Shown here piece by piece: positions 1-64,000 of a stretch of 64,000 nt of DNA. Location: contig VHBC01000006.1 of NCBI GenBank assembly GCA_016872115.1, positions 62,001 through 126,000 on the forward strand, given 5' to 3'. The notes beneath the pieces are model-generated. The model ran no database searches, was not told the DNA's origin, and saw nothing but the letters and a program-made list of their open reading frames with translations. Position numbers and translations under genes: made by a program. Numbering within the stretch: position 1 is the first letter of the stretch; each line of letters begins with the position of its first letter. This DNA comes from Sphingomonadales bacterium (GTDB lineage: Bacteria; Bacteroidota; Bacteroidia; Flavobacteriales_D; Crocinitomicaceae).

Positions 1-32
1 TATTTTTTTAAGCATTTTAGTAAAATTCAAGC

Positions 33-503
33 ATGAAGACTTTCCTTTTGATCGCTTTAGCGTTGTGCCTCGCAGCTTGTAAAAGTTTAGAAGAGCCTCT
101 TGAGCTAGTAAGTTACGACGGCTCACAAATTGAGCAGTTTAGCGGCCAACTTATCAAATTTGAAGCTGGTTTTCATGTGCAAAATAAACTTTGGCTTCCG
201 GTAAAAATGAAACCAGGATCTTTTGAGATTTTTATCGACCAGCAAAAAATAGGCAATCTCTATTTGGATGAGCCCATCAAATTAAAAGCAAATAAAGAAA
301 CCGTTCTAAAAGTACCATTGCGTATGATTCCTGAGCCCGGTTTTATCACCATGGCATATAAAGCAGCTAAAAAATCTGCGGTTGGCGTCAAAATAAGTGG
401 CTATCCAAAAGTGGGCATGTTGTTTTTGTATAAAACGGCGCCTATTTCAAAAGAGTCGCAAATAGATCCAGCACTATTCACTCCGTATTTCCCCACTTTC
501 TAA
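33..503 (+). CDS. LEA14-like lipoprotein, hypothetical
   Basis: A 156-residue protein with a lipoprotein signal: a short hydrophobic stretch ending in LAAC (Cys16), so it is probably lipidated. The mature part reads as one small beta-sandwich: an extended region with a V-x-N-x-L-x-L-P-V pattern, then IGNLYLDEPIKL and ETVLKVPLRM. This is the pattern of LEA14/WHy-type lipoproteins common in Bacteroidota, but the family match is by eye only. Its stop codon overlaps the polA start by one base (TAATG), so the two genes are probably co-transcribed and translationally coupled. No enzymatic motif is visible and function is unknown. The 32 bases before it hold no clear promoter. Confidence 0.7.
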   Translation: MKTFLLIALALCLAACKSLEEPLELVSYDGSQIEQFSGQLIKFEAGFHVQNKLWLPVKMKPGSFEIFIDQQKIGNLYLDEPIKLKANKETVLKVPLRMIPEPGFITMAYKAAKKSAVGVKISGYPKVGMLFLYKTAPISKESQIDPALFTPYFPTF

Positions 504-3310
504 TGCTTACTTCAAACGCACCCAAAAAGCTCTTTCTACTTGATGCTTACGCACTTATTTATCGCGCTTATTTCGCTTTTGCAAAAAACCCAAGGGTCAA
601 TTCAAAAGGGGAGAATACGTCGGCTGCTTTCGGCTTTACAAATCTTTTGATAGACGTATTAAAGACCGAACAACCCACCCATATAGCCGTGGTTTTTGAT
701 CCGCCGGGTGGATCCACTCAGCGTCAAGAAGAATTTGAAGCGTACAAAGCACAACGCGAAGAAATGCCCGAGGATATTCGTTCAATGATTCACCCAATTA
801 AGCAGATTGTGCGCGCATTTAACATTCCAATTTTAGAAGTTGCGGGCTTTGAAGCAGACGATGTGATTGGAACCGTTGCAAAGCTTGCAGAGTCCAAGGG
901 TTTTGTGACTTACATGATGACCCCCGACAAAGATTATGCCCAACTTGTAAGCCCCCAAACTTTTATTTATAAGCCGGGAAGAGGAGGTAATCCACCAGAA
1001 ATTCTTGGCATTAAAGAAGTGTGTGAAAAATTTGAAGTGCAAGACACACTCCAGGTAATCGATATTTTAGGCCTTTGGGGCGACGCCTCTGACAACATTC
1101 CGGGTATTCCGGGCATCGGCGAAAAAACCGCAAAAGTGTTGGTGGCCAAATACGGATCAATGGAGGGTCTTTTTGCTAATGTGCACGAACTCAAAGGGAA
1201 GCAAAAAGAAAATGTTGAGAATTTTCAGCAACAAGGACTCATGTCTAAATCGCTCGCTACAATCATCCGTGATGTGCCCGTTGAATTTGACGAGCAAGAC
1301 TTGCAGGTATGTCCGGTAAATGCCGATGCTATTCGCGACATTTTTACTGAACTTGAATTCCGAACCTTAGCAAAGCGTATTATTGGCGAGGAAATAGTAG
1401 TTACACAAACCAACGTTTCGAAAGAAGAGGCACAACTCGATCTTTTTGGTGTACAAAGCATGTTGGAGCCCCAATCTGCTACACCAACCTCAAGTTATAA
1501 AACAATCGTCACCGAAAAACCAAGTTATCATTTGATCACTTCGCCCGAAGAACGAAAAGAGTTGCTCGAATTGCTTCTCGTTAAGAGCGAAGTTTGTTTT
1601 GATACAGAAACCAACTCAATTGATGCCTTACATGCAAATCTTGTCGGCTTTTCATTTTCGTACAAGGCGCGCGAGGCATTTTATATTGCGGTTCCGTCAA
1701 ATTTTGAACAAGCAAAGGCTATCGTTCAGGAATTTGCGCCGATTTTTGAAGATTTATCAATTGAAAAAATTGCGCACAACATCAAGTATGACCTCAAGGT
1801 ATTACATCGCTATGGAATCGAATTAAAAGGCCCCTTGTTTGATACAATGATTGCACAATACCTGATCAATCCAGAGGCCAAACAAAGCATGGATTTCTTG
1901 GCCACCTACTATCTGAATTACCAACCAATTTCAATTGAAGAGTTGATAGGAAAGAAAGGCAAAGGCCAAGGTAATATGGCAGATTTAGCACCCGAGCAAA
2001 TTAAAGACTATGCCTGTGAAGACGCCGATATTACTTTTCAATTAAAAAAGTTCCTTGAGCCAGAAATAGAAAAACCACACTTACATCATTTGTTTTATGA
2101 CGTGGAAATGCCATTAGCAAAGGTGCTTAAGGAAATCGAACAAGAAGGAATAGCAATAGATGTAAATGCTTTACAAGCATTCTCTTTGGAGCTTGATGCA
2201 AGGCTTATTGAATTAGACAACGAAATTAAAACGCTTGCAGGACAAGATTTCAACATTGATTCGCCGCGTCAATTAGGAGAAGTCCTCTTCGAGAAACTAC
2301 AAATATCAAGTAAAGCCAAAAAAACAAAAACCGGACAATACGCAACCTCAGAAGACATCCTTCAAAAACACGAGCACGACCACCCAATTATTGGACATAT
2401 TTTGGAGTACCGCCAATTACGCAAATTAAAAAGCACATATGTAGACCCGCTGCCCGCGCTTTGCGATCCAATCGATGGTCGCATCCACAGTAGTTTTATG
2501 CAAACAGTTACAGCTACCGGGCGCCTTAGCTCTAACAACCCCAACTTGCAAAACATTCCTGTGCGCTCTGCTAAAGGCCGAGAAATTCGTCGTGCATTTG
2601 TGCCTCGTGCTGCTGATTTTCAATTAATGGCCGTCGACTATTCACAGATAGAATTGAGAATTATTGCAGCACTGTCAGGTGATGCAAATATGATTGCGGC
2701 ATTTAAAAGCGGGCATGATATTCATGCCGCAACCGCCGCTAAGGTATTCCACATACCCATAGAACAAGTCACAAGAGATCAACGTAGCGCAGCAAAGGCG
2801 GTTAATTTTGGAATCATTTATGGTCAGTCGGCGTTTGGATTGGCTCAAAATTTACAGATTTCAAGAACCGAAGCCAAGCAAATAATTGATGCTTATTTTG
2901 AACAATATAGCACCATCAAAACCTATATGGACAAGGTCATTGCGCAGGCCAGAGAATTAGGGTATGTAGAAACAATCCTCAAACGCAGACGCTATCTTCC
3001 AGATATCCATTCGGCTAATGCTGTCGTACGCGGTTTTGCTGAACGAAATGCTATTAATGCACCCATTCAAGGCTCGGCGGCCGACATTATCAAATTGGCT
3101 ATGGTTGCAGTTCAAAAAGCCATGAACAAAGAAAAGCTGAGGTCTCGTATGATTTTACAAGTTCATGACGAATTGGTTTTCGATGTTCATCAGGAGGAAC
3201 TTTCTCAAATGCAGCAACTCGTCAGAACAGCTATGGAAGGCGCCGTTCAGTTAGAAGTCCCTATGGAGGTAGAAATGAAAGCCGCCTCAAATTGGCTAGA
3301 GGCGCACTAA
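503..3310 (+). CDS. polA: DNA polymerase I
   Basis: Replicative gap-filling and repair polymerase of 935 residues with all three domains. The N-terminal 5' nuclease (about 1-290) carries the FEADD and GDASDNIPG motifs. The 3'-5' exonuclease is intact and should proofread: Exo I DTET (Asp367, Glu369), Exo II HNIKYDLK, and an Exo III Tyr-x3-Asp in YACEDAD. This differs from the many bacterial Pol I proteins that have lost these residues. The polymerase domain has motif A VDYSQIELR (Asp712), motif B RSAAKAVNFGIIYG and motif C VHDELVF (Asp889). The start is set by the TAATG overlap with the upstream lipoprotein gene. Confidence 0.98.
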   Translation: MLTSNAPKKLFLLDAYALIYRAYFAFAKNPRVNSKGENTSAAFGFTNLLIDVLKTEQPTHIAVVFDPPGGSTQRQEEFEAYKAQREEMPEDIRSMIHPIKQIVRAFNIPILEVAGFEADDVIGTVAKLAESKGFVTYMMTPDKDYAQLVSPQTFIYKPGRGGNPPEILGIKEVCEKFEVQDTLQVIDILGLWGDASDNIPGIPGIGEKTAKVLVAKYGSMEGLFANVHELKGKQKENVENFQQQGLMSKSLATIIRDVPVEFDEQDLQVCPVNADAIRDIFTELEFRTLAKRIIGEEIVVTQTNVSKEEAQLDLFGVQSMLEPQSATPTSSYKTIVTEKPSYHLITSPEERKELLELLLVKSEVCFDTETNSIDALHANLVGFSFSYKAREAFYIAVPSNFEQAKAIVQEFAPIFEDLSIEKIAHNIKYDLKVLHRYGIELKGPLFDTMIAQYLINPEAKQSMDFLATYYLNYQPISIEELIGKKGKGQGNMADLAPEQIKDYACEDADITFQLKKFLEPEIEKPHLHHLFYDVEMPLAKVLKEIEQEGIAIDVNALQAFSLELDARLIELDNEIKTLAGQDFNIDSPRQLGEVLFEKLQISSKAKKTKTGQYATSEDILQKHEHDHPIIGHILEYRQLRKLKSTYVDPLPALCDPIDGRIHSSFMQTVTATGRLSSNNPNLQNIPVRSAKGREIRRAFVPRAADFQLMAVDYSQIELRIIAALSGDANMIAAFKSGHDIHAATAAKVFHIPIEQVTRDQRSAAKAVNFGIIYGQSAFGLAQNLQISRTEAKQIIDAYFEQYSTIKTYMDKVIAQARELGYVETILKRRRYLPDIHSANAVVRGFAERNAINAPIQGSAADIIKLAMVAVQKAMNKEKLRSRMILQVHDELVFDVHQEELSQMQQLVRTAMEGAVQLEVPMEVEMKAASNWLEAH

Positions 3311-3321
3311 TAAACTTAAAG

Positions 3322-3329
3322 TATCTTTG
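3322..3329 (+). promoter_or_regulatory. Candidate -7 box before rseP
   Basis: TATCTTTG matches the Bacteroidota TAnnTTTG box exactly and lies 18 bases before the rseP ATG. No TTG sits at the usual 17-23 base distance (the nearest is 27 bases upstream), so this may be a weak internal promoter in the polA-rseP run. Confidence 0.4.
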
Positions 3330-3347
3330 TAAACGATAATATACACA

Positions 3348-4751
3348 ATGGAAATACTCATTAAAGCAGCTCAGCTGATTACCTCTCTCGCCATTCTTGT
3401 TACCCTACACGAATTAGGCCACTTTATTCCAGCTAAACTATTCAAAACGCGCGTCGAAAAATTCTACTTGTTTTTTAATCCTTATTTTTCATTTTTTAGA
3501 TGGAAACGCGTCAATGGCGAAAAAAGAAAATCTTGGTTCAGTAAAACACCGCCAGCCGATTGGTCAGCAGATCCAGTCACCACCGAATGGGGGATAGGTT
3601 GGGTTCCGTTAGGTGGCTATGTAAAAATAGCCGGCATGATCGACGAATCCATGGACACCGAACAACTCAAAAATGACCCGCAACCTTGGGAGTTCAGAAG
3701 CAAAAAAGCCTGGCAACGCCTCATTATTATGATAGGTGGTGTTACTGTTAATTTAGTGCTCGGTTTCGTGATTTACATTGGCGTTGTCTTTACTTGGGGA
3801 CAGCTCACGCTCGATCAAAATAAATTAAAAGCAGGTTTGAGCGTTCATCCTTATTTGACTCAGTACGGCATTCAATCTGGCGATATCATTTTAAAACTTG
3901 ATGGGAAATCACCATTGAATCTAGACGACATCAATAAAGAGATTTTGTTGAGAGGCGCTAGAAAGTTGACGATTAAACATACCGACGGCGCTATTCAAAA
4001 AGTACGTTTGCCAGAAGATATAGACGAAAAATTATTTGAAGCAGGCGCCTTTCCTGCCTTCAGTTTGCGCACCACAACGGTTAAAGTTGACGAGGTGAGC
4101 AAGGCGTCGCCGGCTATGAAAGGAGGCATTAAATCCAAAGACCTAATTTATGCAGTTAATGGCCAAACCATCTCCTATTACGATGAGTTTCAGGCTATTT
4201 TATTTGCAAACAAAAATAAAATGGTATCGGTTAAAGTCGCTCAAAATGGCAATTCAAAAGACACTTTAACTAAAGATGTGAGGGTAAAATCAAATGGTAC
4301 AATAGGAATATTGACTACTGCTAATTTTGTGGACCAAAATGCGTTATCAGAAAAGAAATACGGCTTTACCAAAAGCATCACTGTAGGAATGCAATATGGC
4401 ATCAACACCCTTTCTGATTATATCAGCCAGTTTAAATTTGTTTTTACGAAAAAAGGCGCCACTCAAATTGGTGGATTTGCCTCAATTGGCAACATGTTTC
4501 CACCCCTTTGGGACTGGCACACGTTCTGGCTCACCACAGCCTTGCTTTCCATTATTTTGGCGTTTATGAATATTTTACCTATACCTGCTCTCGATGGCGG
4601 CCATGTCGTCTTCTTGTTGTACGAAATGATCACGGGGAAAGAAGCGCCCCAAAAAGTATTAGAAATCGCGCAGTATATCGGAATTTTCTTATTGCTTTCT
4701 TTAATGATTTATGCCAACGGCGCAGACCTTGTGCGTTGGTTGATAAAATAG
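3348..4751 (+). CDS. rseP: Site-2 protease RseP, zinc metalloprotease
   Basis: Intramembrane zinc protease (M50) that cuts transmembrane substrates such as anti-sigma factors. At 467 residues it is a usual length for the phylum. The zinc site HELGH is at residues 21-25 in the first membrane segment. PDZ-like regions fill the middle, including a GIKSKDLIYAVNGQ stretch typical of the second PDZ. The C-terminal third metal-ligand motif reads NILPIPALDGGH, followed by a last membrane helix. It sits 37 bases after polA and 6 bases before the paaZ-like gene. A possible client, the membrane-anchored anti-sigma-like protein at 27192-28052, is in the same window, but that link is inference. Confidence 0.95.
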   Translation: MEILIKAAQLITSLAILVTLHELGHFIPAKLFKTRVEKFYLFFNPYFSFFRWKRVNGEKRKSWFSKTPPADWSADPVTTEWGIGWVPLGGYVKIAGMIDESMDTEQLKNDPQPWEFRSKKAWQRLIIMIGGVTVNLVLGFVIYIGVVFTWGQLTLDQNKLKAGLSVHPYLTQYGIQSGDIILKLDGKSPLNLDDINKEILLRGARKLTIKHTDGAIQKVRLPEDIDEKLFEAGAFPAFSLRTTTVKVDEVSKASPAMKGGIKSKDLIYAVNGQTISYYDEFQAILFANKNKMVSVKVAQNGNSKDTLTKDVRVKSNGTIGILTTANFVDQNALSEKKYGFTKSITVGMQYGINTLSDYISQFKFVFTKKGATQIGGFASIGNMFPPLWDWHTFWLTTALLSIILAFMNILPIPALDGGHVVFLLYEMITGKEAPQKVLEIAQYIGIFLLLSLMIYANGADLVRWLIK

Positions 4752-4757
4752 TGAACT

Positions 4758-6803
4758 ATGCAACGATATCAAAACTACATTCTGGGTCAATGGGTCGATG
4801 GACAAGGCGTTGAAACACCTTTGTACAATGCCATAACTGGCGTTCAAATTGGCGAGGCCTCTAGCGCGGGTTTGGATTTTTCACAAGTGCTCGAGTATGG
4901 TCGTAAAAACGGCGGCTTGTTGCGCAAAATGACTTTTCAAGAACGTGGACGCATGCTCAAAGCATTGGCATTGTTTTTATTAGAGCGAAAAGAGAAATAC
5001 TATCAAGTTTCAGCTTTAACAGGCGCCACAAAAATAGACTCTTGGATTGATATCGAAGGGGGAATAGGCAACTTATTTGCCAACGCAAGTTTGCGACGCC
5101 AGTTTCCAGATTTGCCTTTTTATATTGATGGCGTCGCTGCCCCACTTTCCAAAAACGGGACTTTTATAGGCCATCATATCATGGTTCCTAAAGAGGGTGT
5201 TGCAGTTCACATAAATGCTTTTAATTTTCCAATTTGGGGCATGCTCGAAAAAATAGCAGTCAATTTAATGGCCGGCGTTCCCGCGGTGGTCAAACCATCT
5301 GAATATACCTGTTTCTTGACAGAGGTAATGGTCCGCGACATCATAGATTCGAAAATTCTTCCGGAGGGTTCTCTTCAATTGATATGTGGTTTAGGTCGCG
5401 GCATCCTCGACACTGTAGACACATGTGATACAGTTACATTTACTGGAAGCGCAGCCACAGGCAAGCTTCTCAAAGGCTTGCCGCAAATTGCCGCAAAAAG
5501 TGTGAGTTTCAATTTAGAAGCAGACTCATTGAATGCCACTATCCTCGGAAAGGCGGCCGTTCCGGGAACCGAAGAATTTGATCTTTTTATTAAAGAATGT
5601 GTCAAAGAAATGACCATCAAGGCGGGTCAAAAATGTACTGCTGTGCGGCGAATAATGGTTCCGGAAAACTTGTTTGACGAAGTTCAGGCGGCCATAGCGG
5701 CGCGGCTGATTAGCACTAAAATAGGTGATCCTTCTGCCGAAGGCGTGCGCATGGGGGCCTTAGCAACAAGATTACAGGTTGAACGTGTTGCCGCCAATGT
5801 TTCTGAGTTGGCGAAAAGCCAGCAAATTGTATATGGTGATCTCGATGGCTTTGAAGTTGTTGGGGCCAACAAACAAGCCGGCGCATTTTTTCCACCAGTA
5901 TTATTCCGCAATGAAAAGCCATTTATTGCAACTGCTTGTCATGATATAGAAGCTTTCGGGCCAGTTGCCACCATTATGCCGTATAAAGACATGTCTGAGG
6001 CTATTGAATTGGCAAAAATGGGCAAAGGATCATTGGTTTCTTCGATTGTCACACCAGACAATACCGAGGCTATTGAATATGTTATGGGTGCTTCTAGCAT
6101 GCACGGTCGCATTTTAGTGCTCAACAAGGATTGTGCGAAAGAAAGCACAGGCCACGGTTCGCCTATGCCCTTGCTTACCCACGGGGGCCCAGGAAGAGCG
6201 GGTGGCGGAGAAGAAATGGGCGGAAAACGCGGCGTTTTGCATTACTTACAGCGCACCGCTATTCAAGGGCACCCAACTACTATAACGGCCATCACCAAGC
6301 AATTTCAAGTAGGGGCACAAATGCCCGAAGCCCAACCACATGTGTTTAGAAAACATTTCGAAGAATTAGTAATCGGGGAAACCGTGTTTACACACAAACA
6401 TACTGTCACAGATGCCGATATCGTTAATTTCGCCAATGTTTCAGGAGACAACTTTTATGCCCACATGGATGCCACCTCACTAGAGGGCACCATCTTTGAA
6501 AGACGTGTTGCTCATGGTTATTTCATTTTGTCAAAAGCTGCGGGTTTATTTGTTGACCCAAAGAAAGGCCCAGTTCTATTGAATTATGGCATAGAGGAAG
6601 CGCGCTTTACCAAACCAGTTTACCCGGGCGCTACAATCGGAGTGCGTTGTACGGTGAAAGAAAAGGTTGATCAAGAAAAGCGAAGCGCCGAGGACATCTC
6701 AAAAGGAATAGTGAAATTCTTAGTGGATGTCTATGACGAGACAGGAGAAACAGTTGCGCTTGCTACAATACTTACAATGGTTAAGAAAATCAATCAAGAT
6801 TAG
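4758..6803 (+). CDS. paaZ: PaaZ-type aldehyde dehydrogenase / enoyl-CoA hydratase fusion
   Basis: Bifunctional 681-residue protein resembling PaaZ, which hydrolyses the oxepin-CoA ring and oxidises the resulting semialdehyde in phenylacetate breakdown. The N-terminal ALDH domain (about 1-530) has the NAFNFPIWG and TGSAATG motifs and the catalytic Cys293 in GQKCTAVRR. The C-terminal MaoC hotdog domain (about 535-681) has the GDNFYAHMD and ERRVAHGY hydratase motifs. It follows rseP by 6 bases. The other paa genes (paaABCDE, paaG, paaK) are not in the window, so either they lie elsewhere or this copy acts on another CoA thioester. Confidence 0.9.
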   Translation: MQRYQNYILGQWVDGQGVETPLYNAITGVQIGEASSAGLDFSQVLEYGRKNGGLLRKMTFQERGRMLKALALFLLERKEKYYQVSALTGATKIDSWIDIEGGIGNLFANASLRRQFPDLPFYIDGVAAPLSKNGTFIGHHIMVPKEGVAVHINAFNFPIWGMLEKIAVNLMAGVPAVVKPSEYTCFLTEVMVRDIIDSKILPEGSLQLICGLGRGILDTVDTCDTVTFTGSAATGKLLKGLPQIAAKSVSFNLEADSLNATILGKAAVPGTEEFDLFIKECVKEMTIKAGQKCTAVRRIMVPENLFDEVQAAIAARLISTKIGDPSAEGVRMGALATRLQVERVAANVSELAKSQQIVYGDLDGFEVVGANKQAGAFFPPVLFRNEKPFIATACHDIEAFGPVATIMPYKDMSEAIELAKMGKGSLVSSIVTPDNTEAIEYVMGASSMHGRILVLNKDCAKESTGHGSPMPLLTHGGPGRAGGGEEMGGKRGVLHYLQRTAIQGHPTTITAITKQFQVGAQMPEAQPHVFRKHFEELVIGETVFTHKHTVTDADIVNFANVSGDNFYAHMDATSLEGTIFERRVAHGYFILSKAAGLFVDPKKGPVLLNYGIEEARFTKPVYPGATIGVRCTVKEKVDQEKRSAEDISKGIVKFLVDVYDETGETVALATILTMVKKINQD

Positions 6804-6818
6804 CCCGACGTCTTTAAA

Positions 6819-9449
6819 TTACTTTTCTTCTTGTTGGGCAAACTCAATTTCGAGTTTATCTACGTCATAATCGGTTTCTTCGTTGTAAATATCGAAGAAA
6901 GGTTCTTGGAAAGAGCGCGTGCTATATTTGCGTTCTAGGGTAAGAAGCAAGGCTGGCAAGATGATGAGGTTGGTTGCCATCCCTACCATAATGGTAATAG
7001 AGACCAATAAGCCCAATGCTTTTGTTCCCCCGAATTGAGAAAACACAAACATCAAAAAGCCAAAAAACAAGATCACTGAGGTGTAGAAAATACCGAGTCC
7101 GGTTTCGCGCAGTGAATGTAAAATAGCAAAGCGAACATCCCACCCATGCTGCTTGAGTTCGTTCCGGTATTTCCCAAGGAAAAGTATAGCGTTGTCTACG
7201 GTAATACCCAAGGCAATTCCAAACACCAAAATGGTGGATGGTTTAAGTGGAATTTGGAAGTATCCCATGATTCCCGCGGTAAAAAGCAAAGGAATGATGT
7301 TCGGAATCATAGAAACCAAAATGATTCTAAAAGATCTAAACAAAAAGGCCATCATAATAGCTATAGAAATAACAGCAAAAATTAGACTTTGTAAGAGGTT
7401 CACAAAAAGATATTTTGTTCCTTCGGTTTGTACCACTTTGATTCCCGTGAATACCAAATCATATGATTCTGCTTCAATAGCTTTTTTAAGATTTTTATTG
7501 AATCGGGCTGTCCCCATATATGACTTGATTTTGTCGGGATTCATGTCAAAGGCCAGTTGTTTTTGATCATTGCCGTTAGAAACCAAGGCGGTCAGGGTAT
7601 TAAATACACCTGTGTGTTCATAGATAAGGCTATCCATGGCGCCGGCGCTTCCCTTCACAATGTTGCTGTACAGATGCTCAAGCGTTGCTTTGTCAGGATT
7701 GAGAATGTTTTCGGTCTTTATTTTGAGCGCGTCTAGTGTAGGACCAACTTTATCGATACTGAGGTCTTTCATCTGCATACGAATACGAAGCGTAGTGTTG
7801 GTGGTATCGACTAGACTTTTTATAGAGACCGCGCCCCCATTTAAACTGCTTAAGTCGAGCTTGTCAATGTATTTCTTGAGCCGAAGTTTATCGCGATTAG
7901 AAATCAAGGTGAATTTACTTGGGTCGCCTCGGTGGTAGGCCATATTGATGGACTTGATGAGGTCAACATATGATATGCTCTTAGAGAAAAGAGTATCTGT
8001 CGCAAAAAGTTGTTGAATAGATTCAACTTTGCGCATGGTTTCAATATTGAAAAGCCTTCCTTTCTCTTTGTAGTTGATAGTAATTTCAAAAGGAATAGAA
8101 CCGCCAAAATGATGTTCAACAAATTTGAGGTCGAGGAGTATGGGGTCATCTTTTGGGATGTCACTGGTGACATTTCCGGTCGAAATAATTTTGGTCATTC
8201 CATACAAACTAAAAATGACCAAGAAGATAGAGGACGCGTAAATCCAAGGGCGGTATTTGGTAACGATTTTTACAATAATTTCAATGAATCCTTGAGAGTA
8301 GACACGACTCAGGTGCTTGAGGTGACGGGGCTTAGGCGGTTTGGCGAAAGAGGCGAAAATAGGAATGATGGCCAAAGAGAGCACAAAGACCACCATAATA
8401 TTCCAACTCGAGATGATCCCAAAGTGCGCAAGTTTGTCAGAACTTGTAAAGGTTACAAAGCCCACGGCTGTCGTTAGATTGGTTAAAAAGGTAACCGAAC
8501 CAATTCGTTTGATCATGACAAAAAGCGCACGCATTTTGTTGTCGAGCCGCATATATTCTTGATGGTATCGCGTAATTAAAAACACGCAGTTTGGAACTCC
8601 AATGACAATGAGTAGTGGCGGGACAAGCGCCATAATAATCGACAACTCAAAACCCATAAAGGCAATGCTGCCAAGGGCCCAGATCACGGATATAAACACC
8701 ACTGTATTGCACAGAAACACCACATAAAGTGATCTGAAGAAAATGAATAGCAACAAGGATGAAGCAAAAACGGAAAGCGCCAGGAAGATATACATTTCGG
8801 CAATAATGCGCTTTCCGACTACAACCCTGATGTGCGGCAGACCGGCAAAATAGACTTTCCCAAAATGTTTTTCGTATTGGTTTGCGAGCTCCTCGATTTG
8901 TAGAACGACACCTGATTTTTTTGGATTCGAAAGCACTTTTTCATCAATACCAATCATTAATAACGATACATTACTAGTGTCGTTATAGAGCAACCCACGG
9001 TAAATAGGATTTTTTCTAATTTCTTTTCGGACCTCTCCGATAGATTTATCACGAAAGGTGGTGTCTGAAAAAATACGGTGTATTTCAAATTCATTTTTGG
9101 CAATGTTGTTGGTCATCCCAAAAAGGGTAGCCTCCGAAACGACATTATCTACTCCTTTGAATTTTAATATTTTGTAACCAAGTTCACGCCACTTTTTAAG
9201 GTTTTCTTCCGTGTAAAGAGAATCGGTTTTTACTGCAATTACCAAGGTTGAACCATCTTCTCCAAACTGCAGCTTGAAGTTTTCGTAGTCCATTTGAACA
9301 GGGTCGTCTTTTGGAAGGGTATTCCCGAAACGGTTATCAACTTTAAGAGAGGTGACGGCGTAGTAGCCAAAAAAAACGGTTATAATGCTAATGATAGCCA
9401 GTATAAACAAGCGATTACGTAAAATGAAACTGGCAACTCTACTCCACAT
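6819..9449 (-). CDS. MMPL/RND superfamily exporter
   Basis: An 876-residue inner-membrane transporter of the hydrophobe/amphiphile exporter (HAE3/MMPL) group, built as two repeats of one helix, a large periplasmic loop and five helices. The second repeat carries the usual Asp in its fourth helix (GITVDNAILFLGKY). In the first repeat the matching place reads GVPNCVFLITRY and lacks an Asp, so proton coupling may be asymmetric; I recall the same P-N form in related Bacteroidota proteins. Substrates are likely lipids or other hydrophobic molecules. It converges on the paaZ-like gene with a 15-base spacer and no hairpin. No membrane-fusion partner gene is adjacent, as is usual for this group. Confidence 0.85.
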   Translation of the reverse strand: MWSRVASFILRNRLFILAIISIITVFFGYYAVTSLKVDNRFGNTLPKDDPVQMDYENFKLQFGEDGSTLVIAVKTDSLYTEENLKKWRELGYKILKFKGVDNVVSEATLFGMTNNIAKNEFEIHRIFSDTTFRDKSIGEVRKEIRKNPIYRGLLYNDTSNVSLLMIGIDEKVLSNPKKSGVVLQIEELANQYEKHFGKVYFAGLPHIRVVVGKRIIAEMYIFLALSVFASSLLLFIFFRSLYVVFLCNTVVFISVIWALGSIAFMGFELSIIMALVPPLLIVIGVPNCVFLITRYHQEYMRLDNKMRALFVMIKRIGSVTFLTNLTTAVGFVTFTSSDKLAHFGIISSWNIMVVFVLSLAIIPIFASFAKPPKPRHLKHLSRVYSQGFIEIIVKIVTKYRPWIYASSIFLVIFSLYGMTKIISTGNVTSDIPKDDPILLDLKFVEHHFGGSIPFEITINYKEKGRLFNIETMRKVESIQQLFATDTLFSKSISYVDLIKSINMAYHRGDPSKFTLISNRDKLRLKKYIDKLDLSSLNGGAVSIKSLVDTTNTTLRIRMQMKDLSIDKVGPTLDALKIKTENILNPDKATLEHLYSNIVKGSAGAMDSLIYEHTGVFNTLTALVSNGNDQKQLAFDMNPDKIKSYMGTARFNKNLKKAIEAESYDLVFTGIKVVQTEGTKYLFVNLLQSLIFAVISIAIMMAFLFRSFRIILVSMIPNIIPLLFTAGIMGYFQIPLKPSTILVFGIALGITVDNAILFLGKYRNELKQHGWDVRFAILHSLRETGLGIFYTSVILFFGFLMFVFSQFGGTKALGLLVSITIMVGMATNLIILPALLLTLERKYSTRSFQEPFFDIYNEETDYDVDKLEIEFAQQEEK

Positions 9450-9496
9450 GCGACTAAATGTACAAAAAATTGAGGCGTGAAGTTACGAATAATTGT

Positions 9497-11716
9497 CTAG
9501 AGCTGTAGTTTAAAACCCACCAATAACATACGTGGTAAAGCGGGCCGGTATCCTTGCGGCAGATTAGCAATTATATTTCGGTTGTTTGTAAGATTCTGAA
9601 GATTGGCAAATGCTTGCCAACAAGGCTGAATTTCGTATTGAAGTGAAAAGTCCAAAATGGTAAATGCGGGAATAGCGTTTATAAGTGTATAATTTTCGTT
9701 GGCGTTTGGAAAAATGAGTTCGCCTTGTCCGGGTTGCGTTTGGGTAGCCCCAACGTAATTCGCATTGAGCACCGCCGTCCATTTATGATTTTCAAAGCCG
9801 ATTTGGCCGCCAAATAAATGCGGTGTAATAAATGGAATCAAATCATTTTTGTTGATCTGCCCACTTCCCCAATCGCCGCCGCCATTTACAAATGTTTCTT
9901 CAAAGGTGGCTTTTGTAAAGGTGTAATTTGCTTGAATGGGGAAACGCCATTTTTTATATTGAAACACTTGTTGAATACTCAATTCCACGCCTTGCACCAG
10001 TGCTTTACCTGCATTGAATAAATCTCCAGTACCCATTCCTCCCCCAGAAATATTGTCCGAGCCCAATAAATTTTCGTAAGCGCTGCTGAATAATACTGCT
10101 TGGACTTGGGTTGTTTTTGTGAGCAAACGGTATCCTAATTCATAGTTCAGTGCCAGCTCAGGTTTAGCTTGCTCAATGCTGCTTGTGCTTGGCATCCCCG
10201 GAGGTGAAAAACCCTGGTGCGCTCCAAAAAAGACCAAGTTATTTTTATTCGCAGCGTAGTATAAACTAGCCCCGTGAAGCCATATATCGAAACGATTTTT
10301 CGCCGTAGCCAAATTAATACCTGTTCTCGCAAAATCGGCGGTGCCGTAGTTCAAGTTTTCAAGCTCGATTTGTTCCCGACGCAAACCGGTATTTAGTGTA
10401 AACTTACGCCATGTCAATTGGTAATTTACAAATGCCGCAATACTCCACGCCGAACGGATTTGATTTTCTTGGTCGCCCTGCTCTCCTGTATCGCTAAGAA
10501 TCAAAATCCCGTTACTCATTTGGTACTTGCTTTGTGTTCCGTAACGACTAGCTTCATCTTGATGGAGACGCAATCCGATTTCTAGGTCGTGTTTCAGTGA
10601 TTTTGTTTGCAAGCGATAATGTGCATTGGTTTGAACCCCCCTTGTATTATAAAGCCGTGCGGCATTTCTATAGACAACTTCTCCATTGGCCTGACCGGTC
10701 ATTATTTGATATGCAGCTTGTTCAGTAACCGGATCTGAAAGAATGCTTGAAATACTTTTAGAGCCGAAACTGTTTGCTCTACCCCAGTCGCGAAATGTTT
10801 GGGTGATGTACGCACTGCTGATAATGTCTAGTTTTTTCAATGGTTTGATGACATGTTGTAGGACCACATGATTGTGGAATAAATTTAAAAGATCCTTCTG
10901 CGTTCCTGCGTAACGCCGCAAGGGGGTTTGCATGAAATCTGCGTAAGTTAGCCCAAGGTAGGTCTCATTAGATAGTTCTTCGGTATGCAACATTTTCAAC
11001 TGAAGACTTTGTGAGACTTTTGCCGTGTTTTTGTTTTGCCAGCGAATTTTACCAAGAAAATCCCTGCGATCAAAACCGGTATTTTCTCCGCCATCAAGTT
11101 CTTTGAAACCTGTTGAGGCCATCCGATTCATTTCAAAAAGATAACTGAGTTGACCTTTGGAGTCACCGACCCAAAAGCGTTGTTGGTTCATGTTGAAGCC
11201 CCCAAAACTGGCTTGCCCAAACGCTTTGAAGCCTGATGGAATACATGTAGATAGAAGGTTAATGGCACCACCAATTGTGTAAGGACCATATTTAATTTGA
11301 CTGCTGCCCTTTAGGACTTCCACGCAACCCATACGTGCAAACGTTGGAAAATAATAAGCCGACGGGTCTGAGTAAGCGGCGGGCGCCATTAAAACACCAT
11401 CCTCCATGACAGTGATTTTTGCACTTCTGTTCACTGGCGTACCTCTAAGGCCAATATTGGGGCGCAATCCGAATCCTTCTTCGTCACGAATTTGTACGCC
11501 AGGTACACTGCGCAGTACTTTATTGACATCATTTTGATTTAACTTCTGTAATTGCGTGGCGTTAATTCGGGTGCCCGACCCGCCAATAAACTTATTTTGT
11601 AAGGCAATTATTGAAACACTTTGCGTTTCGATAGCACGCAAAGAATCGGTTGGTAAAGGTTGTTGGGCAAAGACTTGGAAAGTAAGCGATAAGATGATAA
11701 GATACAGCGCCCTCAT
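9497..11716 (-). CDS. FecA-like TonB-dependent outer-membrane receptor
   Basis: A 739-residue receptor with a signal peptide ending near VFAQ, a plug domain (about 35-170) and a 22-strand-type barrel. The plug contains LRSVPGVQIRDEEGFGLRPN, then GLRGTPVNRSAKITVMEDGV and VLKGSSQIKYGPYTIGGAINLL, close to the wording of ferric dicitrate receptors (FecA family). It lacks both the N-terminal FecA signalling domain and the carboxypeptidase-like domain often seen in this phylum. The barrel ends in LLVGFKLQL, with a terminal hydrophobic residue as expected for BAM recognition. The substrate is inferred to be an iron chelate; no fecB-E transporter genes are near. Confidence 0.85.
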   Translation of the reverse strand: MRALYLIILSLTFQVFAQQPLPTDSLRAIETQSVSIIALQNKFIGGSGTRINATQLQKLNQNDVNKVLRSVPGVQIRDEEGFGLRPNIGLRGTPVNRSAKITVMEDGVLMAPAAYSDPSAYYFPTFARMGCVEVLKGSSQIKYGPYTIGGAINLLSTCIPSGFKAFGQASFGGFNMNQQRFWVGDSKGQLSYLFEMNRMASTGFKELDGGENTGFDRRDFLGKIRWQNKNTAKVSQSLQLKMLHTEELSNETYLGLTYADFMQTPLRRYAGTQKDLLNLFHNHVVLQHVIKPLKKLDIISSAYITQTFRDWGRANSFGSKSISSILSDPVTEQAAYQIMTGQANGEVVYRNAARLYNTRGVQTNAHYRLQTKSLKHDLEIGLRLHQDEASRYGTQSKYQMSNGILILSDTGEQGDQENQIRSAWSIAAFVNYQLTWRKFTLNTGLRREQIELENLNYGTADFARTGINLATAKNRFDIWLHGASLYYAANKNNLVFFGAHQGFSPPGMPSTSSIEQAKPELALNYELGYRLLTKTTQVQAVLFSSAYENLLGSDNISGGGMGTGDLFNAGKALVQGVELSIQQVFQYKKWRFPIQANYTFTKATFEETFVNGGGDWGSGQINKNDLIPFITPHLFGGQIGFENHKWTAVLNANYVGATQTQPGQGELIFPNANENYTLINAIPAFTILDFSLQYEIQPCWQAFANLQNLTNNRNIIANLPQGYRPALPRMLLVGFKLQL

Positions 11717-11745
11717 TTTATTTAGATTAAATTTAAATAACGAGG

Positions 11746-11753
11746 CAAAATTA
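11746..11753 (-). promoter_or_regulatory. Candidate -7 box for the fecA-like gene
   Basis: On the minus strand this reads TAATTTTG, an exact TAnnTTTG match, 29 bases before the receptor ATG. No TTG lies at the standard spacing. Just upstream (on the minus strand) are the overlapping inverted repeats at 11767-11795, which could be an operator. Confidence 0.45.
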
Positions 11754-11766
11754 CCGTTCTAATTAC

Positions 11767-11795
11767 TTATTGGAAATACCAATAATATGGTATTT
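11767..11795. repeat. Two overlapping 7-bp inverted repeats
   Basis: TTATTGG (11767-11773) pairs with CCAATAA (11779-11785), and AAATACC (11774-11780) pairs with GGTATTT (11789-11795). The stems share the CC at 11779-11780 and so exclude each other. The element lies between tRNA-Pro and the fecA-like promoter. It could be an operator for the receptor or structure in the tRNA-Pro trailer; no T-run follows on the minus strand. Confidence 0.55.
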
Positions 11796-11816
11796 TGGAA
11801 AGATTGTGTAAAAAAG

Positions 11817-11889
11817 TCGGGATGACAGGACTTGAACCTGCGACTTCTCGCCCCCCAGACGAGTACTCTACCAACTGAGCTACATCCCG
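11817..11889 (-). tRNA. tRNA-Pro (GGG)
   Basis: A 73-base cloverleaf can be folded by eye: acceptor CGGGATG with CATCCCG, anticodon stem CTCGT/GCGAG around loop CTGGGGG (anticodon GGG), T-arm GCAGG-TTCAAGT-CCTGT, discriminator A. CCA is not encoded; the DNA continues CTTTTTT. It is the last of three tRNA genes on this strand. Confidence 0.95.
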
Positions 11890-11908
11890 ATAGAATAAAA
11901 CGAGAAAC

Positions 11909-11942
11909 AAAAAACCCTCAATCCTAATAGAATCAAGGGTTT
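11909..11942 (-). terminator. Hairpin with T-tract between tRNA-Leu and tRNA-Pro
   Basis: On the minus strand AAACCCT-TGATTC pairs with GGATTG-AGGGTTT (13 positions including G-U pairs) around a 5-base loop, and the 3' arm runs into a six-T stretch. This looks like an intrinsic terminator placed inside the tRNA cluster, so tRNA-Pro may depend on read-through or its own promoter; alternatively it is a processing hairpin. Confidence 0.55.
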
Positions 11943-11956
11943 ATCTCACAATATTG

Positions 11957-12040
11957 TACTCGAGGCGGGACTTGAACCCGCACGGGCAAATGCCCACAGG
12001 ATTTTAAGTCCGGCGTGTCTACCGATTCCACCACTCGAGC
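11957..12040 (-). tRNA. tRNA-Leu (TAA)
   Basis: An 84-base class II tRNA with a long variable arm (GTGGGCATTTGCCCGT region). Acceptor GCTCGAG pairs with CTCGAGT using the G1-U72 wobble usual for Leu; discriminator A. Anticodon loop CTTAAAA gives TAA. The anticodon stem CCGGA/TCCTG has one C-U mismatch at the second pair (28-42). CCA is not encoded. Confidence 0.93.
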
Positions 12041-12047
12041 TCAAAAG

Positions 12048-12120
<73 letters not shown>

Positions 12121-12164
12121 TTATAAAACCCTTAAACGCTTGGCCTTTGCTTTACTAGGGGCGA

Positions 12165-12194
12165 CAAAGTTAAGTATTTTTTTATTTTTTCAAA
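12165..12194 (-). promoter_or_regulatory. Promoter of the tRNA Gly-Leu-Pro cluster
   Basis: On the minus strand TTTG (12194-12191), an 18-base spacer and TAACTTTG (12172-12165) form a complete Bacteroidota promoter. The G/C-rich stretch just after it (TCGCCCC) begins near the predicted start about 39 bases before tRNA-Gly. Confidence 0.6.
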
Positions 12195-12202
12195 ATTCTA
12201 AA

Positions 12203-12880
12203 TCAATTTTCCTTTCTATTTTTTAAAGAAAAATAAATCCAAGTGACAGGAAGTAACAAGGCGTAATTGTAGTATAAATCTTCGAATGGTATGCTGATCA
12301 TGCGCCAACCAATAATGTGTTTTCCACTGTACCAGACGATTGGCTCAGGTGTTGCCGCTCCTGTGAGCACGCCATTCACGATAAAAAATGGGAGCAAACA
12401 GATGAGGTATGCCCACACATAGTCTTTGTACCAACTTTTGTTGCGCAAGAAATAAGTAAGTGTGGCACACAAAAATGTAGCTAAAAAAGTGTAATAATTT
12501 TGGCTGTAAAGCAACAGCCATAAAATAGAGGTTACCAAAAAAGCATATGCAAAAATTGGCGCCAAGTGTATTTGGTTCCTATTAGGGAAATAGGCTTGTA
12601 TGACTTTAAGAATAAATATAAAATTGTAAGGAATGACGACAAAAAATAGTATTTCCTCTAATGGTAAATGACCGAAATAAATACCTTGTAAGTATCTAGG
12701 ATTAAACCCCCAAACCCCCCACTGCGTAAAGAATTCATCCCAAACAAGAAAGGGAAGCGCCACGCAAAGTGTCGCCAGAAAAACAAAGCGCCACTCTTTA
12801 AAAAAAGCTACTTTACGATCGAAACTAAGCGCAAAAGGTCCCGCAAAAGAAAGCAAGATGACCCAGCCGTATAGGCTCAT
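12203..12880 (-). CDS. crtYcd: Lycopene cyclase, fused CrtYcd type
   Basis: A 225-residue membrane protein with about six to seven hydrophobic helices. It carries two copies of the lycopene-cyclase-domain pattern: the first half has WDEFF...WGFNP...LPLEE and the second half has the IPFED...Y...L version. This is the CrtYc-CrtYd fusion that closes the ends of lycopene to make beta-carotene. Its ATG overlaps the crtZ stop by 4 bases. It is the last gene of the hemL-carotenoid operon, with the tRNA promoter directly downstream. Confidence 0.88.
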   Translation of the reverse strand: MSLYGWVILLSFAGPFALSFDRKVAFFKEWRFVFLATLCVALPFLVWDEFFTQWGVWGFNPRYLQGIYFGHLPLEEILFFVVIPYNFIFILKVIQAYFPNRNQIHLAPIFAYAFLVTSILWLLLYSQNYYTFLATFLCATLTYFLRNKSWYKDYVWAYLICLLPFFIVNGVLTGAATPEPIVWYSGKHIIGWRMISIPFEDLYYNYALLLPVTWIYFSLKNRKEN

Positions 12881-13353
12881 GGTTTTTGTTGTTTTTTAAA
12901 TTGCTTCGCACTTTCAATGTAAAAACGGATCGGAACGAGGAGCATTCCAAAACATTCTCCGTGTTCTTTTCCAAGATGTTTGTGGTGGATTTTGTGTGCG
13001 CGGCGAATTGCATAGAAGTACGGGTGCTCGATATCGCGCAGCCATTTAAACCGGCGGTGAATATAGACATCATGTATAAGAAAATAAGCCAAACCATAAG
13101 CGGCAATACCAAACCCAATCCAAACAGGAATATGAATTTGATTCATAAGACCCAGCATGATACACAACCATGACGGAATGGCGTAGATCAAGAAAAACAC
13201 ATCGTTTTTTTCGAAAAAGCCTGGTTCTACTTGGTGGTGGTCTTTGTGAAAATACCACATCAGGCCATGCATGACGTATTTATGCGTGGCCCACGCCATG
13301 AATTCCATTCCGAAAAACGTAGCTAGCGTAACAAAAGGCCCCCACCAACTCAT
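12877..13353 (-). CDS. crtZ: Beta-carotene 3-hydroxylase
   Basis: A 158-residue membrane di-iron hydroxylase of the fatty-acid-hydroxylase superfamily. The four histidine clusters of CrtZ are all present in order: HKYVMHG, HKDHH, HDVYIHRR and HKIHHKH. It adds 3-hydroxyl groups to beta-carotene rings, giving zeaxanthin. It overlaps crtYcd and the CruF-like gene by 4 bases at both ends, so translation is coupled. Cyclase and hydroxylase together predict a yellow-orange xanthophyll, provided crtE, crtB and crtI exist elsewhere. Confidence 0.93.
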   Translation of the reverse strand: MSWWGPFVTLATFFGMEFMAWATHKYVMHGLMWYFHKDHHQVEPGFFEKNDVFFLIYAIPSWLCIMLGLMNQIHIPVWIGFGIAAYGLAYFLIHDVYIHRRFKWLRDIEHPYFYAIRRAHKIHHKHLGKEHGECFGMLLVPIRFYIESAKQFKKQQKP

Positions 13354-13970
13354 AAGCGAACAGTTAAAAATGTAAAAAATATCGTTAGGTATATAAACAA
13401 GGCCACAGCGACATTGTTTGCTTCATTCAGGCGCCATTTGCGGTAAATGAATTGAATGATAAGCGCCGTTCCAAACCAACAAACGTAATTATAAAAAGGA
13501 ATTATCCCGTTGCGCCAACTCCAAAACCCCAGCTTTACCGCCACTGGCTCCATTAAAAAATCAAGAAAAACCATTAGTAGCGCACTTGCTATAACCTCTA
13601 TCCAAAAGTTCAACTTGAGCTTTGCAAGTAAAGCAGCACTTACCATACTTAACATAGCCCAATTGATGCCAATGATGAGCGGAACGCCTAAAACTTTTGG
13701 GCCAAGCACTGTTCCATAAGAATAGGTCCCAAAGAGCAGTTCAGTATGGACGCCAATAAACTCTACTAGCATACCCAGGGCAAAGGCGCTACTTATAAAA
13801 AGCCAAAGTGTTGTGCTTTGCGTTTTGCGACCAAGAATAAGAACACCAAACGAAAGCAGCAGATGAAAGAAAGATAAGCCAACAAAAAATGATTTAAAAG
13901 GCCCAAAAGACATTCCTAGAATTCCAACAAGGTAAAAGATACCAATGAAAATAATTAGTTTTCGACTCAA
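13350..13970 (-). CDS. CruF-like carotenoid biosynthesis membrane protein
   Basis: A 206-residue protein with about six helices, of the DUF422 carotenoid-biosynthesis family that includes CruF and bisanhydrobacterioruberin hydratase. The recognisable core is EFIGVHTELLFGTYSYG followed by PLIIGINW and, later, DFLMEPVAVKLGFW. Family members hydrate the ends of acyclic carotenoids; in Bacteroidota they commonly sit with crtZ, and the exact reaction here is not fixed by sequence. Overlaps of 4 bases with the SDR gene upstream and crtZ downstream place it inside the operon. Confidence 0.8.
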   Translation of the reverse strand: MSRKLIIFIGIFYLVGILGMSFGPFKSFFVGLSFFHLLLSFGVLILGRKTQSTTLWLFISSAFALGMLVEFIGVHTELLFGTYSYGTVLGPKVLGVPLIIGINWAMLSMVSAALLAKLKLNFWIEVIASALLMVFLDFLMEPVAVKLGFWSWRNGIIPFYNYVCWFGTALIIQFIYRKWRLNEANNVAVALFIYLTIFFTFLTVRL

Positions 13971-14986
13971 GGTTTTTTGTTTTTCTCTATAAAAGTTTGT
14001 CCGGCTAACATATTATCTATAATGGCTTGCAGCGGCGTACATTCAAAAGACAATTGTTTTTCAATTTTGTTGTGGTTATACTTAAGCACTTCATGAGAGG
14101 ACCGCGCTGTCTCGATAGTTAAGCCGGCACGTTTGCCCGAAATATGACACCATAGTTCGTGAAATGCAGCAATGAGTAGCGTCAAAAATCTTGGCGCGGG
14201 AATACGTGGTGCCTGGCCGCCAAGTTTTTCGGCGAAAGCGCTAAATAAATCTTTAAATGATTGATGCGGGCCAACAATTAAAAATCGTTGGTTTTTGACT
14301 TTTTGAGCGATGAGTTCTACCATGGACCACGCCACATCGCGCGCATCGACTACTGCATTTGCGCCGCTAGTGTAGAAACGCAATCCATCACGTGCTGTAT
14401 CGAGCATTTGTAATGAAGGACTGCCGGGTGCTGCCGGACCTAATATGACACACGGATTGACGATCACCGCACTCAGACCCTCTTCCATGCCTCGCCAAAC
14501 TTCTTTTTCTGCCATACGTTTAGAAACGCCATAGCCGCTATGTTGTCCGCCTTCTTCCCACTTAGCGTTTTCGTCAATTAAATTGCCTTTTCCACCAATT
14601 GCAGCCGTTGAGCTTACATGACAAAAATGCGAAACACCAAAATGTAGCGCTAAATCAACGAGATCGGCAGTTACATATCTATTGTGCTTGATACAGGCTT
14701 CAAAGTCCGCCTTAAAAAACGAAACCAAAGCCGCACAATGATAGATGTTGGTGGCTCCCGACACCAACTTTTTTAAATCATCAATATCGAGTAAATCTGC
14801 ATACGACCATTCAATATATGCCCATTTTTCATCGGCCTCTTCTTTGAAATAAAATTCAAAAAGTAGTTTGACAGCGGCTCTTTTTTGAGGGCTCCGATAA
14901 GCCGCACGAACAGGTTGCTTGCGTTTAGTTAACTCAATTAAGACATGACTTCCGAGAAGTCCGGTTGCGCCTGTTACTAAATTCAC
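13967..14986 (-). CDS. Extended SDR family NAD(P)-dependent epimerase/dehydratase
   Basis: A 339-residue Rossmann protein. The N-terminal nucleotide site is VTGATGLLGSHV, the catalytic Ser is in HVSSTAAIG, and the Tyr-x3-Lys pair is in GYGVSKRMAE. These features place it among the extended SDRs (dihydroflavonol-reductase-like). Substrate is unknown. Its position between hemL (9-base gap) and the carotenoid genes (4-base overlap) suggests a role in carotenoid or related isoprenoid metabolism, but that is inference. An unrelated sugar or sterol-like substrate is possible. Confidence 0.8.
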   Translation of the reverse strand: MNLVTGATGLLGSHVLIELTKRKQPVRAAYRSPQKRAAVKLLFEFYFKEEADEKWAYIEWSYADLLDIDDLKKLVSGATNIYHCAALVSFFKADFEACIKHNRYVTADLVDLALHFGVSHFCHVSSTAAIGGKGNLIDENAKWEEGGQHSGYGVSKRMAEKEVWRGMEEGLSAVIVNPCVILGPAAPGSPSLQMLDTARDGLRFYTSGANAVVDARDVAWSMVELIAQKVKNQRFLIVGPHQSFKDLFSAFAEKLGGQAPRIPAPRFLTLLIAAFHELWCHISGKRAGLTIETARSSHEVLKYNHNKIEKQLSFECTPLQAIIDNMLAGQTFIEKNKKP

Positions 14987-14995
14987 AGTTTAAAA

Positions 14996-16312
14996 CTAAG
15001 GATTACTTTGATAGTAGGCAGCAAGTGCCGCCTTGATTTGTCCCGCGGCATAATCGAGCTGGTTGTCAGTATGTGCAGAAGAAATAAACCCAACCTCATA
15101 ACCACTCGGACCAAAATAAACGCCTACATCGAGCAAATAATGGTGCATGAAGTTAAATGCAGACATATCACTATCTATTTGATCAGCGGCTAGGATACGT
15201 TTTTTACCATTGAAGGAGAACCAAAATATAGAACCAACACAGACCAATTCCATTGGATAGTTGTGCGCGAAGGCATAATTATTGATATTGTCAACAAATT
15301 GTTGTGTGCGCTTGGCCTGTTGGGTATAAAATCCTTCTGCCGCACAAAGTTCTAGTTGGGCCAGGCCAGCAGCCATAGCCACCGGATTGCCCGAAAGTGT
15401 ACCAGCTTGGTAAACCGGTCCTTCTGGCGACACATTTGACATAAGCGCTTTTCTTGCTCCGTAGGCACCCACAGGAAGACCCCCACCAATAATTTTTCCG
15501 TAAGTGACGATATCAGGCTGAATACCAAAAAGCTCGGCGGCACCGCCAAAAGCCACCCTAAACCCGGAAATCACTTCGTCGAAAATGAGCAAGACGCCAT
15601 ATTTTGTGCATAAGGTTCTCAGTAAATTCAAAAAGTGCAGGTCTTGTAAAAGCAAGCCATTATTGGCAGGAATAGGCTCAATAATAACTGCAGCTAAATC
15701 GGCGTGCTGTGCTTCAAAACAGGCGCTTAACGCTTCTTGATCATTGAGCGGCAAGACGATGGTTTCATTAGCAAAAGCTTCAGGAACACCCGCACTTGAT
15801 GAGGTTCCGAAAGTAACCAACCCGCTTCCTGCTTTGACTAATAAGGCGTCAACATGACCGTGGTAACAACCCTCAAACTTGAGAATTTTATTTTTACCAG
15901 TTGCCCCACGAGCCAAACGCAAAGCACTCATAACAGCTTCGGTTCCGGAGCTCGTAAAACGGATTTTATCGATGAATGGCAGCCGTTCCAACATAAAGGC
16001 GGCCAACTCGTTTTCTTTGCGCGTTGGTGCGCCAAAACTAGCTCCGTTTTGCAGGGTTGCCACAATTTTTTCAAAAACGTAAGGATGGTTGTGGCCATGA
16101 ATGAGCGGCCCCCAACTGCAACAAAAATCAATGAATGCATTGCCATCTTCATCCCAGATTTGCGCACCATTGCCTTTGGCAATAAAAAGCGGGGTACCTC
16201 CGACAGACTTAAAGGCGCGTACTGGCGAGTTTACGCCACCCGGAAAATATCCTTTGGCGGCTTCGAACAATTCTGCCGAACGGCTGCGGTCGATAGGAGA
16301 GGGAGTCTTCAT
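14996..16312 (-). CDS. hemL: Glutamate-1-semialdehyde 2,1-aminomutase
   Basis: PLP enzyme that converts glutamate-1-semialdehyde to 5-aminolevulinate in the C5 pathway of tetrapyrrole synthesis. The 438-residue form chosen here begins MKTPSPIDRS, matching the family N-terminus; an upstream in-frame start would add 23 residues overlapping the divergent kynU promoter and is less likely. The PLP lysine is Lys273 in TYGKIIGGGLPVG, and GCYHGHVDALLVKAG and FDEVISGFR are conserved. It is the first gene of the run leading to the carotenoid genes. hemD, another gene of the same pathway, lies at 54537. Confidence 0.96.
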   Translation of the reverse strand: MKTPSPIDRSRSAELFEAAKGYFPGGVNSPVRAFKSVGGTPLFIAKGNGAQIWDEDGNAFIDFCCSWGPLIHGHNHPYVFEKIVATLQNGASFGAPTRKENELAAFMLERLPFIDKIRFTSSGTEAVMSALRLARGATGKNKILKFEGCYHGHVDALLVKAGSGLVTFGTSSSAGVPEAFANETIVLPLNDQEALSACFEAQHADLAAVIIEPIPANNGLLLQDLHFLNLLRTLCTKYGVLLIFDEVISGFRVAFGGAAELFGIQPDIVTYGKIIGGGLPVGAYGARKALMSNVSPEGPVYQAGTLSGNPVAMAAGLAQLELCAAEGFYTQQAKRTQQFVDNINNYAFAHNYPMELVCVGSIFWFSFNGKKRILAADQIDSDMSAFNFMHHYLLDVGVYFGPSGYEVGFISSAHTDNQLDYAAGQIKAALAAYYQSNP

Positions 16313-16319
16313 TCTTATG

Positions 16320-16341
16320 TATATTTGTGGCCATAAAGTTA
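16320..16341. promoter_or_regulatory. Divergent hemL/kynU promoter region
   Basis: The 46-base gap holds TATATTTG on the plus strand (16320-16327, exact TAnnTTTG, for kynU) and TAACTTTA on the minus strand (16341-16334, one mismatch, for hemL). The two boxes are only 6 bases apart, so the polymerases would compete. No clear TTG element was found for either. Confidence 0.4.
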
Positions 16342-16358
16342 CGAATAAAGTGCTGCAT

Positions 16359-17633
16359 ATGAAATTTGAAAATAGCCTCACATTTGCTCAACTACAAGAT
16401 CAAAATGACCCTTTAGCTGAATTTCGCACGCGTTTTCACTTTCCAACTTTTCACAACCCAAATCCTGTTTATTTCACCGGTAATTCGCTGGGCCTGCAGC
16501 CAAAAAAGGCTGCCGCATACATTCAAGAAGAATTAGATGCATGGGCAAAATACGGTGTAGAAGGCCATTTTTTAGCCAAAAGACCCTGGTTCTCTTACCA
16601 CGAAAACCTGACTGAAATGGCCTCAAAAGTTGTTGGAGCGAAACCTATCGAGGTGGTTGTAACCCATTCGCTTACAACGAACCTGCATTTGTTAATGGCC
16701 TCGTTTTACCGACCATCGGGAAACCGCGTTAAAATCCTTTGTGAAGAAAAAGCTTTTCCTAGTGATCAATACGCGCTCGCTTCTCAAGTTGCATTTCATG
16801 GTTTGCCTTCGAACGCGCTTGTTGAAGTGGGCCCGCGTATAGGCGAGCATTTAATCAGAGAAGAAGACATTTTGCAAAAAATCGCCGAACTTGGAGAAGA
16901 GCTTGCACTTGTTATGATTGGCGGCGTGAATTACTACACGGGACAATATTTCGACCTTCAAAAAATCACAAGGGCGGGCCATGCGGTCGGCGCAATTGTT
17001 GGCTTTGATTTAGCGCACGCAGCAGGCAATGTCAATTTGGCGCTCCATGATTGGGGTGTTGATTTTGCGGCTTGGTGTGGTTACAAGTACTTGAATTCTT
17101 CTCCAGGAGGCGTATCGGGAATGTTTGTTCACGAGAAACACGCATACAATAAAGAATTGCCGCGTTTTGCGGGCTGGTGGGGACATAACAAAGAAATTCG
17201 TTTTCAAATGGAAGCAGGTTTTGAACCCATACCTGGTGCCGAAGGCTGGCAATTGAGCAATGCGCCTGTTTTGGGTATGGCGGCTCATTTGGCGGCCCTT
17301 GAAATTTTTGATGAAGCAGGAATGGAACGCATCGGTCAAAAACGCGATTTGCTTACAGCATATTTAGCGTTTCTGATTGAAGATGTTTCGGCAAGAAACC
17401 AAGAGAAATGTGCTTTTGAAATCATCACACCGAAGGACCCCAAACAACGAGGCGCTCAGCTTTCTATTTTAGCAAAAGGACAAGCCCGCCAGTTGTTCGA
17501 CCGCCTTATAGATTTTGGCGTCATTGCCGATTGGAGAGAGCCAAATGTAATCAGAATTGCACCTGCACCGCTTTATAACTCATTTGAAGATTGTTACCGC
17601 TTTGCGCAGTTTTTAGAGCAGGCGATCCATTAA
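16359..17633 (+). CDS. kynU: Kynureninase
   Basis: PLP enzyme that splits kynurenine to anthranilate, or 3-hydroxykynurenine to 3-hydroxyanthranilate, plus alanine. The 424-residue form starts at MKFENSLTFAQ; longer in-frame starts would run through hemL's coding region. The family signatures YFTGNSLGLQPK, HSLTTNLHLLM and the PLP lysine Lys243 in WCGYKYLNSSPGG are present, along with FAGWWGHN near the C-terminus of the PLP domain. No tryptophan dioxygenase or kynurenine monooxygenase gene is adjacent. It converges on purN with a one-base spacer. Confidence 0.95.
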   Translation: MKFENSLTFAQLQDQNDPLAEFRTRFHFPTFHNPNPVYFTGNSLGLQPKKAAAYIQEELDAWAKYGVEGHFLAKRPWFSYHENLTEMASKVVGAKPIEVVVTHSLTTNLHLLMASFYRPSGNRVKILCEEKAFPSDQYALASQVAFHGLPSNALVEVGPRIGEHLIREEDILQKIAELGEELALVMIGGVNYYTGQYFDLQKITRAGHAVGAIVGFDLAHAAGNVNLALHDWGVDFAAWCGYKYLNSSPGGVSGMFVHEKHAYNKELPRFAGWWGHNKEIRFQMEAGFEPIPGAEGWQLSNAPVLGMAAHLAALEIFDEAGMERIGQKRDLLTAYLAFLIEDVSARNQEKCAFEIITPKDPKQRGAQLSILAKGQARQLFDRLIDFGVIADWREPNVIRIAPAPLYNSFEDCYRFAQFLEQAIH

Positions 17634-17634
17634 T

Positions 17635-18207
17635 TTAGTTACGAACGGGATTATTGAGGTAAAGGTCTAGATCTGCTGCAAAATACGCCAGCTCTAAAGC
17701 ACGAACTTTTGCTTCTATTTCTTCGGCACTTTCCCCCCTTAAGAGCGCTAATGCATGCTGAAATAAAAGGCGCCCTTTATCGAATTCTTCATTTACTAAA
17801 TGAATACTTATTCCGCAGAAAGCTTCTTTTGCTGCAGAAACGGCCTTGTGAACGTGTTTTCCATACATTCCAGCGCCGCCGTATTTTGGCAACAATGAAG
17901 GATGAATATTGATTATTCTATTCGGAAAAGCAGAAATTAACTCGACCGGAACTTTTTTCAAGAAACCAGCTAATACTATCCAATTTGCACCCAAGTCCTG
18001 GGTAATGTTTAAGTAAGACGAGAAGTCTTTACCCGTCATGTCATAAAAAGGAATCGAATGATCGGCGCAAAATCCTTGCATTTCTTCATTTGGGTTACTG
18101 GAAAGCAATCCAACTACCTTAACGCGCTCATTTCCTTTGAAATAGCTAATTATTTGACGTGCATTACTGCCTCCTCCTGAAATAAATAAAATAATTCGTG
18201 CGACCAT
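17635..18207 (-). CDS. purN: Phosphoribosylglycinamide formyltransferase
   Basis: Folate-dependent enzyme of purine synthesis that formylates GAR. At 190 residues it is the usual length. The N-terminal phosphate-binding loop reads LFISGGGSNARQI, and the formyl-transfer site is in IINIHPSLLPKYGGAGMYG with the conserved His-Pro-Ser. The GISIHLVNEEFDKG segment carries the catalytic Asp. The gene stands alone, convergent with kynU and divergent from acpP. purH, a later step of the same pathway, is at 31013. Confidence 0.95.
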   Translation of the reverse strand: MVARIILFISGGGSNARQIISYFKGNERVKVVGLLSSNPNEEMQGFCADHSIPFYDMTGKDFSSYLNITQDLGANWIVLAGFLKKVPVELISAFPNRIINIHPSLLPKYGGAGMYGKHVHKAVSAAKEAFCGISIHLVNEEFDKGRLLFQHALALLRGESAEEIEAKVRALELAYFAADLDLYLNNPVRN

Positions 18208-18215
18208 CTATATAG

Positions 18216-18223
18216 CAAAGTTA
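18216..18223 (-). promoter_or_regulatory. Candidate -7 box for purN
   Basis: The minus strand reads TAACTTTG, an exact TAnnTTTG match whose last base is 9 bases before the purN start codon. The transcript would have almost no leader. No TTG at standard spacing is visible. Confidence 0.45.
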
Positions 18224-18286
18224 AGCATAGTGCGCGATTCCTCGCGTTTGAGCTGCGAAGTGTTGATAAATTAAATAGGGATAAGT

Positions 18287-18317
18287 TTTGTTTATTGGGT
18301 GATAGTTTTTTTCTTTG
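18287..18317 (+). promoter_or_regulatory. Promoter of acpP-fabF-rnc
   Basis: TTTG (18287-18290), a 19-base spacer and TTTCTTTG (18310-18317, one mismatch to TAnnTTTG) fit the Bacteroidota promoter. The predicted start lies about 20 bases before the acpP ATG. Confidence 0.5.
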
Positions 18318-18344
18318 CAAGCTGAAACCTTTAAAATTTAAAAA

Positions 18345-18578
18345 ATGTCTGAAATCAAAGCTAAAGTTATCGCGATCATCGTAGATAAACTGAATGTTGA
18401 AGAAAGTGAAGTAACTAACGAAGCAAGCTTCACCAATGACTTGGGTGCCGATTCACTTGACACTGTTGAGTTAATTATGGAATTCGAGAAACAATTCAAT
18501 ATTTCTATCCCAGACGATAAAGCAGAAGGTATCCAAACAGTTGGTGACGCGATTGCTTACATCGAGGCAAACGTTTAA
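18345..18578 (+). CDS. acpP: Acyl carrier protein
   Basis: A 77-residue acidic four-helix protein that carries fatty-acyl intermediates on phosphopantetheine. The attachment serine is Ser37 in [15 protein letters not shown], the canonical signature. It is followed after 31 bases by fabF, the usual acpP-fabF order, and then rnc. Codons look well chosen (GCT, GTT, AAC), as expected for an abundant protein. Confidence 0.99.
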
Positions 18579-18609
18579 TATTTCCCACAATTACTTTTAG
18601 TAATAGGTT

Positions 18610-19863
18610 ATGCAATTAAAAAGAGTTGTTGTTACGGGTCTTGGTGCACTTACCCCAATAGGCAATACCGTTCAAGAATACTGGGATGGTCTAATGGCAG
18701 GTAAAAGCGGCGCGGCGCCCATCAAACAATTTGATTCTTCTCTGTTTAAAACGCAATTCGCTTGTGAGCTAAAAGATTACAATGTGGAAGACCACATCGA
18801 CAAAAAGGAAGCACGTAAGCTTGATCAATTTTCGCAGTATGCCATAGTGACCGCTACGGAAGCTATGGCAGATGCTGCATTGCTTGAGTCTAATCCAAAT
18901 CTTGACCGTGTCGGCGTTATTTGGGGCTCAGGTGTTGGTGGATTGAAAACCTTCCAAGAAGAAGCCAGAGAATATTTTGGCGGAGACGGAACACCTCGTT
19001 TCAATCCTTTCTTTATCCCAAAAATGATTGCCGATATCGCAGCCGGCCACATCTCTATCAAATATGGCCTACGCGGCCCAAATTATGTTTGTGTCTCAGC
19101 TTGCGCTTCCGCAACGAATGCCATCATTGATGCTTTTAATCTTATCCGTTTGGGTAAAGCCGACGCCATCGTCACTGGCGGTTCAGAGGCAGGCGTAAAT
19201 GAAATGGGCATGGGCGGTTTTAATGCGCTTAAGGCGCTTTCAACCCGCAACGATTCTCCACAAACCGCATCGCGTCCATTTGACCTTGACCGCGATGGTT
19301 TTGTGTTAGGCGAAGGTTCAGGATGTTTAATTCTTGAAGAATACGAGCACGCTATTAAACGAGGTGCAAAAATTTATGCTGAGGTAATCGGAGGCGGCAT
19401 GTCCGGAGATGCCTATCACATGACTGCTCCGCATCCAGAAGGCTTGGGTGCCCGCAACACCATGCTTGCGGCCATCGAAGACGCCGAAATCAATCCGTCT
19501 GAAATTGATTACGTCAATGTACACGGAACTTCAACACCACTCGGCGACATTGCAGAAGTCAAAGCAATTCAACAAGTGTTTGGTGACCATGCCTATAACT
19601 TGAACATCAGCTCCACCAAATCCATGACAGGTCATTTACTTGGTGCGGCAGGTGCAATAGAAGCTATAGCTTGCGTGTTAGCAGTTCAAAACGACATGGT
19701 TCCGCCAACCATCAATCACTTTACCGATGACCCAGAGCTAGACCCTGAGCTCAATTTTACCTTTCACAAACCACAGGCACGTGCGGTGAATGTAGCGTTG
19801 TCAAACACATTCGGTTTTGGCGGGCACAATACATCTATTATCGTTAAGAAATTCAAGGCTTAA
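18610..19863 (+). CDS. fabF: 3-oxoacyl-ACP synthase II
   Basis: Elongating condensing enzyme of fatty-acid synthesis, 417 residues. The Cys-His-His triad is visible: Cys165 in VSACASATNA, His in VHGTSTPLGD and His in KSMTGHLLGAAGA. The C-terminal NTFGFGGHN glycine-rich signature is intact. It lies between acpP and rnc, a gene order widespread in bacteria. Confidence 0.98.
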   Translation: MQLKRVVVTGLGALTPIGNTVQEYWDGLMAGKSGAAPIKQFDSSLFKTQFACELKDYNVEDHIDKKEARKLDQFSQYAIVTATEAMADAALLESNPNLDRVGVIWGSGVGGLKTFQEEAREYFGGDGTPRFNPFFIPKMIADIAAGHISIKYGLRGPNYVCVSACASATNAIIDAFNLIRLGKADAIVTGGSEAGVNEMGMGGFNALKALSTRNDSPQTASRPFDLDRDGFVLGEGSGCLILEEYEHAIKRGAKIYAEVIGGGMSGDAYHMTAPHPEGLGARNTMLAAIEDAEINPSEIDYVNVHGTSTPLGDIAEVKAIQQVFGDHAYNLNISSTKSMTGHLLGAAGAIEAIACVLAVQNDMVPPTINHFTDDPELDPELNFTFHKPQARAVNVALSNTFGFGGHNTSIIVKKFKA

Positions 19864-19867
19864 GCTT

Positions 19868-20584
19868 TTGAAAATCCCATTTTTTCATAAACCCAAGTCG
19901 AAAGAAGAACTTGAGGTCATACGTTTTGTGCTCAAGCAATTTGCTTATAAACCCCAACAAATACCATTTTTTGTTCAAGCCCTAACGCACAAAAGCGCTA
20001 TGCCTGACGCGGTTCAGCACGCTGCAAACGAACGTTTAGAATTCCTCGGCGATGCCGTTTTAGACGCAGTGGTTGCTTCATTTGTATTCCAGAAATACCC
20101 TGAATTAGACGAAGGTCAACTCACGAAAATAAAGTCAAAGATTGTAAATCGAAAGTCGCTATCTGCCATCGGAGAGAAAATGGGCATAAGAAACCACCTT
20201 ATTTATAGTCAAGGCAGGAGCATCAATTTGGCAGGCTTGGAAGGCAATGCTTTTGAGGCACTTATTGGTGCTATTTACTTAGATTCTAATTTTGAAACAG
20301 CACGAAAGGTGCTTATAAACACGGTGTTAAGAAAACACCTCAATCTTAATAAGCTTTTAGAGGAGGAACTGGATTTCAAGTCAACCCTTTTTATTTGGTG
20401 TCAACGTAAAAAACTGAATTTGTCCTTTGAATTATTGAATGAGCAGTTTATTGATGGGAAAGCGGTTTATGAAATGATCGTTCAAATCAACAGAACAACT
20501 TATGGAAAGGGCAAGGGGTTTTCGAAAAAAGAGGCTGAGCAAGCAGCGGCAAAAGAAACACTCGTCTTGATGGGAGAAATTTAA
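19868..20584 (+). CDS. rnc: Ribonuclease III
   Basis: Double-strand-specific endoribonuclease used in rRNA processing. I chose the TTG at 19868 (protein 238 residues, starting MKIPFFHKPKSKEE). An in-frame ATG at 19817 would overlap the fabF end by 47 bases and add 17 residues unlike the family. The signature ERLEFLGDAVLDAV, with its metal-binding Glu and Asp, and the second EALIGAIYLDSNF motif are present, followed by a C-terminal dsRNA-binding domain ending KKEAEQAAAKETL. It begins 4 bases after the fabF stop. Confidence 0.95.
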   Translation: MKIPFFHKPKSKEELEVIRFVLKQFAYKPQQIPFFVQALTHKSAMPDAVQHAANERLEFLGDAVLDAVVASFVFQKYPELDEGQLTKIKSKIVNRKSLSAIGEKMGIRNHLIYSQGRSINLAGLEGNAFEALIGAIYLDSNFETARKVLINTVLRKHLNLNKLLEEELDFKSTLFIWCQRKKLNLSFELLNEQFIDGKAVYEMIVQINRTTYGKGKGFSKKEAEQAAAKETLVLMGEI

Positions 20585-20613
20585 ATAGCCGTAGAATTTT
20601 ATAAAAATTGTAG

Positions 20614-20621
20614 TACATTTG
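20614..20621 (+). promoter_or_regulatory. Candidate -7 box for the small membrane protein gene
   Basis: TACATTTG is an exact TAnnTTTG match 19 bases before the ATG at 20641, suggesting the small gene has its own promoter. No well-placed TTG is seen. Confidence 0.4.
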
Positions 20622-20640
20622 CCCTATAAAAGATTGAAAC

Positions 20641-20868
20641 ATGACTTGGACAGACTTGGTTTACAAAATTGGAGATACGTTTCAGTGGTCTTTCGGCTTC
20701 TACGAATTCGTACAAAATTACTTTAACATCTTTTTAATCCTTCTTGGGTTTTTTGGTTTTTATTTCTGGATGCGCACACAAAAAAAGCTCAGCGATCAAG
20801 CCAATGTATCCATTGATATTAAGGAAAATAAAGGTTGGTACAATAAAGAAGGCCAACAATTAAAATAA
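20641..20868 (+). CDS. Small single-pass membrane protein, possibly DUF6341
   Basis: A 75-residue protein with one strong hydrophobic helix (about residues 26-44, FNIFLILLGFFGFYFWMR) flanked by an aromatic N-terminus (FQWSFGFYEFVQNY) and a charged C-terminal tail (SIDIKENKGWYNKEGQ). It resembles a small conserved Flavobacteriales family that I recall as DUF6341; this assignment is from memory. It has its own candidate promoter and a strong terminator just after it, which supports it as a real gene. Function is unknown. By position it may assist the nearby succinate dehydrogenase, but nothing in the sequence shows this. Confidence 0.75.
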   Translation: MTWTDLVYKIGDTFQWSFGFYEFVQNYFNIFLILLGFFGFYFWMRTQKKLSDQANVSIDIKENKGWYNKEGQQLK

Positions 20869-20890
20869 GATTTTGCAACATGCAAACGAA

Positions 20891-20917
20891 AAGGGCGGTC
20901 ATTTGACCGCCCTTTTT
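20891..20917. terminator. Bidirectional intrinsic terminator
   Basis: AAGGGCGGTC and GACCGCCCTT form a perfect 10-bp stem around ATTT, with T-tracts available on both strands. It sits between the convergent small membrane gene and sdhB and can serve both. Confidence 0.9.
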
Positions 20918-20938
20918 AATTTGAAGCTATTAAGCAGC

Positions 20939-21706
20939 TTATTTTTCTGATAAAAGACTTGCCCCAAAGAATTCTCGATTCATGCGAGCTATATTTTCTA
21001 ATGAAATTCCTTTAGGACACTCTATTTCACAGGCGCCAGTATTGGTGCAATTTCCGAAACCTTCTTCATCCATCTGGCGCACCATATTTAATACGCGATC
21101 TTTCGCTTCTATCCTACCTTGTGGTAAAAGCGCATACTGTGAAACTTTTGCGCCAACAAATAACATTGCCGATCCATTTTTACAAGTTGCAACACACGCG
21201 CCACAACCAATACAAGCTGCTGCTTCAAAAGCTTTATCTGCATCGGCTTTTGGAACAGGGATCGCATTTGCATCCATTGTGCGTCCTGATGTATTGACCG
21301 AGATAAAACCTCCGGCTTGTTGAATGCGATCAAATGCAGAACGGTCAACAACAAGGTCTTTTACAATAGGAAATGCACGTGATCTCCACGGCTCTACATA
21401 GATTGTGTCACCATCGGCGAAACTGCGCATATGGAGTTGGCAGGTGGTGGTACCGGTTTCCGGACCGTGAGCACGCCCATTGATATACAATGAACACATT
21501 CCACAAATTCCTTCGCGACAATCGTGGTCAAAGGCAACGGGTTCTTTTTGTTCGTTGATCAGTTGTTCATTGAGCTGATCGAGCATTTCTAGAAATGAAC
21601 TATCAGTAGATACCTGCTGAAGACTATAAGTTTCAATGCCGCCTTTTGCGTTCGCATTTTTTTGTCTCCAGATTTTGAGCGTAATATTGATGAATTTTGA
21701 AGCCAT
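20939..21706 (-). CDS. sdhB: Succinate dehydrogenase iron-sulfur subunit
   Basis: The 255-residue electron-transfer subunit. The [2Fe-2S] cluster motif is [15 protein letters not shown] with a later Cys in TTTCQLH. The C-terminal ferredoxin part has [11 protein letters not shown] and [16 protein letters not shown] for the [4Fe-4S] and [3Fe-4S] clusters. It lies 6 bases after sdhA as the last gene of sdhCAB. The order C-A-B with a single large cytochrome subunit is the class B arrangement used with menaquinone, as known for Bacteroidota. Confidence 0.97.
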
Positions 21707-21712
21707 GTCTAT

Positions 21713-23725
21713 TTATTTATAATTGCGCGCTGCAATTTTAATGAACTCATAATTAAGCGCTTCTTTGTGAAGTGCTGCTTTTTTAGCGTCGCCATCTTGG
21801 TATTCCCAAGCGGCTACATACTTGAAGTTTTCGTCGTCACGGAGTGTTTCACCTTCGCTGTCTTGGTATTCTTCTCGGAAGTGTCCACCACAAGATTCTT
21901 GTCGATGCAAGGCATCAACAGCCATGAGTTGGCCGAGTTCAATGAAGTCGGCAACACGCATTGCTTTATCGAGCTCAGGGTTCATTTCATTGGCGTCACC
22001 AGGGACAAATACGTCTTTGTAGAATTCTTCGCGAAGCGCAGCAATTTCATCTATGGCTTGTTTTAAGCCTGCTTCGTTGCGGGCCATACCAACTTTGTTC
22101 CACATAATGAGGCCTAAGCGTTTGTGGAAGTGATCTACCGATTTACTTCCTTTATTTTGTAAGAAGCGGTCTATACTTGCTTTTACTTCTGCTTCGGCTT
22201 GGTCGAACTCAGGTGTATCTATAGCAATTTTACCTGTACGGATATCGTTGGCTAGGTAATCAGAGATGGTATATGGCAACACGAAATAACCATCGGCCAA
22301 GCCTTGCATAAGTGCAGAAGCACCTAAACGGTTGGCACCATGTTCGGAGAAGTTTGCCTCACCTGTTACAAAACAACCCTCAATGGAACTCTGAAGATTG
22401 TAATCGACCCAAACTCCGCCCATTGTGTAGTGGACAGCAGGGTAAATTTTCATAGGGGTTTCGTATGGATTATCGTCGGTAATCTTTTGATACATTTTGA
22501 AAAGGTTCCCGTACTTCTCTTTAATCCATTTTGTACCCAACGCGAGGATTTTTTCTTCTGTAGGGTTGTGGTCTCCTTGCGCAAAAGCAGATTGGCGTCC
22601 TTTATTTCGGATTTCTGTAGCGAAGTCTAGGTAGACACCCTCGTTAGTATCATTTGCTTCGATGCCAAAACCGGCATCACATCGATCTTTGGCAGCTCTT
22701 GATGCAACATCACGTGGAACCAAGTTGCCGAAAGCTGGATAACGTCTTTCCAAGAAATAGTCACGGTCTTCTTCGGCAATTTGTGTTGGCTTTAAACGAC
22801 CTTCACGAATGGCTTCTGCATCTTCTTTTTTCTTTGGAACCCATATACGCCCTGAGTTTCGTAGCGACTCGGACATAAGTGTGAGCTTAGATTGATTGGT
22901 TCCGTGAACAGGTATACAAGTTGGGTGAATTTGCACAAAGCAAGGGTTAGCAAAATGTGCACCTTTTTTGTGTACTTTCCAAGCCGCTGAAACGTTGCTT
23001 CCCATAGCGTTTGTGGATAGAAAGTAAACATTTCCGTAACCACCTGATGCAATTACAACTGCATGTGCCGAGTGGCGCTCTAGTGCGCCAGTAACAAGGT
23101 TACGGGCAATGATGCCGCGTGCTTTACCGTCTATTTTAACCAGGTCCATCATTTCATGGCGGTGATACATCTTAACACGACCCAAACCGATTTGACGAGA
23201 AAGTGCAGAATAAGCGCCTAACAAAAGCTGTTGACCCGTTTGACCCGCTGCATAAAATGTGCGTTGTACTTGCGTCCCACCGAAAGAACGGTTATCGAGA
23301 AGCCCGCCGTATTCACGCGCAAAAGGCACACCTTGCGCGACACACTGGTCAATGATGTTACCCGATACTTCTGCCAAGCGATATACGTTGGCCTCTCGAG
23401 CCCGGTAGTCACCACCTTTGATGGTGTCATAAAACAAACGATAGATAGAATCGCCATCGTTTTGGTAGTTTTTAGCGGCATTGATTCCGCCTTGTGCAGC
23501 AATGGAGTGTGCGCGGCGTGGCGAGTCTTGGAAGCAAAAGGCTTTAACATTATAGCCCATCTCTCCGAGAGAGGCTGCCGCAGAAGCACCGGCCAAACCT
23601 GTACCGACAACAATAACATCGATTTTTGGTCGGTTGTTTGGTGCCACCAATTTCATATGGTTCTTGTGATTGGTCCACTTTTCTGAAATTGGACCTTCTG
23701 GAATGCGCGAATTTAATACTGACAT
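21713..23725 (-). CDS. sdhA: Succinate dehydrogenase flavoprotein subunit
   Basis: Catalytic subunit that oxidises succinate to fumarate. I start it at [11 protein letters not shown] (670 residues), 10 bases after the sdhC stop; an upstream start in frame would overlap sdhC by 65 bases and add 25 hydrophobic residues foreign to the family. Seen motifs are the FAD-binding [17 protein letters not shown], the covalent-flavin histidine region [17 protein letters not shown], and the active-site region [22 protein letters not shown]. The C-terminal capping domain is complete. Confidence 0.97.
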
Positions 23726-23735
23726 AGCTATATTC

Positions 23736-24587
23736 CTAGAGGTTGTAAATAATGACGGGAATGATTGCAAATAATAGCGGAACGAGAACAGCAAAGCCAT
23801 TGCCGATTATTTTAATCAGGGGGGTATATTTTGGGTGGTTGATTCCTAAAGACTGAAAAGCACTTTGGAAACCATGTAAAAGGTGGTAAGCAAGCACTAT
23901 CATTGAAATGACATAGAAAAGCACGGCGTATAGCGCTCCTTCGTTTTTACTCGGGTTGAAGAAGTCCATAACCAAGCCGTGTAAGTCACGATAGCCTTCG
24001 GCAACTTTAACATTGGTACCTTTGATATATAAATCTGTTCCTTTTTCGACGATATTATTTTTGTCTCTTGGTATTGGCTGTATTCCGGGAACATGTGTGT
24101 AGTAGATTTCTGGAGTTTGGTTGCCCATCATTGGATTTTCCATTTCAAGTTGATAGGTATGTAGCGGCACTTCTTCTTTGATTTTCATTTTCCACCAGAA
24201 GTTGGCCATGTGTGTGGCAAGAAAAACCAAAATGAGGGTTCCTAAAACGGCCATGCTGCGGCTTGCAGAGCTTGAATTTGCAGCTGGTTTGTTGTAGGCG
24301 TAACGCACAGGGCGCGCTTTGCGATTTTGAATCGTGAGTGCAAAACCATCAATTACGTGTACAAGCACAGCTATATAAGTAACATAGGATAAAATTTTGA
24401 TAAAGGGGTTGTGCCCCATGAAATAAGCATATTCGTTGAATGCGCGACGACCTTCCTCTCCGGTCTTTAGAATTAATTGAAGGTTTCCGAGCAAATGGCC
24501 CACCAAAAACGTGCAAAGGAAAAGACCGGTAAGGGCCATAAAAACCTTTTTACCGATAGAAGATTTAAAGAATGCAGAGTTACTCAT
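23736..24587 (-). CDS. sdhC: Succinate dehydrogenase cytochrome b subunit
   Basis: Membrane anchor with five hydrophobic helices, of the single-subunit di-heme cytochrome b type. Candidate heme-ligand histidines lie in [28 protein letters not shown] and [17 protein letters not shown]. It has 283 residues, well above the roughly 200-256 of family members I know. The extra length is a hydrophilic stretch between helices 3 and 4 (about residues 137-195, from [10 protein letters not shown] through YIKGTNVKV), which should face the periplasm or cytoplasm as a loop. It is the first gene of sdhCAB. Confidence 0.93.
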
Positions 24588-24611
24588 AAGAATCTTTCAT
24601 TTGTAGTGGTG

Positions 24612-24645
24612 CAAATTTAATTCAACAACATTTAATTGTAGCAAA
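24612..24645 (-). promoter_or_regulatory. Promoter of sdhCAB
   Basis: On the minus strand TTTG (24645-24642), a 22-base spacer and TAAATTTG (24619-24612) form a Bacteroidota promoter with an exact -7 box. The predicted start is about 19 bases before sdhC. Confidence 0.5.
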
Positions 24646-24662
24646 TGTTTCCAAGATAATCC

Positions 24663-24682
24663 TTTAAATAAGATTATTTAAA
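24663..24682. repeat. AT-only perfect palindrome upstream of sdhCAB
   Basis: TTTAAATAA and TTATTTAAA form a 9-bp perfect dyad with a 2-base GA spacer, just upstream of the sdh promoter and just after the LD-carboxypeptidase stop. The tight spacer suits a dimeric DNA-binding protein better than an RNA hairpin, and no T-run follows. Confidence 0.5.
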
Positions 24683-24686
24683 ACCA

Positions 24687-25589
24687 TTATAGATAGTTTA
24701 GCGTACATCGATTTTCATTCACTGAGAGTTCGACTTGAGCGCCTAAAACAAGCGGATGGTTATCGTCCATATGACCAGCAGGAAAACCAAAGCAGATTGG
24801 GATTTTTCGAAACAAAAAATGGCTCAATATAAGATCGTGAATATCCTTGCCAAAAGGCACGTCGGTATCTTCTAAATCGGTCATACCGCCAACAATTAAG
24901 CCCTGAATTTGATCTAATGCCCCGCATTTGCGCAGCGCATGGAACATGCGGTCAATGCGATAAAGATGTTCAGCTAAATCTTCGATAAATAATAGGGCCC
25001 CCGACAAGTCATAGCGCTCGGGTGTAGCTAACATGCTGAAAATAATACTCAGGTTTCCCCCAATTAAATGGCCTTGAGTGGTTCCTTTTTGATTTTTTGG
25101 GTGCGCAGCAAATTCAATGTTACTTGTCTTCCCAAAAAGTAATTCCTGTAGACGGGTTTTGGCCAGGGCGGTGTTTTTTTCAATATTTAGGGCCATTGTA
25201 CCATGTATGCTTTGGAATCCAAGACTTTGAATTTTATGATGTAAAACACAGATGTCTGAAAAACCAATGACCCATTTAGGTTCTTGGATAAACTGCGCCC
25301 ATTGGATACCATCAAGTAGTTGTATGCAGCCGTAGCCTCCTCGCACACACCAAATGGCTTTTGCTTCCGGGTGATCGAAACCCTCTTGTAAATCGGCAAG
25401 CCGCTGAATTTCAGTTCCTGAAAAATAATCTTGCCTTTCCGTTAAATGCGTGCTGCGCACAGCGCGTAAACCGATGGATGCCAACCAATTTTCTGCAGCA
25501 ACTACAAAGTTTTCTTCAATGGCTTTAGCTGGGGCACTGAGGTAAACTAAATCCCCTATTTTTAGAGATGGCGGTGTAATTAAATTCAT
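24687..25589 (-). CDS. LD-carboxypeptidase, family S66
   Basis: A 300-residue cytoplasmic serine peptidase that removes the terminal D-Ala from murein tetrapeptides during recycling. The nucleophile serine is in VIGFSDICVLHH, and the Glu and His of the triad are in FIEDLAEHLYRIDRM and FPAGHMDDNHPL. There is no signal peptide, as expected for LdcA. Its start overlaps the ispD stop by 4 bases. Confidence 0.92.
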   Translation of the reverse strand: MNLITPPSLKIGDLVYLSAPAKAIEENFVVAAENWLASIGLRAVRSTHLTERQDYFSGTEIQRLADLQEGFDHPEAKAIWCVRGGYGCIQLLDGIQWAQFIQEPKWVIGFSDICVLHHKIQSLGFQSIHGTMALNIEKNTALAKTRLQELLFGKTSNIEFAAHPKNQKGTTQGHLIGGNLSIIFSMLATPERYDLSGALLFIEDLAEHLYRIDRMFHALRKCGALDQIQGLIVGGMTDLEDTDVPFGKDIHDLILSHFLFRKIPICFGFPAGHMDDNHPLVLGAQVELSVNENRCTLNYL

Positions 25590-26248
25590 TTTTCCAAAAG
25601 CGCGTTAAGGATTTTTAAATCTAAGGTCGTCGTAATTTTTATATTTTCTTCGTTGCTTGGTACAAGCAGGGGCATGATCCCTATTGCTTCGACTACACTT
25701 GCGTCATCTGTAAATTTGGAGTCGTACCCACTTTGGTATGCCGCCAAAATGGTCGATGCATCAAAACACTGTGGTGTATGCACAAGAAAAAAACGAGATC
25801 GGTCAACGTTTTCGGAATGAGTTGTGGATCCTTGGCGCAGTGAATCTTTTAATCCTAAAACCGGCACTACGGCTTTAGCGTGTTTTAAACCATCAAAACA
25901 ATGTTGAATAGTTTGCTTGCTTACTAGTGGCCGCACGCCATCGTGAATAGCTATTTGCTGACCTTCACACAAACGAAGTGCATTTTGAATCGAATGAAAG
26001 CGTTCCTTGCCACCATCCACAAGGTCGTGTATGATCTCAATATTGTATTTATCAAGGAGTTCTTTCCAATAAGACTTCCATTCTTGTGGCAAGGTAATAA
26101 TAATTTGTGCATTGGGGTCGAAAGCATGAAATGCTTCTAGTGTGCGGATAAGAATTGGTTTTTGGTTCAGCAACATAAACTGTTTTGGCAAGGTTTTGCC
26201 CATGCGCGTTCCGATTCCGCCAGCTGTAATGATGATGCTTCTTTTCAT
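25586..26248 (-). CDS. ispD: 2-C-methyl-D-erythritol 4-phosphate cytidylyltransferase
   Basis: Third enzyme of the MEP isoprenoid pathway, joining CTP to MEP. I start it at MKRSIIITAGG (220 residues); a start six codons upstream would lie inside the predicted promoter box. The nucleotide-binding loop TAGGIGTRMGKTLPKQF has Gly at the position usually Ala-Gly-Ser/Gly but keeps Arg and Lys. The HDGVRPLVS and TDDASVVEA motifs are intact. Together with ispG at 58595 it feeds precursors to carotenoids and quinones. Confidence 0.95.
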   Translation of the reverse strand: MKRSIIITAGGIGTRMGKTLPKQFMLLNQKPILIRTLEAFHAFDPNAQIIITLPQEWKSYWKELLDKYNIEIIHDLVDGGKERFHSIQNALRLCEGQQIAIHDGVRPLVSKQTIQHCFDGLKHAKAVVPVLGLKDSLRQGSTTHSENVDRSRFFLVHTPQCFDASTILAAYQSGYDSKFTDDASVVEAIGIMPLLVPSNEENIKITTTLDLKILNALLEK

Positions 26249-26253
26249 TTTCT

Positions 26254-26261
26254 CAAAGATA
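26254..26261 (-). promoter_or_regulatory. Candidate -7 box immediately before ispD
   Basis: The minus strand reads TATCTTTG, an exact TAnnTTTG match ending 6 bases before the ispD ATG. Transcription would begin at or next to the start codon, giving a leaderless mRNA. A TTG occurs 24 bases upstream, slightly too far. Confidence 0.4.
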
Positions 26262-26267
26262 AACAAA

Positions 26268-27170
26268 CTAGAGCTCCTCAGCAGGCAATAATTTCAGCCT
26301 ATTTGGCACTAAGTCTATTTTAAACGAGGAACCACCAATATACTCTCCATCTGTTTCGGCATGTAGCAGTTCGTCGCACTTTAGTATAATAGGGAAAGCT
26401 ATTGATAAATAATGGGCTTCAGGGTGCTTGATTTTTTTACCGCGCTTCACTTTGAGCACATTTTTAAGATAATCAAATAAAGAAACCTTACCTAAAAGTG
26501 TTAATTTGAGTTCACTATCATTGATTTTGGCCCCTGGGTGAATATAAAGGCCATCTCCGAAAATACTACCGTTGCAAAAAGCAGCTAAAAGAAGTTCGCC
26601 ATTGTAATTAAAATGTTGGCAAGTGATAGAGACTTTGGGCCTCTTGTAATTCAGAAAAGTTTTAATGATGGCCAATCCATATGAAAAATTATGACCAAAT
26701 CGCTTGCGGAAATTTTGTAATTCTAGTACAACGGCACCGCCAAATCCGATATCTGCAATGTTGGCAAAATACCTGGTTTCTGCTTCGGTGTGAAGTAGGC
26801 CAACATCGAAATATTGAAATTTTGAAGCACGAATTTGCGCTAAGAAATCATATTTTTTGGAATACCCAGCCGAACGATAAAAATCATTTCCCGTGCCATT
26901 TGGTAAAACGCCAAGTATTGGAAAAAATTCAGCGTTGGGGTGTGTGCAAACGCCATTTATGAGCACATTGAATGTGCCGTCTCCGCCAACACCAAGCAAA
27001 TGTGTACATTCGGGGGTTAACGCATAGATGAAAGACTGAGCGTCTTTTGGGTTGTTGCTTTTATAAATACTGAACTGCGCTCCGAAAAAGTGTTGAAGAG
27101 CTGCCAAAAGGTGTTTGTTCTGTGCAGTTATTTTTTTGCCGCCGTTCAGAATGCAGTAGATTTGATGCAT
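26268..27170 (-). CDS. Diacylglycerol kinase family lipid kinase
   Basis: A 300-residue protein of the DAGK/YegS/BmrU group. The ATP-binding GVGGDGTFNVLING motif and the earlier LNGGKKITAQNK start are clear, and GVLPNGTGNDFYRSAG is the second signature. The C-terminal beta-rich lipid-binding half is present, ending in a DGEY motif region (ETDGEYIGG). It probably phosphorylates diacylglycerol or a related lipid at the membrane; the true substrate is unknown. It lies 19 bases before ispD in the same run. Confidence 0.88.
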   Translation of the reverse strand: MHQIYCILNGGKKITAQNKHLLAALQHFFGAQFSIYKSNNPKDAQSFIYALTPECTHLLGVGGDGTFNVLINGVCTHPNAEFFPILGVLPNGTGNDFYRSAGYSKKYDFLAQIRASKFQYFDVGLLHTEAETRYFANIADIGFGGAVVLELQNFRKRFGHNFSYGLAIIKTFLNYKRPKVSITCQHFNYNGELLLAAFCNGSIFGDGLYIHPGAKINDSELKLTLLGKVSLFDYLKNVLKVKRGKKIKHPEAHYLSIAFPIILKCDELLHAETDGEYIGGSSFKIDLVPNRLKLLPAEEL

Positions 27171-27191
27171 GCACCAAATTACGCAAATATT

Positions 27192-28052
27192 TTAGTATTG
27201 GATTTGAAGGCCGCTCGATTGCTGCCACTTTTCACCGTTGACGACAGCTGTTACGAAATAAATATAGGCGCCACGGTTTAACTTATCGCCGCCTAAATCT
27301 TTTCCATCCCAGTTGAAGCGAGGATTGTTGTCTTTGTATACAATATTGTTTTTAGCATCTAATACCACGATACTAAAATCTTGAACATCTGCTTGTTGCC
27401 AATTTATTTGCAAGGTTTCGTTTTGATCATCACCGTTTGGCGTAAAGATGTTGGGTAGTGTAATACGCGGCTGATTTACTGCATTTGTTGCAGTCTGCAC
27501 CATCGTATGATAGGCCGGGCTTGTGTTTTGTGGAGCAGCTAAAGAACCTGACGCATTTGGTTTTGGGATGCCTGAGAGTTGAAAGCTCGGAGGCATAGAA
27601 GGAAGGATTTCTTGAATCGATGCTAAGACGGATTCAGGAATATGGGGTTGGTCTGAAATGGTATTTGAGCCTATTTGATTGTTATTTATTTCTTGATCAG
27701 CAAGTTGATGTTGGGCAGGATCAGTAGTAGTTATTGGAGCACCCAAAGTATTTTGAGGGGATATTTGAATGTCTGAAACGCGGTCGTTTTTAGGCGCGGG
27801 TGTCTTTTGCTGAACGGGTTGTTTTTCAGCTTTTGGAGTTGCTGAGGATTGAACAGCAAGGTAAATGGATACAACTACAATTGAACTTGCCGCAATACCA
27901 ATAAGCGTTTTAGACAAAATACTAAGGCCTGTTTTGGCTGTGCCGGCGCCCAACGAAAACGAAATAGAAGACCACAAAGCGGGGTCAACCGAGACTTGAT
28001 GGTCTTGGAGGCCTTTGGCAAAAAGATCTTTTATATTATCGTTATCTATCAT
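27192..28052 (-). CDS. Putative anti-sigma protein with CHU_C gliding-type C-terminal domain
   Basis: A 286-residue protein. Residues 1-45 are a cytoplasmic stretch (DLFAKGLQDHQVSVDPALWSSI) resembling the N-terminus of Bacteroidota proteins paired with ECF sigma factors. A single membrane helix follows (about 48-67, LIGIAASSIVVVSIYLAVQS), then a low-complexity Pro/Gln/Ser/Thr linker (about 70-195). The C-terminal 85 residues are a CHU_C domain: LPNIFTPNGDDQNE, then FSIVVLDAKNNIVY, WDGKDLGG and LNRGAYIYFV. That domain usually sends secreted proteins to T9SS as a type B sorting signal, but here there is no cleavable signal peptide. It ends one base from the sigma gene, so a sigma/anti-sigma pair is the natural reading. 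Confidence 0.75.
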   Translation of the reverse strand: MIDNDNIKDLFAKGLQDHQVSVDPALWSSISFSLGAGTAKTGLSILSKTLIGIAASSIVVVSIYLAVQSSATPKAEKQPVQQKTPAPKNDRVSDIQISPQNTLGAPITTTDPAQHQLADQEINNNQIGSNTISDQPHIPESVLASIQEILPSMPPSFQLSGIPKPNASGSLAAPQNTSPAYHTMVQTATNAVNQPRITLPNIFTPNGDDQNETLQINWQQADVQDFSIVVLDAKNNIVYKDNNPRFNWDGKDLGGDKLNRGAYIYFVTAVVNGEKWQQSSGLQIQY

Positions 28053-28580
28053 TTAATCTAAGTTTTCAATGCGGTCTTTCAAATATGCCCTTGCTCTAAG
28101 GTATTGTGTTTTAGATGTGCTTTCTGAAACGCCAAGCTGCGCGGCAATTTCTTGATGTGAGTAGCCTTCAATAGCAAATAAATTAAAAACGGTTCTGTAT
28201 CCGTCTGGAAGTGCTTGAATCAATTTTAGGAGGTCGTCAGCCATGAGTTTTTCTGCGTTAAAACTTTCAACTGAAAGTTTATGGCTGACGTCGTCGAGGG
28301 CTACATCGGTAAGCATTTTTTTGTCTTTACGCAGTTGGTCTAGGCAGGTATTTACAGCAATTTTTTTGAGCCAACCTTCAAAGGCACCTTCGGATTTGTA
28401 ATTGCTTATGTGTGCAAATATTTTGACAAAAGTATCTTGTAGGGTGTCTTGGGCACGCATTTGGTCTTTCATGTAACGCAAACACACGCCGTATAATTTG
28501 GGGGCATAGATGTCAAACAACGCTTTTTGAGCTTTTGGACGAGCAGCAATACAACCTAGTATGAGTTCTTGTTCCTCCAT
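28053..28580 (-). CDS. ECF-type RNA polymerase sigma factor
   Basis: A 175-residue sigma-70 family protein with only regions 2 and 4. Region 2 includes LYGVCLRYMKDQMRAQDTLQDTFVKIF and the region 2.4 stretch FEGWLKKIAVNTCLDQLRK. Region 4 is LPDGYRTVFNLFAIEGYSHQEIAAQLGVSESTSKTQYLRARAYL, a standard helix-turn-helix. It is immediately followed by the membrane protein that probably controls it. It may head a run of five genes reaching the LD-carboxypeptidase. No clear TAnnTTTG box is seen upstream, which may mean it is self-activated. Confidence 0.93.
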   Translation of the reverse strand: MEEQELILGCIAARPKAQKALFDIYAPKLYGVCLRYMKDQMRAQDTLQDTFVKIFAHISNYKSEGAFEGWLKKIAVNTCLDQLRKDKKMLTDVALDDVSHKLSVESFNAEKLMADDLLKLIQALPDGYRTVFNLFAIEGYSHQEIAAQLGVSESTSKTQYLRARAYLKDRIENLD

Positions 28581-28682
28581 TACTCCTCAGCCTAGACGTA
28601 AATTGATTTTAAAAAGTTGCATGCGTAAAGCAAGATAGTTTATTTCTTTTAATTTCGTATTTAAACACCCTTTCGAATCGAT

Positions 28683-29906
28683 ATGCGCTATCCCATTTTT
28701 CCATTGTTTGTGCTTTTGCTATCGCATTTGAATTTTGCACAAAACGCGCAAAACATACCATATATTGCTGAGATACAACTCAATGATCGTTTGCAAATAC
28801 AGGTAACGGCCGAGCTCCCAAGCAAAGATCCGAAAGCACCCATCACCATTTATAATGGAGAAGAAATCTATCAATTATCCGTAAAAAAACGGATAGGCGA
28901 CACCATTATTTATCAATTTCCGGCGCAAGATGCCGAATGGCGCCTGGCTTTTGATAAGGTATTTTCAGAAGCACGCGGCTGGTGGATCAACTACAATAAA
29001 AAAGCACCGGTACGCTATCCAATTCACCTGAATAAAGGAATCCTTGAAGCACCGGCTCCGGGCCCAGAATTCTTGAGCGTCGCTGGGCGTTGGCGGGTGG
29101 TATTCAACCCGGGAACTGAAAAGGAAGAGCTTATGGTAGGCGTATTTAAACAACAAATTGGCAATTTCGTCACGGGAAGTTTTTTGAGCGAAACTGGTGA
29201 CTACCGCTATTTACACGGCCATATTTCGGGAGACAAGCTTCATTTACAAACTTACACAGGTTATTGGGCATTTGTTGTCGATGCAACGCTACAAAATGCG
29301 GATCAAATGACGGGTAATTTTTACAGCGGCTCGAGTTACAATGCTCCCTTTTCGGCTGTCCGAGATGCTTCAGTACAATTGCGCGACGAAAGTAGTCTTA
29401 CTTATTTAATAAAGCGCGATGAGCCTGTTTTGTTGAAAGACCTCATCAAGATGAATGGCAAAAAAACGACCATCAATTTAGCAGCAAAAAATCAATTAAC
29501 CATCATTCAGATCATGGGAACGTGGTGCCCAAACTGCTTGGACGAGACCCAAATGCTATTGCAATTACAAAAGGATTACGGCGCAAAAGGCTTACAAGTA
29601 ATGGCACTTGCCTTTGAGGTAGGGAGCGATACAAAAAAACAAAGGGCTCGCTTGAAAAGCTGGATCAAAGCGATGGGGGTAAATTATCCTGTTTATCTAG
29701 CAGGCACATCGAGTAAAGATGTTGCCTCAGCTCGCTTTCCTATGCTCAATGGCATCATGAGTTTTCCGACCACCTTACTTGTTGATCAGCAGGGGAAAAT
29801 CATTGCCATTCATACCGGATTTAGCGGACCAGCAACAGGTCAAGCATATAACGATTTGGTAGAAAAATTCAAGCAAGAAATAGAGGGCAATTTACCTGCC
29901 CATTAA
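28683..29906 (+). CDS. Secreted TlpA-family thiol-disulfide protein with long N-terminal domain
   Basis: A 407-residue exported protein with a signal peptide ending near NFAQ. Residues 20-250 are a beta-rich domain (for example FLSVAGRWRVVF and GNFVTGSFLSETGDYRYLHG) of unknown role, seen in other TlpA-like proteins of the phylum. Residues 260-400 are an AhpC/TSA-TlpA thioredoxin fold with the redox pair Cys282/Cys285 in GTWCPNCLDETQ and the cis-Pro region FPTTLLVDQQG. It probably reduces or shuffles periplasmic disulfides. Its 3' end overlaps the convergent mreB by 15 bases. Confidence 0.85.
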   Translation: MRYPIFPLFVLLLSHLNFAQNAQNIPYIAEIQLNDRLQIQVTAELPSKDPKAPITIYNGEEIYQLSVKKRIGDTIIYQFPAQDAEWRLAFDKVFSEARGWWINYNKKAPVRYPIHLNKGILEAPAPGPEFLSVAGRWRVVFNPGTEKEELMVGVFKQQIGNFVTGSFLSETGDYRYLHGHISGDKLHLQTYTGYWAFVVDATLQNADQMTGNFYSGSSYNAPFSAVRDASVQLRDESSLTYLIKRDEPVLLKDLIKMNGKKTTINLAAKNQLTIIQIMGTWCPNCLDETQMLLQLQKDYGAKGLQVMALAFEVGSDTKKQRARLKSWIKAMGVNYPVYLAGTSSKDVASARFPMLNGIMSFPTTLLVDQQGKIIAIHTGFSGPATGQAYNDLVEKFKQEIEGNLPAH

Positions 29907-30917
29907 GAACGGATATTTATCGATGTTCTTGAGTGCTATGCTCGTACCACGAGCAACTGCTCGAAGCGGATCTTCGGCAATATGCACCGGAAGTTTGGTT
30001 TTTGATTGAATGCGCTTATCGAGACCGCGCAGCATAGAACCGCCCCCAGCAAGGTAAATACCGGTTTTGTAGATGTCAGCAGAAAGTTCTGGCGGTGTCA
30101 TTTCGAGCGCGCTCAAGATGGCCTCCTCAATTTTAGAAATGGTTTTATCGAGGGCATGTGCCACTTCTTGATAAGAAACCATAATTTCTTTTGGAATCCC
30201 GGTCATGAGGTCACGGCCGCGTACGGCAAAATCTGCAGGTGGGTTTTCTAATTCAGATAAAGCCGCACCAACTTCAATTTTGATTTGTTCGGCCGTACGC
30301 TCACCAACCAAAATATTATGTTGGCGACGCATGTATTCTTCGATGTCGTTGGTAAAGTCGTCACCGGCAATTCGAATGGATTTATCACAGACAATACCAC
30401 CGAGGGCAATCACCGCAATTTCTGAGGTACCACCACCTATGTCGATAATCATGTTGCCCATTGGTTCCTCTACGTCAATACCAATACCAATGGCAGCAGC
30501 CATAGGCTCGTGAATAAGGTAAACTTCTTTAGCGCCGGCGTGTTCTGCAGAATCTTGAACAGCTCTTTTTTCAACTTCGGTAATGCCTGATGGAATACAG
30601 ATAACCATGCGCAAAGTTGGATTGAACAAGCTGCGTCCGGGATTGATCATTTTGATCATGCCTTTGATCATTTGCTCGGCACTTTGAAAGTCGGCAATTA
30701 CACCATCTTTTAGTGGGCGAACGGTTTCGATGAGCTTATGGGTTTTGCCATGCATTTGCTGTGCCTTTCTTCCAATAGCGACTACCTTACCCGTTTGGAT
30801 ATCTTTGGCAACAATGGAAGGTTCGTCGACAACTACTTTGTCGTTCCAGATAATCAAGGTGTTTGCCGTACCGAGATCGATGGCAATTTCCTGTGTAAGA
30901 AAGTTAAAAAGGCCCAT
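29892..30917 (-). CDS. mreB: Rod shape-determining protein MreB
   Basis: A 341-residue bacterial actin that guides lateral cell-wall synthesis, so the cells are probably rods at some stage. The phosphate 1 loop AIDLGTANTLI, phosphate 2 MIIDIGGGTSEIAVI and adenosine motif GIYLAGGGSMLRGLD are intact. It lies 95 bases after purH on the same strand. The usual mreC-mreD-pbpA-rodA genes do not follow; instead a convergent gene overlaps its last 15 bases. Confidence 0.97.
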   Translation of the reverse strand: MGLFNFLTQEIAIDLGTANTLIIWNDKVVVDEPSIVAKDIQTGKVVAIGRKAQQMHGKTHKLIETVRPLKDGVIADFQSAEQMIKGMIKMINPGRSLFNPTLRMVICIPSGITEVEKRAVQDSAEHAGAKEVYLIHEPMAAAIGIGIDVEEPMGNMIIDIGGGTSEIAVIALGGIVCDKSIRIAGDDFTNDIEEYMRRQHNILVGERTAEQIKIEVGAALSELENPPADFAVRGRDLMTGIPKEIMVSYQEVAHALDKTISKIEEAILSALEMTPPELSADIYKTGIYLAGGGSMLRGLDKRIQSKTKLPVHIAEDPLRAVARGTSIALKNIDKYPFLMGR

Positions 30918-31012
30918 TTTTAAAGCACTTGATGTGGTTATAATTGATTCTTATTCGTAGAAGACGTTCAAAGGTTACATTCTATAAGCAACATTTGAAA
31001 AAATCTTTCATT

Positions 31013-32542
31013 TTAGTGTTTGAAATGACGAATACCGGTAAACACCATTTTCATTTGGTTGTCATCGCAATAGGTTATAGAGAGATCATCTTTGACGGAT
31101 CCGCCTGGTTGGATAACAACATTAATTCCCTCTAAATGAGCAATTTCAACACAATCAGGGAATGGGAAAAATGCGTCGCTAGCCATTACGGCGCCGCTTA
31201 AATCAAAACCAAAAGATTTGGCTTTGTGAATGGCTTGTTTAAGCGCGTCAACCCTAGATGTTTGGCCTGTTCCACTGGCAAGAAGTTGACCGTTTTTTGC
31301 CAAAATAATGGTGTTCGATTTAGTGTGTTTAACCAGTTTATTTGCGAATAAAAGGTCGTCAATTTCGGCGGCACTTGGCGCCAATTTTGTTTTGACTTCT
31401 AACTGAACCGCTGTCTCAGTAGCGAAATCCGCATCTTGAACTAAGAAGCCATTGAGTGCACTTCGCACAAGCGTTTTAGGCAGCTCAAGTTCTTTTTGCA
31501 CAAGAATGATGCGGTTCTTTTTGGATTGCAAAAGTTCGATTGCAACAGGCGCATAGGAAGGCGCAATTAAAACTTCACAAAAGAGTTCGTTCACAAGCGC
31601 AGCTGTTTCTAAGTCGAGGTGTTGGTTGGCAATAAGTATTCCACCAAATGCACTTACAGGGTCGGCAGCTAACGCTGCCTCATAGGCTTCTGTGAGTGTT
31701 GAACGCGTGGCTAATCCACATGCATTATTGTGTTTAAGTATTGCAAAAGTTGGTCCGTCATGCTTGTATTCTTGAATGAGTCTTACTGCAGCGTCTACAT
31801 CGAGTAAGTTGTTGTACGAAAGCTCTTTTCCGTGAATTTTGGCAAAAAGGGCGTTTAGGTCGCCAAAGAAATAGCCTTTTTGATGCGGATTTTCTCCGTA
31901 GCGTAAAGGGCATGATTTTTCTTCGCTGATTTTAAGATAGGAACTGTTTTGATTGACAAAGTAGTTGTGAATCATGGTGTCGTAGTGTGAAGACACATGA
32001 AAAGCGTCGGCGGCAAAACTTTGTCGCTGTTCAAGGGTGGTTTCGGCACCTTGGTCAGTAAGGATTTGTAGAAATGTGGGATATTGTTTGACACTAGGAA
32101 TGATAACTACGTCATTGAAGTTTTTTGCAGCCGCACGTATCAAGGAAATACCTCCGATATCAATTTTTTCGATAATTGAGGCGTGATCTGCGCCTGAGGC
32201 AACGGTCTCTTCGAAAGGGTAGAGATCGACAATGACCAAGTCAATACTTTGGAGTTGGTGTGCTTCCATATGCGCTTGATCTGGAGCGAAGTCACGGCGA
32301 TTGAGAATACCACCGAATATCGCTGGGTGTAGTGTTTTAACTCGACCACCCAATATCTCAGGAAACTTTGTAACATCTTCTACAGACGTGACAGGAACTC
32401 CCAATTCTTGTATAAAAGCTAATGTACCTCCGGTTGAAAGTATTTCTACTTTGTTGGCATGTAAGGCCTCTACAATTGGCGCTAAACCATCTTTGTAGTA
32501 TACGGAAATGAGCGCGCGTTGGATGTTTTTTTGAGCTGTCAT
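31013..32542 (-). CDS. purH: Bifunctional AICAR formyltransferase / IMP cyclohydrolase
   Basis: Catalyses the last two steps of IMP synthesis. I start it at MTAQKNIQRALISVY (509 residues); a TTG six codons upstream overlaps the promoter box. The N-terminal cyclohydrolase domain (about 1-195) has EILSTGGTLAFI and GGRVKTLHPAIFGGIL. The C-terminal transformylase has the LRYGENPHQKG, LKHNNACGLA and VMASDAFFPFPDCVE motifs. It is separated from nrdA by a terminator and precedes mreB, a gene order I recall as common in Bacteroidota. Confidence 0.97.
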   Translation of the reverse strand: MTAQKNIQRALISVYYKDGLAPIVEALHANKVEILSTGGTLAFIQELGVPVTSVEDVTKFPEILGGRVKTLHPAIFGGILNRRDFAPDQAHMEAHQLQSIDLVIVDLYPFEETVASGADHASIIEKIDIGGISLIRAAAKNFNDVVIIPSVKQYPTFLQILTDQGAETTLEQRQSFAADAFHVSSHYDTMIHNYFVNQNSSYLKISEEKSCPLRYGENPHQKGYFFGDLNALFAKIHGKELSYNNLLDVDAAVRLIQEYKHDGPTFAILKHNNACGLATRSTLTEAYEAALAADPVSAFGGILIANQHLDLETAALVNELFCEVLIAPSYAPVAIELLQSKKNRIILVQKELELPKTLVRSALNGFLVQDADFATETAVQLEVKTKLAPSAAEIDDLLFANKLVKHTKSNTIILAKNGQLLASGTGQTSRVDALKQAIHKAKSFGFDLSGAVMASDAFFPFPDCVEIAHLEGINVVIQPGGSVKDDLSITYCDDNQMKMVFTGIRHFKH

Positions 32543-32557
32543 ATATTCTGGAAAGTG

Positions 32558-32565
32558 CAAAGGTA
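32558..32565 (-). promoter_or_regulatory. Candidate promoter of purH
   Basis: The minus strand reads TACCTTTG, an exact TAnnTTTG match, with a TTG 21 bases upstream. It ends 16 bases before the chosen start, implying a leader of about 10 bases. The TTG lies inside the nrd terminator hairpin. Confidence 0.5.
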
Positions 32566-32575
32566 CAGTATAATT

Positions 32576-32604
32576 AAAAAGGCCCGCAATATGCGAGCCT
32601 TTTT
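32576..32604 (-). terminator. Intrinsic terminator of nrdBA
   Basis: AAAAAGGC-x-CGCA pairs with TGCG-x-GCCTTTTT around a 3-base loop, with a single C-A mismatch. It lies 46 bases after the nrdA stop on the minus strand and just before the purH promoter. Confidence 0.8.
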
Positions 32605-32649
32605 ATATTCATGAATTTACGTTCCATATATAACCGGCTAGCGCCGCTT

Positions 32650-35010
32650 CTATCCGGAACACATTTCACAACCTTCAGGATCATCCAAAGAGCAAGCGAT
32701 AGCCGCTTGTTGGTCTTCGATTGATTGTTCTTTTGGTTGTTCAGTAACAGTTTTATCAACGGTAAATTTAATGGCGTCAGTGGCTGCTTTTGTACGCAGG
32801 TAGTACATGCCTGTTTTGAGGCCTTTTTCCCAGCCATAGAAGTGCATTGAGGTAAGTTTACCGAAGTTGGCATTCTCCATGAAAATATTCAAAGATTGGC
32901 TTTGGCAAATGTAAGCACCACGATCAGCTGCTTGTTCGATAATTGCTTTTTGAGAAATTTCCCAAGCTGTTTTGTATAGGTCTTTGAGGCGCTGAGGAAT
33001 TTCTTGGATGTTTTGAATAGATCCGTTAGCCGCCATAATTTTTTGACGCATATCTTTATTCCACAAACCTTCCTTGACAAGATCCTTGAGAAGGTGCTTA
33101 TTGACGATAATGAATTCGCCTGAAAGCACGCGACGGGTGTAGATATTGGAGGTGTATGGCTCGAAACATTCGTTGTTGCCAAGAATTTGTGCAGTGGATG
33201 CAGTTGGCATTGGTGCAAGTAAAAGAGAGTTGCGCACACCGTGTTTTTTAACCTCAGTTTTGAGCACATCCCATTCCCAACGATTGGTCGGAGTAACGCC
33301 CCACATATCAAATTGGAAAATACCTTTAGAAACAGGTGAACCTTTAATGGTTTGGTATGGACCGTCAACTTTCGCGAGGTCTTTGGAGGCCGTCATGGAA
33401 GCAAAGTAAATGGTTTCAAATATTTCACGGTTGAGTGCGCGCGCTTCTTCTGATTCGAATGGATAGCCGAGCATGATGAAAGCATCTGCCAGCCCTTGAA
33501 CACCTAAACCAATTGGACGGTGACGTATGTTTGAATTGCGCGCTTCTTCTACTGGATAGAAGTTGTTGTCGATGATGCGGTTGAGGTTGAGTGTCGCTTG
33601 ATAAGTAACTTCGAAAAGTTTATCGTGGTCAAAGGTGCCTTCTTCGGTCACGAATTTTGGCAAAGCTAATGAAGCAAGGTTACAAACAGCAACTTCGTCA
33701 GGGGCGGTGTATTCGATGATTTCGGTACACAAGTTTGAAGACTTGATGGTGCCTAGGTTTTGCTGATTAGATTTAGCGTTGGCAGCGTCTTTGTAAAGCA
33801 TGTATGGCGTACCAGTTTCAATCTGAGACTCTAAAATTTTGAACCACAAATCTTGTGCATTGATGGTTTTACGGCCCTTTCCTTCAGCTTCATATTTGGT
33901 GTATAGTGCCTCGAATTCAACGCTGTGTGAATCAGAAAGACCCGGGCATTCATGTGGGCACATGAGTGTCCAGTCTGCGTTTTCTTTAACGCGTTTCATA
34001 AATAAATCTGGAATCCAGAGCGCAAAGAAGAGGTCGCGGGCGCGCTGTTCTTCTTTACCGTGATTCTTTTTAAGATCTAGAAAATCAAAAATATCGGCAT
34101 GCCAAGGCTCGATATAAATGGCAAATGAGCCTTTGCGTTTGCCTCCGCCTTGGTCAACGTAGCGTGCAGTGTCGTTAAAAACACGAAGCATAGGCACGAT
34201 ACCATTGGAGGTGCCGTTGGTTCCTTTGATGTAAGAGCCCGTTGCACGGATATTGTGAATAGATAAGCCAATTCCACCCGCAGACTGAGAAATTTGCGCG
34301 CAAGATTTAAGCGTATCGTAGATACCACCAATGCTGTCTTCTTTCATGGTGAGCAGGAAGCAGGAAGACATTTGTGGTTTTGGCGTTCCGGAGTTGAAAA
34401 GGGTCGGTGTAGCGTGGGTAAACCACCCTTCTGACATCAGGTTATATGTCTTGATGGCCGATTGGATATCTTCTTTATGGATACCAATTGCCACACGCAT
34501 GAGCATTTGTTGTGGGCGCTCTGCAATTTTACCGTTGAGGCGCATGAGGTAAGAGCGCGTTAAGGTTTTGAAACCAAAGTAGTCGAAGCGGAAGTCGCGG
34601 TCGTATATGATGCTAGAGTCGAGCACTTCTTTGTTGGACATGATGATCTGATAGACGTCATCTGCTAGGAGCGCAGCAGATTCTTTGGTCTTGGGATCAA
34701 CGTAGTTGTACATGTCGTGCATAACTTCCGAAAAAGTCTTTTTCGTCTCTTTATGAAGATTGGACACCGCAATACGCGAAGCGAGTAATGCGTAGTCTGG
34801 GTGATCAATGGTTTTGGCAGCAGCAACTTCTGCAGCAAGGTTGTCTAGTTCTGTTGTACTGACACCATCGAAAAGCCCTTCGATAACTTTCATAGCGACA
34901 GCTTCTGGTGAAACGAGTGGATCTAGACCATAACACATCTTGATGATGCGTGCGGTAATTTTATCGAATTTGACGGACTCTTTTTTACTGTCTCTTTTAA
35001 CAACGTACAT
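32650..35010 (-). CDS. nrdA: Ribonucleoside-diphosphate reductase, alpha subunit (class Ia)
   Basis: Catalytic subunit that makes deoxyribonucleotides, 786 residues. An N-terminal ATP-cone (about 1-95, [22 protein letters not shown]) indicates dATP feedback control. Active-site features seen are the Cys in MSSCFLLTM, the loop with [11 protein letters not shown] and the radical-relay Tyr-containing C-terminal region. The redox-active pair at the tail is Cys781/Cys784 in EGCEMCSG, where thioredoxin or glutaredoxin recharges the enzyme. It lies 30 bases after nrdB. Confidence 0.97.
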
Positions 35011-35040
35011 ATGCTCCTTATATTTATAGTTTAGGTTGGT

Positions 35041-36021
35041 TTAAAAATCTTCGTCAAGACTGAATGCTTGGTTTTCTTTACCGGCCAGTACGCCGGCTTT
35101 TTGGTATTCTCCAACGCGTTTTTCAAAAAAGTTGGTTTTTCCTTGTATAGAAATCATGTCCATGAAGTCAAACGGATTACTCGCGTTGTAAACGCGCTCA
35201 TTGCCGAGCTCAACCAAAAGACGGTCAGCGACGAATTCGATATATTGACCCATGAGTTCGCTGTTCATGCCGATGAGTTTGACTGGAAGTGCATCTGTGA
35301 CAAACTCTTTTTCGATTTCAACAGCATTGGTGATAATTTCGCGGACTTTTTCTTTTGGAAGTTTATTGACCAAATGTTTGGTATAAAGCAAACAAGCGAA
35401 ATCACAGTGTAGCCCTTCGTCACGAGAAATGAGCTCATTGGAAAAGGAAAGGCCCGGCATGAGGCCGCGTTTTTTGAGCCAAAAAATAGAACAAAAAGAT
35501 CCTGAGAAGAAGATGCCTTCAACTGCAGCAAAGGCAACAAGCCGCTCTGCGTATGAGCCCTGGTCAATCCAGCGCAATGCCCAGTCAGCTTTTTTTCGAA
35601 CGCAATCTACGGTGTCAATGGCATTGAAGAGGTAATTTTTTTCTTGTGTGTCTTTGATGTAAGTGTCGATGAGAAGCGAATAGGTTTCAGAATGGATATT
35701 TTCCATTGCCACTTGAAATCCATAGAAAAACTTAGCTTCTGTGTATTGCACCTCATTGAGGAAATGCTCGGCGAGGTTTTCATTTACGATTCCGTCTGAA
35801 GCTGCAAAAAAGGCAAGAACGTGCTTTATGAAATGGCGTTCGTCATCATTGAGTTTATTCTCCCAGTCAATTAAATCTGGAGAAAGGTCGATTTCTTCGG
35901 CAGTCCAGAAACTTGCTTCGGCCTTTTTGTAGAAACTCCAGATGTCGTCGTGCTGTATTGGAAACAAGACAAAACGACTTTTATTTTCTTCGAGAATGGG
36001 TTCGTGTAGGGTTTGTGCCAT
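35041..36021 (-). CDS. nrdB: Ribonucleoside-diphosphate reductase, beta subunit (class Ia)
   Basis: A 326-residue radical-generating subunit. The first metal-ligand set is Asp76, Glu107 and His110, with the radical tyrosine Tyr114 in [11 protein letters not shown]; these fall at the same spacing as in known R2 proteins. A radical tyrosine shows a standard class Ia enzyme, not the Tyr-less Ic type. The C-terminus ends FSLDEDF, the usual tail that docks on NrdA. It is first in nrdBA, and its upstream region holds the TCAACACAA repeats. Confidence 0.96.
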
Positions 36022-36358
36022 AGTGTCGGGATTGCAGATTTATTTAGAAATTAAGGTTACAAAAATTGTTAAAATTCGGGTTCAAATCAATTAAAGAAAT
36101 TAACATTCATTTACGGTTTTCAACACAAAAAATCGCAATCCTTTCGTGGACAAACGCTTCAGCGCATTTCAACACAACCTAGAAAGATATTCACATGCTT
36201 TTGCGCTTTGTTTTGATAATTTTTCCAAAGAAAATTGTGTTGACGAACCAATATTTTTTGTATGAAAAAAGACTTCAATAAAGTTAACACAAGTACGTTT
36301 CTAATGTTTTGAAAAACAACTGCAGTTTTGAACAGCTCGTTGTTTAAAATCGAGAAAG
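36022..36358. promoter_or_regulatory. Divergent nrdB/comF intergenic region (337 bases)
   Basis: The largest gene-free stretch apart from the tRNA cluster. It is AT-rich and contains four copies of a TCAACACAA motif. No exact TAnnTTTG box is seen for either flanking gene; CAATTTTTG-like and TACGTTTC-like near matches exist at 36060 and 36294. A 69-codon reading frame on the minus strand has no recognisable features and is not called. Confidence 0.6.
36120..36292. repeat. Four TCAACACAA-type repeats
   Basis: TCAACACAA occurs exactly at 36120-36128 (+), 36169-36177 (+) and 36235-36243 (-), with TTAACACAA at 36284-36292 (+). The first two start 49 bases apart, and so do the last two. The regular spacing, between nrdB and comF, suggests binding sites for a regulator. 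Confidence 0.7.
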
Positions 36359-37081
36359 ATGGCGACATATATAAAACAGTTGGGGTTTGTAATTAAAAAT
36401 TATTCAGACGGACTAGGCCATTTAGTCTTTACAAATGTTTGTCTGCACTGTAATAAAGAACTAGTTGTAGAAGAACGTTATTTGTGCTGGTTATGCTGGG
36501 AAGGGCTTGAACGCACCTATTTTGAGCTACAAAAAACACCTACCAAACTCGATCAGTTATTTTGGACGCCAATTGAAATTAAACATACATGCGCACTCTA
36601 TTTTTATCAAAAAGGCGCGGTAAGCCAATCCTTAATAAGAGCATTGAAATATGATTTCAAAGCACCGCTCGGCATTTATCTGGGAGCGCATATGGCAACA
36701 ATGTTGAATGACCACCCCGTGCGCAATGTCGATGCAATTATACCCGTGCCAATACATCCGAGAAAGAAATTTGCTCGGGGCTACAATCAAAGCGAACTTT
36801 TGGCTCGAGGATTAGCAAAAGAATGGGGTTTGCCTGTTTTAAAAAAACTAGTCCAGAAGAAAAAACACAACACTTCACAGACTAAAAACGATCGTTTTGG
36901 TCGTTGGGATAACGTACAAAATATGTTCAACACGCAAGCAGAGATAACGCAATATAAACATGTTCTGATCGTAGACGACGTTATCACAACGGGAGCCACA
37001 TTGGCGGCTTTATCCCAAGCAATTAAAGCGGCCGCGCCGCATGTTCAGATTAGTTTGCTTAGCTTCGCCTTTACAAAATAG
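36359..37081 (+). CDS. comF: ComF-family phosphoribosyltransferase-like protein
   Basis: A 240-residue protein linked in other bacteria to DNA uptake and recombination. The N-terminal zinc-type cysteines CLHCNKELVVEERYLCWLCW (about residues 29-48) and the PRPP-binding loop VLIVDDVITTGATLA are both present, as is the IPVPIHPRKKFARGYNQSELLA core of ComF. Unlike true phosphoribosyltransferases the role is not established. It is followed after 3 bases by the FAD oxidoreductase. Confidence 0.9.
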   Translation: MATYIKQLGFVIKNYSDGLGHLVFTNVCLHCNKELVVEERYLCWLCWEGLERTYFELQKTPTKLDQLFWTPIEIKHTCALYFYQKGAVSQSLIRALKYDFKAPLGIYLGAHMATMLNDHPVRNVDAIIPVPIHPRKKFARGYNQSELLARGLAKEWGLPVLKKLVQKKKHNTSQTKNDRFGRWDNVQNMFNTQAEITQYKHVLIVDDVITTGATLAALSQAIKAAAPHVQISLLSFAFTK

Positions 37082-37084
37082 CAC

Positions 37085-38125
37085 ATGTCACAAAAAGCTC
37101 TTATTGTTGGCGCCGGTCTGGCAGGCACTTGTATGGCTCATCAGCTTCTCGATCAAGGGGTTGAGATTGAGTTAATCGACACAGGCATAAATCATTCGAG
37201 CGCGATCGCTGTCGGACTGGTTAACCCAATGGTTTTTAGGCGGATGAACCAATCTTGGCGCTTGGATGAATTTTTACCTGAAGCCAAAGCGTTCTATTTA
37301 CAAATCGAGCAACGTTTGGCTTGTTCGTTCTTTCATCCGATAGTAATTCGCCGTTTTTTCTCTTCAGAACAAGAGCGGAGGTTATGGTTAGAAAAGTCTC
37401 AGTTACTGGACTACGCGAATTACCTAGAAAAAATCACGCCACAAGATGAGCAAAACACTGATGCCATTAACACCTATGGAAGCGGACGAGTAAAAAATGC
37501 ATTTTGGATCAATGCACTAGAATGGGTGGCGCAAAACAGCGCATATTTTAAAGCAAAAGAACAACTTATTTTAGGTGAATTCGATACGCAAAAATGGCAT
37601 CCTCAAACCAGAAAATATGATGGTAAATCCTACGATTTTGTGGTGTTTTGTATGGGGTATCACCAAAAGGAAGAGCCCACATTTGCCTATTTGCCTTTAC
37701 AACAAACCAAAGGTCAAACCCTTCTTATCGAAAGTTTGCAAATCAACAACCAAGAATCATTAAACAGAAAATGTTTCGTCTTGCCATATGGCAATGGCCG
37801 TTTTAGAGTTGGAGCAACCTATGAATGGAACAATTCAACACTCAACAGCACCCCTGAAGCAAAAATGCAACTTGAGCAAAACTTGGCCGCATTGGGCACA
37901 TATCATTATCATATATTGGAGCAAAATGCGGGTGTCAGACCAACAGTACTTGACCGCAGACCGCTTTTAGGAGAGCACCCAAAATGGCGAGGCGTATATA
38001 TTTTGAATGGACTGGGTACAAAAGGATACATGATGGCACCTACTTTAGCACGTGAATTGGCCGAACATATTTTAAACAACAAGCCCTTACATCCCGATAC
38101 AGCGATAAGTAGATTTACTGATTAG
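37085..38125 (+). CDS. FAD-dependent oxidoreductase, DAO family
   Basis: A 346-residue D-amino-acid-oxidase-like flavoprotein. The N-terminal dinucleotide loop is [20 protein letters not shown] with an acidic residue at the end of the second strand (ELIDTG). A central segment [18 protein letters not shown] and the C-terminal [17 protein letters not shown] plus [12 protein letters not shown] are typical of the family, including the MnmC C-terminal domain and glycine oxidases. Substrate is unknown. There is no fused methyltransferase domain, so MnmC function is only a possibility. Confidence 0.8.
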
Positions 38126-38141
38126 GCCGCTATTTTCCGGC

Positions 38142-38171
38142 TTGTTATGTGCCATAGATTCCGTATTTTTG
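38142..38171 (+). promoter_or_regulatory. Promoter of lepA
   Basis: TTG (38142-38144), a 19-base spacer and TATTTTTG (38164-38171) give a complete Bacteroidota promoter. The -7 box ends 7 bases before the lepA ATG, so the mRNA should start at or beside the start codon. Confidence 0.6.
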
Positions 38172-38177
38172 CACCCT

Positions 38178-39974
38178 ATGAAGCACATTCGCAATTTCTG
38201 TATTATTGCTCACATTGACCACGGCAAAAGCACACTCGCTGACCGTTTGTTACAAACCACAGGCACCATCTCAGATCGCGAGATGCAAGCCCAAGCACTC
38301 GACGACATGGACCTCGAACGCGAAAGAGGCATCACCATCAAGTCACATGCGATCCAAATGAATTACAAGCACAACGGTCAAGATTACATTCTCAATTTGA
38401 TTGATACCCCAGGACACGTCGATTTTTCTTACGAAGTTTCCCGATCTATTGCAGCTTGTGAAGGCGCATTACTTATTGTAGATGCCTCCCAAGGAATTGA
38501 AGCTCAAACCATCTCAAATCTATATTTGGCCCTCGAGCACGACCTCGAAATTATTCCAATTCTCAACAAAATGGATCTACCTGGCGCTATGCCTGAGGAA
38601 GTTGCAGACCAAATCATTGACCTGATTGGCTGTGACCCAGACGATATTATCCCTGCATCGGGCAAAACGGGCCTGGGCGTCGATAAAATTTTAGAGGCAG
38701 TAGTCAAACGCATACCTGCACCAAAAGGCGATGAGTCTGCACCACTACAAGCCATGATCTTCGATTCTGTGTTTAATCCATTTAGGGGCATAATCGCTTA
38801 CTTTCGCGTCAAAAACGGCGTGCTCAAAAAAGGTCAAAGAGTGCGCTTTTTTAATACTGGCCGCGACTACCACGCCGATGAAATTGGCATTCTCAAAATG
38901 GATCTTTCTCCCAAATCCGAGGTGAGGGCTGGAGATGTAGGCTATATTATCTCGGGCATTAAGGCGGCAAACGAAGTTAAAGTAGGAGATACCATTACTG
39001 GTTCCGACAACCCCTGCGACTCCGCCATAAAAGGTTTCGAAGATGTCAAACCAATGGTATTTGCTGGCATTTATCCGGTAGACACCGAAGATTACGAAGA
39101 GTTGCGTTATTCGATGGAAAAACTTCAACTTAATGATTCCTCTTTGGTGTTTGAACCAGAATCTTCTGCAGCGCTAGGTTTTGGTTTCCGTTGTGGTTTT
39201 CTTGGCATGCTGCACATGGAAATCATTCAAGAACGTTTGGAGCGTGAATTCAACATGACCGTGATCACCACGGTGCCCAACGTATCTTATCGTGCCTACA
39301 TGAAGAAAAATCCAGATGAGGTCATGATTGTCAACAATCCATCTGAACTACCAGCCCCTTCTGGAATGGACCGCATCGAAGAGCCCTACATCAAAGCCCA
39401 GGTCATTACCAAAACAGAATATGTCGGCAGTGTCATGACGCTCTGTATTGAAAAGCGCGGTGAACTCAAAAATCAAGTTTACCTTACCCAAGACCGCGTC
39501 GAAATCACCTTTGAAATGCCCTTAGCCGAAATCGTTTTTGATTTCTATGATCGTTTAAAATCCGTATCTCGTGGATACGCTTCATTTGACTACCACCCAA
39601 TAGGTTACCAAGAATCAGATCTTGTCAAAATGGACTTATTGCTCAATGGCGAACAAGTAGATGCACTTTCTGCGCTTGTGCACCGAAGCAATGCTTTTGA
39701 TTTAGGAAAAAAAATCTGCGTTAAACTCCGAGAGCTCATTCCGCGTCAGCAATTTGAAATACCTATTCAAGCGGCAATTGGCGCCAAAGTAATCGCAAGA
39801 GAAACCATCAAAGCCTTGCGCAAAGACGTTACCGCTAAGTGTTACGGCGGTGACATTACTAGAAAGCGCAAACTCCTTGAAAAACAAAAAGCTGGTAAAA
39901 AGCGCATGCGCCAAGTAGGCCGAGTAGAAGTTCCACAAGAAGCTTTTTTAGCAGTACTCAAACTCAACGACTAA
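38178..39974 (+). CDS. lepA: Elongation factor 4
   Basis: Ribosome back-translocating GTPase, 598 residues from the start [15 protein letters not shown] start twelve codons upstream would lie inside the promoter and give a tail foreign to LepA. G-motifs seen are [25 protein letters not shown] and SGKTGLG. The LepA-specific C-terminal domain ends with [24 protein letters not shown], which is diagnostic. Confidence 0.98.
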
Positions 39975-39992
39975 ACCCTAAAACTCTATATT

Positions 39993-40421
39993 ATGCAAGC
40001 ACTTATTTCTGCCCATTCCGGATTGCGTTGGATCGCTTTATTTCTCTTGGTTTTTGCCATTATTAACGCATTTACAGCCAAGAATTACGAAAAAAAACAC
40101 CGCTTAGTGAATTTATTTACCATGATCACTTTTCATACCCAATTATTACTTGGTCTGGCTTTGTATTTTACCTCAACAAAAGTTAAGTTCGTCGACGGCT
40201 GGATGAAAGAAACAATGTACCGTTTCTTTGGCATGGAGCATTTGCTCGGTATGTTGTTGGCAATTGTAGCCATTACCATTGGCCACAGCAAGTCTAAAAA
40301 TGGCACAACAGATGCTGAGAAATTCAAAGCAATTAAAATTTGGTATGTGTTAGCGCTTATTTTGGTGTTGGCCTTTATTCCTTGGCCGTTTCGTTCAGAG
40401 TTAGGAGCAGGATGGTTCTAA
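39993..40421 (+). CDS. Four-helix membrane protein, hypothetical
   Basis: A 142-residue integral membrane protein with four predicted helices (about residues 11-28, 42-61, 76-95 and 113-131). Conserved-looking histidines fall in or next to helices: ISAHSGLRW, ITFHTQLLLG, GMEHLLGML and IGHSKS. Paired histidines in a four-helix bundle recall heme-binding cytochrome b561/DUF-type proteins, and the next gene encodes a cytochrome c, which fits, but heme binding is inference. It lies 18 bases after lepA. Confidence 0.75.
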   Translation: MQALISAHSGLRWIALFLLVFAIINAFTAKNYEKKHRLVNLFTMITFHTQLLLGLALYFTSTKVKFVDGWMKETMYRFFGMEHLLGMLLAIVAITIGHSKSKNGTTDAEKFKAIKIWYVLALILVLAFIPWPFRSELGAGWF

Positions 40422-40744
40422 AAAACACAATGCGTTTGGGCTTTATAAGCTTGTTGTTGTTTGCTTGTCAAGCGCCACAAAAACAGCAAGACGATTTTAC
40501 CCAACAAACCCCTGCAGAACAAGGTGCGAGTTTGTTCAGTATGCATTGTGCGCAGTGTCATGGCGAAGACGGCAAACTGGGGGCTAGTGGCGCCAAAGAC
40601 TTAAGCAAATCTCGTCTTACGGATGCACAAATCACAACGATACTGAAAAACGGCAAAGGCGCCATGCCTTCCATGAAAGCTTTGCTCGAATCTGATGAAA
40701 ATATCAACCTAGTGCTGAGTCACGTAAAAGGCCTACGTCAATAA
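40412..40744 (+). CDS. Cytochrome c lipoprotein
   Basis: A 110-residue lipoprotein with a signal MVLKNTMRLGFISLLLFAC and lipidation Cys19, then a linker and one class I cytochrome c domain. Heme is bound by C46-A-Q-C49-H50, and the axial Met is probably in GAMPSM. I chose the ATG at 40412, which follows an AGGAG sequence, a rare good ribosome site here, and overlaps the upstream gene by 10 bases; the ATG at 40430 is an alternative. It probably carries electrons at the periplasmic face, maybe with the adjacent membrane protein. Confidence 0.82.
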   Translation: MVLKNTMRLGFISLLLFACQAPQKQQDDFTQQTPAEQGASLFSMHCAQCHGEDGKLGASGAKDLSKSRLTDAQITTILKNGKGAMPSMKALLESDENINLVLSHVKGLRQ

Positions 40745-41932
40745 ATGCAAGGTCACGTTACCATTGATGCCGTTGAAGAGCGCTGCGTGCTCGTCGGTGT
40801 AATTACTTCTGAAACTACAGAAGACGTTGCACAAGAACACCTCGATGAACTCGAATTTTTAGCCGAAACAGCAGGGGCCATTACCGTAGAAAAATTCTTT
40901 CAGAAATTACCTTATCCGAATCCGCGCACTTACGTGGGTACGGGTAAACTCGAAGAAATCAAGCAGTACATGAAGGCCCTCGACATAGAGCTCATCATTT
41001 TCGATGACGAACTAAGCCCTTCGCAGTTGCGCAACATAGAGCGAGAACTCGAGTGTAAAGTGCTTGATAGAACCATTCTAATTCTAGACATTTTTGCTAG
41101 TCGTGCGCGAACTTTCCATGCCAAAACCCAAGTAGAACTCGCGCAATTGCAGTACATGTTGCCGCGCTTAACCCGAATGTGGACCCACTTAGAAAGACAA
41201 AAAGGAGGAATTGGCTTGCGCGGCCCGGGGGAATCGCAAATTGAAACCGACCGTCGAATTATTCAGCAGCGTATTGCACTCATGAAAGAGCGCTTGCGCG
41301 AAATTGACAAGCAGATGACCGTTCAGCGCAGCAACCGAGGCCAGCTGGTGCGGGTTGCATTAGTTGGCTACACGAATGTCGGAAAAAGCACCATCATGAA
41401 CCTCCTCTCCAAGTCAGATGTATTTGCAGAAAATAAATTATTCGCCACTCTTGACACCACTGTCCGAAAAGTAGTCATCGACAACATGCCTTTACTGCTT
41501 ACTGATACTGTAGGGTTTATCCGAAAATTACCTCAACAATTAATGGAGTCTTTCAAGTCAACCCTAGATGAGGTTCGTGAAGCCGATTTATTAGTTCATG
41601 TTTTGGACATAGCTCACCCAAATTTTGAGGAGCATTTTGAAGTGGTCAACGAAACCCTTAATGAAATCGATAACACAGAGAAACCCACCATTATTGTTTT
41701 CAATAAAATAGATGCATACGAGCCCCCAATTGCTGAACTCGGCGAACCGGAAGAAGACATCCGCACATTAGAATCACTTCAGAAATCTTGGATGGCCAAA
41801 ATGGGAAAGACCAAATGCGTGTTTATTTCAGCAACTGATAAAGAAAACGTAGAAGAACTTAAAGGTGTACTTTACGAAGAGGTAAAGGCCATTTTTAAGG
41901 TGAGGTATCCTTATAATAACTTCTTGTATTAG
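40745..41932 (+). CDS. hflX: GTPase HflX
   Basis: A 395-residue ribosome-associated GTPase involved in rescue and splitting of stalled ribosomes. The N-terminal HflX domain ends with the glycine-rich KGGIGLRGPGESQIETDRR signature. G-motifs are GYTNVGKST, DTVGFIRKLPQ and NKIDAYE. The ATG directly abuts the stop of the cytochrome gene. It converges on rnr with a 3-base spacer. Confidence 0.97.
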   Translation: MQGHVTIDAVEERCVLVGVITSETTEDVAQEHLDELEFLAETAGAITVEKFFQKLPYPNPRTYVGTGKLEEIKQYMKALDIELIIFDDELSPSQLRNIERELECKVLDRTILILDIFASRARTFHAKTQVELAQLQYMLPRLTRMWTHLERQKGGIGLRGPGESQIETDRRIIQQRIALMKERLREIDKQMTVQRSNRGQLVRVALVGYTNVGKSTIMNLLSKSDVFAENKLFATLDTTVRKVVIDNMPLLLTDTVGFIRKLPQQLMESFKSTLDEVREADLLVHVLDIAHPNFEEHFEVVNETLNEIDNTEKPTIIVFNKIDAYEPPIAELGEPEEDIRTLESLQKSWMAKMGKTKCVFISATDKENVEELKGVLYEEVKAIFKVRYPYNNFLY

Positions 41933-41935
41933 TGG

Positions 41936-44086
41936 TTAATTCAAAACTAACTCCAGGTCTATTTGTCGTTTTTTGGTACTGACCTGATCAATTCGCACTT
42001 TGACCCGGTCACCGAACTGGTAAGTTTTTTTGGTTTTTGCACCTACTAATTGGAATTTTTCTTGGTCGAAATAAAAACGATCTCCTGGAATGGCTATCAT
42101 AGGGACCATGCCTTCGCAAAAGTTTTCGTCCATTCTCACAAACATACCATGTTCGGCAATCCCAGAAATGGTGCCTTCAAAAACTTCTCCAACGAATTCC
42201 ATTGCATACAAAGATTGGAAGAATTTGGTCGATTCTCGTTCAGCCTCAGCTGCTTTGCGTTCATTTTTTGAAATGCGCTGGCAAATGGCACCCAGTTCGC
42301 TGCCATATTTATGTTTTTTTGTGGTGAGTTCTTCTTGTAAAATGCGGTGCACCACTAAATCGGCATAGCGCCTGATTGGCGATGTAAAATGCGAATAATG
42401 CTTGAAAGCCAGTCCGTAGTGTCCAATATTAATTGTATCGTAACTCGCCTTCGCCATCGAGCGAATGGCCATTGATTGAACTAAAGAAAATTCGTTTTCA
42501 TTTCGAATTTCTTCGAAGAGCGCGTTGAGATTTTTTGCAATGTTTAGCGGGTCATGTATATCTACCTTATGTCCAAATTTTTCAATGAAGACTGCGAAAA
42601 GTTCCATTTTCGATGGGTCTGGCGTATCGTGGACACGGTAGATCATTGGGAAGTTTTCTTGCTCTTTCTTTTTTGGGGAAAGGAATTCAGCCACTTTGCG
42701 ATTGGCGAGCAGCATGAATTCTTCAATTAGTTTGTGTGCGTCTTTCGATGTTTTGATCACAACGCCATCGGGGTTGCCATCTTCGTTTAACTTGAAGCGC
42801 ATTTCTTCTGATTCTATACTGAGTGCGCCGTTTTTGAGTCTTTGTCCGCGGTAAATTTTAGCGAGCGCATCGATTTTTCTGAGCACGTTCTCGTGGTCTC
42901 CAGCGTTGCCTTCAAGAATTTCTTGTGCTTCTTCATAGGTGTAACGGCGGTCTGAATGTATTACAGTTTTGCCATACCACTCCTTGATTATTTTCCCTTT
43001 TTCATCAATTTCAAATACAGCAGAAAAGGCAAATTTATCTTCGTGTGGGCGCAATGAGCATGCCAAGTTGCTGAGCTGTTCGGGCAGCATAGGGATGACA
43101 CGGTCCACGAGATAGACAGAATTCGAGCGCAACAAGGCTTCTTGATCCATGGCAGAACCGGGGCGCACATAATGACTAACATCTGCAATGTGAACCCCAA
43201 TTTCAAAATGACCGTTTTCTAATTCTTGATATGAAATGGCGTCATCGAAATCTTTTGCGTCAAAGGGGTCAATTGTAAAAGTAAGGATAGGTCGGAAATC
43301 ACGCCTGTTCGCTACTTCTTTGGGGTCGAGGTCGATGCCAATTTGCTCAGCTTCGGCCATTACGCTATCTGGAAAAATCGGATTGATACCTTGATTATAA
43401 AGAATAGACAGCATTTCGGTTTCATTGCTGCCTGATTTACCGAGCCGCACGAGGACTTCTCCGTAGGGTCTTTCAGCACTTTTTGGCCAAACGGTAATTT
43501 TAACCAAGGCTTTTTCGCCGTTGAGCGCACCATTGAGTTTGTCGTGTGGAATTTTAATTTCGACCCCCGCTCTTGGGTTGTCAGGCACCATAATCGCGTC
43601 GTTATTTCGGATTTGGATGGTGCCAACAAACTGAATTCGGTCTCTATCGGTGACTTCGGTTACTGCGCCTTCGTCGCGATTATTACCCTGTTTAAAAACC
43701 CTTACTTTGACTGTGTCACCGTTTAGCGCTTGGCCAATATTGGATGGACCAATATAGATGTCTTTTTCATAATCTTGAACAGTAACAAAGCCCGCTCCGC
43801 GTTGGGTAATGGAGATGGTTCCTTCAAGCAAATTACTTGCACCTGCTAATTTGTAGGTATGATGGTTGATTCTTTGAATTGCCTTTTTATTGGAGAGGGT
43901 ACTTAATGATTCAAAAACGACTTGACGTGCATTGGCATCTCGCGCATCGAGAAGTGTTGCAACTTGTTTATGTGTGAGTTCTACTCCAGGATTTTGCTCA
44001 AAAATGCGCATCACGAGTGTGGTGATGCCTGATTTTTTTCTAGGGGCTTGTGTTGTGGGAGCTTTTGGCTTCTTGCGTTTGGACAT
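41936..44086 (-). CDS. rnr: Ribonuclease R
   Basis: A 716-residue 3'-5' exoribonuclease able to degrade structured RNA. The N-terminal winged helix is short (KSGITTLVMRIFEQNPG...), then come cold-shock domains (about 70-230), the RNB catalytic core with DPFDAKDFDDAIS (catalytic Asp cluster) and HYSHFTSPIRRYADLVVHR, and a C-terminal S1 domain (GTISGIAEHGMFVRMDEN). The usual Lys-rich tail is missing; it ends at DLELVLN. Its ATG overlaps the stop of the upstream T9SS-cargo gene (TAATG). Confidence 0.96.
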   Translation of the reverse strand: MSKRKKPKAPTTQAPRKKSGITTLVMRIFEQNPGVELTHKQVATLLDARDANARQVVFESLSTLSNKKAIQRINHHTYKLAGASNLLEGTISITQRGAGFVTVQDYEKDIYIGPSNIGQALNGDTVKVRVFKQGNNRDEGAVTEVTDRDRIQFVGTIQIRNNDAIMVPDNPRAGVEIKIPHDKLNGALNGEKALVKITVWPKSAERPYGEVLVRLGKSGSNETEMLSILYNQGINPIFPDSVMAEAEQIGIDLDPKEVANRRDFRPILTFTIDPFDAKDFDDAISYQELENGHFEIGVHIADVSHYVRPGSAMDQEALLRSNSVYLVDRVIPMLPEQLSNLACSLRPHEDKFAFSAVFEIDEKGKIIKEWYGKTVIHSDRRYTYEEAQEILEGNAGDHENVLRKIDALAKIYRGQRLKNGALSIESEEMRFKLNEDGNPDGVVIKTSKDAHKLIEEFMLLANRKVAEFLSPKKKEQENFPMIYRVHDTPDPSKMELFAVFIEKFGHKVDIHDPLNIAKNLNALFEEIRNENEFSLVQSMAIRSMAKASYDTINIGHYGLAFKHYSHFTSPIRRYADLVVHRILQEELTTKKHKYGSELGAICQRISKNERKAAEAERESTKFFQSLYAMEFVGEVFEGTISGIAEHGMFVRMDENFCEGMVPMIAIPGDRFYFDQEKFQLVGAKTKKTYQFGDRVKVRIDQVSTKKRQIDLELVLN

Positions 44087-44835
44087 TAGTGTCTGACAAC
44101 CAATTTACGGGTAATACTTTTTGAACCCGGCGCTTCAAAGACTAAGAAATAAATACCGCTATTCAGATCACTGACATTTATTTTGCGATTAGAAGTAAGG
44201 ACTTCACGCGAAATTACATTTCCAAGTGCATCTACCATTTTAAGCTGCAATTGTTCAGTACCAGTAAATTGAATGTTTACAAATTCTGTGCTTGGGTTGG
44301 GCGCAACCGTAATGCTTATTTCCTCTTTAACCGGGGGCTTCGTTGCAGCAAGGTAATCGACAATGAGGTCAACAGAATCGAGCATGTTAAGACCGTTTGT
44401 GGTGATATAATAACGATAATGTGCTTGCCCGAAAGTGTTGTCTTCGGGGTCTACAGACACTTTCATTTTGCCGTATTCGCCGTCGTTGATGGTAAACAAA
44501 ACCGTTTGAGTCCCTGGGGTTGTCCAAGGGTTGCTGTTCATTTGACCAGAAGAGTAGCAGGTGCCACCGAAGGGATCTGTGGAGTGCCCCCAACATAGGG
44601 CGTCGGTCCAGCCGGTAGGGACGCTGAGTTGTTTTCGTGTAATGCGCCATTGAGCAGACGAACCTGTGTTATTGACAACATCAAAAGGCATGTCGAACGA
44701 CGCGCTCGAAGGAGCAACAGCAGTATGGGTTTGACCAGAGATGTCGTTAGTTTGACCGTCGATATGGATGACGATGTTTTGGGCATGTGTCGCAAAGCTC
44801 AAAAGGCAAAGAAGGGAGAAAAATAAGGCTTTCAT
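44086..44835 (-). CDS. Secreted protein with T9SS type A sorting domain
   Basis: A 249-residue exported protein: signal peptide ending near THAQ, a beta-sandwich core (about 20-165) and a type A C-terminal sorting domain starting at VAPNPSTEFVNIQF and ending GIYFLVFEAPGSKSITRKLVVR. The core contains two Cys (LCWGHST and GGTCYSS) that may pair. No known catalytic domain is recognised. The start 3 codons after the first ATG is preferred because the predicted transcription start is about 11 bases upstream. It is translationally coupled to rnr, an unusual partner. Confidence 0.8.
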   Translation of the reverse strand: MKALFFSLLCLLSFATHAQNIVIHIDGQTNDISGQTHTAVAPSSASFDMPFDVVNNTGSSAQWRITRKQLSVPTGWTDALCWGHSTDPFGGTCYSSGQMNSNPWTTPGTQTVLFTINDGEYGKMKVSVDPEDNTFGQAHYRYYITTNGLNMLDSVDLIVDYLAATKPPVKEEISITVAPNPSTEFVNIQFTGTEQLQLKMVDALGNVISREVLTSNRKINVSDLNSGIYFLVFEAPGSKSITRKLVVRH

Positions 44836-44851
44836 GAAATACATGTTTGTT

Positions 44852-44882
44852 CAAAAATAAGCTTTTCAGCGCATTTATCAAA
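44852..44882 (-). promoter_or_regulatory. Promoter of the T9SS cargo gene and rnr
   Basis: On the minus strand TTTG (44882-44879), a 19-base spacer and TATTTTTG (44859-44852) match both Bacteroidota promoter elements perfectly. This is the best promoter in the window. Confidence 0.65.
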
Positions 44883-44916
44883 ATTCAAGCCATTTTTTCC
44901 ATCGGCTGTTTTTTCT

Positions 44917-44924
44917 TAATTTTG
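44917..44924 (+). promoter_or_regulatory. Candidate -7 box for the tlpA-rpoN run
   Basis: TAATTTTG is an exact TAnnTTTG match 41 bases before the TlpA ATG. No TTG is seen at the proper distance, only a T-run. Confidence 0.42.
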
Positions 44925-44965
44925 AATTCGGCAAGGTTTTTGCCTACGCGTCGAAAATTTAAACT

Positions 44966-45484
44966 ATGAAAAAATCATTCTTTCTCCTTTTAACAGCTAT
45001 ATTTTCTTTAGTGGTAAGCGCTCAAGAACCAACCGTTGAAACCCCACTTAGTCAGAAAAAAGTGCCATCTGTCAAGTTGGTCGATATGTCCGGAAAGGCT
45101 GTCAACACTTCCGAATTGACTGCGAACGGACCGGTCATCATTAGTTTTTGGGCTACTTGGTGCGCACCCTGTAAAAAAGAGCTCAATACAATTCATGAAG
45201 TTTATGAGGATTGGGTCGCCGAAACAGGTGTAACACTTGTCGCTGTCGCCATTGATGATGAAAAAACTAAAAGTCAAGTTCCTGTATACGTCAACGGAAA
45301 GGCCTGGGACTACACCGTACTTATGGACCCAAACTGGGACTTCAAGCGCGCCATGGGCGTCAACAACGTGCCTCATACTTTTTTGGTTGATAAGAATGGC
45401 AATATCGTTTATTCGCACAACAATTACGCCCCAGGAGACGAAGAAAAATTACACCAAGAGCTACTCAAGCTGAGTCAAAAATAA
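44966..45484 (+). CDS. TlpA-family thioredoxin-like protein
   Basis: A 172-residue exported thiol-disulfide reductase with a signal peptide ending near VSAQ. The redox pair is Cys66/Cys69 in FWATWCAPCKKEL and the cis-Pro is in NNVPHTFLVDKNG. It heads a run of seven genes with gaps of 5 bases or less. The next two encode an outer-membrane barrel and an Omp28 protein with its own C-x-x-C, so these three probably act together on envelope disulfides. Confidence 0.9.
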   Translation: MKKSFFLLLTAIFSLVVSAQEPTVETPLSQKKVPSVKLVDMSGKAVNTSELTANGPVIISFWATWCAPCKKELNTIHEVYEDWVAETGVTLVAVAIDDEKTKSQVPVYVNGKAWDYTVLMDPNWDFKRAMGVNNVPHTFLVDKNGNIVYSHNNYAPGDEEKLHQELLKLSQK

Positions 45485-45487
45485 TAC

Positions 45488-47149
45488 ATGAAAAAATCCT
45501 TACTGCTTTTCGGTTTCTTCTGCCTGAATCAACTTGTTTTTGCACAAGGCAACCTCACAGGAAACATGGAGGCCGTTTTCCAATACCTCAATGAGGACAG
45601 CATCATCAACGCCAAGCAACCTGTTCAAAAAGGCCTAATGAATTCTTACATGAATGTTTTTTACACTCAAGGGAATTTTAAAGCAGGCCTGCGTTTTGAG
45701 TCTTATTTACCCCGCATTCAAGGCTATCCAAATCGTTTTGACGGCACCGGCATCGGGATGCGCTATGTAGGCTACCAAAATTCATTTGTGGATATAACAC
45801 TTGGTACGTTTTATGAGCAATTTGGAACAGGATTAGCCTTAAGAACTTACGAAGACCGTAATTTAGGTTACGATAATTTACTCGATGGAATGCGTGTTGT
45901 ATTGCGTCCTGGCAAAGGGTTTGTAATTAAAGGAGTATACGGTACGCAGCGGCTTTCTTTTCAGCAGGGCCAAATCGTACACGGTGCCGGCTTGGTTCGT
46001 GGAGTAGATGGTGAATTTCACCTCAACGAAGGTTTAAAATGGATGAAAGAAGCGAAACTCGATGTTGTTGCAGGCGCTTCATTTGTCAGCAAATTTCAGG
46101 CAGACGACAACCCCGATTGGGTACTTCCACAGAATGTAGGGGCCTATGGTGGACGACTCAAACTCACCTATGGGAATTTTTATGCAGACGCCGAATACAT
46201 TCTCAAAGAACAAGACCCTTCTTCCGATAACCAATACATTTATAATCATGGTCATGCGGCCATTTTCAATTTACGCTACACCCAAAAAGGGCTTGGCATT
46301 TTATTATCAGGGAAGTCTGTCGACAACATGAGCTTTCGCTCGGACCGCACAAAAGACCTTCAAGACCTGCTCATCAATTTTTTACCGTCGCTCAATAAAA
46401 CGCACACCTACAATTTGGTCGCAACTTTATATCCATACGCCACGCAACCAATGGGTGAGGTTGCTTATCAGGCAGATGTCCTTTACACTTTTAAAAAAGG
46501 ATCTCAATTAGGCGGAAAATATGGTACAACCGTCGGCTTAAATTATTCAACAACTTATCGCCCAGAGCAAACACTCAACGGAATTAACCTCGACGATTCT
46601 TCTAGAGTGGTTTATAACACCAAACCTTTCGATATGAGTGATAGTCTGTATTGGCAAGACATCAATTTTAATATCACTAAGAAATTGAATAAAAAATGGA
46701 GTGGTATTTTTAGTTATTACGATATTAAAATCAATAATGACGTCGTTAAAGTGAGTGACGCCAAAGGGATCATTCATACACGCATAGCTGTTTTAGAAGG
46801 CACCTATAAAATCAATCCGCACCATGCTTTGCGTTGGGAATTGCAAGGCATGTGGGTTCAGCGCAATGAACTTGGCATCAACGATAAAGGCAACTGGGCA
46901 ACAGCACTTGTTGAATATACCATTTCGCCAGGATGGTTTTTTTCTGCTATGAACCAATATAACTATGGCAATGACGACCTCAGCAAACGCGTCAATTACC
47001 CAATCATAACTTGTGGCTATATCAAAGATGCAACACGTCTTACTGTATCGTACGGACGTCAACGCGCTGGTTTGTTTTGCGTGGGGGGCGTTTGTCGACC
47101 TGTTCCAGCAAACAATGGCCTTATGATAAATTTAACGCACAGTTTTTAA
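45488..47149 (+). CDS. DUF6029 outer-membrane beta-barrel protein
   Basis: A 553-residue exported protein; signal peptide ends near VFAQ. The rest is alternating aromatic/polar beta-strand sequence such as RFESYLPRIQGYPNRFDGTGIG and DITLGTFYEQFGTGLALRTYEDR, a pattern I link to the DUF6029 family of Bacteroidota. The end NGLMINLTHSF with a terminal Phe fits BAM-dependent insertion. A CVGGVC motif lies in the last strand hairpin (RAGLFCVGGVCRPV), an unusual place for two cysteines. Function is unknown. Confidence 0.8.
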   Translation: MKKSLLLFGFFCLNQLVFAQGNLTGNMEAVFQYLNEDSIINAKQPVQKGLMNSYMNVFYTQGNFKAGLRFESYLPRIQGYPNRFDGTGIGMRYVGYQNSFVDITLGTFYEQFGTGLALRTYEDRNLGYDNLLDGMRVVLRPGKGFVIKGVYGTQRLSFQQGQIVHGAGLVRGVDGEFHLNEGLKWMKEAKLDVVAGASFVSKFQADDNPDWVLPQNVGAYGGRLKLTYGNFYADAEYILKEQDPSSDNQYIYNHGHAAIFNLRYTQKGLGILLSGKSVDNMSFRSDRTKDLQDLLINFLPSLNKTHTYNLVATLYPYATQPMGEVAYQADVLYTFKKGSQLGGKYGTTVGLNYSTTYRPEQTLNGINLDDSSRVVYNTKPFDMSDSLYWQDINFNITKKLNKKWSGIFSYYDIKINNDVVKVSDAKGIIHTRIAVLEGTYKINPHHALRWELQGMWVQRNELGINDKGNWATALVEYTISPGWFFSAMNQYNYGNDDLSKRVNYPIITCGYIKDATRLTVSYGRQRAGLFCVGGVCRPVPANNGLMINLTHSF

Positions 47150-47150
47150 G

Positions 47151-48089
47151 ATGAAAAAAGTAACGTTTATACTCGTTTTTGCAGCACTTTTAGGGCTCAC
47201 TTTCTTACCTTCTTGCGATCGCGTCACCAATCCGTATCCGCCTACAATTGCTTTGGAATTGGACACTACGCTTTATCCTGGAAATTGGGCAGATTATCTT
47301 GCCAATGAATGGCCGGTATTTATGTCAAATACCAATACAGATCGCAACATACTTATCGAAGATTTTACGGGGCATAAATGCAATTTTTGCCCAGCCGCTG
47401 CCGATCTTGCTCATCAATTACAACTTGCCAATCCAGGGAGAGTACACGTGGCTTCAATACATGCAGGTGTCGATGGCATCGGCGATTTTCAAAGTGTAGA
47501 CGCTGAATACACGTTAAATTTTACAAATCCAGACGGCTTGTATATCGGCACTTGGTTTGGCGCCAATGATGGTGGTTTTGTCGGGAACCCGCGCGGGCCA
47601 GTTAGCAGAGTAACAAACGGCGGCGTGATTTTTCAGAGCCCTGGTCTATGGTCCTCCATGACCAGCACACTACTCACCGAAAATAATTTGCGCGTCAATA
47701 TGCAATCTGCGCTTAATTACTATCCGTCAACTAAAGGAGCATTTTTACATGTCGAGGTTGAAAAACTAGACCAAACTTTAACCGATTTGGGAATTGTTGC
47801 TTATGTTTTAGAAGACTCATTAGTGGGGGATCAAACAATGTCTGATAACACACATAATCACAATTATGTGCACCGCGACATCCATCGTAAAAACTTAAAT
47901 AACATGCCCTTTGGCCGCCAGCTAACGGCTGCTGACCTGAATAATGGCAAGTATTATGTGAATTATAGTTTCGTGGTTCCTGATCAATTGGATGGCAATT
48001 ACAATGCAGCAAATATGCACGTACTGATTTATGTTTACGATATGGCCACCAAAGAAATTTATCAAGTTATCAAACAGTATATCGACTAA
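47151..48089 (+). CDS. Omp28-related lipoprotein
   Basis: A 312-residue lipoprotein, with signal ending LPSC (Cys22). The Omp28 signature is IEDFTGHKCNFCPAAADLAHQL, a thioredoxin-like fold with a C-x-x-C pair. The second half is beta-rich (FLHVEVEKLDQTLTDLG) and contains a His-rich stretch, DNTHNHNYVHRDIHR, that could bind metal. The family occurs at the Bacteroidota outer membrane. It is preceded by one base and followed by an overlapping rpoN start (TAATG). Confidence 0.85.
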   Translation: MKKVTFILVFAALLGLTFLPSCDRVTNPYPPTIALELDTTLYPGNWADYLANEWPVFMSNTNTDRNILIEDFTGHKCNFCPAAADLAHQLQLANPGRVHVASIHAGVDGIGDFQSVDAEYTLNFTNPDGLYIGTWFGANDGGFVGNPRGPVSRVTNGGVIFQSPGLWSSMTSTLLTENNLRVNMQSALNYYPSTKGAFLHVEVEKLDQTLTDLGIVAYVLEDSLVGDQTMSDNTHNHNYVHRDIHRKNLNNMPFGRQLTAADLNNGKYYVNYSFVVPDQLDGNYNAANMHVLIYVYDMATKEIYQVIKQYID

Positions 48090-49534
48090 TGGCCCTGCGT
48101 CAACAACTGATACAAAAGCTTGAGCAACGGCTCTCTCCTCAACAAATTCAACTCATGAAATTGTTGCAAGTGCCAACCATGGAACTCGATCAACGCATCA
48201 AACAAGAATTAGAAGAAAATCCGGCTTTAGAAGAAGGCCAAGAACTAGATGATGACGACTTCGATGCGCAAGACGACGACTATGATTCGGACAATGACGA
48301 TGAAGATTTTGACATCTCGGACTACCTCGACGACGATATCGCAGATTACAAAACGCAGGCAAATAACCAATCCAAAGACGATGAAGAACGCGTCATTCCG
48401 CTTTCAGGTGAACAGTCTTTTCAAGAGCGACTCACGGAACAGCTGCATTTGCTTTATCTAAATGAAAAACAATTTATTATAGCTGATCTGATTATCGGCA
48501 ATTTAGATGAATCAGGTTATTTAAACAGAGCGATAGATGCAATTGTAGACGACCTTGCTTTTTCCATGAATATTGAAGCGAGCGAACAAGAAGTAGCCGA
48601 AGTATTGACACTTGTTCAAGAGTTAGAGCCCGCGGGTGTGGGCGCCCGTAATTTACAAGAGTGTTTATTATTACAACTTAAAAGAAAGCAAGACGGCGAT
48701 ATCGTTCGTTTTACGGCACTAAAAATTGTAGAGCAGTTTTTCGAAGAGTTTACCAAAAAGCACTACGAGCGTATCGCCAAAAAACTAGAAATCGAAGACC
48801 AAGATCTAAAAGAAGCTATCGATGAAATTTTGCGTTGTAATCCAAAACCTGGTGGCTCTATGCGTGAGGCCGCCAAAAATCACCAGCAAATCATTCCAGA
48901 TTTCACACTTTTAGAGCACGAAGGTCGATTAGAATTAAGCTTGAATAGCAGAAATGCACCAGATTTAAAGGTCAATCGCGACTACGAAAATATGTTGCGC
49001 AGCTATGCTGAAGGCGCCAAAAGCTCTAAGGCGGATAAAGAAGCCTTTCAGTTTGTAAAGCAAAAATTAGATGGTGCAAAGTGGTTTATCGATGCCATCA
49101 AGCAAAGGCAACAAACGCTTTTACTCACAATGGGCGCCATTTTAGAATACCAAGAGGCTTATTTTCTCACTGGCGATGAAACCAAACTCAAGCCCATGAT
49201 TTTAAAAGATATTGCCGATATGATAGAGTTAGACATTTCTACGGTTTCTAGGGTAGCTAATTCAAAATATGTACAGACTAACTATGGCATTTTTTCATTG
49301 AAGTACTTTTTTTCGGAGTCTTTATCTACAGATAGCGGAGAGGAAGTCTCTACCAGGGAGGTTAAAAAAATACTTTCCGATGCCATAGCTGCCGAAGACA
49401 AACACAACCCGCTTACCGATGAAAAACTGATGGACTTACTCAAAGAAAAAGGTTATAACATTGCCCGAAGAACAGTAGCTAAATACCGAGAGCAACTCCA
49501 AATTCCGGTGGCCCGAATGCGCAAAGAATTATGA
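48089..49534 (+). CDS. rpoN: RNA polymerase sigma-54 factor
   Basis: A 481-residue alternative sigma factor needing AAA+ activators. Region I (about 1-50) has the Gln/Leu-rich QKLEQRLSPQQIQLMKLLQ. Region II (about 52-92) is a strikingly acidic stretch, mainly Asp, as known in this phylum. The core-binding region and helix-turn-helix follow, and the RpoN box is canonical: ARRTVAKYRE. Its place within a run of envelope genes, with overlaps on both sides, is notable. No enhancer-binding protein is encoded in the window, but a histidine kinase is at the right edge. Confidence 0.97.
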   Translation: MALRQQLIQKLEQRLSPQQIQLMKLLQVPTMELDQRIKQELEENPALEEGQELDDDDFDAQDDDYDSDNDDEDFDISDYLDDDIADYKTQANNQSKDDEERVIPLSGEQSFQERLTEQLHLLYLNEKQFIIADLIIGNLDESGYLNRAIDAIVDDLAFSMNIEASEQEVAEVLTLVQELEPAGVGARNLQECLLLQLKRKQDGDIVRFTALKIVEQFFEEFTKKHYERIAKKLEIEDQDLKEAIDEILRCNPKPGGSMREAAKNHQQIIPDFTLLEHEGRLELSLNSRNAPDLKVNRDYENMLRSYAEGAKSSKADKEAFQFVKQKLDGAKWFIDAIKQRQQTLLLTMGAILEYQEAYFLTGDETKLKPMILKDIADMIELDISTVSRVANSKYVQTNYGIFSLKYFFSESLSTDSGEEVSTREVKKILSDAIAAEDKHNPLTDEKLMDLLKEKGYNIARRTVAKYREQLQIPVARMRKEL

Positions 49535-50175
49535 AATACCTCGCACACTTTTTTTCATGGGTGTTTTTGCCCCTATTTATGCCAACTTACGGCATTTTAA
49601 TCAGTTTATTTGTACCAGCTTACAGTACTAATATGAACATGTCTAGTTTATATTTTGCACCAACCCCAAGTAAATGGGCGCTTTTTACCATTTTTTTCCT
49701 TTTTAGTGTGGTTGCACCAGGGTTATCGTTTATTTTGTTGCATCGATTCAAGGTGATCAGCACAATAGATATAGAAAGACAGCGCGAACGCAGTTTACCT
49801 TTATTGATCATGTTGGTTTATTCTTTGGTACTGTTTTTTCTACTTGTATACAAAGCAGGAGCCACTCAGCTTCCGCGTTACTATTATGCGCTACCACTCT
49901 CTGGCGTTGCCGTAACAAGTATATTTTTATTGATCAATCGCTGGATTAAAATTTCATTGCATGCTGCTGGCGCCGGAATATTATTGGGGTTTTTGGCAGT
50001 ATTTTCTCGGTCTCAAGATCAATTTAGCATTTGGTGGCTACTAAGCGCATTATTAGCCGCTGGTTTGACATTAGCCGCACGACTCTATTTAAATAAACAC
50101 ACCCCCCTCGAGGTATACACAGGGTTTATATTAGCGTTATTTTTCACCGCAGGGATTCACACCTATTTAGCTTAA
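49531..50175 (+). CDS. Polytopic membrane protein, degenerate PAP2-like
   Basis: A 214-residue membrane protein with about six helices. Two spots resemble PAP2 phosphatase motifs: SLHAAGAG in place of PSGH, and ARLYLNKHTPLEVYTGF in place of SR-x5-H-x3-D, with Glu where Asp should be. So it may be a PAP2-type lipid phosphatase relative that has changed or lost activity. I know similar proteins next to rpoN-region genes in the phylum, but have no name for them. Its start overlaps the rpoN stop (ATGA). Confidence 0.78.
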   Translation: MKYLAHFFSWVFLPLFMPTYGILISLFVPAYSTNMNMSSLYFAPTPSKWALFTIFFLFSVVAPGLSFILLHRFKVISTIDIERQRERSLPLLIMLVYSLVLFFLLVYKAGATQLPRYYYALPLSGVAVTSIFLLINRWIKISLHAAGAGILLGFLAVFSRSQDQFSIWWLLSALLAAGLTLAARLYLNKHTPLEVYTGFILALFFTAGIHTYLA

Positions 50176-50180
50176 CAACT

Positions 50181-50729
50181 ATGAAAATAATTCTCTTTAT
50201 CTCATTGATTGGACTCACACTTTTATCTTGTGCAGATTTTGATCGAGAAAAATTACTCCAACAAGTTGACAAGCAACAAAAGCATGTTCAAAAGCTTGAA
50301 TTGCAATTAGAAAAGTTTGTAATTAATGATGTAGCGACATTAAAGAATGATGCCCTGCAAACCGAATTGCGGATCAAACAAAATTTACACCTCGATACAA
50401 TTAACATGGAATTAGCTCGCCAACTTGAGGAATTCAAACTGATGCGCAAAAGTATCTCTCCACTGATGAAACAGTATTTAAAAGTAAAAAATGGCATCAA
50501 AGAAGAGGCGGCTGTGCTCAAAAACTTGAGTCGTGACATCAAAGAAGGTCGCGGAGAGCGTCAGCGTTACAACGAGTACATAGGCTTCGAAAAACAAAAA
50601 GTAAAGCAATTAAGCGCGCTGACCACCGATTTTATTCGAGCACGAGCCAAATTTATAGCTAATTATGACCGACTTTATCCACCAATCGAAGCATTTTCAT
50701 ATACCTTAATTCAAAAACGAAGAAAGTAA
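50181..50729 (+). CDS. Coiled-coil lipoprotein, hypothetical
   Basis: A 182-residue lipoprotein, with signal ending TLLSC (Cys17). The mature protein is almost entirely charged and helical, with heptad-like runs such as REKLLQQVDKQQKHVQKLELQLEKF and ELARQLEEFKLMRKSI, so it is predicted to form coiled coils in the periplasm. No known family is recognised. It lies 5 bases after the membrane protein and overlaps the TPR gene by one base, so it is probably part of the same unit. Confidence 0.78.
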   Translation: MKIILFISLIGLTLLSCADFDREKLLQQVDKQQKHVQKLELQLEKFVINDVATLKNDALQTELRIKQNLHLDTINMELARQLEEFKLMRKSISPLMKQYLKVKNGIKEEAAVLKNLSRDIKEGRGERQRYNEYIGFEKQKVKQLSALTTDFIRARAKFIANYDRLYPPIEAFSYTLIQKRRK

Positions 50730-52570
50730 TGTTTACTGCAAGAATTTTCATTTTCTTGTTTTCTTTTTTGTGCGTTTTTTCAGCAGCCGCACAAACCTCT
50801 ACTGATTTACAGCTTGCGCAGTACTACTACAACAATGCGGAGTTAGACAAAGCCTTGGGTTATTATGAAAAAGTTTATGCTTTGGATCAAAGCAAGCCAA
50901 TTTTTCTGCCTTATTTTGAGTGTTTGATAGCGCAAAAAGACTACAAAACCGCAGAAAAAGTATTACGCAAGCAAATAGCACTAAACAGGCAAGACTACGA
51001 AGTTCGCCTGATTGGTGCAGCATTTTATGAAGATCAAAACGAGCTCTCTAAGGCCACCAAGATTTACGATGAAATCATTGACGAACTACAACCCAATAAT
51101 CCAGGTCAAGCTATTTCGGTTTATCAAGCTTTTGTAGCGAAAGCAAAATTGCCGCAAGCGAAGCGGGCATTAGATATGGGTCAAAAATTGAGCCCAACCT
51201 ACCCATTCAATTTTCAATATGCAGATTACTATGCCTTAGTCGGTGATAAGCGCGCAATGCTTTTGGCCTATCTCGATTATCTCGGTCAGCAGCCATCAGT
51301 GTTAGAGCCTATTCAACAAGCAATTGGCGCCCGGATGGACCTCAATCAAGCCACTAGTCCGGATTTCATATTGGCAAAGGAAGTCATGCTCAGCCGTGTG
51401 CAACAAGCCAGCGCCCCGCTGGTGTATAATCAGGTGTTGATTTGGTTATATGTTCAGATCCGTGATTTTACCGGAGCGGCTACTCAAGTAATAGCTCTTG
51501 ATAAACGCATGAAGGGCGATGGCCGTGAAGTCATGGAACTTGGTCAAATTTGTATTGAAAATGCGGAATTCGGACAGGCGAACCGCTGCTTTCAGTATGT
51601 AATTGATTTAGGCCAAGAAAAACCGAATTTTTATGAGGCGCAATTGGCCTTATTGAACGGCAGATTTATCCAGGTCACGCAATTTAGAAAGTTCAATCAA
51701 GATGAAATCAATCAATGCATATTTGATTTTGAGGCAGCATTGGGTCGTTTGGGAAAAAGCCGTGTTACTTACCAATTGACCCTACAACTTGCTGAAATTC
51801 GTGCTTTTTATGCTAAACAGAGTCAGGTGGCACTTCAGGAACTCCAGGAATTATTGCGCATGCCCGGATTAACCGATATACAACGCGCTCAAGTAAAAAT
51901 GCTGAATGCAGATATTCAAGTACTTGACGGCGATATTTGGGAAGCCTCTTTGTTATATATGCAAATAGACAATGATTTCAAGTTCGAAACAATTGGCGCC
52001 GAGGCCAAATTCAAAAATGCCAAAATTTTTTATTACGATGGCGAATTTGAATTTGCACAATCCCAACTTGACGTACTCAAGGAAGGCACGTCGCGCTTCA
52101 TCTCAAATGACGCCATTCAGTTATCGGTATTTATTACTGATAACTACGGTTTGGATAGCAATTATCAAGTAATGAGTTGGTTTGCAACGGCTGACCGCAT
52201 GATCGCTCAACACAAATATGATTCGGCGTTTGTGCTTTTTGACAGTATTCAAACAGCATTCCCATATCACTCATTGGCAGATGACATCTTATTTAGAAAA
52301 GGCCAAGTAATGGAACAGCAAGGCTTGTGGGAGCAAGCAATAGGGTACTATGAAGACTTAGTTAAAGTACATGCTGCTGATATTTTAGCCGATGATGCGT
52401 TGTTTAGACTCGCTGAAATCAATGAACAAATTTTAAAGAATACGACAAATGCAGAAGCCTTGTATAAGCGTATTTTACTTGAATACAAAGCCAGCTTGTT
52501 TGGTGCAGAAGCTAGAAAGCGCATCCGCCTCATGAGAGGAGATGCGCTTTCGGAAAGTGAGGATATTTAG
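50729..52570 (+). CDS. Exported tetratricopeptide-repeat protein
   Basis: A 613-residue protein with a signal peptide ending near AAAQ, then TPR-like helical repeats throughout. Clear units include LAQYYYNNAELDKALGYYEKVY at the start and GLWEQAIGYYEDLVKVHAADILADDALFRLAEI near the end. The C-terminal block resembles YbgF/BamD-type repeats. Such proteins are scaffolds; here the partner could be the lipoprotein encoded just before it. It ends 6 bases from the convergent acyl-CoA dehydrogenase. Confidence 0.87.
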   Translation: MFTARIFIFLFSFLCVFSAAAQTSTDLQLAQYYYNNAELDKALGYYEKVYALDQSKPIFLPYFECLIAQKDYKTAEKVLRKQIALNRQDYEVRLIGAAFYEDQNELSKATKIYDEIIDELQPNNPGQAISVYQAFVAKAKLPQAKRALDMGQKLSPTYPFNFQYADYYALVGDKRAMLLAYLDYLGQQPSVLEPIQQAIGARMDLNQATSPDFILAKEVMLSRVQQASAPLVYNQVLIWLYVQIRDFTGAATQVIALDKRMKGDGREVMELGQICIENAEFGQANRCFQYVIDLGQEKPNFYEAQLALLNGRFIQVTQFRKFNQDEINQCIFDFEAALGRLGKSRVTYQLTLQLAEIRAFYAKQSQVALQELQELLRMPGLTDIQRAQVKMLNADIQVLDGDIWEASLLYMQIDNDFKFETIGAEAKFKNAKIFYYDGEFEFAQSQLDVLKEGTSRFISNDAIQLSVFITDNYGLDSNYQVMSWFATADRMIAQHKYDSAFVLFDSIQTAFPYHSLADDILFRKGQVMEQQGLWEQAIGYYEDLVKVHAADILADDALFRLAEINEQILKNTTNAEALYKRILLEYKASLFGAEARKRIRLMRGDALSESEDI

Positions 52571-52576
52571 TATTTC

Positions 52577-53773
52577 TTAAAGATTCGGCATTTCTCTCGT
52601 GAAAGCAGGGATTCCTGTGACATCCATACCGGTAATGAGTAAGTGGATATCGTGCGTGCCTTCGTAGGTAACCACAGACTCCAAATTGGCCATATGTCGC
52701 ATCATAGAGTATTCGCTTGTAATACCCATACCGCCATGAATTTGACGAGCTTCGCGGGCAATGTTCAAGGCGATTTCAACGTTGTTGCGTTTCGCCATTG
52801 ATATTTGTGCAGATGTTGCACGACCTTCGTTTCGCAATTGGCCTAAACGCAAAGTGAGCAACTGTGCTTTGGTGATTTCGGTAATCATTTCAGCTAGTTT
52901 TTTCTGAATCAATTGAAATGCACCAATAGGCACATTGAATTGAGTGCGTTCTTTGGAATAACGCAAGGCTTGATCATAACAGTCCATTGCTGCACCAAGC
53001 GCACCCCAAGCGATGCCAAAGCGAGCTGAATCTAGACAGCTGAGTGGCGCTCCTAATCCAGAACGACCGGGTAAGATATTTGATTTGGGTACTTTGACAT
53101 TGTCAAAAATGAGTTCGCCAGTTGCCGACGCACGCAAGGACAGTTTACCGTGCATTTCCGGAGTTGAAAAACCTTCCATGCCACGCTCAACAATTAATCC
53201 ATGAATGCGACCAGATTCATCTTTGGCCCAAACAACTGCAATAGCAGCAAAAGGCGCATTGGAGATCCACATTTTGGCTCCATTGAGGATAACGTGGTCA
53301 CCTGCGTCTTTGAAATTGGTGATCATGTCACCAGGGTTGGAACCATAATCCGGTTCTGTAAGACCGAAACAACCAATCATTTCGCCGGTGGCAAGTTTGG
53401 GCAAGAATTTTTGTTTTTGTTCTTGGGAACCATATTTCCAAATCGGATACATGACTAATGATGATTGAACGGAGGCAGTTGAACGCAAACCTGAATCACA
53501 GCGCTCGAGCTCTTGCATTATGAGGCCGTAGGAAATTTGGTCCAAGCCAGGACCGCCATATTCTGCTGGAATGTAGGGGCCAAAAGCGCCAATTTCTCCG
53601 AGGCCACTGAGGATATGCATTGGAAATGTAGCTTTCTCGTAGTGCTCATCAATAATTGGCGAGACTTCTTTTTTAACCCAAGCTCTTGCTGCATCACGCA
53701 CTAGCTTATGCTCTTCTGAGAGCAGGTCGTCCATGTTGTAGTAGTCGGGTTGTTGATACAAGTCTGTTTTCAT
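52577..53773 (-). CDS. gcdH: Acyl-CoA dehydrogenase, glutaryl-CoA type
   Basis: A 398-residue flavoprotein. I start at MKTDLYQQPDYY; a start seven codons upstream lies in the promoter box. The wording closely follows glutaryl-CoA dehydrogenase: ASVQSSLVMYPIWKYGS, CFGLTEPDYGSNPG, LSCLDSARFGIAWGALGA and the catalytic Glu in YEGTHDIH. GCDH acts in lysine and tryptophan breakdown by oxidising and decarboxylating glutaryl-CoA. kynU elsewhere in the window belongs to tryptophan breakdown too. Other short-chain substrates cannot be excluded. Confidence 0.88.
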   Translation of the reverse strand: MKTDLYQQPDYYNMDDLLSEEHKLVRDAARAWVKKEVSPIIDEHYEKATFPMHILSGLGEIGAFGPYIPAEYGGPGLDQISYGLIMQELERCDSGLRSTASVQSSLVMYPIWKYGSQEQKQKFLPKLATGEMIGCFGLTEPDYGSNPGDMITNFKDAGDHVILNGAKMWISNAPFAAIAVVWAKDESGRIHGLIVERGMEGFSTPEMHGKLSLRASATGELIFDNVKVPKSNILPGRSGLGAPLSCLDSARFGIAWGALGAAMDCYDQALRYSKERTQFNVPIGAFQLIQKKLAEMITEITKAQLLTLRLGQLRNEGRATSAQISMAKRNNVEIALNIAREARQIHGGMGITSEYSMMRHMANLESVVTYEGTHDIHLLITGMDVTGIPAFTREMPNL

Positions 53774-53791
53774 GATGGAATTTTTGTGTGA

Positions 53792-53799
53792 CAAAAGTA
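53792..53799 (-). promoter_or_regulatory. Candidate -7 box for the acyl-CoA dehydrogenase
   Basis: The minus strand reads TACTTTTG, an exact TAnnTTTG match 18 bases before the chosen ATG. It overlaps the alternative upstream start, which is therefore unlikely. No matching TTG found. Confidence 0.45.
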
Positions 53800-53837
53800 C
53801 GCAATTATCTGTGCAGCTGTAGCATGTAAAATTGAAT

Positions 53838-53845
53838 TATTTTTG
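53838..53845 (+). promoter_or_regulatory. Candidate -7 box for the DUF4271-hemD pair
   Basis: TATTTTTG is an exact TAnnTTTG match 17 bases before the ATG at 53863. A possible GTG start at 53845 falls within this box and is rejected. Confidence 0.45.
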
Positions 53846-53862
53846 TGCTATTGTTTTTATTT

Positions 53863-54522
53863 ATGCCAACATTTGAACTTGTAGAAAGAGCTTCTCAAAT
53901 GAATAGTTATTTGCTATTCGTATCATTACTTTCTTTGACATTTGTTGCTTATGCTCGAATTGGCACTCCTGACGCTATTAATTTATCATGGAAGCGTTTT
54001 TGGAAGATGAGTCGAACAGAATCTTTTGGTTTTGATGATGACAAAATTAGACCGGAAACGCAAACGTTTCTTCTCATTAATTTTTTTATTGCGTTTAGCC
54101 TTAGTGTTTATTTGTTTCTGCTCTCTTATTTTCCCAAGGAGCTAGCTGCAGTTCTTTCCTTGATTTGGGTTGCTATTTACATCACCTCTCAAATGCTCAA
54201 CTTTAGAATTGCCCTGATCATTACCGATCAATGGCACTTATCTACGCAATTAGCAGACATAAATAAGCAAATCTGGTCATTTTCTGGGCTTGTATACCTA
54301 AGCATTACATTCTTATGGCTTATATACGGTCAGGCTCATGTCGCATTGCGAAGCATCTTTTTGGCCGTACTGATTGCTGCTTATATTTGGCGACAGGTAA
54401 AGGCTTGGCGTGCTTGTCATCAAGCAAATTTGGAATGGTATTATTTAATTTTGTACCTTTGCGCTCTGGAAATCATGCCAGTGCTTTTTTTATGGCATTG
54501 GTTTTCGGGTGAATACAACTAA
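53863..54522 (+). CDS. DUF4271 membrane protein
   Basis: A 219-residue protein starting MPTFELVERASQMNSYL with about six helices and little else. The length, the F-W-K-M-S-R loop after helix 1 and its place directly upstream of hemD identify it as DUF4271, a Bacteroidota membrane family with this conserved neighbour. Function is unknown. Coupling to uroporphyrinogen-III synthase over much of the phylum suggests a link to tetrapyrrole metabolism, which is inference from gene order. Confidence 0.82.
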   Translation: MPTFELVERASQMNSYLLFVSLLSLTFVAYARIGTPDAINLSWKRFWKMSRTESFGFDDDKIRPETQTFLLINFFIAFSLSVYLFLLSYFPKELAAVLSLIWVAIYITSQMLNFRIALIITDQWHLSTQLADINKQIWSFSGLVYLSITFLWLIYGQAHVALRSIFLAVLIAAYIWRQVKAWRACHQANLEWYYLILYLCALEIMPVLFLWHWFSGEYN

Positions 54523-54536
54523 TTAAAACGACAACT

Positions 54537-55286
54537 TTGGCTATTAAGACCATTTTAGTTTCTCAGCCGAAACCAGATGGAGAGAAGTCTCCTTATTTCG
54601 ATTTAGCTGACAAATATAAGATCAAAATTGACTTCCGTCCTTTCATTAAAGTTGAAGGAGTCGACCCTAAAGAATTCCGCACTCAGAAAATCGACATTTC
54701 TTCTCATACTGCGGTTATTCTGACCTCAAAGGTTGCTGTTGATCACTTTTTTAGAATGGCTGAGGCAGTGCGGTTTGAAGTCCCAGATACCATGAAATAT
54801 TTTTGTATAACCGAGGCTGTTGCGCTTTATCTCCAAAAATATGTCACTTATCGGAAGCGAAAAATATTTTTCGGCAAACAAACCATAGATGAGTTAGCAG
54901 AACTCATGAAAAAACAAAAAGGCGAGAAATTTCTTTTGCCGTGTACAGACATCCTTAGAGATAACATTCCGCTCACTCTAGAAAAGTTCAGCATACCATT
55001 CTCCAAAGCAATTTTATACCGAACAGTTGCAGCGGATCTTTCAGATTTAGAGGATGTGTATTACGATATGTTGGTGTTTTTTAGCCCCGGAGGTATCGAA
55101 TCTTTGTTCAAAAACTTCCCAGATTTCAAGCAGAACAACACAGCCATTGCAGCATTTGGCCCTACCACAGCGAATGCCGTTTTGAAAAACAATTTACGCC
55201 TAGACGTACACGCCCCCCATCCAAAAGCGCCATCAATGGTAGCAGCTATTGAGCTTTTTGTCAAAGAACAACTCAAAAAAAAATAG
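54537..55286 (+). CDS. hemD: Uroporphyrinogen-III synthase
   Basis: A 249-residue enzyme that closes hydroxymethylbilane into uroporphyrinogen III. Starts with TTG, giving MAIKTILVSQPKPDGE, which matches the usual N-terminus of Bacteroidota HemD. HemD is poorly conserved; supporting segments are AVILTSKVAVDHFFRM, FLLPCTDILRDNIP, LVFFSPGGIESLF and AIAAFGPTTANAVL. It follows DUF4271 by 14 bases. Confidence 0.9.
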   Translation: MAIKTILVSQPKPDGEKSPYFDLADKYKIKIDFRPFIKVEGVDPKEFRTQKIDISSHTAVILTSKVAVDHFFRMAEAVRFEVPDTMKYFCITEAVALYLQKYVTYRKRKIFFGKQTIDELAELMKKQKGEKFLLPCTDILRDNIPLTLEKFSIPFSKAILYRTVAADLSDLEDVYYDMLVFFSPGGIESLFKNFPDFKQNNTAIAAFGPTTANAVLKNNLRLDVHAPHPKAPSMVAAIELFVKEQLKKK

Positions 55287-55369
55287 GGTAATTCTTCCCC
55301 TTTTTCGTTTGTAGTTTTTTTTACTTGGAAGGAAATTCTGTATATTTACACAAACTTAAATTTTAACGC

Positions 55370-56893
55370 ATGAAAAAACTATTATTCTCAGCTGCTATGC
55401 TTCTTGCTGGCGTTAGTGCAAATGCACAACTTGCCCCAGGTAGCGTTGCCCCAAACTTTACTGTTTCTGCTTACCAGCCTTGGTTGGCTACAGCCGGTTC
55501 TTCTAGCAATGGTTCGTATACACTTTATCAGTATCTAGATCAAGGGTATACTGTATTTTTAGATGTATCAGCTACATGGTGTGGTCCATGCTGGAACTAC
55601 CACCTTAATGGCGCATTAGAAGATATATATGCCGCGCATGGCCCAGCAGGTGCACCAGGTGTTTCTGCGTCAACTACTGACGACGTAATGGTGATCTGGA
55701 TCGAAGGTGACGGAAGTACCTCTGATGCAACAATGCTCGACGGTTCAGGCTCTATCGGCAACTGGATTGAGCCAACAGCTGGTAACCAAATTCAGTTCCC
55801 TATGGCGAACCCAGCGTCTGCTTTGGCTAATCAAATCAACAATGATTATAACATCTCTTACTTTCCAACAATCTATCGTATTTGCCCCAACCGCATCGTT
55901 GAAGAAGTGGGCCAGTTAGGTGCATCAGCATTATATGCTACTGTTTCTGCATGTCCTCCACCAGCATCTGCACCTTCTGACGTTGCTGCTTTAGGATACA
56001 CAGGTTCTTTGGTTCACTGTGAAGGTTCTTACACACCATCTGTACAAATCCAAAACAATGGTACGTCTGCGCTTACAGCTGCTACAGTAACAATCACTCA
56101 AGGTGGCACAACTGTATCAACAGGCTCTTACAGCGGTAACCTTGCTACATACGGTGTTGCAAACGTAACTTGTTCACCAATTGCCAACTTCAATGGTGGT
56201 ACTCTTTCTGTTACTGTAACTACTGCTGGCGACGCTTCAACAGCTAACAACAGCGTGAACGCAACTGTTGCTTCAGCAGTTAACGCAGTTTCTCAATATA
56301 TAACTGTTTATATCACCACAGACTACTACGCATCGGAAACAGCTTGGACAATTAAAAATAGCGCTGGTGCTACTGTAGCACAAGGTGGTGGTAACTGGGC
56401 AGACTTGACAACAGGTCAGCCTGGTACAACTGTTCAAGCGCCACAATTGGTTACACTTAACCCAAGCCAATGTTACACGTTTGAAATTACTGACACTTAC
56501 GGAGACGGTATCTGCTGTGCTTATGGTAACGGTTCTTACACACTCAAAGATGCTAATGGAACAACCATCGCACAAGGTGGTGAATTCGCCTCTGTTGACA
56601 CACGCGCTTTCAAGACAGGGACTCTAGGTATGGATGAATTAGCTACAATCGCAATGAATGTATATCCAAACCCTGCATCTTCTACAGTAAATGTTTCTTT
56701 TGAAGCTACCAACAACAACTATGCTGTTGCTTTGATGGATCTTCAAGGTCGCGTAATTGCTGCTAAAAACCTAGAAAACTTAAATGGTACACAAGTTGTT
56801 TCTTTCTCAACTGAAAACGTTGCAAAAGGAAGCTACATTGTTTCTATCACAGTTGACGGTCTTACAACAACTAAAAACGTTGTGATCAAATAA
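55370..56893 (+). CDS. Secreted thioredoxin-like protein with T9SS type A sorting domain
   Basis: A 507-residue multidomain protein. Signal peptide 1-19; thioredoxin-like domain about 20-200 with Cys71/Cys74 in SATWCGPCWNY; a CARDB-like beta domain about 205-305 (VQIQNNGTSALTAATVTI); a further beta domain about 310-420 with FEITDTYGDGICCAYGNGSYTL; then a type A sorting domain from VYPNPASSTVNVSFE to TTTKNVVIK. Codons are strikingly uniform (GCT, ACA, GGT, TCT, AAC), unlike neighbours, suggesting high expression. It has its own terminator. It probably ends on the cell surface or outside. Confidence 0.88.
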   Translation: MKKLLFSAAMLLAGVSANAQLAPGSVAPNFTVSAYQPWLATAGSSSNGSYTLYQYLDQGYTVFLDVSATWCGPCWNYHLNGALEDIYAAHGPAGAPGVSASTTDDVMVIWIEGDGSTSDATMLDGSGSIGNWIEPTAGNQIQFPMANPASALANQINNDYNISYFPTIYRICPNRIVEEVGQLGASALYATVSACPPPASAPSDVAALGYTGSLVHCEGSYTPSVQIQNNGTSALTAATVTITQGGTTVSTGSYSGNLATYGVANVTCSPIANFNGGTLSVTVTTAGDASTANNSVNATVASAVNAVSQYITVYITTDYYASETAWTIKNSAGATVAQGGGNWADLTTGQPGTTVQAPQLVTLNPSQCYTFEITDTYGDGICCAYGNGSYTLKDANGTTIAQGGEFASVDTRAFKTGTLGMDELATIAMNVYPNPASSTVNVSFEATNNNYAVALMDLQGRVIAAKNLENLNGTQVVSFSTENVAKGSYIVSITVDGLTTTKNVVIK

Positions 56894-56913
56894 TTTTCTT
56901 TAAAAGAAAAGAG

Positions 56914-56943
56914 AAACGCCCTCCAACGAGGGCGTTTTTTTTT
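56914..56943 (+). terminator. Intrinsic terminator of the thioredoxin-like T9SS gene
   Basis: AAACGCCCTC and GAGGGCGTTT form a perfect 10-bp stem around CAAC, followed by a run of T through 56943. It lies just 11 bases before the RluA start codon. Confidence 0.92.
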
Positions 56944-56954
56944 GACCTTTGCCT

Positions 56955-58598
56955 ATGTTTATTCCCTTTGGAAACAACCTCAATGATTTTGCGTTACCAC
57001 AACGTTTTACTTTTCCTTTCTACTATGAAGTCCATCCGCTTGCACAACGAGCAGTAGACTTACTTCAATGCCGCTTGCAAAATGAAGATTTTGGCCATGA
57101 TTTTGGTCTTGATAGGGCAGAAAGATTAGGGGCTATTGGCAAAATGTTTGGTGTTTTGGTTGTTGCGGATCTAAATGGTAAGCTTGGTTACTTAGCAGCA
57201 TTTTCAGGAAAACTTGGCAATTCTAATGAGCACAAAGGGTTTGTACCACCCGTTTTTGATTTACTTGAAGCACAGGGATTTTTTAGAAAAGAAGAAGTTC
57301 AAATTAATGATATTATAATTCAAATTGCCGCGCTCGAAAAGAAACTCAATGTCAAAGCACTTGATAATGAAGTCTTTCATGTGAAACAACAATGGGAGCA
57401 ACAAATAGCTCAGGCCTTACAAAACAATCAGCGCGCAAGAGCCCTACGGGCCGAGCTGCGCGCAGCGTATACTGGAAATGAACAAGATTTTCTGGGGTTA
57501 TCCGAAAAACTCGCTCAACAAAGTATGCTTGAAAGCAGAGCACTAAAAGAACTAAAGAAGAAAGCACAAATAGAGGTTGCAGCAGCAAAAGTAATCTTAG
57601 ATCAAGCTACAGTGCAAATAGAAAATTTACGCCAGCAGCGTGCGGAACATTCCGCAGATTTACAGCGGCGGATATTTGAGCGCTATACCTTTTTAAATGC
57701 GTTGGGCGAACAAAAGAATGTCCTTGAGCTGTTTGCGGGTTCGCCACCAGCAGGCGCAGGTGAATGCGCGGCACCCAAGTTGCTGCAATACGCCTACATG
57801 CAGCAATTAAAACCTATTTGTATGGCTGAATTTTGGTGGGGAATGTCTCCAGATTCAGAAGTGCGCATTCACGGTCATTTTTATCCTTCTTGTAAAAGCA
57901 AGTGCGAGCCCATTCTTGGACATATGTTGAAGGGGTTGGCCGTTGATGACAATCCAATTACTGCGGTTCACCCGTCCAAACCATTGGACATTATTTATGA
58001 AGATGACTATATTGTAGCGGTCAATAAAGCACCAGAATACCTTTCTGTTCCGGGCAAAAACCCGCAGCCAAATACGCTGGAAGATTTGCAAAAAAAGTTT
58101 CCGGAGGCAACAGGGCCATTATTAGTGCATCGTTTAGATATGTCCACTTCTGGGATTATGTTAGCAGCGAAGACAAAACTAATGCATCAAAGATTGCAAC
58201 GACAGTTTGTGACTAGAAAGGTTCAAAAATCATATATAGCCATATTAGAAGGCGCACCTCAAACGCAAGAAGGCGAAATTAAACTTCCATTAAGAGTCGA
58301 TTTAGATGATCGACCTAGGCAATTGGTGTGTGATGAACATGGAAGTTTTGCACACACCTCGTATCAAATTTTGGAAATCATTGAAAATAAAACGCGGATA
58401 CTATTGATACCCCATACTGGTCGCACCCATCAACTACGCGTTCATTGTGCACATCATTTAGGCTTGAATTGCCCGATTCAAGGTGATGACTTATATGGTC
58501 AAAAAGCAGACAGGCTTTATTTGCATGCGGCATGTTTAGGATTTTATCATCCGGAGCACAATACTTGGCTAGAACTGAATTGTGAGCCCGAATTTTAG
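56955..58598 (+). CDS. RluA-family pseudouridine synthase with long N-terminal extension
   Basis: A 547-residue protein, about twice the usual RluA length. Residues 1-345 form an extension: a globular segment (FGVLVVADLNGKLGYLAAFSGKLG), a long coiled coil (about 125-235) and a Cys-containing end (YPSCKSKCEPILGHML). The pseudouridine synthase domain follows with the catalytic Asp in HRLDMSTSGIMLAAKT and the HTGRTHQLRVHCAHHLG motif. Related long forms exist in other bacteria; RNA target unknown. ATG 56955 is preferred over a TTG at 56949. Its end overlaps ispG by 4 bases. Confidence 0.88.
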   Translation: MFIPFGNNLNDFALPQRFTFPFYYEVHPLAQRAVDLLQCRLQNEDFGHDFGLDRAERLGAIGKMFGVLVVADLNGKLGYLAAFSGKLGNSNEHKGFVPPVFDLLEAQGFFRKEEVQINDIIIQIAALEKKLNVKALDNEVFHVKQQWEQQIAQALQNNQRARALRAELRAAYTGNEQDFLGLSEKLAQQSMLESRALKELKKKAQIEVAAAKVILDQATVQIENLRQQRAEHSADLQRRIFERYTFLNALGEQKNVLELFAGSPPAGAGECAAPKLLQYAYMQQLKPICMAEFWWGMSPDSEVRIHGHFYPSCKSKCEPILGHMLKGLAVDDNPITAVHPSKPLDIIYEDDYIVAVNKAPEYLSVPGKNPQPNTLEDLQKKFPEATGPLLVHRLDMSTSGIMLAAKTKLMHQRLQRQFVTRKVQKSYIAILEGAPQTQEGEIKLPLRVDLDDRPRQLVCDEHGSFAHTSYQILEIIENKTRILLIPHTGRTHQLRVHCAHHLGLNCPIQGDDLYGQKADRLYLHAACLGFYHPEHNTWLELNCEPEF

Positions 58599-60505
58599 GC
58601 TCGTGGTTCTTGCCAGTCGCCGTATTCTTGAATGAGCTCAACAAGGGCCTCTACCGCTTGTTCTTCTTCAATATTGCGTTTGACAATAGTTTTTTCCTTA
58701 TACAAGTTGATTTTCCCAGGGCCTGTGCCAACATAGCCATAGTCGGCGTCAGCCATTTCGCCTGGCCCATTCACAATGCAGCCCATGATGCCAATTTTAA
58801 GACCTTTAAGGTGTGCCGTGCGTTGTCGGATTTTTGCGGTTGTTTCTTGCAAATCAAAAAGTGTCCGACCACAAGATGGACAAGAAATATATTCTGTTTT
58901 TGATATGCGTGTTCTGCTCGCTTGAAGAATGCCAAATGAAGTAGAATTGATGTGTTGCGCACCAAGATTTGCATTGAGCCATAAGCCGTCACCAAAACCG
59001 TCAATAAGAAGTGCGCCAGCATCTGCACCTGAATAGAGTTGGAACTTTTCTAATTCATCTGTATCGTATTGGTAAGATAGGATAACTGGATGGGCGAAGT
59101 TTAGAATTTGTAATTCTAAAAAAAAGCGGCGATAGAGTTGCGTTTTGTTGTCGTGTTTGGTGTTGAGAATGATGCAAACATTTGGTTTCTCAGTTAGTAT
59201 CTGAGGAACAGCGTCTTCGGCCTCTAGTGGCAGGAAACAAATTTGATCGTTCGCTATATCAGAAAGTTGTTCTTTTAGAATCAATGGATAATAGCCGGCT
59301 TTTTGGCTATAGGTAGTTTTCCATACATCATAATCCAAGATGATGCCAAGGGTCCCGGGAACTTCAAAGTCAAGTTCGTTGCTTCCAATATATACGTAAT
59401 CAGCGGCTTGATCTTGAATATTCCATTTGTCGAGTGGAATACTATATTGATAACCAAAGCCGAAGAAATGAGCAGGTTTGATCTGATCAACATAGGATAA
59501 GTCAGCTAGAACAATAGGCGTGTTCTTTGCACCGATATTGTGAAAAGAACTACTTTCTCTTTTTTGGTATTGGAACGGTGAATAGTTTAATTCGGCATTT
59601 GGAACAGTAAAAGGCAGCGGTTCGTATTGTTGGTATTTTGCAACAAGTTTTTGAGCTACCGGAATTTCAGCTTCAGGAGCCTCAGTCAAGGAGACCCGAA
59701 CGGTATCACCTAAGCCATCCTCTAAAAGTGCACCAATCCCAACAGCAGATTTAATACGACCGTCTTCGCCGTCACCTGCTTCTGTCACGCCGAGATGTAG
59801 TGGATACACAACTCCATTTTCAAGCATTTTGGCCATGAGTAGTCTGTAGGCCTGCACCATGACAAGTGTGTTGCTTGCTTTCATCGAAATTACCAACTGA
59901 TCAAAATCGTGTTTTTCGCAGATTCGTATAAATTCGAAAGCAGATTCAACCATGCCTTCTGGTGTATCCCCATAACGACTTAAAATGCGATCGGAAAGCG
60001 AACCGTGGTTGGTGCCAATGCGCATTGCGGTGCCGTGTTCTTTGCAGAGCAATACGAGCGGCGTAAATTTTTCTTCGATGCGGTCGAGTTCAGCTTGGTA
60101 GCTTTCGTCAGTGTAATCGATTTCTTCAAATTTCTTTTTGTCGGCGTAATTACCGGGGTTTACTCTTACTTTCTCGACTATTTTTGCCGCGATTTCGGCT
60201 GCATTAGGGGTAAAATGAATATCGGCAACTAAGGGTGTGTGATAGCCTTTTTTAAGGAGTTCGTCTTTGATGTTTTTTAAATTCTCTGCTTCGTTTTTAC
60301 TGGGAGCTGTTAATCTAACGAGTTCGCAGCCGGCGTCTATCATCCGAATAGATTGTGCAACGGAACCTTCTGTATCCATGGTGTCGGTGGTGGTCATGGA
60401 TTGCACCCGAATGGGGTTATCTCCCCCTAAGCGAAGTGTTCCAATTCGTACTTCTTTGGTGTGGACACGAGTTCGCTTATTTGAGTCGAGACAATAACGC
60501 TGCAT
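58595..60505 (-). CDS. ispG: 4-hydroxy-3-methylbut-2-enyl diphosphate synthase, long form
   Basis: Penultimate MEP-pathway enzyme, 636 residues. The N-terminal TIM barrel (about 1-285) has IGTLRLGGDNPIRVQSMTTTDT and VRVNPGNYAD. The [4Fe-4S] domain at the C-terminus has CPSCGRTLFD and the third Cys in GIMGCIVNGPGEM. Between them is an insertion of about 230 residues, the three-domain form known from plants, Chlamydiae and Bacteroidota. Works with ispD (25586) to supply isoprenoids. It converges on and overlaps the RluA gene. Confidence 0.97.
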   Translation of the reverse strand: MQRYCLDSNKRTRVHTKEVRIGTLRLGGDNPIRVQSMTTTDTMDTEGSVAQSIRMIDAGCELVRLTAPSKNEAENLKNIKDELLKKGYHTPLVADIHFTPNAAEIAAKIVEKVRVNPGNYADKKKFEEIDYTDESYQAELDRIEEKFTPLVLLCKEHGTAMRIGTNHGSLSDRILSRYGDTPEGMVESAFEFIRICEKHDFDQLVISMKASNTLVMVQAYRLLMAKMLENGVVYPLHLGVTEAGDGEDGRIKSAVGIGALLEDGLGDTVRVSLTEAPEAEIPVAQKLVAKYQQYEPLPFTVPNAELNYSPFQYQKRESSSFHNIGAKNTPIVLADLSYVDQIKPAHFFGFGYQYSIPLDKWNIQDQAADYVYIGSNELDFEVPGTLGIILDYDVWKTTYSQKAGYYPLILKEQLSDIANDQICFLPLEAEDAVPQILTEKPNVCIILNTKHDNKTQLYRRFFLELQILNFAHPVILSYQYDTDELEKFQLYSGADAGALLIDGFGDGLWLNANLGAQHINSTSFGILQASRTRISKTEYISCPSCGRTLFDLQETTAKIRQRTAHLKGLKIGIMGCIVNGPGEMADADYGYVGTGPGKINLYKEKTIVKRNIEEEQAVEALVELIQEYGDWQEPRA

Positions 60506-60523
60506 TTTCTTTTTTTAGTCTAA

Positions 60524-60531
60524 CAAAGGTA
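60524..60531 (-). promoter_or_regulatory. Candidate -7 box for ispG
   Basis: The minus strand reads TACCTTTG, an exact TAnnTTTG match ending 19 bases before the ispG ATG. No TTG at the standard distance. Confidence 0.45.
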
Positions 60532-60573
60532 AGGATTCAATTGTTTGTGCGTTCTTTGTTCTAAAGGAATTAA

Positions 60574-61227
60574 ATGAAGCCTCATCATATTGTTTTTCTG
60601 TTGTTTGTGCTGTTATTTTTCTCTTGTGAAGAGAATAATAACGCGATGCATCATCCAACGAGAAAATATTCAAATAAGCAAAAAGCAACGCGCAAAACTC
60701 AAACGAAAGCGAGCGTTATTATCAACCCACAGAAAACAATTGCGCACCCCGTTTTTATTACGCCTGAACCTCCCGAGCCTTTGCCACCTTACGATCCTTA
60801 TGATCCAGTTCCTTATCCGATAGATCCACCAGGGTATATTCCAGAGCCAGCGCCGATCAATCAGCTATCAACTCCCAAAACAATTCGCGATAGTTTGGTG
60901 CTTTTTCCGGCAGTTTTGGCTTCATTTGATAAAAATACCGATGCGATTTATAAATATTTTGACAATAAAATTGCAGGTACAATGGAGTGGAAATATCTTC
61001 AGGAAATTGGCGCTGAAGGTAAAATTTTTCTGCGCTTGTTAATCGATTCCAGAGGACAGGCCAGAGAAGTTACTTTCCTCAGATTTACATCTACTGAGTT
61101 GGAGATTTTAAAACCACTGCTGACCAAAGCGGCGCTTCAAATGCCGCATTGGACGCCGGCCAAGAATGAACAGGGTGAAGCAGTGGTTTGCGAAGTGGTA
61201 CACGCATTACGTATTGGAATTCAATAA
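60574..61227 (+). CDS. Proline-rich lipoprotein with TonB-like C-terminal domain
   Basis: A 217-residue protein. The signal ends FFSC (Cys18), so it is a lipoprotein rather than a helix-anchored TonB. A basic stretch (THRKYSNKQ-like, about 27-48) is followed by a Pro-rich linker (about 63-95, PEPPEPLPPYDPYDPVPYP). The C-terminal 90 residues resemble the TonB C-terminal domain: EGKIFLRLLIDSRGQAREVTFLR, then LTKAALQMPHWTPAKNEQGEAV. It has no ExbB/ExbD nearby, so energy transduction is doubtful; it may be a structural or binding relative. Confidence 0.75.
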   Translation: MKPHHIVFLLFVLLFFSCEENNNAMHHPTRKYSNKQKATRKTQTKASVIINPQKTIAHPVFITPEPPEPLPPYDPYDPVPYPIDPPGYIPEPAPINQLSTPKTIRDSLVLFPAVLASFDKNTDAIYKYFDNKIAGTMEWKYLQEIGAEGKIFLRLLIDSRGQAREVTFLRFTSTELEILKPLLTKAALQMPHWTPAKNEQGEAVVCEVVHALRIGIQ

Positions 61228-61242
61228 TAGCATTTATCTTTA
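61214..61242 (+). promoter_or_regulatory. Candidate promoter of the GT39-like gene
   Basis: TTG (61214-61216), an 18-base spacer and TATCTTTA (61235-61242, last base differs from TAnnTTTG). It lies only 4 bases before the GTG start, as for lepA. Confidence 0.35.
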
Positions 61243-61246
61243 GGGG

Positions 61247-62827
61247 GTGAATTCGAGTCAAAATGTGTTGAAGCTAAAAGCCGTTATTTTAATTTTAATA
61301 CTTTCCATTGCTTATGGATGTTGGCAGCATTTTTTTGCTGAAATTCTACCAATTCATGAGTGTAGGAAATCAGATTCCTTGACGCAAGCCATTCAGTATT
61401 TCAAAGGGGGATCATTTTTTGAGCCTAAAACAAATTGGATTTCAAATGCGGGAAATCAAAATGCCGCTGCTGAGTTTCCTCTCGTATATTTTTTTATTGG
61501 GCAAGTTTGGAAAATAACAGGTTATCATTTATGGCTAGCCAAATTATTTTCATTTTCGATATTGATAGCCTCAATGATCAGTTTGCTTCCATTGCTTCAG
61601 TCCGTTTTTAAATCCGAGTCAAAGTCACTTGTTTTTATTGGGTTCACATTTTCTTTTCCGGCGCTCATTTATTATGCTGACACTTTACTTCCAAATGTTT
61701 TCTCTTTTTCTTTTTTGCTGTTCGCTATTGCCTACGGTTACCGTTATTGGCAAAAAGACGAAAAGTGGGCATTTGCTGGTTTTACCATCTTTTTAAGTTT
61801 AGCACTGCTTATAAAAATAACAGCACTCATAGCTGTTTTGGCTTTATTCGGCGCATATACTTCTGAACGCTTACTTCGTAAAAAGCTTAGAACAAGTCTT
61901 CAAACTCGACAGGTAAGAATGATGTATGCGGCGCTTTTAATCGCTCTTAGTTTTGCTTTTATTTGGTATCGATACGCCATTCAGTATAATGCGCAAAATG
62001 GCTCAACGATTTTTTCAACCACGATTCGCCCTATCTGGGAGGTGAGTATTGCCGAGCGATGGCGCATCGCCAAGTTGGTACTTCTTGAACATACTCGCGA
62101 AATATTTCCGTTGGTTTGTTGGCCTATTTTTGTTGGCTTATATTTTTGGTTATTGTGCTCCAAGCGGACAAGTGCTTTCGTGAAGCACTTTTTATTCGTA
62201 GGCACTTTAGGATTAGCCGCGTATATAGTTTTATGGTTCTGGGTTTTTGAGGTTCACGACTATTACTTCATAGAACTACTTTTTTTTCCATTGTTTCTCA
62301 TCGGTGGCTACTTGTACTATCTACCTGAATGGAAGCATCTCCAGCGTTTGCAAAAACCTTTAGAAATAACCTTTTTGACATTAATTTTTTTTAATACGCT
62401 TTCTTATACGCAGGTCGCTGTAGGAAATCAGAATGTAATTGTTAAGAATACGCCGTTTATTTCTTCCTTTATCAAAGTGAATTGGGGCTGGTTTTACTTC
62501 AATCATCAGGAGACTTTGGGGCAGCTACAGGTCCAAAAAAAGACCATTCAGCAAATCGTGAAGTCCAGTGATACCGTACTTTGTTTTTCAGATCCTTATG
62601 CGAACGTTCACCTTACCGCAATTGACCGAATTGGTTATACTAATTATAGTTTAGACAGAAATAGTGCGTTCGTTCCTCAAATCCAAAATTTGGTTCAAAA
62701 CGGGGCATCAAAGTTACTCGTCTTTAAGCAAGATGTACAACATCCAGATTTGCAATCTTTTATAGCACACCCACTCTACCAACGCGGCAATGTTCAGATT
62801 TACGATTTAACGCCTTATAAAAAATAG
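61247..62827 (+). CDS. Membrane glycosyltransferase, GT39/ArnT-like
   Basis: A 526-residue integral membrane protein starting with GTG. About ten to eleven helices cover residues 10-390, and a soluble tail follows (about 400-526). The first periplasmic loop after helix 1 holds an acidic pair region, EILPIHECRKSDSLTQA, where GT39-type enzymes keep catalytic Asp/Glu residues. It is thus likely a polyprenyl-phosphate-sugar dependent transferase of the PMT_2 type; acceptor unknown. It ends 2 bases from the convergent histidine kinase. Confidence 0.78.
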   Translation: MNSSQNVLKLKAVILILILSIAYGCWQHFFAEILPIHECRKSDSLTQAIQYFKGGSFFEPKTNWISNAGNQNAAAEFPLVYFFIGQVWKITGYHLWLAKLFSFSILIASMISLLPLLQSVFKSESKSLVFIGFTFSFPALIYYADTLLPNVFSFSFLLFAIAYGYRYWQKDEKWAFAGFTIFLSLALLIKITALIAVLALFGAYTSERLLRKKLRTSLQTRQVRMMYAALLIALSFAFIWYRYAIQYNAQNGSTIFSTTIRPIWEVSIAERWRIAKLVLLEHTREIFPLVCWPIFVGLYFWLLCSKRTSAFVKHFLFVGTLGLAAYIVLWFWVFEVHDYYFIELLFFPLFLIGGYLYYLPEWKHLQRLQKPLEITFLTLIFFNTLSYTQVAVGNQNVIVKNTPFISSFIKVNWGWFYFNHQETLGQLQVQKKTIQQIVKSSDTVLCFSDPYANVHLTAIDRIGYTNYSLDRNSAFVPQIQNLVQNGASKLLVFKQDVQHPDLQSFIAHPLYQRGNVQIYDLTPYKK

Positions 62828-62829
62828 CC

Positions 62830-64000
62830 TTACTTATTTCTTTTAAGTTCAATCCGAAATACAGTTCCTTCGCCCTCTTCGCTTTCAAACCAAATTTGGC
62901 CGTTGTGTTTTTCGATAATTTGTCTAACGACACTTAAACCAATCCCCGAACCAGAAGATTTGGTGGTGAAATAAGGCGTAAAAATCTTGTCTTGTTCTTG
63001 TTTTGGTATGCCAATTCCGTTGTCGTGAACGGCTATTGTTACATGGGAGGCAGTGCCACTCATTTTGATTTCGATTATTGGATTTGACCTGTTATTGGTA
63101 GCTTGTTTTGCATTGAGTAGTAAATTATTAAACACTTGGCTTAACATATCTTTATCTGCCCTAATCCAAGTAGGCTTTCCGGTAGTTTCAAATTGAATGG
63201 AGGGTTGTTCTTCGTCAAATAAATATAAGGTCTGTTCAATGAAGGCATTGAGTTCAATTGCCTCAAATTGAGGTTCGGAAAGTTTGGCGAACCGAGCAAA
63301 TTCATTGGCCATTCGAGCTAATGCATCAATCTGTTCGATGAGGCCCGGAAGTGTGGTTTGGACAAGTTGCGGCGCAGTTGCATCTTGCATTTCAATCTTG
63401 CGCAAGAGATGTTGAATACTCAATTTCATCGGTGTAAGTGGGTTTTTAATCTCGTGTGCAATTTGTTGTGCGAGATCGCGCCAAGCACTTTCGCGCTCGC
63501 TACGTGCAATTTGACCTGCCGCGAGCTCAAGCTCTGTCAGTTTTTCATTGTAGGCTTTAACGAGAAGGCCGATTTCATCTTGATTATGGTAAGTGATTTT
63601 TTGATTGTTTTTACCGAATTCTAATGCCCGCACTGATCTTGCGACTACTTGAAGGGGTCCAATAAGCCAATTGCTCACTACCAAAGCAATAAAAACCGAA
63701 ATGGCCAGCAGTAATACAAATACGTTAATGGCCGCTTTAAAAAAATTCTCGATTTGTTGTTCATACGCCTCTTGTTGACCGAATAATTGTAAGTTGATAA
63801 AACCAATTTGTTGTCGTTTATAGTTGATAATGGGTAAATAAGCGCTTCTGTATGTGAGTGTACCAATTTGATCTTGGTGCGAAAAATAACTTTGATTGGC
63901 CCCAATCAAAGCGTCCATGGCGTTGGGGTTCATGTGTTCACCGATGAGACCATAGGCAAAAAGTTTCGGTCTAGACGACGCAATTAAGAAACCTTCGCTG
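62830..64000 (-). CDS. Sensor histidine kinase, NtrY-like (5' end beyond window)
   Basis: The reading frame stays open to the right edge, so the N-terminus is missing; an internal ATG at 63933 is not the likely start. The visible 389 residues contain a periplasmic remnant, one membrane helix (FKAAINVFVLLLAISVFIALVVS), a HAMP-like linker (GPLQVVARSVRALE), the phospho-acceptor H-box AHEIKNPLTPMKLSIQHLL and an ATPase domain with N-box NNLLLNAKQATNN, VHDNGIGIP and FTTKSSGSGIGLSVV. The H-box wording EIKNPLTP is that of NtrY kinases, which partner sigma-54 activators, fitting rpoN in this window by inference only. Confidence 0.92.
   Translation of the reverse strand, partial: SEGFLIASSRPKLFAYGLIGEHMNPNAMDALIGANQSYFSHQDQIGTLTYRSAYLPIINYKRQQIGFINLQLFGQQEAYEQQIENFFKAAINVFVLLLAISVFIALVVSNWLIGPLQVVARSVRALEFGKNNQKITYHNQDEIGLLVKAYNEKLTELELAAGQIARSERESAWRDLAQQIAHEIKNPLTPMKLSIQHLLRKIEMQDATAPQLVQTTLPGLIEQIDALARMANEFARFAKLSEPQFEAIELNAFIEQTLYLFDEEQPSIQFETTGKPTWIRADKDMLSQVFNNLLLNAKQATNNRSNPIIEIKMSGTASHVTIAVHDNGIGIPKQEQDKIFTPYFTTKSSGSGIGLSVVRQIIEKHNGQIWFESEEGEGTVFRIELKRNK

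What the first reader, a model, noticed from the sequence alone, without database searches (positions are those of the whole stretch)
27192..28580. ECF sigma factor paired with a membrane protein bearing a CHU_C domain
The gene beside the sigma factor encodes an anti-sigma-like N-terminus, one membrane helix, a low-complexity linker and a CHU_C domain. That domain normally marks type IX secreted or gliding proteins that are exported by a cleaved signal peptide. Here it would sit in the periplasm on an inner-membrane protein. It could act as a sensor that monitors T9SS substrates or machinery and reports to the sigma factor.
Basis: partly seen in the sequence, partly recalled or inferred. Interest (0 to 1): 0.5.

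Follow-up and report, generated by a model that had tools for sequence, protein, structure and literature searches.

The report
Sigma-factor sensor wearing a secretion tag
A bacterial gene switch is apparently held in check by a membrane protein that carries the same kind of tail as the surface proteins the switch seems to turn on, which suggests that the cell uses the tail to sense how its secretion system is doing.

Summary
Window 27192-28580 (-) holds an ECF sigma gene and, abutting it, a 286-aa protein: N-terminal module, one membrane helix, about 130 low-complexity residues, CHU_C domain (53.1 bits, cut-off 27). The partner gene occurs in 34 of 37 genus genomes, and 65 of the 80 nearest sigma relatives have a CHU_C partner, so the architecture is no oddity. 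New here: a conserved, probably autoregulatory promoter, GCA[AG]C-N18-[GA]TC[TA], in 101 of 107 sequences. The strict motif occurs 121 times in 37 genus genomes against 3 for the reversed control; 33 matches precede CHU_C genes or operons, 32 the sigma. The regulator thus carries a relative of the sorting domain of its predicted regulon. The plan resembles Dma anti-sigma factors of Bacteroides, with the outer-membrane barrel replaced by a T9SS type B-like domain. That domain lacks the RWG motif of 25 of 26 other CHU_C domains of the genome, so it may be a non-secreted look-alike. Sensing of the type B T9SS path is inferred, its direction unknown. Sigma contact was not resolved.

The parts
28053..28580 (-). 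ECF sigma factor gene, 175 aa
   Evidence: Sigma70_r2 and Sigma70_r4_2 over Pfam cut-offs; 21 genus relatives 51-90% identical
27192..28052 (-). membrane anti-sigma-like gene with C-terminal CHU_C, 286 aa
27918..28052 (-). residues 1-45: predicted sigma-binding module, two short helices
   Evidence: 53% mean identity of 27 relatives to the window; module also in 10 of 14 partners without CHU_C; helices 6-16, 24-35
27852..27908 (-). residues 49-67: single transmembrane helix
   Evidence: hydropathy 2.26; best 19-residue stretch 1.55-2.43 in all 28 sequences
27462..27851 (-). residues 68-197: low-complexity linker
   Evidence: 10% mean identity (residues 69-190) but length 118-157 residues in the 27 of 28 sequences measured
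27219..27461 (-). residues 198-278: CHU_C (T9SS type B sorting-like) domain
   Evidence: Pfam 53.1 bits; pLDDT 92-98; Foldseek matches incl. PorZ, PorU, FlgD, 8gl8 chain D
28594..28621 (-). predicted autoregulatory ECF promoter TGCAAC-N18-GTCT, 13 nt before the sigma ATG
   Evidence: 101 of 107 sequences (window included) keep GCA[AG]C-N18-[GA]TC[TA] upstream of the sigma gene; position

Best explanation
This is an autoregulated ECF sigma factor held by an inner-membrane anti-sigma factor built on the Dma plan (cytoplasmic sigma-binding module, one membrane helix, long disordered tether, C-terminal envelope domain), in which the envelope domain is a T9SS type B-like CHU_C domain. The sigma drives its own operon and a small set of secreted CHU_C (type B) surface proteins. 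The tethered CHU_C domain most likely competes with, or is handled by, the same outer-membrane apparatus (SprF/PorP-like shuttle or SprA translocon) as those proteins, so that the state of the type B export path changes the anti-sigma and releases or holds the sigma. Shown by sequence: pair, architecture, conserved promoter, CHU_C enrichment of motif-bearing genes in the genus. Inferred: sigma binding, topology, that this sigma reads the motif, engagement of the T9SS, the release step (regulated proteolysis by analogy) and its direction.
For: Domains. Partner gene in 34 of 37 genus genomes (my count; some cut by contig ends). Promoter with spacing exactly 18 in 101 of 107 sequences when 14-20 was allowed. 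Genus scan 121 matches vs 3 control; 33 before CHU_C genes/operons, 32 before the sigma. Own genome: of 20 relaxed matches 6 lie between genes with an ATG 14-29 nt downstream, 0 of 25 control matches do; of the 5 besides the sigma, 4 lead to CHU_C genes. Those 4 rank 1, 5, 6, 8 of 26 own CHU_C domains by similarity to the anti-sigma CHU_C (one-sided Mann-Whitney p 0.009; ranks 2-4 are not targets). Outside the genus, of 19 sites fetched 5 precede sigma genes and 4 precede CHU_C genes or operons, a fifth starting a cut homologue of a target family. N-module in 10 of 14 partners without CHU_C. T9SS present: SprA, 7 PorP_SprF.
Against: The anti-sigma CHU_C lacks the RWG motif, and the window protein scores below TIGR04131's cut-off, so the T9SS may not recognise it. 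AlphaFold2 of the read-through fusion gave no confident sigma contact. Net charge is nearly equal on both sides of the helix (mean +1.1 in 15 residues before, +0.9 after), so topology rests on context. Assignment of the motif to this sigma is not exclusive: a second ECF of the genome has a CHU_C-like anti-sigma and a similar GCAAC element, and another has TGTAAC-N16-CGTC upstream (L302, by eye). In the own genome the relaxed motif is no commoner than its reverse (20 vs 25), only better placed. At order level the strict motif is less clean: 26 matches vs 12 in the control, in 14 of 40 genomes, and 9 of the 19 fetched sites fit neither class nor homologue. In the genus 12 matches precede a LuxR-type regulator, 23 lie in noncoding arrays and 12 inside genes.
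Confidence: 0.5

Rival explanations
1. The CHU_C domain is only a handy Ig-like periplasmic domain (ligand, peptidoglycan or partner binding, or dimerisation). The sigma is an envelope or surface-adhesion regulator whose targets happen to be CHU_C adhesins, with no sensing of the T9SS.
For: No RWG motif and a weak TIGR04131 score; the best Foldseek hits are Ig-like parts of streptococcal C5a peptidases, with FlgD also found; 14 of 80 related sigma genes have partners without CHU_C, at least 7 of 10 scanned being barrels.
Against: A CHU_C domain in 65 of 80 nearest sigma relatives, CHU_C enrichment in the predicted regulon and similarity to the regulon's own CHU_C domains would be coincidence.
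Confidence: 0.3
2. The anti-sigma truly spans both membranes: the CHU_C domain is threaded through the T9SS to the surface while the N-terminus stays in the cytoplasm, making a surface receptor.
For: Same plan as Dma factors, described as having domains from the outer membrane into the cytosol (PMC13088901, first part and passages read); 118-157-residue tether.
Against: Each of five CTD motifs was needed for secretion of SprB's type B domain (PMC12618676, passages read) and the anti-sigma domains lack RWG, likely one of them (inference; the motif letters are in a figure I could not see); I know of no tethered T9SS substrate (recall).
Confidence: 0.12
3. The gene encodes an ordinary secreted CHU_C protein with an unusual long signal peptide, only neighbouring the sigma gene.
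For: CHU_C domain and a hydrophobic stretch.
Against: Conserved 45-residue N-terminus, no common cleavage pattern seen, abutment and conserved pairing, module also in partners without CHU_C.
Confidence: 0.03

Closest known systems
[quoted passage not shown] PMC13088901, first part and passages read; the 2024 PNAS paper is not held)
   Same: ECF sigma gene beside an anti-sigma with N-terminal sigma-binding domain, one transmembrane helix, long disordered tether and a C-terminal outer-envelope domain; relatives of this sigma in other Bacteroidota have barrel-type partners with a related N-module
   Different: C-terminal domain is CHU_C, not a beta-barrel; predicted regulon is CHU_C surface proteins, whereas Dma1/Dma2 mutants show hypervesiculation and Dma2 affects polysaccharide-utilisation loci
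PorA-PorXY-SigP of Porphyromonas gingivalis (PMC7712824, abstract and part 1 of the discussion read)
   Same: a protein with a T9SS C-terminal domain feeds into an ECF sigma that concerns the T9SS; sigma is autoregulated
   Different: PorA is a surface protein acting through a two-component system; targets are T9SS component genes; the CTD is not on an anti-sigma
SM6 promoters and ECF/anti-sigma pair THC0290_1774/1773 of Flavobacterium psychrophilum (PMC9723704, section 15 part 1 and passages read)
   Different: targets listed include machinery (gldN, porU); whether that anti-sigma has CHU_C was not tested here
Type B CTD substrates and PorP/SprF shuttles (PMC12618676 and PMC9143113, passages read)
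   Same: CHU_C/type B-like C-terminal domain; the genome has SprA and 7 PorP_SprF proteins
   Different: no cleavable signal peptide seen, membrane anchored, no RWG motif

Membership tests
ECF sigma factor (group IV sigma-70) | regions 2 and 4 | tested here: met
   Sigma70_r2 62.0 bits and Sigma70_r4_2 60.7 bits over cut-offs; TIGR02937 94.4 bits, cut-off 42.9
ECF21 group | assignment to the ECF21 model | not testable with these tools
   no ECF classification models on hand; only similarity to sigma genes with barrel-type partners
membrane-bound anti-sigma factor | N-terminal module before one transmembrane helix, encoded beside the sigma gene | tested here: met
   sequence features only:
membrane-bound anti-sigma factor | physical binding and inhibition of the sigma | tested here: inconclusive
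   read-through fusion model, pLDDT about 31-53 per block in the module, no confident contact
Dma family | N-terminal anti-sigma domain, transmembrane helix, disordered tether | tested here: met
   same order of parts; N-module related to that of barrel-type partners; no Dma protein itself was compared
Dma family | C-terminal outer-membrane beta-barrel | tested here: not met
   CHU_C in its place; barrel matches (PF13568, 6 over and 1 below the cut-off) in 7 of 10 scanned relatives without CHU_C
T9SS type B substrate | type B C-terminal domain | tested here: inconclusive
   Pfam CHU_C over cut-off; TIGR04131 31.2 bits, under its cut-off 35; 49 of 50 family members match TIGR04131 at E<=0.001
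T9SS type B substrate | RWG motif seen in the genome's other CHU_C domains | tested here: not met
   25 of 26 own domains have R[WYF]G, 1 of 28 anti-sigmas by the same pattern, there at the W-G site instead; 0 of 28 with [NDS]R[WYF]G; 2 of 65 in the wider set
T9SS type B substrate | cleavable Sec signal peptide | tested here: not met
   by inspection and hydropathy only; no signal-peptide predictor was available
FecR-type anti-sigma | FecR domain | tested here: not met
   no FecR match among the Pfam and NCBIfam families listed at E<=1

The most novel reading that the evidence does not exclude
The anti-sigma is a captive T9SS look-alike substrate: its tethered CHU_C domain docks on the outer-membrane type B shuttle or translocon and so reports free secretion capacity or blockage to the sigma that makes the same class of cargo, a supply-and-demand loop for a secretion system.
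Probability: 0.35. Interest if true: 0.85.

Novelty: new variant of a known kind. Interest (0 to 1): 0.62.

Why it matters
How Bacteroidota match the supply of T9SS cargo to the state of the secretion machine is, as far as I know, open. Here a regulator carries a relative of the tag found on the cargo it appears to control, in a conserved two-gene unit. That makes a feedback model directly testable, extends the Dma idea (anti-sigma factors reaching to the outer membrane) towards T9SS bacteria, and gives a promoter motif with which type B cargo regulons can be read from sequence, at least within this genus.

Tried and rejected
T9SS machinery as regulon: no machinery gene recognised among the promoter-placed own-genome hits; judged by reading the proteins, and only exact pattern matches were seen, so degenerate sites could be missed. 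C12:55875 CHU_C as a target: first counted in, then dropped because its motif lies about 170 nt before the likely start and overlaps another reading frame. Fusion model of sigma and anti-sigma: a first alignment with separate anti-sigma rows looked misaligned and was not used; the second gave no confident contact. RNA model: arrays not found in the own genome. PorP_SprF linkage: none of the 7 lies on the contigs of the four targets, but only 3 of 26 CHU_C genes have one directly beside them, so this says little.

Rows dropped or limits. One search listed 30 loci; 28 full-length anti-sigmas were aligned (L048 and L056 partial). The N-module profile was built from sequences of which 49 are among the 80 scanned, so only the 14 partners without CHU_C (10 positive) are a test. 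In some searches one profile seed (L009) was read in the wrong frame; rebuilt without it, the matched sets of the three files re-run were unchanged. let an identical 28-mer from another genome stand in for some hits and had no locus for one; one search used genome-specific loci and a stricter intragenic rule (two hits with CHU_C downstream, G008:C14 and G029:C341, then count as intragenic). Orthologous hits are not independent, so the binomial P printed is not used. The base rate of 27 CHU_C in roughly 2,000 genes uses an assumed gene number. One search looked 220 nt before the first ATG; for L305 that ATG lies inside the gene, so its promoter was not tested.

Full report
What is there. Window 28053-28580 (-) encodes a 175-aa ECF sigma factor and 27192-28052 (-) a 286-aa protein whose ATG follows the sigma stop directly. 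The second protein has a CHU_C domain at residues 198-278 (53.1 bits, cut-off 27), only sub-threshold to TIGR04131 (31.2 vs 35). AlphaFold2 gives residues 201-286 pLDDT 92-98 and no structure in the middle. Foldseek's best hits are Ig-like parts of streptococcal C5a peptidases (E 6.5e-5 and up), followed by PorZ (8.0e-4), FlgD (2.8e-3), chain D of the SprA-PorV-RemZ complex 8gl8 (3.0e-3) and PorU (7.4e-3). By sequence profile the best solved relative is the grappling hook protein of Aureispira (E 3.1e-9, residues 198-268). The genome carries SprA and 7 PorP_SprF proteins, and 27 CHU_C domains with this one.

Conservation. In the genus (family Crocinitomicaceae by several record titles) the partner gene is found in 34 of 37 genomes, counted, some copies cut by contig ends; the three without are 68-83% complete. 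Among 28 full-length partners, the 27 others average 53% identity to the window in residues 1-45, 10% in the linker and 50% in the CHU_C region; linker length is 118-157 in the 27 measured. Neighbours (YegS-like kinase, IspD, divergent redoxin protein) are kept in near relatives. Of the 80 best sigma relatives in named genomes (a capped list), 65 have a CHU_C partner, 14 another partner and 1 no readable gene. The N-module profile, built without them, finds 10 of the 14 partners lacking CHU_C at E<1e-3 (E for 100 sequences). All 50 members of alignment A3 match Pfam CHU_C, but A3 was drawn mostly from loci where CHU_C was evident. Seven of ten scanned partners without CHU_C match outer-membrane barrels, six over the cut-off.

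Promoter. Upstream of the sigma gene lies TGCAACTTTTTAAAATCAATTTACGTCT (28594-28621, minus), 13 nt before the ATG. With 14-20 bases allowed between the boxes, 101 of 107 sequences had exactly 18 between GCA[AG]C and [GA]TC[TA]. This is strong evidence for autoregulation. Of 11 sigma-70 region 2 genes of the genome, two look like primary sigmas and nine like ECF (my reading); none of the other eight showed GCA[AG]C-N16-20-[GA]TC in the 220 nt searched. Yet L302 has TGTAAC-N16-CGTC upstream (by eye) and the second CHU_C-like pair a GCAAC element with GTTA at a shorter spacing (by eye), so cross-recognition is possible.

Regulon. TGCAACYTT-N15-GTCW over 37 genomes: 121 matches, 3 for the reversed pattern. 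Each match was placed on a locus of its own genome: 32 before the sigma gene, 33 before CHU_C genes or operons (CHU_C in a frame beginning within 1500 nt downstream on the same strand), 12 before an orthologous LuxR-type regulator, 12 inside genes, 8 before other coding genes, 14 classed as array units, and 10 unclassified, of which 9 are further array units and 1 is at a contig end. Of the 8 others one is a cut copy of a CHU_C target, one has a type A T9SS domain, three are a 357-aa lipoprotein-like family, and three are further secreted-looking proteins, one of them cut. Orthologues repeat, so these are not independent events; still, CHU_C genes are about 1% of genes (27 in roughly 2,000, assumed). 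In the own genome the strict-type pattern GCAACNTT-N15-GTCW gave 9 matches vs 3. The relaxed pattern GCAAC-N17-CGTC gave 20 and its reverse 25: not commoner, but better placed. Six of 20, and 0 of 25, lie between genes with an ATG 14-29 nt downstream: the sigma, an outer-membrane-protein-like gene (by eye), and four CHU_C genes or operons (C6:58208, C7:51346, C8:85326, C11:26725). At order level the strict motif is noisier: 26 matches vs 12 in the control, 14 of 40 genomes. Of the 21 matches outside the genus 19 were fetched: 5 precede sigma genes, 4 CHU_C genes or operons, 1 starts a cut homologue of a target family, 9 are neither; the two not fetched there sit upstream of sigma genes in L311 and L313 (positions).

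The tag. Scored with a profile of the anti-sigma CHU_C domains, the four targets rank 1, 5, 6 and 8 of 26 own CHU_C domains, ranks 2-4 being non-targets (one-sided Mann-Whitney p 0.009). The anti-sigma domains lack the RWG motif that 25 of 26 own domains have. Type B secretion of SprB's domain needs five motifs (PMC12618676, passages read); their letters are in a figure I could not see, so equating RWG with one of them is inference. The simplest reading is a look-alike that may be bound but not exported.

Mechanism. By analogy with Dma factors (PMC13088901: N-terminal anti-sigma domain, transmembrane helix, disordered tether, C-terminal barrel), the tether lets the CHU_C domain reach the outer membrane. 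Type B domains are bound by PorP/SprF-like barrels (PMC9143113, PMC12618676, passages read). I propose that CHU_C monitors this path. Direction and release step are open. The fused structure prediction did not resolve a contact, and hydropathy and charge do not prove topology.

Known or new. Searches of the held library for CHU_C with anti-sigma and ECF, type IX secretion with ECF and anti-sigma, gliding with anti-sigma, Bacteroidetes and ECF and T9SS with anti-sigma and sorting domain listed no paper whose title or abstract start describes this architecture; of the papers listed I looked into PMC9723704, PMC7712824 and one passage of PMC12045153. Most subscription papers are not held. I class it as a new variant of the Dma-like kind, not a Dma member, since the barrel is absent.

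Noticed in passing
L229-L234, L255 (genus genomes G017, G019, G026, G027, G031, G033): Tandem arrays of short units, each the same ECF-type promoter, a short stretch and an intrinsic terminator, with no reading frame; a model built from 20 of them finds 30 units in 6 of 37 genomes, none in the window's genome; no Rfam match in the four array loci scanned. They look like sigma-dependent small RNAs.
   Followed up: partly
L209 3257-4031 and L210-L220: LuxR-type 214-aa regulator with the motif about 105 nt upstream and a similar leader, in 12 genus genomes including the window's own.
   Followed up: partly
L310 1483-3125 (G000:C2): A second ECF plus membrane anti-sigma of 357 aa with a weak CHU_C-like end (E 3e-9 with the local profile, no Pfam match at 0.01) in the same genome.
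   Followed up: partly
L147 1153-3992; L274: Small secreted-looking proteins (124 and 133 aa) stand first in the operons of two CHU_C targets; function unknown.
   Followed up: no
28683-29906 +: Divergent redoxin/thioredoxin-like secreted-looking protein, kept beside the sigma in most of the relatives examined.
   Followed up: no
L058, L067, L073: Public MAG titles (Chryseobacterium gleum, Chitinophaga pinensis) seem not to fit: these contigs carry the same unit as the Crocinitomicaceae genomes, and L058's contig has the length and place of G020:C6.
   Followed up: no
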